Below, piece after piece: positions 1 to 36,076 of a DNA stretch of 36,076 nucleotides. This stretch comes from Parcubacteria group bacterium (GTDB taxonomy: Bacteria > Patescibacteriota > Minisyncoccia > Phycocordibacterales > Zambryskibacteraceae): assembly GCA_028286465.1 (NCBI GenBank), contig JAQBRN010000021.1:1-36076 (forward strand), written 5' to 3'. Under the pieces are notes generated by a model. It was not told the origin of the DNA. It saw only the letters and a program-made list of their open reading frames with translations, and did not search any database. Each line of letters begins with the position of its first letter. The first letter of the stretch is position 1. The position numbers and the translations under genes were made by a program.

Positions 1-267
1 GTCTTCGTGCCGTTCACGATGCTCGTCGGGTTCGTTGCGACGACACTTGCCTTCATCAGTCCGTATCTCGCGCTTCCGTTCACTTTCGTCTCTCATCTTC
101 TTCTTGCCTGGATCCTCGGCGTGGCGCGCGTCTTGGGCGGGCTTTCCTTCGCAAGCATAAAAATAGACCACTTCGGAGCGTGGCCTACTTTCATTTCCTA
201 TATCGTTCTCGCGGCTATCGTGTGGCGTTCGCGAAATTCTCTTCCACGTTCTGCCAGTTCACATTAG
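1..267 (+). CDS. C-terminal fragment of a polytopic membrane protein, probably ComEC/Rec2 competence domain (truncated by window start)
   Basis: Frame open from base 1; hydrophobic TM segments ending in ...WPTFISYIVLAAIVWRSRN; a ComEC-type MBL domain is encoded nearby at 1527. Confidence 0.55.
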   Translation, partial: VFVPFTMLVGFVATTLAFISPYLALPFTFVSHLLLAWILGVARVLGGLSFASIKIDHFGAWPTFISYIVLAAIVWRSRNSLPRSASSH

Positions 268-820
268 TGAAGAAGTCTTCGACGTACTGCTTTTTGCCCG
301 AGGGTAGATAATCAGCCACGAAGGAGTGCTCCCACATGTCGAGCGCAAGGACGGGGCTTGTGCCCGTGAGGTGACCAAGGTGCTGTTCGTCATTCCAGTT
401 ATTCAAGAGTCTCATGGAGGCCTTGTCGTAGACGAGCATGGCCCAGCCCACGCCTCGGGTCATGGCAAGCGTTTTGAAATTCGCGAGCCAGGTATCAAAG
501 GAGCCGAATTCTTCCTCGATGGCCTTCTTGAGCGCACCGCCTTCGGCGAGCATCTGTGAACCACCTTCAAAATGCTTGAAGTAGTATTCGTGATTCCTCA
601 TGCCGTCGAACTCGAATGAGAAGCGGCGGCTGAGTTCTCCGACGACGTACGGTGCGAATGGATCTGCCTCGGTGTACCCGCGATATTCGGGGAGTTTCGC
701 GAGGATCGAGTTCGCGTTCTTCACATAGCCCGAGTAGAGCTTAAGGTGTTCCTCGATATTCTTCGCCGAGATGCCTTTAAGCTCGGGGATAGTGAATGTC
801 TTTTCTTCGAATTGCTTCAT
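215..820 (-). CDS. sodA: Fe/Mn superoxide dismutase
   Basis: IEEHLKLYSGYVKNAN, NHEYYFKHFEGG, FGSFDTWLANFKTLAMTRGVGWAMLVYD, LDMWEHSFVADYLPSGKKQYVEDFFTNVNW are SOD motifs; start taken at MKQFEEK (820). Confidence 0.95.
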   Translation of the reverse strand: MKQFEEKTFTIPELKGISAKNIEEHLKLYSGYVKNANSILAKLPEYRGYTEADPFAPYVVGELSRRFSFEFDGMRNHEYYFKHFEGGSQMLAEGGALKKAIEEEFGSFDTWLANFKTLAMTRGVGWAMLVYDKASMRLLNNWNDEQHLGHLTGTSPVLALDMWEHSFVADYLPSGKKQYVEDFFTNVNWQNVEENFANATR

Positions 821-944
821 AACGGTATGTGTTACCCAATAAGTATGTGCATTATACACCTTGCGAGAAGACGCACGTGTGGTAAACCTAATAGTAGGCA
901 AAAGTTCCCGCCCTACCCACCCCCACAGATGTAGAGGTAGCAGT

Positions 945-1496
945 ATGTCGGAAATTGGAAATCAAGGCCAATCCCTCAATGAGATCTACGGCAAGAAGCT
1001 AGGCGATTGTTCGTACGGCGAGTTGTTCACCCTGGGTCTTGCCACCATACGATTTCCACGTCTTCCCGAGAATGCACCGGAAATAGTGAAGAGAGCGCAC
1101 GGGTTCTTCTATCCCGGCATGCATGAGCCTTATTATCCGCACATCGCTTCGCTCAGTCGCGAGGCGCTGATCGAGATACTCAAGATGGCGGAGGGCAGGG
1201 CTCTTCTTCCGCTCGACAGATCTGAGAGAATCGACACTCTGATTCGTCCGAGCTCGGGTCTTTTTAACCCCGATAAGACCTGCGTCATGTTTATCAGCGG
1301 GCACGACAGTCGTCGCGCGAAACAAGATCCGAAGTATTATCCGCGCTTCGTGAAGGTCATGTCGGGAGATGAGTTCGAAGAAATAGTCGAGACGGATTCC
1401 CTCGCTTTTCTCAAGGCGTTAGGCTGTGCTCCTGGGAGTATTCCATATTGGGAAACTCCGCACCAAAATGCCGTGATCCCACCCGCCGACACCTAG
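945..1496 (+). CDS. hypothetical protein (MSEIGNQGQSLNEIYG...)
   Basis: 183-codon ORF; stop codon sits in loop of terminator hairpin. Confidence 0.7.
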   Translation: MSEIGNQGQSLNEIYGKKLGDCSYGELFTLGLATIRFPRLPENAPEIVKRAHGFFYPGMHEPYYPHIASLSREALIEILKMAEGRALLPLDRSERIDTLIRPSSGLFNPDKTCVMFISGHDSRRAKQDPKYYPRFVKVMSGDEFEEIVETDSLAFLKALGCAPGSIPYWETPHQNAVIPPADT

Positions 1497-1510
1497 TGTG
1501 CCGGTTTTTA
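1485..1510 (+). terminator. intrinsic terminator CCGACAC-ctagt-GTGCCGG-TTTTT (one mismatch)
   Basis: Inverted repeat plus T-tract; TAG stop (1494-1496) in loop. Confidence 0.65.
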
Positions 1511-1526
1511 TTTATAATAAAGAGGC

Positions 1527-2402
1527 GTGGAAAAGCTAAAAACATATTGGAGAGAATCGGTCGTTCTCGCACTCATCCTTTCGAATCTCTTCGTCTGGGT
1601 CGCGGTCTTCAGGAAAGAACCTTCGGACCTTCTGCATGTCTACTTTCTCGACATAGGCCAGGGAGATTCTATTTTTATAGACAGTCCGGCGCACGGGAGA
1701 ATTCTCCTTGATGGCGGGCCGGACAGAAAGGTGCTCACGGAACTCGGGAAAATATTGCCTTTCGGCGACAGGCGCATCGACGTTATGATCGAAAGCCATC
1801 CCGATGCCGATCATATCGGCGGTCTTCCGGAAGTGATAACGCAATATGGTGTCGGCGCATTCCTCGAGCCGGGAGTCGAATCTCCAAATAAGGTGGACGA
1901 TGAATTACATGCCCGCATCAAGAAGAAGAATATTCCGGATATCTTGGCTCGCAGGAACATGGTCGTCGATTTCGGCGACGGGGCACAGCTTGTGATCCTT
2001 TTTCCGAATCAGGATGTCTCGGCATGGGATACGAACGATGCGAGTATCGTGGCGAAACTCGTGTACGGAAACGAAAGCTTCCTTTTAACCGGCGACTCGA
2101 CGAAGAAAGCCGAATATATTCTCCTCGGGCTCGATGCCAGTAGCTTGAAAAGTTCCGTACTGAAGGCCGGACATCACGGTTCGAAGACCTCAACATCCGT
2201 GCCGTATGCACAAGCGGTTTTACCGGAGTACGCAGTGATCTCGGCGGGGAAGGATAACAAGTACGGCCACCCGAATAAGGAAACGCTCGATACGCTCACC
2301 GCTCTCGGTACCGAGATCCTTGCGACAGAAGACAGGCCCGGCCTCGGCGGCCTCGGTACGATCGAGTTCGAAACAGACGGAAAGAGTCTCGTCGTGAAAT
2401 AA
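1527..2402 (+). CDS. ComEC-like metallo-beta-lactamase domain hydrolase with N-terminal TM anchor
   Basis: VYFLDIGQGDSIFID, SHPDADHIGGLPEV, LLTGDSTKKAE, VLKAGHHGSKTSTS, ISAGKDNKYGHPNKETLDTL; GTG start. Confidence 0.9.
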   Translation: MEKLKTYWRESVVLALILSNLFVWVAVFRKEPSDLLHVYFLDIGQGDSIFIDSPAHGRILLDGGPDRKVLTELGKILPFGDRRIDVMIESHPDADHIGGLPEVITQYGVGAFLEPGVESPNKVDDELHARIKKKNIPDILARRNMVVDFGDGAQLVILFPNQDVSAWDTNDASIVAKLVYGNESFLLTGDSTKKAEYILLGLDASSLKSSVLKAGHHGSKTSTSVPYAQAVLPEYAVISAGKDNKYGHPNKETLDTLTALGTEILATEDRPGLGGLGTIEFETDGKSLVVK

Positions 2403-2410
2403 AAAACGCC

Positions 2411-2548
2411 TTACCGAGATTTCGGCGGGCGCGTATGAGAACGGGTAAGGAGACCGCTGAGCACAGGAAGGATCGCGCATAGCACTCCGAAGGCGATCGC
2501 GATACCGAGAGCCGACCATGCGAGATTCGTAAGTATAGTCTGGAGCAT
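2411..2548 (-). CDS. small single-TM protein (45 aa, MLQTILTNLAWSALGIAIAFGVLCAILPVLSGLLTRSHTRPPKSR)
   Basis: Read by hand, not in ORF track; SD GGAGGAG upstream of ATG; hydrophobic segment. Confidence 0.55.
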   Translation of the reverse strand: MLQTILTNLAWSALGIAIAFGVLCAILPVLSGLLTRSHTRPPKSR

Positions 2549-2614
2549 ATCTCCTCCAGGGGAACGGAGCCCTTCTTGACTCAGTTCTACTCTTTATATA
2601 GGAAACGTCAAGCG

Positions 2615-2857
2615 CTAGATGATGCCGGCTTTCTTGAGAACGCTGTGAGCGCCGCGCTTATTGATGGTCTTGATACCGCGTGCCGAGAGGGTAAGGGTGA
2701 TGGTTTTCTTCAGTTCAGGCACGTAAATGCGCTTCTTCTGGAGGTTCGGGTATTTCCTGACCATGCCGGTCGGGTTGAATTGGGTAGCACGAGTGCGGTT
2801 GGAGTAGCCTCCACCCATGATCGATCCCTTCTTGGTTACTGGACATATTCTAGCCAT
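2615..2857 (-). CDS. rpmB: 50S ribosomal protein L28
   Basis: MARICPVTKKGSIMGGGYSNRT...RKYPNLQKKRIYVPELKKTITLTLSARGIKTINKRG. Confidence 0.9.
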   Translation of the reverse strand: MARICPVTKKGSIMGGGYSNRTRATQFNPTGMVRKYPNLQKKRIYVPELKKTITLTLSARGIKTINKRGAHSVLKKAGII

Positions 2858-2949
2858 AGTCGGGATATCCTAACACAGATTTATAGCCTTGCAAATATCC
2901 TTATTCAGGAGTTATATGAATAGAGTCGCTCATTACCACTGGGGGAATT

Positions 2950-3165
2950 GTGAACTTCTGGCAAATGACTGGTCGAATCTTGATTTCGGTCGGAGGCATC
3001 AGCCTCGCGTGGGGACTCTTCAGTCTCTACAGGAACTGGCGCAGCCCGAAATGTCCGAATTGCCATATCCGCGATAGCCGGCTGATCAAGTCCGGCGTCC
3101 GCGAATGCCATGGCTGCCACAGGTTCTTCGGGACGCGAGTCTCGATCTTCCCGACCGCTACCTAG
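2950..3165 (+). CDS. hypothetical protein, N-terminal TM and C-terminal CxxC...CxxC zinc-ribbon-like motif
   Basis: CPNCHIRDSRLIKSGVRECHGCHRFFG; GTG start. Confidence 0.6.
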   Translation: MNFWQMTGRILISVGGISLAWGLFSLYRNWRSPKCPNCHIRDSRLIKSGVRECHGCHRFFGTRVSIFPTAT

Positions 3166-3175
3166 CGGTCTTTTT
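3153..3175 (+). terminator. intrinsic terminator GACCGCTACCTAGCGGTC-TTTTT
   Basis: Perfect stem; TAG stop (3163-3165) at loop/3' arm. Confidence 0.85.
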
Positions 3176-3198
3176 ATATCCATTGCTATACTTATCTC

Positions 3199-3819
3199 AT
3201 GGACGCAGTATTCCAGATCCTCATTCTCATCATGTCGGTCGTCATCCACGAAGTAAGCCACGGTTACGCGGCGCTCTTTTATGGTGATCATACTGCCGAG
3301 TATGAGGGGAGGCTGACCTTGAATCCTTTAAAGCACTTAGACCCTTTCGGTTCGGTGATCTTGCCGATCCTCCTTTATTTCTCTTCGGGCGGCGGCTTCG
3401 TCTTCGGCTGGGCGAAGCCCGTGCCTTATAATCCGCACAACTTGAGGCCGGGCAGATGGCCCGAAGCCTTCGTGGCTTTAGCCGGCCCGCTTTCGAATCT
3501 TACTATCGCCCTCATCTTCGGGCTCGTCATCCGTTTCTCCGGGGCGAGCGCATACAGCCTCAATTCGGGCTTTTATTTCATCCTGTCTCTCATCGTTTTC
3601 ATCAATCTCACCCTGGCAATCTTCAATCTCGTGCCCCTTCCGCCTCTGGACGGCTCGAAGATCCTCTTCGCTATTTTTCCTGACCGGCTTTACCGTATGC
3701 GGGGAACATTCGAGAGATATGGGGTGATTCTGACCCTTATCTTCATATTCTTCGTCTGGCAGTTCGTGGCGCCTGTTGCGGGCATGTTATTTCAGGTGTT
3801 GACCGGCGTATCGCTTTAG
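3199..3819 (+). CDS. site-2 protease family (M50) membrane metalloprotease
   Basis: HEVSHGYAALFYGD (HExxH-type), ALAGPLSNLTIA, NLVPLPPLDGSKIL. Confidence 0.93.
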   Translation: MDAVFQILILIMSVVIHEVSHGYAALFYGDHTAEYEGRLTLNPLKHLDPFGSVILPILLYFSSGGGFVFGWAKPVPYNPHNLRPGRWPEAFVALAGPLSNLTIALIFGLVIRFSGASAYSLNSGFYFILSLIVFINLTLAIFNLVPLPPLDGSKILFAIFPDRLYRMRGTFERYGVILTLIFIFFVWQFVAPVAGMLFQVLTGVSL

Positions 3820-3837
3820 GTTAGAGTGTCTGTCTAA

Positions 3838-4260
3838 ATGTCGACCATCAACCAGCTCGTCAAGAGAAAGCGATCCAAGCCAGGAAGGAAGTCCAAGGCT
3901 ATTGCTTTGACGCGCGGGTTCAATACCATCAAGAATCGTCCTATCTACTACAATTCTCCCTTCAAGCGCGGCGTGTGCATCAAGGTGACGACGAAGACCC
4001 CGAAGAAGCCGAACTCGGCTATCAGAAAGATCGCCCGCGTTCGCCTGACCAACGGCCTTGAAGTGACCGCCTACATCCCGGGCGAAGGACACAATCTTCA
4101 GGAACACTCGGTGGTCATGCTTCGCGGAGGCCGCGTGAAAGACCTTGGAGTCCGCTACACCATCGTGCGCGGCGTCCTCGACACCACGGGCGTCGAGAAG
4201 CGCAGGAAGGGCCGCTCCCAGTACGGTAATAAGCGTCCTAAGGAAGCAAAAAAGAAGTAA
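3838..4260 (+). CDS. rpsL: 30S ribosomal protein S12
   Basis: [12 protein letters not shown]...[52 protein letters not shown]. Confidence 0.98.
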
Positions 4261-4290
4261 TCACGAGTTTACGAGTGATAAAAAATAGCA

Positions 4291-4761
4291 ATGAGACGAA
4301 AACTTAAATCAAAGCCACCCATAACCCCAGACCTTCAGTACGACTCGGAACGAGTGGCGAAGTTCATTAACTATGTAATGTTTTCTGGCAAGAAGGCTAC
4401 CGCCCGCGCCGTCGTCTACAAGATGCTCGATGAGATCAAGGAGAAGACGAAGAATGAGAATCCTTTGGAAGTCTTCGAGGCTGCCTTGAAGAACACCGGC
4501 CCTACCATGGAAGTCCGTTCCCGCCGCGTGGGTGGTGCTAACTACCAGATCCCCCGCGAAGTCCGTCCCGAAAGACGCCAGCAGCTCTCCATGAAGTGGA
4601 TCGTCGACGCCGCTCGCGGCAAGAAGGGCAAGCCGATGCACGAGAAGCTCGCCGAAGAGGTCATCCTCGCGTCGAACAACGAAGGCGAAGCAGTGAAGAA
4701 GCGCGACACCACGCACCGCATGGCCGAAGCCAACAAGGCGTTTGCCCATTTTGCCTGGTAA
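4291..4761 (+). CDS. rpsG: 30S ribosomal protein S7
   Basis: [22 protein letters not shown]...[19 protein letters not shown]-type core. Confidence 0.97.
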
Positions 4762-4779
4762 TCTCAAAAAGTTTAGATA

Positions 4780-4813
4780 TGAAAAAAGCCTCGGGTTATC
4801 CCGGGGCTTTTGA
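4780..4813 (+). terminator. intrinsic terminator AAAAAAGCCTCGGGTTATCCCGGGGCTTTT
   Basis: Inverted repeat with T-tract after rpsG. Confidence 0.8.
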
Positions 4814-5058
4814 TTAAGCGAGTCTCAAAATCGCTTTTACGGAAGAATTTCGTAGTCGTAATCGTCCGGTACGAGCGGCTCGTCGCTGCCTTCGAGCGGT
4901 GCTTCGAGAACTGTCACGACAGCATCTCGATTCAGGGCTTCGATGTCGCCGAGAACGTAGAAACTTTGCCGGTTCTCTACACCGTCCGGATACACCAACA
5001 CTCTGTAAAACACCCTACCTCCTTCGTTGTGGTCAGGTAATTTATCGCTTGCGTTACT

Positions 5059-5277
5059 TCAGTTCGGGCTTTTCTTTTTCGGACTTCCTCCGAACACTTT
5101 CCTCCAGATGAAGGCGATCGCGAAGATCATGATTGCCATCTGAAGGAGAGAGGAGAGTATCGCCGCAGTCCAGGCGGGGTGGGTCAGGCAATACAAGATC
5201 CCGAGACCCGCGAGGGTGAACTGCATCCTCCGGGTCGTCCCGAAGAATACGTTCAAGAAATTTGTCACGTATCGCAT
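5059..5277 (-). CDS. small membrane protein, hypothetical
   Basis: MRYVTNFLNVFFGTTRRMQF...; SD GGAGG before ATG; TTGACT-N17-TACGAT promoter upstream. Confidence 0.65.
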   Translation of the reverse strand: MRYVTNFLNVFFGTTRRMQFTLAGLGILYCLTHPAWTAAILSSLLQMAIMIFAIAFIWRKVFGGSPKKKSPN

Positions 5278-5315
5278 GGAGCCTCCAGGGATGGCGATGA
5301 AAGAGCGTTTATTGG

Positions 5316-5344
5316 ATCGTAGCATATTTTAAGACAAAAGTCAA
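5316..5344 (-). promoter_or_regulatory. sigma70-like promoter TTGACT-N17-TACGAT
   Basis: Consensus-like -35/-10 with 17 nt spacer. Confidence 0.6.
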
Positions 5345-5400
5345 TATATAAGAAATCATGCATAAGGTGGAACCTCGTGCGTGTATCAGTGAAGTATGAA

Positions 5401-5430
5401 AACTCCCCGAGCATGCTCGGGGGTTTAATT
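5401..5430 (+). terminator. hairpin ACTCCCCGAGCATGCTCGGGGGTTT
   Basis: CCCCGAGCATGCTCGGGG stem and T-rich tail; no ORF identified directly upstream. Confidence 0.55.
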
Positions 5431-5458
5431 TAAAAGATGACATGATATACTCTGCTGA

Positions 5459-6130
5459 ATGGAAGGTGACTCATCTCTCGAAAAAAGTTTGGAATTAAAA
5501 GCTGTCCCAAGCCCAGAAGAAGCGGCTAAGAATTTGGAGACAAGTAAAGAAGAATTGCTTACTAAGGCTCAGCTAGCCCTCGTTCACATGGGTATTCCTA
5601 TGAACAGTAATGAGGAAGTGCTCGAGGTGTTATCTGGATTAGCGACCAAGGATCACTCTGTAGCGGATCAGGTAGAAACTTTATATAAAGATGTGCTGGT
5701 TTCGGATGAGGTGAAGCATTTAAACGAACTCGTAGCAGAGAAACAGGTGGAAAATGAGGCACATCAACACGGCATTGCTCCTCAAGTGTATAAGGCGCGC
5801 AAGCAAGCAGAAGAACGAGTGCGTACGCAATTGGAAGCAGCGCAAAGGGAGCTGCGGTCCTTCGTTGGAGAAAGAGTTGTGAACGGCCTTCTCATATCTC
5901 TAAAGTGGGGCGGCGAGAGAGACGGATATCAGCTATCTCTGCCTGAACTGCAAATTGATGAGACAAATGTCGGCATGTTTGGAAGACGATTGAGCATCAT
6001 TAATGATCCCAAAATTGCTAAGTCGGTTTTTGATAGCACGTGCGACTTTGCGGAGCATAATGCTGATCCTTTGGAAATCTTTAAATATGCATCCCATCTT
6101 GCCGCTGGGATATATGGATATAGGGATTAG
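5459..6130 (+). CDS. hypothetical, mostly alpha-helical protein
   Basis: 223-codon ORF; TATACT-N7-ATG. Confidence 0.7.
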   Translation: MEGDSSLEKSLELKAVPSPEEAAKNLETSKEELLTKAQLALVHMGIPMNSNEEVLEVLSGLATKDHSVADQVETLYKDVLVSDEVKHLNELVAEKQVENEAHQHGIAPQVYKARKQAEERVRTQLEAAQRELRSFVGERVVNGLLISLKWGGERDGYQLSLPELQIDETNVGMFGRRLSIINDPKIAKSVFDSTCDFAEHNADPLEIFKYASHLAAGIYGYRD

Positions 6131-6399
6131 GGCAATAGATACAAAAAAGCCCCGCTATAACCCGGGGCTTTTGATTTCACCAAGCTTTCCGTCGATGTGC
6201 CCTGTTTCTTCCAGATCGGGTATGTGAGCATAAAGAATCCGATGACGAGAAAGAAAGGACAAAGGAAGAATAGCCTCACTGCTGCGTTCGACGGAGGCGT
6301 GATCGGCGACGAGAGCAAAGGAGACGTAATTCGCAGGAAACAGATGCCGAGAACGAGTAGTGTCCCACCTATGATTGTACGGATCACATAATCTCCCAT
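6127..6399 (-). CDS. small membrane protein, hypothetical
   Basis: MGDYVIRTIIGGTLLVLGICFL...; two TM segments; ORF crosses the bidirectional terminator. Confidence 0.5.
   Translation of the reverse strand: MGDYVIRTIIGGTLLVLGICFLRITSPLLSSPITPPSNAAVRLFFLCPFFLVIGFFMLTYPIWKKQGTSTESLVKSKAPGYSGAFLYLLP
6143..6173. terminator. bidirectional terminator AAAAAAGCCCCG...CGGGGCTTTT
   Basis: A-tract, 6-bp GC stem, T-tract between convergent genes. Confidence 0.8.
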
Positions 6400-6475
6400 G
6401 TGTTTAGACCGGTTCAACCAAACGACAATCTGGTTGCTATAAAAACATTAAGGAGTAATAAAGTCAACGGTTCTC

Positions 6476-6504
6476 TTGCGAAAAGAGGGCGCTTCCTGTA
6501 TTCT
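6476..6504 (+). promoter_or_regulatory. promoter for fusA TTGCGA-N17-TATTCT
   Basis: -35/-10 spacing 17. Confidence 0.5.
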
Positions 6505-6557
6505 AGTGCCATCAAAGCCTCTAAAGCTTTTTATTTTTATCCCAAATTTAACCACTT

Positions 6558-8726
6558 ATGGAACGAGATTATCCGCTTGAGAGAGTCAGAAACTTTGGTA
6601 TCGTCGCGCACGTCGACGCAGGCAAGACCACCACGTCCGAGCGTGTGCTTTTCTATACCGGATCCCAGCACAAGATCGGCGAGGTGCACGAGGGCGATAC
6701 GACCACTGACTGGATGGAACAGGAGAAGGAGCGCGGCATCACCATCACCGCGGCTGCCATCACCTGTTTCTGGGCTCCGAGCTACAAGACGGACGCTGAA
6801 CGCTTGAAGAAAGAAGAGAAGTACCGCTTTAATGTCATCGACACCCCGGGCCACATCGACTTCACCGTGGAAGTGAAGCGCTCCCTTAGAGTGCTCGACG
6901 GAGCAGTGGTCGTTTTCGACGGCGTGGCGGGCGTCGAACCTCAGTCCGAGACGAACTGGCGCTATGCGGAGGAAGCATCCGTGCCCCGCATCTGCTTCAT
7001 TAACAAGCTCGACAGAACGGGCGCATCATTCGAGCGCTCATATAAGACCATTCTCGACAGGCTTTCGAAGAAGGCCGTGCGTTTGCAGTTGCCGATCGGA
7101 GAAGAGGACAACCACGAGGGTATCGTCGACCTTCTCAAGATGAAGGCCTACTACTTCGAAGGCAATATGGGCTCGAATGTCGTCGAGAAGGACATTCCTG
7201 AGAATCTCCTTGCCGATGCCACGAAGTTTCGCGCCGAACTCGTCGAAAGGATCGTTGAGGATGATGCAGATCTCATGAATGCATATCTCGAAGGCAAGGA
7301 CATAGATATTTCCGTGCTCAAGGAAACATTGAGAAAGGCCGTCATCGGCAACAGGATCTTCCCGGTCATGGCCGGTTCCGCGCTCAAGAACAAGGGCGTG
7401 CAGCTCGTCCTCGACGCCGTCGTCGACCTGCTTCCGTCTCCTTTAGACATTCCTCCTATCGTCGGTACCGATCCGAACTCGGGTGAAGAGGTCGTCAGAC
7501 ACGCCTCGGACTCGGAGCCCTTCTCAGCACTCGCCTTCAAGCTCCAGGCTGACCCGTTCGTCGGACAGCTGACCTTCTTCCGCGTTTACTCGGGCACGAT
7601 CGAATCAGGTTCCTATATTTACAATTCAACCACGGGCAACAAGGAACGCCTCGGCCGCATCGTCCGCCTCCAGGCAGACAAGAGGGAAGAAGTGAAGAAA
7701 GTGTTCGCCGGAGAGATCGCCGCCGCCGTCGGTCTCAAGGAGGCAAAGACGTCTCACACCTTCTGCGATGAGAACAGCCCTATTATTCTCGACCAGATCA
7801 AGTTCCCAGAACCCGTCATCTCTCTCCGCATCGAACCGAAGACGAAGGCAGACCAGGAGAAGATGGGTATTGCACTCAAGCGCCTTTCGGATGAAGACCC
7901 GACCTTCCGCATCGAGTCCGATGCAGAAACGGCAGAGACCGTCATCAAGGGCATGGGAGAACTCCACCTTGAAATTATCGTCGACCGCATGAAGCGCGAA
8001 TTCGGCGTCGAGGCGAATGTCGGCAAGCCGCAGGTGGCCTACAAGGAAACGATCCTTGGCGAAGCCGAAGTCGACAACAAATACGTGAAGCAGACGGGAG
8101 GCAAGGGTCAGTACGGTCACGTGCGCATCAAGATCAAGCCGCTTCCTCAGTATGATCCAGAGGAGAAGGTGCCGAAGAACGCACACAGAGAACCGGGATT
8201 CGAATTCATCGATGCCATCAAGGGAGGCGTCATTCCTCAGGAATTCATTCCGGCTGTCGAGAAGGGAGTCAAAGAGGCTATGGAGCGCGGCATCCTTGCC
8301 GGCTACAAGATGGTCGACATCTCGGTCGAATTGAACTTCGGTTCGTATCACGACGTGGACTCATCCGAAATTGCCTACAAGATCGCCGCATCTCAGGCCT
8401 TCCAGGAAGCAGCTCGCAAAGCGAAGCCCGTTATCCTCGAGCCTGTCATGAAGGTCGAAGTGGTCGTCCCGGAGAAGTTCATGGGAGACATTACAGGTAA
8501 CCTTTCGGGGAAGCGCGGACAGATCGAGGCCATGGAAGATCGCGGAGACTTGAAGGACATTCGCGCCCAGGTGCCGCTCTCGGAAATGTTCGGCTACGTG
8601 ACGAACCTCCGTTCGATGACCGAAGGCCGCGGTTCTTCTACCATGGAATTCGACCACTACGCCGTCGTTCCTCAGAACGTGGCCACGACCATCATCGAAC
8701 AAAGAACAGGAGTGAAGGCTGCGTAA
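6558..8726 (+). CDS. fusA: translation elongation factor G
   Basis: NFGIVAHVDAGKTTTSERVLFYTG, DTPGHIDFTVEV, full-length 722 aa. Confidence 0.98.
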   Translation: MERDYPLERVRNFGIVAHVDAGKTTTSERVLFYTGSQHKIGEVHEGDTTTDWMEQEKERGITITAAAITCFWAPSYKTDAERLKKEEKYRFNVIDTPGHIDFTVEVKRSLRVLDGAVVVFDGVAGVEPQSETNWRYAEEASVPRICFINKLDRTGASFERSYKTILDRLSKKAVRLQLPIGEEDNHEGIVDLLKMKAYYFEGNMGSNVVEKDIPENLLADATKFRAELVERIVEDDADLMNAYLEGKDIDISVLKETLRKAVIGNRIFPVMAGSALKNKGVQLVLDAVVDLLPSPLDIPPIVGTDPNSGEEVVRHASDSEPFSALAFKLQADPFVGQLTFFRVYSGTIESGSYIYNSTTGNKERLGRIVRLQADKREEVKKVFAGEIAAAVGLKEAKTSHTFCDENSPIILDQIKFPEPVISLRIEPKTKADQEKMGIALKRLSDEDPTFRIESDAETAETVIKGMGELHLEIIVDRMKREFGVEANVGKPQVAYKETILGEAEVDNKYVKQTGGKGQYGHVRIKIKPLPQYDPEEKVPKNAHREPGFEFIDAIKGGVIPQEFIPAVEKGVKEAMERGILAGYKMVDISVELNFGSYHDVDSSEIAYKIAASQAFQEAARKAKPVILEPVMKVEVVVPEKFMGDITGNLSGKRGQIEAMEDRGDLKDIRAQVPLSEMFGYVTNLRSMTEGRGSSTMEFDHYAVVPQNVATTIIEQRTGVKAA

Positions 8727-8740
8727 TTTGGATGTATGAC

Positions 8741-8770
8741 GATCAAAAGACCCCAGTGATGGGGTCTTTT
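8741..8770 (+). terminator. intrinsic terminator AAAAGACCCCAGTGATGGGGTCTTTT
   Basis: Perfect stem and T-tract after fusA. Confidence 0.9.
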
Positions 8771-8777
8771 GATATAT

Positions 8778-8806
8778 TTGACATTTTTCTCAGAACGTGC
8801 TAAGAT
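8778..8806 (+). promoter_or_regulatory. promoter TTGACA-N17-TAAGAT
   Basis: Consensus -35, 17-nt spacer. Confidence 0.75.
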
Positions 8807-8855
8807 TAAGATAGGAGTTCCCAGTTCACCTTTTCTGGCTCTGCCAGGAGGCAGC

Positions 8856-9263
8856 ATGAAGATCCGGGGCAAGTTCAAATCGGGACCCGATGTGATGCCG
8901 TTTCAGATCATCGCAACCTTCGTCCGTTCGGGGGTCGAGGTGCTCGCGTTCGTGAACGTTCTCGGATTTCTCGTGACGGTCAGACCGTCGGAGGATAGCC
9001 AGAAGCCGGGCATCGGCGACAAGTGGCTCATCCAGCTCGTCGGCGATTTTTCGCTCGACCCGGATAACCGTAAAGCTTGGGTGACGGGGAGACTCCTGCG
9101 CCGAGCTGATGGCCGCCAAGCCGCTTCCTCTGGAAATGTTTCTGGCCTGGTTCGGTCGCACCTCGCTCCGCCGCCAACCAAGCGCATCGTGTCTACGAAT
9201 CATCGGGCACAGGAACGCAGCCGTGCGGCTTGCATGAAGCGGGGGAACAGGACGAGGGCCTAA
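8856..9263 (+). CDS. hypothetical protein
   Basis: SD AGGAGG before ATG; promoter upstream, terminator downstream. Confidence 0.6.
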   Translation: MKIRGKFKSGPDVMPFQIIATFVRSGVEVLAFVNVLGFLVTVRPSEDSQKPGIGDKWLIQLVGDFSLDPDNRKAWVTGRLLRRADGRQAASSGNVSGLVRSHLAPPPTKRIVSTNHRAQERSRAACMKRGNRTRA

Positions 9264-9270
9264 CCGCCCC

Positions 9271-9310
9271 GATCCGTTGGACGAAAAGTCCTGCGGTTCG
9301 GGGCTTTTCA
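9271..9310 (+). terminator. GCCCCGA...TCGGGGCTTTT hairpin
   Basis: Inverted repeat followed by T-rich run. Confidence 0.65.
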
Positions 9311-9361
9311 TTTTCTAAAAACATGGTATGGTTCTAAAAGAAAGAGAACCCGAGAGGATAT

Positions 9362-9667
9362 ATGGAATTCGTTTTCCCCTCCATTGAGAACATCGAAGAG
9401 ATCTTCGGCAAGGAATTCACGCTCGTCTTTAACCTCGAGTCCGTGCCTCGCGGCCCTTCAAGGAAGCCGGCCTTGCAATGGCAGGCCCACATGCTTCTCG
9501 GCAGGGAAAGGCAGCATGTGATTGTGGTTCCGGACAGGGCGTCCCACCATCAGCCGTCTGAGACGCTGCGTCATTTTCTCTCGAAGATCGAGACCACGCG
9601 GTACAAGCATCCCCAAGAGAAGTTTCAGATCGTCGATGCCAGCTTGCGTCCGTGCCCGTCCACCTAG
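9362..9667 (+). CDS. hypothetical protein (101 aa)
   Basis: SD GAGAGGATAT; stop within terminator hairpin. Confidence 0.65.
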   Translation: MEFVFPSIENIEEIFGKEFTLVFNLESVPRGPSRKPALQWQAHMLLGRERQHVIVVPDRASHHQPSETLRHFLSKIETTRYKHPQEKFQIVDASLRPCPST

Positions 9668-9679
9668 GGCGGGCTTTTT
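9654..9679 (+). terminator. GCCCGTCC-acctA-GGGCGGGC-TTTTT
   Basis: 8-bp stem; TAG stop at loop/3' arm. Confidence 0.85.
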
Positions 9680-9728
9680 GTTTTCTTATATATCGAGTAC
9701 ATTAGTGTCAGAGACATCGGAGAGGCCA

Positions 9729-9986
9729 ATGTTTGATATCGAAGCTATCAAAAGCTCGCGGCCTCTCCTGAAATTCGTATGGGATGAGGCGTATGAGCGG
9801 TGGCAGGCGAAAGTCACCGTCGAAGGCGTGAGGGTGGTATACGTGCTCGATAATTCATGTAACCAGCCCTTCACCCCCGAACCTGGAAAGAAGAATTATT
9901 TCGAATGCCGCGTCACCCGGGTGCTCCTGGCCCGATCGCGACCGAGCTTCTATCTCGTCGGGGTTGCTATCTTGGGCCTTCCCTAA
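9729..9986 (+). CDS. hypothetical protein (85 aa)
   Basis: SD GGAGAGG; MFDIEAIKSSRPLLKFVWDEAYERW...; stop within terminator hairpin. Confidence 0.65.
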   Translation: MFDIEAIKSSRPLLKFVWDEAYERWQAKVTVEGVRVVYVLDNSCNQPFTPEPGKKNYFECRVTRVLLARSRPSFYLVGVAILGLP

Positions 9987-9996
9987 GGCCCTTTTT
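9974..9996 (+). terminator. GGGCCTT-ccct-AAGGCCC-TTTTT
   Basis: 7-bp perfect stem; TAA stop at loop/3' arm. Confidence 0.9.
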
Positions 9997-10046
9997 CTTT
10001 GGCTTGTTTTAGGCTAGAGTACGCGAGGACCAATCTCGGAGAATCT

Positions 10047-10358
10047 ATGTACACAGGCGGCGGTGACGATCTGCCAGGGAAGGATGTTCCTTCCCATGTT
10101 ATCCCGACGGACAGCGAGAGATGGAAGCTTCTTCGCGGAGCTTTCGTGGGAGCGAACTCACTGAGGATCGTGGAACTTCTCGAGGCCGGGGAGAACACCC
10201 CGCTTCTCATCAAGGATCATCCCTGGATCAAGAAGGGGATGCTTGGCGGTATGAATACGGCTCTGTATCAAAAGAGCATCGGCTTCATGCTCAAGCGCGT
10301 CTACGACAAGCTCCCGTGGGCGGAGCAGGCCGTCAGGTTCGTCGAAGTGGAACGCTAG
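10047..10358 (+). CDS. hypothetical protein (103 aa)
   Basis: MYTGGGDDLPGKDVPSHVIP...; SD GGAGAA; terminator abuts stop. Confidence 0.65.
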   Translation: MYTGGGDDLPGKDVPSHVIPTDSERWKLLRGAFVGANSLRIVELLEAGENTPLLIKDHPWIKKGMLGGMNTALYQKSIGFMLKRVYDKLPWAEQAVRFVEVER

Positions 10359-10382
10359 CGCCCAACGGAACGGGCGCTTTTT
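10357..10382 (+). terminator. AGCGCCC-aacggaac-GGGCGCT-TTTT
   Basis: Perfect stem starting in the TAG stop. Confidence 0.88.
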
Positions 10383-10441
10383 GTTTGACTTTATCTTTCC
10401 AAGACTCCATCCTGTGGCAAGAACCGGACCTTGGGGGTTAT

Positions 10442-11026
10442 ATGAGCCTGACCGAAGAAATGCATGGCTCCATGAAGGCGGATATCAGGTATTGGCACAA
10501 GAGATTGCCATACCTCGCCGATCCGAATCTCATCCCGACCTGGAGAACGCTCGAGACGGGAAGTCTATCGGCCGGCCTGATGCATAATGCGATGCAGGCG
10601 AAGGGCATCAAGGCCAATCTCGATGATATACGCGCCGCGAAGAACCACGCGGCCGCGGTGCCTCGCCGGAGCGAACTCGTAAGAGTGGGTCACCGCTTCC
10701 TGGAAGGTCTGGCTCCGGGCCTCGCCCGTGAGGCAGTGTTCGAACGCTCTCACATCTTCGGCCTCAGGCTGTGCTTGCCGGACATCGGCCCGGAGCTCAG
10801 GCTCGCATATGACGATCAGCCGGAGAAAGACGACGTCTCGATAGCCATGTACCCGCAGCCTGCGGTACATGGCTACATCTTCGTACTTGGAAACAACGGT
10901 TCCCATGGTACGGGGAAGTACCTTATCGGTCATTCCGGCAGCGACGACTGGCGGCCCTGGACGTGGATGGGCACTCCGTACCTCCGTGACTGGATTTTCG
11001 AGAAGATTCCCGCCCCGCAGCTCTAG
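10442..11026 (+). CDS. hypothetical protein (194 aa)
   Basis: MSLTEEMHGSMKADIRYWHKRL...; SD-like GGGGG; stop inside terminator loop. Confidence 0.7.
   Translation: MSLTEEMHGSMKADIRYWHKRLPYLADPNLIPTWRTLETGSLSAGLMHNAMQAKGIKANLDDIRAAKNHAAAVPRRSELVRVGHRFLEGLAPGLAREAVFERSHIFGLRLCLPDIGPELRLAYDDQPEKDDVSIAMYPQPAVHGYIFVLGNNGSHGTGKYLIGHSGSDDWRPWTWMGTPYLRDWIFEKIPAPQL
10843..10874. repeat. near-perfect inverted repeat AGCCATGTACcCGCAG / CTGCGGTACATGGCT
   Basis: 15-bp arms with one bulged base, inside a CDS. Confidence 0.8.
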
Positions 11027-11039
11027 CTGCGGGATTTTG
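11013..11039 (+). terminator. CCCGCAG-ctctag-CTGCGGG-ATTTTG
   Basis: Perfect stem; TAG stop in loop. Confidence 0.85.
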
Positions 11040-11040
11040 T

Positions 11041-11068
11041 TTGACTATTTTTCAGGCTCTGCTAGTAT
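11041..11068 (+). promoter_or_regulatory. tuf promoter TTGACT-N16-TAGTAT
   Basis: -35 immediately follows preceding terminator. Confidence 0.65.
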
Positions 11069-11074
11069 GTGCCG

Positions 11075-11272
11075 TAGCTCATATACGGCTTAGGTCTGAT
11101 CTTTGAGATCCTCTCACAAGGCTTTTCTAAGCGGTTTTATGCGCTCCCGCTTGCTCCCGAACGCAATTGCGTGAGGGCGGGCAGGCTATTCCTACTCAAG
11201 GAAGGCAATGGTTCTCGCGCGCCTCCCTTGTCGAGGAATGACTACTAACAACTATTAATATCACTATTATTT
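11075..11272 (+). promoter_or_regulatory. about 200-nt structured 5' leader of tuf (candidate cis-regulatory RNA)
   Basis: Long non-coding leader with GCCGTA..TACGGC and CAAGGAAGGC..GCCTCCCTTG pairings. Confidence 0.4.
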
Positions 11273-12469
11273 ATGGCAGATTTTGACCGTTCAAAGCCGC
11301 ACGTAAACGTCGGTACCATCGGCCACGTTGACCACGGCAAGACCACTCTTACGGCTGCGATTCTTAACGTCCTCTTACGTGAGGGCAATGGTTACGGTTC
11401 GGTAGTGAAAGGTGTCGACCAGATCGACAACTCCCCGGAGGAGAAGGCTCGCGGTATTACGATCGCGCTTTCGCACTCGGAATACTGGACACCAGAGCGT
11501 CACTACGCACACATTGATGCTCCGGGCCACGCAGACTACATCAAGAACATGATCACCGGTGCCGCTCAGATGGATGGAGCAGTCCTCGTGGTTGCTGCAA
11601 CTGACGGTGTTATGCCTCAGACTCGTGAGCATATTCTCCTCGCAAAGCAGGTCGGCGTGCCTAAGATCATCGTCTTCCTTAACAAGTGCGATATGGTTCC
11701 CGACACGGAACTCATCGATCTCGTAGAAGAGGAAGTCCGCGATCTCTTGAAGAAGTATGACTTTGATGGCGCTACAGCTCCGGTTATCCGCGGCTCAGCT
11801 CTCAAGGCACTTGAAGCCAAGGACAACACAGACGAGTGGTCAATGAAGATCATGGAGCTTGCAAAGGCGCTTGATACCTACATTCCTACCCCTGTTCGTG
11901 ATCTCGATAAGCCATTCCTCATGCCTATCGAAGACATTTTCTCAATCGAAGGACGCGGTACTGTGGTCACCGGCCGTATCGAAAGAGGTGTCTGCAAAGT
12001 CGGCGAAGAAGTTGAGATCGTTGGTCTTAAGGACACCGCGAAGACGACCATCACCGGTATCGAAATGTTCAACAAGCAGCTCCAGCAGGGCCAGGCAGGC
12101 GACAACGCCGGCATTCTCCTCAGAGGCGTGAAGAAAGAAGACCTTCATCGCGGTCAGGTTATCGCGAAGCCGGGTTCAGTGAAGCCTCACACCGAGTTCA
12201 CCGCCGAAGTCTACATCCTGAAGAAGGAAGAAGGCGGCCGCCACACTCCGTTCTTCACGGGCTACAAGCCTCAGTTCTACGTCCGTACGACCGACGTGAC
12301 CGGGGAAGTGGCGCTCGATGCAGGCGTTGAGATGGTCATGCCAGGCGACACGGCAACCTTCAATGTGAAGCTCGTCGCACCGATCGTCTTGGAAGAGCAG
12401 CAGCGCTTCACCGTCCGCGAGGGTGGTAAGACTGTCGGCGCAGGCGTGGTGACCAAGGTCATCGCATAA
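11273..12469 (+). CDS. tuf: translation elongation factor Tu
   Basis: [42 protein letters not shown], 398 aa. Confidence 0.98.
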
Positions 12470-12500
12470 GTGTCACTGTCTGAGCGATCAGGCACACAAC

Positions 12501-12890
12501 ATGGCAAAAGCAACTAACACAGAAACAAAAGCTCCCCTGGAAAAGCCAAAGCGAGCGAAGAAGCTCAATCCCGAGGACGTTGTCACATCGAGACTTCGCA
12601 TCCGAGTGAGGGCGTACGAATCGAAGATCCTTGACGTTTCGGTAAAGCAGATCATCGACACAGCTCTCCGCTACGATGCGAAGATCCAGGGTCCGATCCC
12701 TCTGCCGACCGAGATCAAGAAATACACGGTGAACCGCGCGGCGTTCGTATACAAGAATGCGCGAGAACAGTTCGAGATGCGAATCCACAAGCGGCTCATC
12801 GATATCATCAATCCGACCCCGAAGGTCATCGAGTCTCTCACGAATCTCTCCCTTCCTTCAGGTGTCAACATTGATGTGAAGTTGATATAG
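12501..12890 (+). CDS. rpsJ: 30S ribosomal protein S10
   Basis: LRIRVRAYESKILDVSVKQIIDTALRYDAKIQGPIPLPTEIKKYTVNRA. Confidence 0.96.
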   Translation: MAKATNTETKAPLEKPKRAKKLNPEDVVTSRLRIRVRAYESKILDVSVKQIIDTALRYDAKIQGPIPLPTEIKKYTVNRAAFVYKNAREQFEMRIHKRLIDIINPTPKVIESLTNLSLPSGVNIDVKLI

Positions 12891-12920
12891 TGCGCGAGTT
12901 TACGAGTGACCAAAAATAGC

Positions 12921-13355
12921 ATGAAATCCTTAATCGCAAAGAAAATAGAAATGACCCAGGTCTTCGCCGAAAACGGCGTGGTGTCTGCGGTGACGATACT
13001 CTCGCTCAATGCATCCGAGGATGCGGGCGTCTTTGCGGAAGGGGACAACATTCAGGTAACAGGCATTTCGAAGGGTAAGGGCTTCCAGGGCGTGGTCAAG
13101 CGCCACAAGTTCAAGGGAGGAAGGCGGAGCCACGGTCAGAAGCATTCGGAACGCGAACCGGGATCGATCGGAGGCGGTGCCCGCGCCGGAGGCAGAGTGG
13201 CCAAGGGTATGCGCATGGCAGGCCGCATGGGATCGGACAAGATCACCGTGAAGAACCTGAAGGTCGTGAAGGTCTTAGCAGACACGAACGAGCTTCTCGT
13301 CTCAGGTGCCGTACCCGGCCGCCGCGGTACCAAGCTTCTCGTCAGTCAAAAATAA
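12921..13355 (+). CDS. rplC: 50S ribosomal protein L3, unusually short (144 aa)
   Basis: [52 protein letters not shown]. Confidence 0.93.
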
Positions 13356-13359
13356 TCAC

Positions 13360-14175
13360 ATGGAACAGACCGTCTACGACATTAAGGGAAAGAAGTCCGG
13401 AAGCGTCACATTGAATGACAACATTTTCGGGCTTCCTTGGAATGCCGACTTGGTTGCTCAGGTTGCCAATTCGCTTGCTTCATCGAAAAGGAAAAACATC
13501 GCCCACACCAAGTCACGCGCGGATGTTCGCGGAGGCGGTAAGAAGCCATGGCAGCAGAAGGGTACCGGCCGCGCGCGCCACGGTTCCACCCGTTCTCCTA
13601 TCTGGGTCGGCGGAGGCGTCGCTCACGGTCCTCGTAACGACAAGAATTACGATCGCAGCGTCTCGAAGAAGATGAAGGCCAAGGCTCTCTACACGATCCT
13701 CTCAAGGAAGTTGAAGGACGGCGAGATCCTCTTCGTCGATTCTCTCGCGCTTTCTGCACCGAAGACGAAGGTTGCAATAGACGCATTGAAGACTCTCTCG
13801 ACGGTCGGCGGATTCGAAAGGCTCTTTACGAAGAAGAACAATTCCGCAGTCATCGCCCTTTCTGGGAAGTCGAAGGAGACCGAGCGCTCGTTCAAGAACC
13901 TTGGCAATGTCACGGTCATCGAGGCGCGTAACCTTCATCCGCTCGCGCTCTTGAACTACAAATACCTCGTGCTTGAGAATCCGAATATTTCTCTTAAAGA
14001 TCTTCCAGGAAAGATGCTTCTTGGAGACGAAAGGAAGAAGTCCGAGCCGAAGATCCGTACGAAGCGCGTCTTGGATCGCGATGTCGAGCCGATGGGCAAA
14101 CAGGTCTCGCGCCGCAGCTCCTCGACCAGAGGCAGCAAAGCGAAGCCTGCCCTTAAGAAGCAGAGAACCAAGTAA
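13360..14175 (+). CDS. rplD: 50S ribosomal protein L4 with basic C-terminal extension
   Basis: [39 protein letters not shown]. Confidence 0.96.
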
Positions 14176-14180
14176 CCATT

Positions 14181-14483
14181 ATGGCTGACACAACCGTACA
14201 GAAAAAAATAGAGAGAAAGAGCGTCCTCCTTTCCCCTCGCTCGACCGAGAAGGCCGCGCTTCTTCAGAATCGGAAGAACATCTACGTTTTTAACGTTTCG
14301 AAGGACGCGACGAAGAAGGCCATCCTTGCCTGCCTCAAGGCCGAGTACAAGGTGGTGCCGGAGAAGATCCGCATGGCCGCAGTTCATGCCAAGCCTACGA
14401 TGTATCGCGGACGCCCGGGTACGAAGAAGTCAGGCAAGAAGGCCTATATCTATCTGAAGAAAGGTGATAGTATCGCCATCTAA
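14181..14483 (+). CDS. rplW: 50S ribosomal protein L23
   Basis: STEKAALLQNRKNIYVFNVSKDATKKAI...; position in S10 operon. Confidence 0.93.
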   Translation: MADTTVQKKIERKSVLLSPRSTEKAALLQNRKNIYVFNVSKDATKKAILACLKAEYKVVPEKIRMAAVHAKPTMYRGRPGTKKSGKKAYIYLKKGDSIAI

Positions 14484-14497
14484 ATTCATCAACTAAC

Positions 14498-15337
14498 ATG
14501 AAGCGCTACAAGCCGACAACCAAGTCCCGCCGAATGACCTCCCACGTGGAGTATCGTAAGTTCGTGACGGCAAGCGAGCCGATCAAGGCTTTGACGAAAG
14601 GTTTCCGTCGTGCGAATGGCAGGAATAACACCGGCCGCATCACCACTCGCCACAAGGGCGGCGGCCACAAGAGGCTCTTTAGAGACATCGATTTCACATA
14701 CAACAAAGTTAATATTCCGTTCACAGTGAAGACCGTCGAGTACGATCCGAACCGTTCGGGCTTCATCGGACTTATCGCTTTCAAGGACGGCGAGAGACGC
14801 TACGCGCTGCTTCCTAAGAACGCGAAGGTAGGGGATTCATACATCACCGCTGAAGACGCTCCAATCGTTGCTGGCAACAAGCTTCCTTTGAAGAACATTA
14901 CCGTGGGTACCTTCGTCTACAATGTCGAATTGAAGCACGGCGGCGGTGCGAAGATCGCCCGCTCCGGAGGCAATTACGTCGAAGTGATCGCCAAGGACGC
15001 CGGCTACGTCGACCTTAAGATGCCGTCATCGGAAGTCCGCAAGGTTCCTGAGAATGCCTGGGCCACTATCGGCGAAGTATCGAACGATGAGAACCGCCTT
15101 ATCAATCTCGGCAAGGCCGGCCGCTCACGCTGGCTCGGCATCCGTCCGACCGTCCGCGGTACGGCTATGAACCCGGTCGACCACCCGTACGGCGGAGGCG
15201 AAGGACGCCAGGGTCGTGGACGCCGCCGTGCCATCTCCATTTACGGCAAGCCGACAGGCAAGGGCCAGAAGTCGCGCAGAGCCAAGAAATATTCCAACAA
15301 GTTCATCGTTCGCAGGAGAAAGGTCGGGAAGAAATAA
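14498..15337 (+). CDS. rplB: 50S ribosomal protein L2
   Basis: GRNNTGRITTRHKGGGHKRLFRDIDF, TVRGTAMNPVDHPYGGGEGR. Confidence 0.98.
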   Translation: MKRYKPTTKSRRMTSHVEYRKFVTASEPIKALTKGFRRANGRNNTGRITTRHKGGGHKRLFRDIDFTYNKVNIPFTVKTVEYDPNRSGFIGLIAFKDGERRYALLPKNAKVGDSYITAEDAPIVAGNKLPLKNITVGTFVYNVELKHGGGAKIARSGGNYVEVIAKDAGYVDLKMPSSEVRKVPENAWATIGEVSNDENRLINLGKAGRSRWLGIRPTVRGTAMNPVDHPYGGGEGRQGRGRRRAISIYGKPTGKGQKSRRAKKYSNKFIVRRRKVGKK

Positions 15338-15345
15338 TACAAAAG

Positions 15346-15374
15346 CAAAAGTCCTCGAAAGAGGATTTTTTGTT
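15346..15374 (+). terminator. AAAGTCCTCGAAAGAGGATTTTTTG
   Basis: Hairpin plus T6 after rplB. Confidence 0.85.
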
Positions 15375-15430
15375 TGCTTTTGCATAGAAGAAGCGTTTAA
15401 TAGATACAGACCGCAGCACCGGGAGGAACA

Positions 15431-15634
15431 ATGACAAGCGGCGAAGCGATCACTCTCTATCGTGAGACGCGAAAAGCGCGACGGCCGTCAAGGGAATCTC
15501 TGGAACATGCCCGGCTTATGTCCGAAGCGAAGAGGGAATATGAGCGCATGCTCGCAGAGCCTCCAAAAAGCGTGTGGCCGCTCGGCGCGCGAGCAAGACC
15601 CGCTGCGGTCAAAAAGAATACCCCGTCGAAATGA
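15431..15634 (+). CDS. hypothetical protein (67 aa, basic)
   Basis: SD GGGAGGAAC; stop inside terminator hairpin. Confidence 0.6.
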   Translation: MTSGEAITLYRETRKARRPSRESLEHARLMSEAKREYERMLAEPPKSVWPLGARARPAAVKKNTPSK

Positions 15635-15644
15635 CGGGGCTTTT
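15621..15644 (+). terminator. CCCCGTC-gaaat-GACGGGG-CTTTT
   Basis: 7-bp perfect stem; TGA stop at loop/3' arm. Confidence 0.88.
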
Positions 15645-15646
15645 GT

Positions 15647-15675
15647 TTGACAAATGAGGTTCATTCAGATTATAT
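15647..15675 (+). promoter_or_regulatory. promoter TTGACA-N17-TTATAT (overlapping TATAAT at 15673)
   Basis: Near-consensus; -35 directly follows terminator T-tract. Confidence 0.75.
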
Positions 15676-15712
15676 AATCTCAGAGCAGTTCCACTCCACC
15701 AAGGAGAGATCG

Positions 15713-16231
15713 ATGCCCCGACAGATTCCCCGAACGATCCGCCGTCGCGTGCGCCGCGGTGCAAAGCGTCTCGATTACGTTCGTCCCGGCTGGGCGAAGC
15801 GCATTGACGTCGATCGGTTGGATATCAGCTACGACAAGGACTGTATCGCCGGCCAGCTCGAAGGAAGCTTCGGAAGCGGATACCACCGTCTGAATCTTCC
15901 TGGCGACAGCATCCAGAACGGGATGCAGTGTGATCGCTCGATGAGAGAGCATGCACTCCTGACCCGAGCCTGGAAGGAGGAGGTCGGCGAGCGTACTCCG
16001 TCTCGCGGCCCACAGAATCGATTCGGACTGCTCCGTCGGTTCGTCAACTCGCTTCCGCTTTTGCGGAGGCGTTTTTTATTTGCAATTTTTATTAAAAACT
16101 GTAAAGTAGTGCCCATAAGGTCGAAGACAGAAGGCGAGCGCAAGCTCTTAATCACCGCCTTCCGAGACTACTCCCGCTCCTATTTTGGATGTCGAGGCCT
16201 TATAGAGGTCTATTCGTTCGTTAATTATTAG
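15713..16231 (+). CDS. hypothetical basic protein; ORF reads through terminator and L10 leader
   Basis: SD AAGGAGAG before ATG; no in-frame stop before terminator at 16050-16077, so the true 3' end is uncertain. Confidence 0.4.
   Translation: MPRQIPRTIRRRVRRGAKRLDYVRPGWAKRIDVDRLDISYDKDCIAGQLEGSFGSGYHRLNLPGDSIQNGMQCDRSMREHALLTRAWKEEVGERTPSRGPQNRFGLLRRFVNSLPLLRRRFLFAIFIKNCKVVPIRSKTEGERKLLITAFRDYSRSYFGCRGLIEVYSFVNY
16050..16077 (+). terminator. CGCTTCCGC-tttt-GCGGAGGCG-TTTTTT
   Basis: 9-bp stem and T6. Confidence 0.88.
16080..16107 (+). promoter_or_regulatory. rplJ operon promoter TTGCAA-N16-TAAAGT
   Basis: -35/-10 between terminator and L10 leader. Confidence 0.55.
16117..16178 (+). promoter_or_regulatory. 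ribosomal protein L10 leader (autoregulatory kink-turn element)
   Basis: GAAGACAGAAGGCG-AGCGCAAGCTCTTAATCAC-CGCCTTCCGAGAC pattern upstream of rplJ-rplL. Confidence 0.85.
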
Positions 16232-16236
16232 AAACA

Positions 16237-16725
16237 ATGGCTATCAGCAAACAGAAGAAAGGAGAGATTTCCGAGAAACTCTCGAAGGCTCTCAAGGGCG
16301 CGAAGTCCCTGGTCTTCGTGAATTTCCACGGACTGAAGGTCTCCGACACCACAGCACTCAGGCGTTCCCTCAGAGAGGGCGGCGTCGATTATGCGGTGAC
16401 GAAGAAGAGTCTCACCAAGCGCGTTCTCGCCGATGAGAAGTTCGAAGGCAGCCAGCCGGAACTCACGGGCGAGCTCGCCATGGCCTGGTCCGACGATCTG
16501 ATCGCTCCTGCGCGCGGCATCTACGCCTACCAGAAGAAGTTTCCTGAGGCTCTCAAGATCCTCGGCGGCGTCTTCGAAGGAAGGTATCAGACCCGGGCCG
16601 AAATGGAAGCAATCGCTACGATCCCCGAGATTCCGGTCCTCCGCGGCATGTTCGTCAACATCATCAATTCTCCGATACAGCGTTTCGCAATCGCTCTCGG
16701 TGAAATTGCAAAGACAAAGAATTAA
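16237..16725 (+). CDS. rplJ: 50S ribosomal protein L10
   Basis: GAKSLVFVNFHGLKVSDTTALRRSLREGGVDYAVTKKSLTKRVL. Confidence 0.95.
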   Translation: MAISKQKKGEISEKLSKALKGAKSLVFVNFHGLKVSDTTALRRSLREGGVDYAVTKKSLTKRVLADEKFEGSQPELTGELAMAWSDDLIAPARGIYAYQKKFPEALKILGGVFEGRYQTRAEMEAIATIPEIPVLRGMFVNIINSPIQRFAIALGEIAKTKN

Positions 16726-16752
16726 AAATCGTTACTCACACATACAACTAAA

Positions 16753-17139
16753 ATGGAAGAAACAAAAGTGGAAGTTCCTGAGAAGTTCCAAAGACTCGTC
16801 AAGGAGATCGAAGAGATGTCCGTACTCGATTTGAACGAACTTGTGAAGGTCTTCGAGAGTAAGTTCGGCGTTTCCGCAACAGCAGTCGCCGGTCCTGCGG
16901 CCGCAGCCGGTCCTGCAGAGGAGGCTAAGTCGACGGCAGATGTCGAGCTCACTGAAGGCGGTGCGAACAAGATCGCGGTCATCAAGGTCGTGAAGGAGGT
17001 TCTCGCACTCGGCTTGAAGGAAGCGAAGGACTTGGTCGATGCAGCTCCTTCCATGCTCAAGGCTGGTATGAAGAAGGAAGAGGCAGACGAACTTAAGAAG
17101 AGGATTGAAGAGGCGGGCGGAAAGGTAACGCTTAAATAA
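16753..17139 (+). CDS. rplL: 50S ribosomal protein L7/L12
   Basis: [57 protein letters not shown]. Confidence 0.97.
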
Positions 17140-17175
17140 GCCTCGTTCTGTCCAAGGCAAGGCCTTGGAAACAAA

Positions 17176-17206
17176 AACTCCCCGCTAGCGGGGAGTTTTT
17201 GTTTTA
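17176..17206 (+). terminator. AAAACTCCCCGCTAGCGGGGAGTTTTT
   Basis: Perfect stem, bidirectional A/T tracts. Confidence 0.9.
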
Positions 17207-17242
17207 CTGGCACTCCCGAGCCTATGTGTGTACAATACGCCC

Positions 17243-17932
17243 ATGTCAAAGTCCGTGGCCCACATATTCGGCGGGGAGACGAAGGTCAAGATGATGCGCC
17301 TTTTCATCTTCAACCCCGCTCAGGCCTATGAAATCTCGGACGTGGTGAGCCGCACGAAGGAATCTCCCCGTCAGGTCCGCCGCGAGCTCTCGGCCCTCAT
17401 CAAGTCCGGTCTCGTCCGCCAGCGCGGTGCCGGAAAGTCGAAGGGGAAAGGTGCGAAGAAGAAGCGCGGCGCCGTTGCCCGTGCCCAAGTGAGGAAGACC
17501 CCGCTCTTCACGCTTAACGGCGACTATCCGTACCTCGCGCCGCTTGCCGATTTCCTCATCGATGCCGCGCCGATTTCCGAAAAGGAGATCATGAAGAAAC
17601 TTTCCCGCACCGGCACCTCGGTCAAGCTCATTCTTCTCGCCGGCGTCTTCACCCACGACAGCGAAAGCCGCGTCGACCTTCTCATCGTTGGTGACCATTT
17701 GAAGAAGGGTTCCTTGGTGACCGCTATTTCCCAGATAGAGGCCGAACTCGGCAAGGAGATACGCTATGCGGCCTTCGAAACGGGGGATTTCAGGTACCGC
17801 CTTTCCATGTACGACAAGCTCATCAGAGACATTTTAGACTTCCCGCATCAGAAAATACTCAATAAAATCGGCCTCGCCGAACAGAAGCAGAAAAACTTCC
17901 TATCCACACCCCCTTCGATCGGAGAGAATTAA
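17243..17932 (+). CDS. winged-helix transcriptional regulator, possibly fused to nucleotidyltransferase-like domain
   Basis: ETKVKMMRLFIFNPAQAYEISDVVSRTKESPRQVRRELSALIKSGLVRQRG; C-terminal ...SRVDLLIVGDH... Confidence 0.7.
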   Translation: MSKSVAHIFGGETKVKMMRLFIFNPAQAYEISDVVSRTKESPRQVRRELSALIKSGLVRQRGAGKSKGKGAKKKRGAVARAQVRKTPLFTLNGDYPYLAPLADFLIDAAPISEKEIMKKLSRTGTSVKLILLAGVFTHDSESRVDLLIVGDHLKKGSLVTAISQIEAELGKEIRYAAFETGDFRYRLSMYDKLIRDILDFPHQKILNKIGLAEQKQKNFLSTPPSIGEN

Positions 17933-18007
17933 GAAGCGTATAATAAGGAGTAACCCGGACTCGGGCTTATAAACTAAGTGCCTTCGGCACAGCATAGAGA
18001 GTAATAT

Positions 18008-18706
18008 ATGATTCTTAATACGTGGGGACAGGTACTGACGCTTTCTTTCCAGAACCTCTGGCTTGGCATCGTCAACTTCGTTCCGAACCTCCTCATCGCG
18101 ATTATCATCCTCGTTCTTGGATGGCTTATCGGCGCGCTCTTCGGCCGCGCGATCTGGCAGGTGTTCCGCTCTCTTAAGGTAGATGAGGCTCTCCGCCGCG
18201 CAGGCTTCGAGTCGTTCCTCAGAAGAGGAGGCATTAACCTTGATTCAGGCGCATTTATCGGCGGTCTCGTGAAGTGGTTCATCATCGTGGTCTTCCTCGT
18301 GGCAGCCTTCGATGTCTTGGGCCTTACGCAGGTGAATCTCTTCCTTCAGGAAGTAGTCATCGCGTACATCCCTCGCGTGATCGTGGCATCCCTCGTGATC
18401 CTCGTGGCAGGCGTTATCGGTGACCTCGTCGAACGCGTCGTCGTGACGGCAGCCCGCACGGCAGACATCCGCTCCGCACACTTCGCAGGTTCAGTCGCAA
18501 AGTGGGCTATCTGGATCTTCGCTATCCTCGTTGCGCTTAGCCAGCTCGGTATCGCAACGGCATTCTCGCAGACACTGTTCACGGGCGTGGTTATCGCCAT
18601 TTCTCTCGGCCTCGGCCTTTCCTTCGGCCTCGGCGGCCAGGACGCAGCAGCTCGTTTCATCGAGAAGCTTCGCGGTGAGATGTCCGATCATCATCACAGC
18701 AACTAG
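18008..18706 (+). CDS. mechanosensitive-channel-type TM-helix protein (MscS-related, TM part only)
   Basis: ILVLGWLIGALFGRAI..., GISLGLGLSFGLGGQDAA-type motif near C-terminus. Confidence 0.75.
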   Translation: MILNTWGQVLTLSFQNLWLGIVNFVPNLLIAIIILVLGWLIGALFGRAIWQVFRSLKVDEALRRAGFESFLRRGGINLDSGAFIGGLVKWFIIVVFLVAAFDVLGLTQVNLFLQEVVIAYIPRVIVASLVILVAGVIGDLVERVVVTAARTADIRSAHFAGSVAKWAIWIFAILVALSQLGIATAFSQTLFTGVVIAISLGLGLSFGLGGQDAAARFIEKLRGEMSDHHHSN

Positions 18707-18739
18707 GTCGGCGTTACGCTAGATAATACCGAAATAGCG

Positions 18740-18770
18740 AAAAGGGCCCTGAGAGGGCCTTTTTCGTGCC
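18740..18770 (+). terminator. AAAAGGGCCCTGAGAGGGCCTTTTT
   Basis: Hairpin and T-tract. Confidence 0.8.
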
Positions 18771-18780
18771 TGGCAGGAGC

Positions 18781-18809
18781 TTGACTTTTAAGTTTGAATA
18801 TGCTATGAT
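18781..18809 (+). promoter_or_regulatory. promoter TTGACT-N17-TATGAT
   Basis: Near-consensus with 17-nt spacer. Confidence 0.75.
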
Positions 18810-18869
18810 TAATGAGGATAGGAAAACGTCCTACCAGCACCATACACCACCCCATATTGGAGAATTGCC

Positions 18870-19478
18870 ATGCAGAAGACTGCAGAGCAGGCCGAAAGCG
18901 TCCGCAACGCCACGCAGGCGAACAAGGGCTTGGAGCTCGAATACGTCGAGACCATGCTTCTGAAGTTCACGCTTGGAACTCGCGAGGAGGTGCTCCCGGG
19001 CATCCCGGAGATCCGCCGCGACTCGCAGCGCGAGCTCGACAATCAGCATCTGACCGAGCTCGAGCACGAAGAACAGGACATCCGCGTTGCCAATCGCAAG
19101 GCGATGCGCGGACGGGTTCGCCCCGGCCACATCGACACGGGCTTCCCGGTCTACAACCGTGAAGAGGGCGTCAGCGTTCCGACTCTGGCCGAAGGTCTGA
19201 TGCGGAACGGCTACGGCTTCCGCGACGTGCACTTCTTCGAACAGAAGAAGGGCCGTTCGCTCTGGGTCGTCGTCTTCGCGTTCGAGTTCGGCAAGCCGAA
19301 CGCCGAGAACGTCGACGAGCTCACGAAGATGTACGCTCAGTACGCGGCGAACAGTTACACCGCCGACGTCTGGGACAACCCGACGCTGACGTCGACTGTC
19401 AACCTGACTCGTCGTCAGCGCGGCCGTGCCCGCCGCAAGGTCGTCGTCGCGAGTGGCAAGTACGTTCGCATCGTCTAG
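18870..19478 (+). CDS. hypothetical protein (202 aa)
   Basis: SD TTGGAGAA; promoter and terminator flank. Confidence 0.7.
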   Translation: MQKTAEQAESVRNATQANKGLELEYVETMLLKFTLGTREEVLPGIPEIRRDSQRELDNQHLTELEHEEQDIRVANRKAMRGRVRPGHIDTGFPVYNREEGVSVPTLAEGLMRNGYGFRDVHFFEQKKGRSLWVVVFAFEFGKPNAENVDELTKMYAQYAANSYTADVWDNPTLTSTVNLTRRQRGRARRKVVVASGKYVRIV

Positions 19479-19501
19479 CAACAATCTCCACGGGGGTGGA
19501 A

Positions 19502-19530
19502 AGCCGGAACTCACAAGGTTCCGGTTTTTC
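19502..19530 (+). terminator. CCGGAAC-tcacaag-GTTCCGG-TTTTT
   Basis: Perfect stem and T-tract. Confidence 0.88.
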
Positions 19531-19577
19531 TATTGATTTAGCAAAATCATGTCGGCGCAATGTCCTTTGGGCGCCGA

Positions 19578-20975
19578 CTAATTTTTCGGCTGATTTAACT
19601 CTTTAAAGTATTCGAGAACGGATGAGCTGTCTCCTTGTCCGAGTATCTGCTTGGTATCGATAATGTTGTCGCCGGTCCCTTCGGGAGCTCTGCCATTAAG
19701 GAGCGTAATGAAATGCGAGAGAAAGGTGGTAGCGTACTCGCCCTTACCGAGGGTGAAATTGACGATGATGCCCTCCGGAATGACCTCTGTTGCATGGATG
19801 TCGGCGTGATCCTTAGTCTCGATCTCCTTATGCATAAGGCTCACTTTCGGAAAAGGACGAAGGGTATTCAAATTCGGAGGGAAGATGCCCGCACCTTCGA
19901 GATCGTCGGCATAGGGAAGCCAGTCGTTCTTATCGAAGGAAAGGAAGAGGGGAAGGCGCTTAGGCGGTTCCATGCCGGCCATAATGTGGGCGCTTATGGT
20001 GCGGTTATACAAGAGGGAAGCAACGGCGCTTACCCAGAGGACGACTTGCTCCTCTATTTTCTGAAGGGCGCCCGCAAAGTCCCCGGGCCTGTTCACTACA
20101 TGTTCGACGACCTTGATCTCGCTCGGGAAAACGAGCGGGAATTCACGAAGCTTCTCGAGAACAGCCGCCCAGTCGGGAAGGAGGGCGATGATCTCTCTTC
20201 TCTTTTCCAGAAAATAGGGCAATTCCCTGAGACCCGGGTCGGCAATAAGGCCGATGACCGCCTTTTCGTATTCGCCTTTAAGAATCGAAAGTCCCCATTT
20301 GTAATTATTGAGCCTCGGTGTGCCGAAGCGCTGAAGGTAGAAGAAGTTATAGAAACCCTCACGGCGGACCTTTTCGAGAGCCTCCAGGGACTTCTTCATC
20401 CTGCCCGTATCCTCCATATCTCCCGGGATGCGGATAAGAATGGTAAAGCGGTTGCCCTTGAGGCCTCCTTTCTGGACGACGCCCTTGCCCGTGCGGATAT
20501 CTTTAAGGAATAAGTGCGGGGAATTGACTGCCTCGACCCTCTCTTTCGTCATGCCGCGGAAGGATACGGCTTGCGAGGTAAGAGCGTCCTTGTCTTTGAT
20601 GCCGGCGTACTGGATCTTGTCCTTCGTCGTTCCGAGGAGTTTCGCGAGCTCTTCTACCGCTTCGATAGTCGAAAGGCCGCATTTGACGAGGGTCGCGTAG
20701 ACGGTTTCGCCCAGCTCATCGCTCCAGCCCGCCGAGGATTCTCCGATGGTAGTCTGGTAACCGGTGTCTGCGATTTCCTCGACAATGAAGTCGGAGGGGA
20801 CGAGTTTCAGAAACCCTTGAGGCAGGCCGTCCTTGTCGGGTATGTGGATACCGAGGATCTCGAGGGTTTCGTTGTCGTCCGCCCAGGTCCTCTCGGGGAA
20901 GAGCTCGGGGTGAAGGGCTCGTTCCTTGTCGAGCTTGGCTATTTCATCGGCCCGCATGCGCTGTCGGTCTGATTC
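19578..20975 (-). CDS. truD: tRNA pseudouridine(13) synthase TruD family
   Basis: IQYAGIKDKDALTSQAVSFRG, YNFFYLQRFGTPRLNNYKWG; start ambiguous (21008 or 20975). Confidence 0.9.
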   Translation of the reverse strand, partial: ESDRQRMRADEIAKLDKERALHPELFPERTWADDNETLEILGIHIPDKDGLPQGFLKLVPSDFIVEEIADTGYQTTIGESSAGWSDELGETVYATLVKCGLSTIEAVEELAKLLGTTKDKIQYAGIKDKDALTSQAVSFRGMTKERVEAVNSPHLFLKDIRTGKGVVQKGGLKGNRFTILIRIPGDMEDTGRMKKSLEALEKVRREGFYNFFYLQRFGTPRLNNYKWGLSILKGEYEKAVIGLIADPGLRELPYFLEKRREIIALLPDWAAVLEKLREFPLVFPSEIKVVEHVVNRPGDFAGALQKIEEQVVLWVSAVASLLYNRTISAHIMAGMEPPKRLPLFLSFDKNDWLPYADDLEGAGIFPPNLNTLRPFPKVSLMHKEIETKDHADIHATEVIPEGIIVNFTLGKGEYATTFLSHFITLLNGRAPEGTGDNIIDTKQILGQGDSSSVLEYFKELNQPKN

Positions 20976-21001
20976 CATTAAGCCCATAGTATCATAAGGA
21001 A

Positions 21002-21030
21002 TTGACATTAAAGCCTGATTTCTATACTAT
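21002..21030 (+). promoter_or_regulatory. rpsS operon promoter TTGACA-N17-TACTAT
   Basis: Near-consensus promoter. Confidence 0.75.
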
Positions 21031-21066
21031 ATTGCGCACGAGCTCAGAGGAGCTCTTTCATTTCAA

Positions 21067-21411
21067 ATGACCAGATCAGCAGCAAAAGGCCCCTATATCG
21101 ACCCTCGAGTAATGAAGAAGATCGAAGGCAAGAAACCCGGCACGACCGGGGTCATTAAGACGTGGGCTCGCGCCTCGCAGATCGCCCCGGAAATGATCGG
21201 CTTCACCTTCGGCGTTCACAACGGCAAGGATCACATCGAGGTCTTCGTGACTGAGGATATGGTCGGGCACCGCTTGGGCGAGTTCTCCCTCACGAGAAAG
21301 TTCACGAAGCACGGCGGTAAGATGCAGAAAGAGCTCGAAACCAAGAAGAAGGAGGCGGAAGTCTCCGCAGCCAAGGCAGCTAAGTCATCGGCCGACGCTC
21401 CTAAAAAATAA
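21067..21411 (+). CDS. rpsS: 30S ribosomal protein S19 with Ala/Lys-rich C-terminal tail
   Basis: [13 protein letters not shown]...[35 protein letters not shown]. Confidence 0.97.
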
Positions 21412-21429
21412 TACAGAAGTACTATATTT

Positions 21430-21825
21430 ATGGCCTCAGCATCCGCACATTTGAATACTCACCGCCAGTCTCCCCGCAAAGTTCGCGTGGTGGCTGACAT
21501 GGTGCGCGGCAAGTCTGTCGAGGAAGCACTCAACATTCTGACCTTCGTCCCGAAGCGCGCCGGTCTTCCTTTAAAGAAGCTCCTTGCATCGGCTGTGGCG
21601 AACGCAGAGAACCTTTCTCTCGGGAATAATCTCGTGGTGAAAGATATCTCGGTCGACGCAGGTAAGATCCTCTACAGAAGCATTCCCATGGCTCACGGCC
21701 GAGCCTTCCCGATGAGGAAGCGCACGTCTCACGTGTCCATCACCGTATCCGAAGCGGCTCCAAAGGCAGCCAAGCCGAAGAGGGCAGCGAAGAAGGCCAA
21801 GGCCGCTAAGGTAACCACCGCATAA
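21430..21825 (+). CDS. rplV: 50S ribosomal protein L22
   Basis: HRQSPRKVRVVADMVRGKSVEEALNIL; AHGRAFPMRKRTSHVSITV. Confidence 0.97.
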   Translation: MASASAHLNTHRQSPRKVRVVADMVRGKSVEEALNILTFVPKRAGLPLKKLLASAVANAENLSLGNNLVVKDISVDAGKILYRSIPMAHGRAFPMRKRTSHVSITVSEAAPKAAKPKRAAKKAKAAKVTTA

Positions 21826-21829
21826 TCAC

Positions 21830-22501
21830 ATGTCACACACAGTCCATCCATATTCACATAGGCTCGGCATTCTCAGGGACTGGAAGTCCCGCTGGTTTTC
21901 TCCGAAGGGCAAGTATGCGGAGTTTCTTCGCGGCGACATTTTAATACGTTTATACTTGGAGAAGAAGCTGAAGGGCTTCTTTGTTTCTGATATCGAAATC
22001 GAAAGAAGCGAGAAGGCCGTCCGCGTCATCCTTTCCACATCCCGCCCGGGCATGATCATCGGCCGCGCAGGCGACGGTGCTACGAAGCTCCGCGAGGACA
22101 TCACGAAGCTCTTGAAGAAGCACAAGCTCCTCGATCCGAAGGTCGAAGTGAAGCTCGATGTGAAGGAGATCAAGTCTCCCGAGTCGAATGCCGCTATCGT
22201 CGCCCAGATGGTCGTCGAAGGCCTCGAGAAGCGCCTTCCGTTCCGTCGCGTGGCGAAGTCGACCCTTGAGAAGGTTATGGCGAACCGCGACGTCCAGGGT
22301 GTCCGCGTGCAATTGAATGGTCGCTTGGGCGGTGCAACGATGAGCCGTACCGAAGACAGGAAGCTCGGACGCATTCCGCTTCAGACCTTCCGCGCCGATG
22401 TCGATTACCACTCCATGAAGGCGCTTATGCCGTACGGAGCTATCGGCGTGAAGGTCTGGATCTATCGCGGCGAGATTTTCGATAAGGAGGTCAACAAATA
22501 A
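21830..22501 (+). CDS. rpsC: 30S ribosomal protein S3
   Basis: HPYSHRLGILRDWKSRWF, RPGMIIGRAGDGATKLRE. Confidence 0.97.
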   Translation: MSHTVHPYSHRLGILRDWKSRWFSPKGKYAEFLRGDILIRLYLEKKLKGFFVSDIEIERSEKAVRVILSTSRPGMIIGRAGDGATKLREDITKLLKKHKLLDPKVEVKLDVKEIKSPESNAAIVAQMVVEGLEKRLPFRRVAKSTLEKVMANRDVQGVRVQLNGRLGGATMSRTEDRKLGRIPLQTFRADVDYHSMKALMPYGAIGVKVWIYRGEIFDKEVNK

Positions 22502-22506
22502 CTGCC

Positions 22507-22926
22507 ATGATGTTCCCAAAGAAAGTTAAATATCGTAAGTGGCACACCATGAGGAAGAACCCGTCCAAGGTCGGTGTGGCTTCCCGCGGCATTACCGTGG
22601 CTTTCGGCTCCTTCGGCCTTAAGGCCATGGGTCCGGCTCGCATCAAGTCGAATCAGATCGAGGCTGCCCGTAAGGTCCTTTCACGTTCGATCGGCAAGTC
22701 CGGCCGCCTGTGGATCCGCATCTTCCCCGACATGCCGTATACCAAGAAGCCTGCGGAAGTGAAGCTTGGTAAGGGAAAGGGAGACCTCGAAGGATATGTC
22801 GCTCCGGTCAAGGCTGGCCGCATGCTCTTCGAAGTCGACGGCGTTCCCGAGGCTATGGCCAAGGAAGCTCTTCGAAAGGCCGGGACCAAGCTTCCGGTGA
22901 AGACCAAAATCGTCGCAAGACAATAA
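22507..22926 (+). CDS. rplP: 50S ribosomal protein L16
   Basis: PKKVKYRKWHTMRKNPSKV...RIFPDMPYTKKPAEVKLGKGKGDLEGYVAPVKAGRMLFEVDGV. Confidence 0.97.
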   Translation: MMFPKKVKYRKWHTMRKNPSKVGVASRGITVAFGSFGLKAMGPARIKSNQIEAARKVLSRSIGKSGRLWIRIFPDMPYTKKPAEVKLGKGKGDLEGYVAPVKAGRMLFEVDGVPEAMAKEALRKAGTKLPVKTKIVARQ

Positions 22927-22930
22927 TGTT

Positions 22931-23176
22931 ATGAAAAAAACCGAAACAATTAACAAAGGCAAGATTCTCCAGGGCACCGTCGTCTCGACCAAGATGAAGG
23001 ATACCGTTGTCGTACTCGTCGAACGCTACGAGAAGCACCCGAAGTACGGCAAGTTCGTGAAGCACAAGAAGAAATTCAAGGCGCACGATGCGGGCAATGT
23101 GAAGCAGATGGGGGAAAAGGTGAAGATCAGGGAAACCAAGCCGATTTCCAAGGATAAGCACTTTGTGGTAGTCTAA
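22931..23176 (+). CDS. rpsQ: 30S ribosomal protein S17
   Basis: LQGTVVSTKMKDTVVVLVERYEKHPKYGKFVKHKKKFKAHD. Confidence 0.95.
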   Translation: MKKTETINKGKILQGTVVSTKMKDTVVVLVERYEKHPKYGKFVKHKKKFKAHDAGNVKQMGEKVKIRETKPISKDKHFVVV

Positions 23177-23189
23177 CCCTCCAAAAGCC

Positions 23190-23561
23190 ATGATCCAGCC
23201 ACAGACCATCGTCGAGATAGCAGACAACTCCGGAGCAAAGGTCGGACGCGTCTTCAAAGTCCTCGGATCTTCGAAGAAGCGCTATGCCTACATCGGCGAT
23301 ATCGTGGTGCTCTCGGTGCAGAAAGCCGAGCCAAGAAAGCAGGTCAAGAAGAAGGATGTACTCTTCGGACTCGTCGTCCGCTCCGTCGCTCCCTTCCGCC
23401 GCGCCGACGGTTCGTATGTCCGTTTCGATGAGAATGCGGTCGTCATCCTCGACAAGGGCAAGAAGGAGCCTATGGCCGGACGCGTTTTCGGACCTATTCC
23501 GAGAGAGATCGGCGAGAAGGGCTTCCAGAAGATTATTTCTCTAGCTCCGGAAGTCGTATAA
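23190..23561 (+). CDS. rplN: 50S ribosomal protein L14
   Basis: MIQPQTIVEIADNSGAKVGRVFKVLG; RVFGPIPREIGEKGFQKIISLAPEVV. Confidence 0.97.
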   Translation: MIQPQTIVEIADNSGAKVGRVFKVLGSSKKRYAYIGDIVVLSVQKAEPRKQVKKKDVLFGLVVRSVAPFRRADGSYVRFDENAVVILDKGKKEPMAGRVFGPIPREIGEKGFQKIISLAPEVV

Positions 23562-23590
23562 ACGAGCTTGCGAGTTTAAATATTAAAGAT

Positions 23591-23809
23591 ATGCATGTAA
23601 AGAAAGGAGACAACGTCATGATCATCGCAGGCAAGGACAAGGGCAAGTCCGGGAAGATTCTTCGTGCCTTTCCTAAGGAAGGAAGAGTGATCGTCGATGG
23701 CATGAACGTCAGGAAGATGCACAAGAAGGCGACGAAGAGCACTGAGAAGGGCTCGATCGTCGAGCGCTCGCTTCCGATCCACGCTTCGAATGTGAAGCTC
23801 GTTAAATAA
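23591..23809 (+). CDS. rplX: 50S ribosomal protein L24 (short, 72 aa)
   Basis: HVKKGDNVMIIAGKDKGKSGKILRAFPKEGRVIVDGMNVRKMHKK. Confidence 0.94.
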   Translation: MHVKKGDNVMIIAGKDKGKSGKILRAFPKEGRVIVDGMNVRKMHKKATKSTEKGSIVERSLPIHASNVKLVK

Positions 23810-23814
23810 CTTTT

Positions 23815-24348
23815 ATGGAAACTCTCAAACAAAAGACAGTTAAGGCATTCGACGTTATGAAGAGCGACTTCGGCTACAAGTCCATCATGCAGTCGCCGAA
23901 GGTCGAGAAGGTCGTCATTAACGTCGGCGTCGGTTCGATGAAGGATAAGAACAAAATAAAGATCGTCGAAGACCGCCTTGCGAAGATCACCGGCCAGAAG
24001 GCGACCGCCCGTTCGGCGAAGATCGCTATCGCGAACTTCAAGTCGAGAGAAGGCGATGTCGTCGGCTACTCCGTCACGCTTCGCGGTGCGCGCATGTACG
24101 ACTTCCTCGAGCGCCTGATCCACCTCTCGCTTCCTCGCACCAAGGACTTCCGCGGCATTTCCCTGACCGGCGCCGATGAAATGGGTAATTACACCCTCGG
24201 CATCAAGGAGCACACCATTTTCCCCGAAACGGCAGATGAGGAACTGAAGGACGTCTTCGGTATGGCTATCACTATTGTTACGACTGCGAAGTCGAAGGAA
24301 GAAGTCCTCGCCCTTCTCAGGCATCTCGGTTTCCCGTTTAAAAAATAA
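23815..24348 (+). CDS. rplE: 50S ribosomal protein L5
   Basis: KIVEDRLAKITGQKATARSAKIAIANFKSREGDVVGYSVTLRG; DFRGISLTGADEMGNYTLGIKEHTIFPE. Confidence 0.96.
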   Translation: METLKQKTVKAFDVMKSDFGYKSIMQSPKVEKVVINVGVGSMKDKNKIKIVEDRLAKITGQKATARSAKIAIANFKSREGDVVGYSVTLRGARMYDFLERLIHLSLPRTKDFRGISLTGADEMGNYTLGIKEHTIFPETADEELKDVFGMAITIVTTAKSKEEVLALLRHLGFPFKK

Positions 24349-24371
24349 GCTTTCACATACGTGCTCGACAA

Positions 24372-24397
24372 ACGGCCCCGAAAGGGGTAGTTTTGTT
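24372..24397 (+). terminator. CGGCCCCGAAAGGGGTAGTTTTG
   Basis: CCCC-gaaa-GGGG hairpin and T-rich tail after rplE. Confidence 0.6.
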
Positions 24398-24461
24398 TTA
24401 GAAGTGTACTTCCCATCATCTGATCCGGAGTCCTTATATGATTTGGTTCCTTGGAGACATC

Positions 24462-24980
24462 ATGAATGAGATCAATGCCGTTGATCTCTCTACTTCAGAA
24501 GCACCGTCAAATCCAATAGCTCGGGGGCGACCCCTCGGTGTCCTGCCTGACGATCTGAAGCGCCTTTGGGTTGTGACGCATCGTGCGTACAACAAGCTCG
24601 AGTTGATCGAGAACGAGACAATCGACCCTTGCGAACCAACCGAAGACGGGCCGGACCACTTCACTCGGAAATTCCGAGCAGAGATCAAGCATCAGACCCT
24701 CGTCACCTGCTTCCACCAGTCGATCAGGGAGAGCATGCCGGAAGCGGCCGCAATGAACATCTCAGCCATCGCTTTGGGCTGGCAGGTGATAACGACTTCT
24801 CCTGAGCACCCGATGCAGTATCCGGGATTTAATCAGGCCTGTGATCCGACTCCTCTCGACGAGATCATCCTGACCGAAGAAGAGAAAGTCCTTCTCGATC
24901 CGGCTTTCGTCGATGAATCGATCAGTAAGGCCATGGAGGCAGTCAGAGAAAGTAATGGCAATCCCCAAGCCGGCGAGTGA
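24462..24980 (+). CDS. hypothetical protein (172 aa) inserted in spc operon
   Basis: MNEINAVDLSTSEAPSNPIARGRPLGVLPDDLKRLW; SD GGAGAC; stop in terminator loop; RyR-like resemblance not verifiable here. Confidence 0.7.
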   Translation: MNEINAVDLSTSEAPSNPIARGRPLGVLPDDLKRLWVVTHRAYNKLELIENETIDPCEPTEDGPDHFTRKFRAEIKHQTLVTCFHQSIRESMPEAAAMNISAIALGWQVITTSPEHPMQYPGFNQACDPTPLDEIILTEEEKVLLDPAFVDESISKAMEAVRESNGNPQAGE

Positions 24981-24993
24981 GCCGGTTTTTTTA
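24968..24993 (+). terminator. CCGGC-gagtga-GCCGG-TTTTTTT
   Basis: 5-bp GC stem; TGA stop in loop; T7. Confidence 0.85.
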
Positions 24994-24997
24994 TATA

Positions 24998-25025
24998 AAA
25001 ACACCTCGCGGATGCGGGGTGTTTC
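24998..25025 (-). terminator. AAACACC...GGTGTTTTT terminator for minus-strand gene
   Basis: AACACCTCGCGGATGCGGGGTGTTT inverted repeat. Confidence 0.75.
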
Positions 25026-25290
25026 AGCGGGTGAACTTGTGTTTTGTGCGCTCGACCGCCTGAAGGATGGCTTTGACGCCGACATACGTTCTGATGCCGA
25101 ACTCGAGTTTCGGCGCATCCGGACGTGAAAGGGAAAGGGTGCTGACGGGAAGGCCGCGCTTGCGCAGTTCTTGGACCATCTTCCAAGCTTTCTGGTCTGC
25201 CGAGTTGAACCAGATGCGGTAGCTGGTCTCGGGCCTTACTTCGGGACGCGGTTTGGTCCTTCCGCGGATGAAAGGGGAGCGCCTTGGCAT
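25024..25290 (-). CDS. hypothetical protein (88 aa)
   Basis: [42 protein letters not shown]... Confidence 0.6.
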
Positions 25291-25338
25291 GTGTCCTTGG
25301 TATGGGGTCTTGAGGCATTATTCTCCTTAAAGCGAGGT

Positions 25339-25367
25339 TTGACAAGGCCTCGGGGACTTGATAAGCT
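25339..25367 (+). promoter_or_regulatory. rpsN operon promoter TTGACA-N17-TAAGCT
   Basis: Consensus -35, 17-nt spacer. Confidence 0.65.
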
Positions 25368-25401
25368 AGTCCAACGCCTAAAGACGGGCTTTTTATTATC
25401 T

Positions 25402-25587
25402 ATGGCAAAGACATCAGTCATCGCGCGCTCGAAGAAGACCCCGAAGTTCAGTACTCGGGCTACGAACCGTTGCTTTAAGTGCGGTCGCGGACGCGGCTAC
25501 ATGCGCGATTTCAACCTTTGCCGTATTTGCTTCCGCGAGCTTGCCAACGAAGGCAAGATCCCCGGCGTGAAGAAGTCCTCTTGGTAA
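25402..25587 (+). CDS. rpsN: 30S ribosomal protein S14, zinc-binding type
   Basis: [38 protein letters not shown]. Confidence 0.96.
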
Positions 25588-25591
25588 TTCT

Positions 25592-25984
25592 ATGTCCACC
25601 GACCCTATCTCAGACCTCATTATTAAGTTGAAGAACGCCGGCAATGCCGGCAGGAATACCGTTGTTATAGGCTACTCGCAGATCAAGGAGTCGATCCTCG
25701 AGGTCTTGAAGAAGGAAGGATTCGTAAAGTCGTTTCGGAAGTTGTCGGTCAAGGGCAAGCCTTCGCTTGAAATCTCGCTTATCCTCGACAACCGCATTCC
25801 GAAGATCAAGGACGTGAAGCGTGTTTCGAAGCCGTCAAAGAGAGTTTACATGAAGTCTTCCGAGATCCGCCTCGTGAAGCAGGGCTACGGTGCGCTCGTT
25901 CTCTCGACACCTGCAGGAGTGTTGAGCGGCCGCGAAGCGAGGAAGCAGAAGGTCGGCGGCGAAGCGCTTTTCCAAATCTGGTAA
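25592..25984 (+). CDS. rpsH: 30S ribosomal protein S8
   Basis: DPISDLIIKLKNAGNAGRNTVVIGYSQIKESILEVLKKEGF; LVLSTPAGVLSGREARKQKVGGEALFQIW. Confidence 0.96.
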   Translation: MSTDPISDLIIKLKNAGNAGRNTVVIGYSQIKESILEVLKKEGFVKSFRKLSVKGKPSLEISLILDNRIPKIKDVKRVSKPSKRVYMKSSEIRLVKQGYGALVLSTPAGVLSGREARKQKVGGEALFQIW

Positions 25985-25993
25985 ATTATTTAT

Positions 25994-26527
25994 ATGTCAC
26001 GCATAGGCAAAAGAGTTATAACGCTTCCCGAAAAGACCGAGATCTCCATCTCCGGTAATTCGGTGACGGTGAAGGGCCCTCAGGGCGAACTCTCCCGCGT
26101 GGTCAATCCGGTCATCGAAGTGAAGGTCAATGGCAACGAAGTGACCCTCGAGCCGAAGAGAATGACCCTCGAATCCCGTGCGCTCTGGGGCACCTACGGT
26201 TCTCACCTTGCGAATATGGTCTCGGGTGTCAACAAGCCGTTCGAGAAGAAGCTTGTGCTCGAAGGTATCGGCTACAAGTCCGAAGTGAAGGGAGACAAGA
26301 TTGTCTTCGCCCTCGGCTTCTCGCACCCGGTCGAGATCGCCATTCCTGCCGGCATCAAAGTAACGGCGGAGAAGAACAACATCACTGTGTCCGGCATCGA
26401 CAAGGAAGCGGTCGGAGGCTTCGCAGCCAAGCTCCGTTCCCAGAAGAAGCCGGAACCGTATAAGGGTAAGGGCATGCGTTACTCGGACGAGGTTATCAAG
26501 AGAAAGCAGGGCAAGAAGTCTGCCTAA
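25994..26527 (+). CDS. rplF: 50S ribosomal protein L6
   Basis: MSRIGKRVITLPEKTEISISGNSVTVKGPQGELSR; KKPEPYKGKGMRYSDEVIKRKQGKK. Confidence 0.97.
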   Translation: MSRIGKRVITLPEKTEISISGNSVTVKGPQGELSRVVNPVIEVKVNGNEVTLEPKRMTLESRALWGTYGSHLANMVSGVNKPFEKKLVLEGIGYKSEVKGDKIVFALGFSHPVEIAIPAGIKVTAEKNNITVSGIDKEAVGGFAAKLRSQKKPEPYKGKGMRYSDEVIKRKQGKKSA

Positions 26528-26536
26528 TACACCATC

Positions 26537-26857
26537 ATGGCCAACACCTCGAACATTCAGAAGAGAACCAGGAGACATGCACGCATTCGTGCACGAGTTT
26601 CTGGTACCATGGAGCGTCCTCGCTTGTCGGTCTTCAAGTCGAATACCGCGCTTGTGGCTCAGCTCATCGATGATGTAAACGGCGTGACACTTGCATATGC
26701 TAAGGGGACCGATGCCGGCAAAGTCGGTGCGGAGATCGCCAAGGCTGGCGTAGCGAAGGGCGTCCTCACTGCGGTCTTCGATAGAGGCGGCTTCATTTAT
26801 ACGGGCAAGGTCAAGGCACTTGCGGAAGCGGCACGTGAGAACGGACTCAAGTTTTAA
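26537..26857 (+). CDS. rplR: 50S ribosomal protein L18
   Basis: [44 protein letters not shown]. Confidence 0.96.
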
Positions 26858-26865
26858 TAAAACAG

Positions 26866-27534
26866 ATGGAACCAACACTTACAACACCAACAGAAACGAC
26901 GACACAGGCACCGGCTGCTCCTGTTCAGGCTGCACCTTCGAGCGACAGACCGGCTTTCCAGCCCAGAGACAACAGGGGCGACAATAGAGGAGGACAGAGA
27001 GGCGGCGGCGGACGCGGCGGCAGGGGAGGCAACTCCCGCGGTCCTCGCCGTGATACCCGTCAGAAGCCGGAATTCGACCAGAAGATCGTTAGCCTTCGCC
27101 GCGTGGTACGCGTGACCTCCGGCGGCCGCCGCTTCGCCTTCTCCGCATGCGTTGTCGCGGGCAACAGGAAGGGCATGGTCGGCGTCGGTCTTGGCAAGGC
27201 GACGGACACTCCTCTCGCAATAGAGAAAGCCTTCCGCGATGCCAAGAAAAACATGATCACCGTCAACATGACCCCGAACATGAGCATTCCTCACGAGGTC
27301 GAGGCCAAGTTCGCAGCATCGGTCGTGAAGATCATGCCGGCTCCGGGCAGAGGTATGCTTGCGGGATCGTCCGTCCGCACCGTGCTAGAGCTCGCAGGCC
27401 TCAAGGAGATCGGCGCCAAGCTTCTCTCGCGCTCGAAGAATTCCATGAACAATGCCATCGCCGCAGTCGAAGCACTCGACTCTCTGAAGCGCACCAAGAT
27501 CAAGCAGCCCAAGATAAAGGAAGCCGTTAAATAA
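26866..27534 (+). CDS. rpsE: 30S ribosomal protein S5 with RGG-rich N-terminal extension
   Basis: KIVSLRRVVRVTSGGRRFAFSACVVAGNRKGMVGVGLGKATDTPLAIEKA. Confidence 0.97.
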   Translation: MEPTLTTPTETTTQAPAAPVQAAPSSDRPAFQPRDNRGDNRGGQRGGGGRGGRGGNSRGPRRDTRQKPEFDQKIVSLRRVVRVTSGGRRFAFSACVVAGNRKGMVGVGLGKATDTPLAIEKAFRDAKKNMITVNMTPNMSIPHEVEAKFAASVVKIMPAPGRGMLAGSSVRTVLELAGLKEIGAKLLSRSKNSMNNAIAAVEALDSLKRTKIKQPKIKEAVK

Positions 27535-27539
27535 CTACC

Positions 27540-27980
27540 ATGCAGCTCCATACACTCAAGAGAAAGACAGCCAACAAGAAGTCCCGCCAGGTGGGACGCG
27601 GTGGCACGAGAGGGAAGACTTCCGGACGCGGCACCAAAGGACAAAATGCCCGCGCAGGTAGGAAGAAGCGCCCGGAACTCAGAGACTTCATCAAGCGTCT
27701 TCCGAAACTTCGCGGACGCGGCGTCTCTTCCTTCAAGGCATTCCGTCCGAAGGCAGCGTCCGTCAATTTGAATACCGTTAACACGCTCTTCAAAGCAGGG
27801 GAGGTGGTGAATGCCACAAGCCTTATCGAAAGAGGAGCTTTGAAGATCAAGAAGGGAACGACTCCTCGCGTGAAGATCCTCGGTACGGGCGAACTCTCGA
27901 AGAAGATCGTCTTTGAAGGCGTCGAAGTATCGACAGCAGCGAAGGCGAAGATCGATGCAGCAGGCGCCGAGATCAAGTAA
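27540..27980 (+). CDS. rplO: 50S ribosomal protein L15
   Basis: MQLHTLKRKTANKKSRQVGRGGTRGKTSGRGTKGQNARAG. Confidence 0.96.
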   Translation: MQLHTLKRKTANKKSRQVGRGGTRGKTSGRGTKGQNARAGRKKRPELRDFIKRLPKLRGRGVSSFKAFRPKAASVNLNTVNTLFKAGEVVNATSLIERGALKIKKGTTPRVKILGTGELSKKIVFEGVEVSTAAKAKIDAAGAEIK

Positions 27981-27990
27981 GCCTCACCCC

Positions 27991-29262
27991 ATGCAAGAAG
28001 CAAAAGAAAAATTCAAACTCGTCTTCAAGGATAGAGTTCTCAGGAATCGCATTCTTATCACCCTCGGCCTCCTGGTCATCGCGCGCCTCTTGGCCGTCAT
28101 CCCACTGCCCGGCATCGATGCATCGCGCCTCGGGTCGCTCCTTTCGACGAACCAGTTCCTCTCCCTTTTCAATATCTTCTCGGGCGGCGGGTTGTCTTCT
28201 TTCTCGATCGTGCTCTTGGCCGTGGGTCCGTATGTCACTGCTTCCATTGTGATGCAGCTTTTGACCGTGCTCGTGCCGAAGTTCAAGTCGATGTATCAGG
28301 AAGAAGGCGATGCCGGACGCAGGAAGTTCTCCCAATACTCGCGCATGCTCACGGTGCCTCTGGCTCTTCTTCAGGGCTATGCCTTCATCATCCTGCTCGA
28401 GAAGCAGGCCGTGCTTCCGACCCTCGCCCTCGGGCGCCTCGGCATCGATCTCGTCATCCTCGTTGCGGGCTCGATGCTTCTCGTCTGGATCGGCGAACTC
28501 ATTACGGAATTCGGCATAGGCAACGGCATCTCGCTCATCATCTTCGCGGGCATCGTCAGCCGCTTGCCGGCAAACATCGGGCAGCTTCTCTTCACTTACG
28601 ATGCATCGCAGTTGCCGGTCTACATCGCAGCCATCGTCGCCATGATCGCGGTCATCTTCGGCGTCGTTTACATTTCCGAAGCCGAGCGTCCGATCCCGGT
28701 CACCTACTCGAAGCCGACGCACGGCGGCACGGCAGGCCGGAGCGTTTCGACGTACCTTCCACTTCGGGTCAATCAGGCCGGAGTCATTCCGATCATCTTC
28801 GCGCTTTCCATTCTTCTCTTTCCTCAGATGATCTTGCAATTCCTCGTCACGTCGTCGAACCTTTCCGTGGCGCATATTTCGAATTCGCTTCTTGCTCTTT
28901 TGAATAACCAGTGGTTCTACGCCGCGACGTACTTCGTGCTCGTCTTCGTCTTCACCTACTTCTACACGGCAGTGACCTTCGATCCGGATCAGATCTCCGA
29001 GAACCTTCAGAAGTCTGGCGGGTACATTCCGGGCGTCCGTCCGGGTAACTCCACGGCAGAGTACATCTCGCGTATTCTTCTCCGTTTGACCCTCGTCGGT
29101 GCGCTCTTCCTCGCAGTCATCGCCGTCCTTCCTCTCGTCCTTCGTGCGCTCACTGGCGCTCAGTCCTTAGCCATCGGCGGCACGGCGCTCCTCATCGTTG
29201 TCTCGGTCGTCATCGATCTCGTGAAGAAGATCGACGCTCAGGTTTCCGCTCAGGAATACTAG
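27991..29262 (+). CDS. secY: preprotein translocase subunit SecY
   Basis: GGGLSSFSIVLLAVGPYVTASIVMQLL, GNGISLIIFAGIVSRLP, LPLRVNQAGVIPIIFA. Confidence 0.97.
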   Translation: MQEAKEKFKLVFKDRVLRNRILITLGLLVIARLLAVIPLPGIDASRLGSLLSTNQFLSLFNIFSGGGLSSFSIVLLAVGPYVTASIVMQLLTVLVPKFKSMYQEEGDAGRRKFSQYSRMLTVPLALLQGYAFIILLEKQAVLPTLALGRLGIDLVILVAGSMLLVWIGELITEFGIGNGISLIIFAGIVSRLPANIGQLLFTYDASQLPVYIAAIVAMIAVIFGVVYISEAERPIPVTYSKPTHGGTAGRSVSTYLPLRVNQAGVIPIIFALSILLFPQMILQFLVTSSNLSVAHISNSLLALLNNQWFYAATYFVLVFVFTYFYTAVTFDPDQISENLQKSGGYIPGVRPGNSTAEYISRILLRLTLVGALFLAVIAVLPLVLRALTGAQSLAIGGTALLIVVSVVIDLVKKIDAQVSAQEY

Positions 29263-29291
29263 AGCAAATAAAACATAGGTATAATGGAGCC

Positions 29292-29891
29292 ATGACGCTC
29301 CATACAGTGATCTTTATAGGCAGAAGCGGTTCGGGGAAAGGAACGCAGGCAGATCTTTTAAAGGACCGCTTTCACCGTCTCGATTCCGCGCGCCATATTC
29401 TCTACATCGAAACAGGTGCCCGCTTTCGCGAATTCATCCGAGGGGGAAGCTTATCGGCCAAGCGCGCTAAGGAGATCAATGACGAGGGCTCCCTCCAGCC
29501 CGATTTCCTGGCCGCCTGGATGTGGGGAAGCGCACTCATCGAAGAGCTCGAACCCGACATGCATCTCGTCTTCGACGGCGCGCCGAGAGCCGAGAGCGAG
29601 GCGAGGCTTCTCACCACCGCTCTCGGCTTCTACGGTAGGAAGAATGTCACGGTCATTCATATCAAGGTCAGCCGCAGATGGTCAGAGGACAGGCTCCTCG
29701 CTCGCGGCAGGGCCGACGATACGTCTCTTCAGAAGGTCGACAAGCGCCTTGACTGGTTCGATAAGAAAGTAGTTCCGGCCATCGAGTACTTCAAAAGCGA
29801 TCCATTCTACAAGGTGATCGAAGTGAACGGCGAACAGCCGATAGAAAAGGTGCATGCGGACATCATCGCTGCCTACGAATACAAGAAATGA
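29292..29891 (+). CDS. adk: adenylate kinase
   Basis: VIFIGRSGSGKGTQADLL (P-loop), DGAPRAESEA, secY-adk-map context. Confidence 0.88.
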   Translation: MTLHTVIFIGRSGSGKGTQADLLKDRFHRLDSARHILYIETGARFREFIRGGSLSAKRAKEINDEGSLQPDFLAAWMWGSALIEELEPDMHLVFDGAPRAESEARLLTTALGFYGRKNVTVIHIKVSRRWSEDRLLARGRADDTSLQKVDKRLDWFDKKVVPAIEYFKSDPFYKVIEVNGEQPIEKVHADIIAAYEYKK

Positions 29892-30655
29892 TCAAACTTA
29901 AAAGCAAAGAAGATATAGACATACTAAAGGAAGGCGGCAAGAGGAATGCCGAGATTTTACGTTTGCTCGCAGGGATGGTGCGCCCGGGCCTTTCGACTCT
30001 GGATCTTGAGCAGGCAGCCGCGCAGCTTCTTGAGGAACAAGGAGATAAGTCCGCCACGCTCGGCTACACGCCGGCAGGCGCACGGCGTCCGTATCCGGCG
30101 AACCTTTGTGTGTCTATCAATGAAGAAATCGTCCACGGCATTCCGAACGAAGATCCGAAGATTTTGAAAGAAGGTGACATCGTCACGATCGACCTCTCCA
30201 TGGTGCATAAGGGCCTTTTTACGGACTCCGCACTTACAGTCGCTGTCGGCGAGATCGATGAGGGATCAAGGAAGCTTGTTACAGCCACGCGTACAGCGCT
30301 CGAGAAGGGAATCGCACGGGCCTTGCCGGGGAAGAGAATGGGCGATATCAGTGAGGCGATACAAGATCATGCGGAAGCAGCGGGCTTCAATGTCGCAGAA
30401 GACCTCGCGGGCCACGGTGTAGGCTTTGCGTTGCATGAAGATCCATTCGTGCCGAATGAGGGTAAAGCGGGCCAAGGCCCTCTCCTGAAGCCCGGTATGG
30501 TCATTGCCATAGAGCCGATGCTCTGCGCGGGCAAAGGGGCTATTAAGGTCTTGAAGGATGGTTACACTATCGTCACCAAGGACAGCTCGCGTTCCGCTCA
30601 CTTCGAACACACGGTTGCAATTACGGAGACAGGCAATATAATACTCACTTCATAA
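29888..30655 (+). CDS. map: type I methionine aminopeptidase
   Basis: SINEEIVHGIPNEDPKILKEGDIVTIDLSMVHKGLFTDSALTV, GHGVGFALHEDPFVPN. Confidence 0.96.
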   Translation: MIKLKSKEDIDILKEGGKRNAEILRLLAGMVRPGLSTLDLEQAAAQLLEEQGDKSATLGYTPAGARRPYPANLCVSINEEIVHGIPNEDPKILKEGDIVTIDLSMVHKGLFTDSALTVAVGEIDEGSRKLVTATRTALEKGIARALPGKRMGDISEAIQDHAEAAGFNVAEDLAGHGVGFALHEDPFVPNEGKAGQGPLLKPGMVIAIEPMLCAGKGAIKVLKDGYTIVTKDSSRSAHFEHTVAITETGNIILTS

Positions 30656-30664
30656 CAAACAAAT

Positions 30665-31246
30665 ATGCATCCTAAGAAAGAAAGAACATTCGTCGCGGTA
30701 AAGCACGACGGCGTGCAGCGAGCATTGGTGGGGGAGATCATTAAGAGGATCGAAGGAACGGGACTGAAGATCGTCGCGCTCAAGATGTTCGTCCCGGACA
30801 TGGATAAGACGGTGAAGCATTACGGCAAGGACGATGCCTGGTGCGAAAAGGTGGGGCAGAGAACCGTCGACTCTCTGGTGAAGGACGGCAAGACTCCTGA
30901 AAAGAGCGCACTTCTGTATGGAAAGGATGTCCTCACTCAGCTCTATAAGTACTTCACCTTCGGGCCTGTTGTCGGCATGGTCATTGAGGGCAATAGCGCC
31001 GTCGGCATTGTCAAGAAACTTGTGGGAGGCACCGAGCCGACAACCTCCGATGTCGGTACCATTCGCGGTGACCTAACGCTCGACTCCTATGAGCTTGCGA
31101 ACGTCGATGGTCGGGCCGTACGAAACCTCATCCATTGCTCGGATAAGTCCGAAGAAGCCGAACGCGAGATCGAGATATGGTGGAAGTCCGAAGAATTGAT
31201 CGACTACACCTCGATTCAGGAAAAGATTCTCTACGACATGATCTAG
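30665..31246 (+). CDS. ndk: nucleoside diphosphate kinase with internal insertion
   Basis: ERTFVAVKHDGVQRALVGEII, GTIRGDLTLDSYELANVDGRAVRNLIHCSDKSEEAEREI (catalytic His). Confidence 0.9.
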   Translation: MHPKKERTFVAVKHDGVQRALVGEIIKRIEGTGLKIVALKMFVPDMDKTVKHYGKDDAWCEKVGQRTVDSLVKDGKTPEKSALLYGKDVLTQLYKYFTFGPVVGMVIEGNSAVGIVKKLVGGTEPTTSDVGTIRGDLTLDSYELANVDGRAVRNLIHCSDKSEEAEREIEIWWKSEELIDYTSIQEKILYDMI

Positions 31247-31356
31247 TCTGTTGACTCATCTGCCGACTAAGTTTGTATTCGACCAACATTCTAGCCAATC
31301 TTGCTCATCCTGGGGACAACTTCGGAGAATTTGAAAGAAAAGTTTTCTAGAAGCGT

Positions 31357-31362
31357 TATAAT
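31357..31362 (+). promoter_or_regulatory. -10 box TATAAT for ncRNA
   Basis: Perfect -10 in a long noncoding gap; TTGAAA 20 nt upstream. Confidence 0.6.
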
Positions 31363-31368
31363 CAACGA

Positions 31369-31525
31369 GGGTTATTTCAGGTATTATCTAGCTAAAATTT
31401 TTTCAGGGAGCTCTATATCGCTCCGGTTCCTCTGGACACCGGATGCTGCGGGCACCCACCTAGTTTTTGAAACTAGGGTATACCGGAAATGACCCACTTA
31501 AACATCCGACTCCGGTCGGATTTTT
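31369..31525 (+). ncRNA. ssrS: 6S-like RNA candidate
   Basis: About 160-nt unit between TATAAT and terminator ATCCGACTCCGGTCGGATTTTT; contains CACCTAGTTTTTGAAACTAGGGTATACC resembling the 6S apical stem; GGAGC..GCTCC and TCCGGT..ACCGGA pairings. Confidence 0.6.
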
Positions 31526-31568
31526 AAGTAAAATAGCCTCGCTCCTCTCGGGCTGTTATAATGACGAT

Positions 31569-31958
31569 ATGAGAAAAAGCCGCCTCCTCTTCCTTTCCTT
31601 CCTCTTCTTCATCATCCTCATCGCGTTCTACTTCGTCTCGGCGGCTTTTTGGGACATGCGCTGGTTCGACAGCTCGATGCATTTCCTCGGCGGCCTTTCC
31701 ATCGGCCTCTTCTCGCTGTGGGTCTGGTTCGTCTCGGGCCTTTTCGGCAGGAACACTCCATCGAAGAAAGAAGTCTTCGTGGCCGCACTCGTTTTCTCGA
31801 TGCTTGCGGGGATCTGGTGGGAGTTCTTCGAATTCGCGAACGGCATCGCGCGCCCGATCGGAAGCTATCCTTTGGATACGTTCAATGATGTGCTTGCGGA
31901 TTTCATTGGTGGCATCGTCGCCGGAGTCTGGGGCGGGCTACGATCCTTCTATGAATAA
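31569..31958 (+). CDS. small membrane protein, YjdF/DUF2238-like
   Basis: MRKSRLLFLSFLFFIILIAFYF...WWEFFEFANGIARPIGSYPLDTFNDVLADFIGGIVAG. Confidence 0.7.
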   Translation: MRKSRLLFLSFLFFIILIAFYFVSAAFWDMRWFDSSMHFLGGLSIGLFSLWVWFVSGLFGRNTPSKKEVFVAALVFSMLAGIWWEFFEFANGIARPIGSYPLDTFNDVLADFIGGIVAGVWGGLRSFYE

Positions 31959-33318
31959 TAAACCGACGCTGACATGCTACGGAGGGGTCGGCGCCGTGAC
32001 GGGCGCGAATTTTCTTTTCGAAACGGGCACGAAGCGCATTCTTGTGGATTGCGGACTCTTGCAAGGGCTCCCAAGCGCGGACGCAACGAATGCCGAGGCC
32101 TTCGATTATGATCCGGCGTCGATCGACTGCCTCTTCATCACACACGGACACATCGACCACATCGGCAAGGTGCCGAAATTAGTGAAGGACGGATTCAAAG
32201 GTGTTATCTATTCGACCGAAGAAACGAAGGAGATCTCGAAACTGATGCTCGAGGACATGGCTCACATCGCCGACTCGAACTCGCGCGAGCACGGCACGCC
32301 TGCCCTCTACACCGAAGCCGATGTCGAGAAGAGTCTTGCCATGTGGCAGACCCTGACGTATCACGAGCCGAAGGACTTCGGAGACTTCACTCTCGAGGTC
32401 TTCAATGCCGGGCATATTCTCGGTTCGGCTATGTATAAGTTCATATTCCCCTCGGGGAAGTCGATGATGTTCACCGGAGACACGGGCAATTCCCCGGCTC
32501 CCCTCGAGGTCGATACGGATACGGTCACGGGCCTCTCCTACCTCTTGATGGATTCGGTCTACGGCGACAGGAATCACGAAAGTCCGGAAGAGCGCGATGC
32601 CAAGTTCAAGAACATGATCACGGACGTGGTGAAGCGGGGAGGGACGCTTGTCATTCCGAGCTTCTCCCTCGAGCGTACCCAGGTGCTTCTTTTCGAACTT
32701 CATAATCTATCCAAGGCGGGTTTGATTCCGCAGATCCCGGTCTTTCTTGATTCGCCGCTTGCCATTAAGGTCACGGAAATTTATGAAAAGCACGCACAGA
32801 TGTATAACCCAGCAGCCGAAGCAGAGATTAAGACCGATGGGGACATCTTCAGCTTTCCAAGATTCAAGGATACGGTCGAGACGCGCGACTCGAGGGAAAT
32901 AGAGCTTGTGAAGGGTCCGAAGATCATTCTTGCGGGCTCGGGCATGTCGACGGCGGGCCGGGTGCTTGTCCACGAAGCGCGTTATCTTCCAGACCCGACG
33001 GCCACCATCCTCTTCGTCGGCTACCAGGCTCCGGGGACGCTCGGGCGAGTCATCCAGGGCCGGGCGAAGGAAGTGGTGATCAAGGGGGCGAAGATCCCCG
33101 TCCTTGCCCACATCGAGACGATCGACGGCTTCTCGGCTCATAAAGATTCAGACCATCTCGTTGAGTTTGTTTCTCATACCAAGGATACGGTGAAGACCGT
33201 CTTCGTCACCATGGGCGAACCGAAGTCGGAGATCTTCCTCGCTCAGCGTTTACACGATGAACTCGGAGTAAATGCCGTCGTGCCGCAAAGGGGAGACAAG
33301 TACGAACTCGATCTATAA
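31951..33318 (+). CDS. MBL-fold/beta-CASP RNA-processing exonuclease-like protein
   Basis: YGGVGAVTGANFLFETGTKRILVDCGLLQG, FITHGHIDHIGKVPKLV, ILAGSGMSTAGRVLVH. Confidence 0.93.
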   Translation: MNNKPTLTCYGGVGAVTGANFLFETGTKRILVDCGLLQGLPSADATNAEAFDYDPASIDCLFITHGHIDHIGKVPKLVKDGFKGVIYSTEETKEISKLMLEDMAHIADSNSREHGTPALYTEADVEKSLAMWQTLTYHEPKDFGDFTLEVFNAGHILGSAMYKFIFPSGKSMMFTGDTGNSPAPLEVDTDTVTGLSYLLMDSVYGDRNHESPEERDAKFKNMITDVVKRGGTLVIPSFSLERTQVLLFELHNLSKAGLIPQIPVFLDSPLAIKVTEIYEKHAQMYNPAAEAEIKTDGDIFSFPRFKDTVETRDSREIELVKGPKIILAGSGMSTAGRVLVHEARYLPDPTATILFVGYQAPGTLGRVIQGRAKEVVIKGAKIPVLAHIETIDGFSAHKDSDHLVEFVSHTKDTVKTVFVTMGEPKSEIFLAQRLHDELGVNAVVPQRGDKYELDL

Positions 33319-34686
33319 GCACGTGTAGATCGTCACGTCGTTTAAGAGATCGGCAGGATTCGGCCGGGTGAAAGCTTTAAATTTGGTGCATGAGGATGTG
33401 AATACGTTTGGGTCGAAGTATGATTCATACCCGATATCAGTGACACCCTGATCCGGATAATCGGCGATACGGGAGATGAGATACGCTCCGCTCTTTTGAA
33501 TATCTGCTGAAATATTTTTCAAATTATGCGTGCCCGCGGCGAAGTTCTGGGTGTTGGTATCGATAATGTTCTCGAATATGGGCCTGTCTGCCATAAGGGC
33601 GACGAGCGGAGCCACTTCTTGTGCGCCGTAGGCAGGGAGACTCTTCGGAGCAAGCCGTAAGGCATCGGCGATCTCTTGCGGATTTTCGAATATGCCTTGC
33701 GGAGCAAAGGTGCTCGTATAGGTGAGCAAGGGATACATGAGGATGACCACGTAGAGTCCGATAAAGCCCCAGGCAAGTTCGCTTTTCTTCACTGAAAGGC
33801 TGCTTACGAACTCCGCAGCGAGTAAAGCAAGATACGGCATAAGGAGATGAAGGTACAGATAATAGAGATCCTTGTACCATAAGAGGAAGATGGCAGAGAG
33901 TGCGAGCTCGAAGACGAGTGTTCGGTGTTTCGTATAGTACGCGCCGACGCAGGCAGCAAGGATGAGGAGCCACTCGAAGCCGAGGAAGAGCTGCCAGACA
34001 TTCCACTTATTTATCCCTGCCGGACGGTGGAACTGATGGAGGATAAGATCATACAGGGTCTGATGCGGAGCCATAATGAAGAAGGGGAGAAGAACAATAA
34101 GCGCGGCAAGAATTCCGCCAAGGATGATGTTTCTTAAAGCGTGCCGTTCGCGTTTCAGAAGTTTGTAGATGAGGAAGCCGATAAGGGCTGGTGCGGCGTA
34201 GAGTTTACAAAGGCACGCCAAGGCCCACGACACTCCGGACCAGAAGCTTTTCCCGTGTTGGTCTAAAAGATTCGCAAGCAGGATGAAAAAGATCATGACT
34301 TCCGCTCCTGTCATATAGTCCGAGGTAGACAGGACGCTGAAGGAGAAGAGATAGAACGCCGGCCCGAGCCAGGCGAAGCGGGTGCTGTTTCTTATTAAAA
34401 TGAGGTAGATGAGGACGGCGGATGCAGCATCGAAAAGGGGCGGAAGGGTTTTGAAAAGGAGGTAATGGGTGCCGATAAGCGCCTTGAATCCGGTGAGAAG
34501 GAAGATGAAGAATGGCGGATCGGCGAGAAAGAAATCCTTGTACGGAAGCAGGCCATGCTGAATGGCATGCGTCATGTAGAAGTACACATTCTCATCGCCG
34601 AAGCGGAAGTGGAGAGAGGTCAGTTTCCAAATAAGGAAAATGGCGACCGTAGCCGCCACTGTCCAGATTTCTTCTTGGTTCTTCAC
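33313..34686 (-). CDS. GT-C type membrane glycosyltransferase-like protein
   Basis: Polytopic; FGDENVYFYMTHAIQHGLLPYKDFFLADPPFFIF resembles ArnT/PMT-type N-terminus; GTG start. Confidence 0.75.
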   Translation of the reverse strand: MKNQEEIWTVAATVAIFLIWKLTSLHFRFGDENVYFYMTHAIQHGLLPYKDFFLADPPFFIFLLTGFKALIGTHYLLFKTLPPLFDAASAVLIYLILIRNSTRFAWLGPAFYLFSFSVLSTSDYMTGAEVMIFFILLANLLDQHGKSFWSGVSWALACLCKLYAAPALIGFLIYKLLKRERHALRNIILGGILAALIVLLPFFIMAPHQTLYDLILHQFHRPAGINKWNVWQLFLGFEWLLILAACVGAYYTKHRTLVFELALSAIFLLWYKDLYYLYLHLLMPYLALLAAEFVSSLSVKKSELAWGFIGLYVVILMYPLLTYTSTFAPQGIFENPQEIADALRLAPKSLPAYGAQEVAPLVALMADRPIFENIIDTNTQNFAAGTHNLKNISADIQKSGAYLISRIADYPDQGVTDIGYESYFDPNVFTSSCTKFKAFTRPNPADLLNDVTIYTCL

Positions 34687-34690
34687 CAGC

Positions 34691-35035
34691 CTATTTTACT
34701 GCTTCAACGATAGCTTTGAAAGTCTCCGGCTCGTCCTCTGCGAGGATGGCGAGGATCTTTCGGTCGAGAGCGATCTCTTTGGACTTGAGCATCGGGATGA
34801 ACTTCGAGTAGGAGATGCCCATGGCGTCCAAAGCGGCGTTCATCTTGACGATGTTGACGCGGCGGAAATCTCCCTTCTTGTCCTTTCTGTGTGCGAAGGC
34901 GTAAGCGCCGGCGTGGAACATGGCCTCTGTGGCCTGGCGCTCCTTCTTCGAGCGGCCGAAGCGGTAGCCCTTGGTAGCCTTGAGGAGATTTCGTCTCCAC
35001 TTGATGGCGTTGACGCCTTTCTTAACTCTGGTCAT
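34691..35035 (-). CDS. rplT: 50S ribosomal protein L20
   Basis: MTRVKKGVNAIKWRRNLLKATKGYRFGRSKKERQATEAMFHAGAYAFAHRKDKKGDFRR. Confidence 0.97.
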   Translation of the reverse strand: MTRVKKGVNAIKWRRNLLKATKGYRFGRSKKERQATEAMFHAGAYAFAHRKDKKGDFRRVNIVKMNAALDAMGISYSKFIPMLKSKEIALDRKILAILAEDEPETFKAIVEAVK

Positions 35036-35053
35036 ATCGGTGTGTTACGTGTA

Positions 35054-35245
35054 TTAGAAATTGACGAGGAAACGCGCCTTCTCCTTGTTCGACATATGGA
35101 ATTCGCCGTTCTGCCTCTTGGCACCCTTGTCGCCGCTTCGCTCCTTGGCATTGAAGTGGTTCTGGCCGGTTTTGCGGGCCAAAATCTTGCCACCCTTGGT
35201 GACCTTGAGGCGCTTTGCGTATGATTTGTTGGTCTTGATTCCCAT
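35054..35245 (-). CDS. rpmI: 50S ribosomal protein L35
   Basis: MGIKTNKSYAKRLKVTKGGKILARKTGQNHFNAKERSGDKGAKR. Confidence 0.93.
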   Translation of the reverse strand: MGIKTNKSYAKRLKVTKGGKILARKTGQNHFNAKERSGDKGAKRQNGEFHMSNKEKARFLVNF

Positions 35246-35356
35246 AAAAGAGTAGAAAAATGGCCGTTTTCTGGCTTGGTATATCTTACTTATTCCCGGG
35301 AGTTTGTAAAGGCCCATATAAAGCAATGAAAAAGGCACCTATGCGGTGCCGTTCGT

Positions 35357-35962
35357 TTAGAAACCGAGCGCTGAGATTGCTTCGTTTGCCAGCCACTCTA
35401 TCGTGTCTGCGAGAGTGGGGTAGACCTCCCGGATATCTCCGATAAGCGGCCAGTAGAGATCGCGAGTTTCCTTGATCTTCCGCTCCTGCCTCTTGCGAGA
35501 CCAGGCGCTGAGGGTGCGCAGGTTGTCGATGCGGTCGGCCCATTTGACGATCGATGCCGCGATTTCCTCCAGGCGAAGCCTCCGAACGTATTCTTCCACC
35601 GACTCCCTTTTACGCTTTGTCACGGCATCGGTGATTCTTCCTGCGCGGCCGCCGAAGACGAGCTGAATGCGCCGGACCGTCAGGAGAAACGCGTCCTCGA
35701 TCGTATCGTGGAGGATGCCACCGATAACGATATCGATGTCGGTGATGCCGAACTCATCGATGATGACGAGCGTCACTCGCCGCGCATGTTCGAAGACTCT
35801 TGTCTTGCCGTCGTCGCGGATTTGATTGCGATGGCTGTACTTCGCGTGGTCGTATGCCAAGTCGATCAGCTCGATCTGATCCGGGGTGTACCTAAGTCGG
35901 AGTCGGTTCCGAAAAGACTCGTGGTTCTCGACAGGAGGAGGGAGGGTATGAGTAGCGGTCAC
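35357..35962 (-). CDS. HD-domain small alarmone hydrolase (MESH1/SpoT-hydrolase-like)
   Basis: YAKYSHRNQIRDDG-type region, ILHDTIEDA, VKWADRIDNLRTL; GTG start with SD AAGGAG. Confidence 0.82.
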   Translation of the reverse strand: MTATHTLPPPVENHESFRNRLRLRYTPDQIELIDLAYDHAKYSHRNQIRDDGKTRVFEHARRVTLVIIDEFGITDIDIVIGGILHDTIEDAFLLTVRRIQLVFGGRAGRITDAVTKRKRESVEEYVRRLRLEEIAASIVKWADRIDNLRTLSAWSRKRQERKIKETRDLYWPLIGDIREVYPTLADTIEWLANEAISALGF

Positions 35963-36003
35963 GAGAACTCCTTGAGAGGGAAGTGTGAGGTGCGTCTTGC
36001 CGC

Positions 36004-36032
36004 ACAATACTGAAAATTAAGACGAAAGTCAA
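36004..36032 (-). promoter_or_regulatory. promoter TTGACT-N17-TATTGT
   Basis: Consensus-like spacing upstream of the HD gene. Confidence 0.6.
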
Positions 36033-36076
36033 CTACTTCTTCGAGCCGCGTTCGATGATGATCGTCATGCCCTTCG

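Follow-up and report, generated by a model that had tools for sequence, protein, structure and literature searches.

The DNA analysed here, called the window below, is a stretch of 36,076 nucleotides that corresponds to contig 8 of the source genome, a Parcubacteria group bacterium (G000; 730 kb, assembly 96% complete). In this window the elongation factor genes fusA and tuf are separated by five consecutive short open reading frames, named c1 to c5. All five had been listed in an earlier, sequence-only reading of this DNA, and all five are open. The features of the locus are as follows.

6558-8726, plus strand: fusA (EF-G), the left conserved flank, from the ORF list and aligned in relatives
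8742-8773, plus strand: intrinsic terminator of fusA, 14-bp stem and T-rich tail
8778-8806, plus strand: c1 promoter (TTGACA, 17 nt, TAAGAT), starting 5 nt past the fusA terminator stem
8846-8851, plus strand: c1 Shine-Dalgarno motif, AGGAGG
8856-9263, plus strand: c1, 135 aa
9283-9309, plus strand: c1 terminator, 19 nt 3' of the stop codon
9352-9358, plus strand: c2 Shine-Dalgarno-like motif, GAGAGGA
9362-9667, plus strand: c2, 101 aa
9654-9674, plus strand: c2 terminator, with the TAG stop within the loop
9719-9725, plus strand: c3 Shine-Dalgarno motif, GGAGAGG
9729-9986, plus strand: c3, 85 aa, an orphan with a low coding score
9974-9991, plus strand: c3 terminator, with the TAA stop at the loop
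10038-10042, plus strand: c4 Shine-Dalgarno motif, GGAGA
10047-10358, plus strand: c4, 103 aa, an orphan
10357-10378, plus strand: c4 terminator, its foot overlapping the stop codon
10442-11026, plus strand: c5, 194 aa, a relative of the target proteins of diversity-generating retroelements (DGRs), without a clear Shine-Dalgarno motif
11014-11033, plus strand: c5 terminator, with the TAG stop at the loop
11041-11068, plus strand: tuf promoter (TTGACT, 16 nt, TAGTAT), starting 8 nt past the c5 terminator stem
11273-12469, plus strand: tuf (EF-Tu), the right conserved flank

The coding score was calculated per codon by comparing a gene's own frame with the five other frames in a codon model. The own frame was the best for all five ORFs (c1 0.100, c2 0.113, c3 0.030, c4 0.238, c5 0.137), the value for c3 being weak. 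A hairpin with a T tract lies 3' of each ORF (stems of -11.9 to -16.9 kcal/mol), and the 2.7 kb region contains 8 terminator-like sites as compared to 2.5 in shuffled sequences. It had been suggested that most of the ORFs possess their own promoter, Shine-Dalgarno motif and terminator. This holds for the terminators of all five and for the Shine-Dalgarno motifs of c1-c4, but not for that of c5, and as for promoters it holds for c1 only: a strict sigma-70 scan detected promoters upstream of c1 (8778) and tuf (11041) and none upstream of c2-c5, where the promoters are weak by consensus. The tuf promoter is conserved in the alignment of relatives. The five ORFs had also been said to resemble no family, which agrees with the lack of Pfam and NCBIfam matches but is not correct for c5, a relative of the DGR target family. 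The window has no Rfam matches at curated thresholds.

The leader of tuf (window 11069-11272) carries a conserved box, TCTTTGAGATYCTCTCAATA, despite the differing cassettes upstream. It also has a hairpin, with a variable paired stem and a constant loop, GGTTCTCGCGC, that is found in most, not all, family members. There is no Rfam match to this leader at the curated cut-off, and the hairpin was not recovered when the complete leader alignment was folded automatically to a consensus. We regard the leader as a candidate regulatory element of the tuf-S10 operon.

The tuf region was retrieved from 40 relatives, and the fusA-tuf gap could be measured in 31 genomes. The order of the ribosomal protein and elongation factor genes is kept in most genomes, while the spaces at the operon junctions vary. 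Gaps within operons (tuf-rpsJ, rplV-rpsC) are mostly a few tens of bases; the fusA-tuf spacing ranges from 150 to 5002 bp. The content of this gap is different in every relative, and three genomes have nearly empty sites (G020, 174 bp; G030, 211 bp; G054, 150 bp). Since the spacing varies between conserved flanks, the insertion hotspot proposed earlier is real, i.e. fusA-tuf is a variable genomic hotspot with conserved flanks and differing content. The gene order c1-c5 is not conserved in the relatives. A homolog search in 60 relatives showed that only c2 and c5 have relatives in another genome's fusA-tuf gap: c2 has a short match in G001 (36 aa, 42% identity) and c5 a distant homolog in G012. 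The only homolog of c1 was found at another site, after mscS in G003 (36-42% identity), and c3 and c4 had no homolog among the 60 relatives. The same families occur in different translation-operon gaps of different genomes; a two-gene unit, for example, is found in the rpsG-fusA gap of G001 and in the rplB-rplJ gap of G021. Where a pair of sequences exists there is constraint at the protein level, as seen for c1 of G000 and G003 (dN 0.58, dS 1.70, dN/dS about 0.34).

The array turned out to exemplify a class of genes that extends over the whole genome and that the sequence-only reading had missed. Genes were called with a home-made codon-model caller in 664 of the 730 kb of the source genome and in all of Parcubacteria bacterium C7867-005 (G002), a member of the same genus that was used as the sister genome. 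Genes of G000 with a match in G002 were termed shared (385), those without a match accessory (343). An own intrinsic terminator is present in 177 of the 343 accessory genes and in 51 of the 385 shared genes (p 1e-29), as compared to 5 and 1.7, respectively, in shuffled controls. The hairpin includes the stop codon in 44 accessory genes, with 1.0 expected, and in 2 shared genes. A TTGAC sequence, the core of the -35 box, follows the terminator stem within 10 nt in 22 cases in G000, with about 1.5 expected. The units are found on nearly all contigs and form ten same-strand runs of at least three units; the longest is c1-c5, and no other run exceeds three. The accessory class is real and is distinct from the shared genes in several independent traits. 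The fusA-tuf site resembles known variable hotspots in its conserved flanks, genome-specific content and near-empty sites; it differs from them in that no integrase or tRNA site was seen and the content consists of single-gene units, and the class is spread across nearly all contigs instead of lying in islands.

Pfam matches were obtained for at most about one fifth of 100 members of the class; the 27 families concerned overlap in part and are represented by one match each. A viral origin was rejected as the 100 members gave 13 PHROG families with one match each, a rate not above that of Pfam; in addition, c1, c4 and the unit d3 described below had no relatives in viral contigs. Defence islands were rejected likewise, PADLOC giving only single weak matches, and so was a self-copying paralogous element, since only 20 of the 343 accessory genes have a paralog.

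Tandem single-gene units, mostly orphans and with hairpins at the gene ends, are reminiscent of the cassettes of an integron. A site-specific cassette system of this kind is nevertheless extremely improbable. No repeats were found within the array, and the 177 units share no boundary repeat apart from promoter, Shine-Dalgarno motif and T tract. Paired R''/R' attC-like boxes are present in 0% of the 177 units and 0% of the shared genes, and the candidate boxes at the end of c1 (GCCTAAC...GTTGGAC) occur at background frequencies and were discarded. The hairpins have T tracts and are thus terminators, and the units, dispersed over nearly all contigs, carry their own signals, i.e. Shine-Dalgarno motifs and, in some cases, promoters. 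The idea of integron-style cassettes is therefore not supported.

The location of the terminator at or over the stop codon in 44 accessory genes of G000 is a layout of the runaway transcription type. Termination in E. coli falls from about 90% to less than 10% when a stop codon lies 5 bp upstream of the terminator (PMC4824070), which argues that terminators placed at the stop depend on coupling and need uncoupled ribosomes to function. In B. subtilis, where RNA polymerase outruns the ribosomes, the distances between stop and terminator are short (PMC7858274). The units might accordingly be ordinary resident genes of an organism with runaway transcription. Rho was not found in G000 or in the 18 family members searched, which fits this explanation (weak matches in other families were below the cut-off). 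However, the terminators of the shared genes in the same genome are located further off (median 17 nt from the stop, 2 of 51 overlapping), so that the layout, in contrast to B. subtilis, marks the accessory class and not the organism. As a control, none of 17 terminators found in a set of 92 annotated E. coli genes lay over the stop, and the purine bias that is a sign of runaway transcription was not seen in G000 (0.51). We consider this explanation quite unlikely.

The class is also set apart by its Shine-Dalgarno motifs, which are present in 69% of the self-terminated accessory genes in G000 and in 67% in G002, against a background of 9%. In shared genes with matched gaps the motif was found in 7-8% of those without a terminator; in the genome-wide count of shared genes that follow a gap the figures were 8% without (n=108) and 20% with a terminator (n=25). 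Nearly all ribosomal protein genes of the window lack an evident motif at the usual distance. The split persists when the starts are chosen without a Shine-Dalgarno term (51-53% of the class and 4-9% of shared genes in G000), which rules out a bias of the start caller. The E. coli control gave 64%. The same trend is seen in G006 and in other family members.

The Shine-Dalgarno motifs do not have a counterpart in the resident 16S rRNA. The 16S gene is full length according to Rfam and its tail in the genus is GUGGAGUAAUUCAAUU, as compared to GGAUCACCUCCUUA in E. coli. CCUCC was absent from the tail in all 30 members of the order in which the 3' end was read (L215-L244), and the sole CCUCC in the 16S rRNA of G000 lies near position 121. 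Genomes without an anti-Shine-Dalgarno sequence generally lack Shine-Dalgarno motifs (Amin et al. 2018, PMC6107228). The present genomes resemble the bacteria of that study in their 16S tail without CCUCC and in core genes without the motif, but differ from them in that half to two thirds of the self-terminated accessory genes keep it. In a small search of open papers we found no report on the loss of the anti-Shine-Dalgarno sequence in this group. The inability of the motif to pair with the resident 16S rRNA is what makes the units look imported.

The question of origin was approached in the AT-rich sister genome, since in the GC-rich source genome (own GC3 0.68) the GC3 of the class equals that of the genome itself and the composition is uninformative. 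In G002 the GC3 is 0.71 for self-terminated accessory genes and 0.42 for shared genes; values above 0.6 were found in 31 of 39 and in 2 of 341 genes, respectively, and TGA stops in 41% and 10%. The codon usage of the G002 class correlates poorly with that of its own shared genes (r 0.355) and well with the class of G000 (r 0.915). The gene in the fusA-tuf gap of G002 also belongs to the high-GC3 class (GC3 0.82). High-GC3 accessory genes of this genome carry Shine-Dalgarno motifs in 77% of cases with a terminator and in 58% without, as compared to 12-14% of the accessory genes with host-like GC3. The simplest reading of this split would be import followed by drift. We note that not all gap ORFs are foreign-looking, as their GC3 across relatives correlates with that of the host (r 0.72).

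High-GC3 genes of thymidylate kinase, ThyX and SAICAR synthetase are located at C2:90761-92347 and C1:80766-81356 of the AT-rich G002. A search of 84,980 species genomes revealed no close relative of the class ThyX outside its own genome. No donor of the imported-looking genes thus came to light, either here or, for c1, c4 and d3, in viral contigs, which weighs against import.

These observations bear on the suggestion that the units result from lineage-specific gene birth from intergenic DNA. It is true that little or no homology to c2-c4 is found elsewhere, and the low proportion of Pfam matches in the class is in line with such an origin. On the other hand, newly born genes are not expected to have Shine-Dalgarno motifs where the lineage makes no use of them, nor foreign codon usage in an AT-rich sister genome. 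Some members are established enzymes, such as the three just mentioned, and purifying selection is seen where it is testable. Gene birth is thus unsupported as the source of the class, and we regard it as improbable.

Related single units had also been reported at 15431, 15713, 18870 and 24462. The units at 18870 and 24462 are sound and that at 15713 has homologs in the same position; a coding signal is lacking at 15431.

15713-16231, plus strand: d2, with homologs in the same rplB-rplJ gap of G005, G006 and G007
18870-19478, plus strand: d3, GC3 0.84, Shine-Dalgarno motif TGGAGAA, with homologs after mscS in G002, G004, G005 and G006
24462-24980, plus strand: d4, inside the spc operon, with the stop codon within its own terminator

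The statement that such units always lie between operons is contradicted by d4, located between rplE and rpsN. In the window (24438-25290) the spc operon is split at this point by two convergent accessory units.

Unit d3 follows mscS in five members of the genus. Its Shine-Dalgarno motif is kept in four of them (G000, G002, G004, G005), in which the proteins are 33-61% identical, and its GC3 is far above that of the host in G002 (0.85 vs 0.46) and higher than that of the host in G005 (0.61 vs 0.45). Synonymous divergence between G004 and G005 is close to saturation (dS 1.35), and the persistence of the motif at the same site would fit selective upkeep. These data agree with a maintained second expression class, i.e. 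with resident genes whose motif is read by an unknown element of the ribosome or in special conditions. The order of the two protein modules, however, is A-B in G000 and G002 and B-A in G004 and G005, which suggests separate arrivals, so the persistence may reflect either repeated arrival or selective upkeep. A second class is also difficult to reconcile with the 16S tails that lack CCUCC in 30 of 30 relatives, with the single distant CCUCC of G000, with the absence of the motif from host-like-GC3 accessory genes of G002 and with the general co-absence of motif and anti-motif (PMC6107228), and we consider it unlikely. Very unlikely, in our opinion, is the related possibility that the class is kept for Shine-Dalgarno-using ribosomes, which would belong either to a host or partner cell or, in a specialised form, to the symbiont itself; GC-rich codons, motif and terminator would then be kept because the genes are meant for such ribosomes. 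The single-sequence structure model of d3 was unusable (pLDDT 38).

Taken together, we think it probable, if by no means certain, that these self-contained, lineage-specific units, of which the array forms the longest run, were imported from a GC-rich, Shine-Dalgarno-using gene pool. A unit consists of a Shine-Dalgarno motif, a short ORF and an intrinsic terminator on or near the stop codon, some units having in addition a sigma-70 promoter right after the preceding terminator. Such genes would arrive by horizontal transfer as complete units, the most ordinary guess for their entry being uptake followed by illegitimate or flank-guided recombination. Their persistence at fusA-tuf and similar junctions would be due to insulation of the core genes by the flanking terminator and by the strong promoter of tuf, and after arrival their GC3 and Shine-Dalgarno motifs would drift toward the recipient pattern.

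Patescibacteria have an abundance of genes without known origin. The signature described here has four parts: an own terminator, a stop codon in the terminator, a Shine-Dalgarno motif in a lineage devoid of the anti-Shine-Dalgarno sequence and, in AT-rich hosts, foreign GC3. With it, lineage-specific arrivals can be told from resident genes on the basis of the sequence only, and the source of these orphan genes becomes testable, as does the question whether a Shine-Dalgarno motif can matter to ribosomes that are unable to pair with it.

The c5 protein deserves separate mention. A profile built from c5 and its relatives matched 68 of 247 genomes of the order, and many of the matches are accompanied, 0.4-2 kb away, by a further match to the 45 final positions. 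The mismatches of these repeat pairs fall on template adenines (24/24, 18/18, 14/14, 20/20, 20/20 and 10/10); in other words, the VR/TR pairs of c5-family targets differ almost solely at template adenines, which is the signature of a DGR. VR/TR pairs are found beside c5-family genes in L185, L187, L198, L199, L203, L205, L207, L209 and L212. DGRs are common in Patescibacteria (DGR clade 2, PMC8144416), and by its profile similarity c5 is assigned to the sequence family of their targets. It differs from them in that its relatives carry VR/TR pairs, whereas a blastn search for a template repeat of c5 in 664 of the 730 kb returned only c5 itself and a local palindrome, and no DGR reverse transcriptase (PF00078) was detected in G000, the control being positive in 4 of 14 genomes. 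It is for these reasons that c5 is an orphan of the DGR target family. The structure model of c5 (pLDDT 76) has C-type lectins as its best PDB matches, which are weak (E 0.17 at best). A c5-family paralog in the source genome (C20:26940-27418), also without a template repeat, is apparently split over two frames, possibly by a frameshift.
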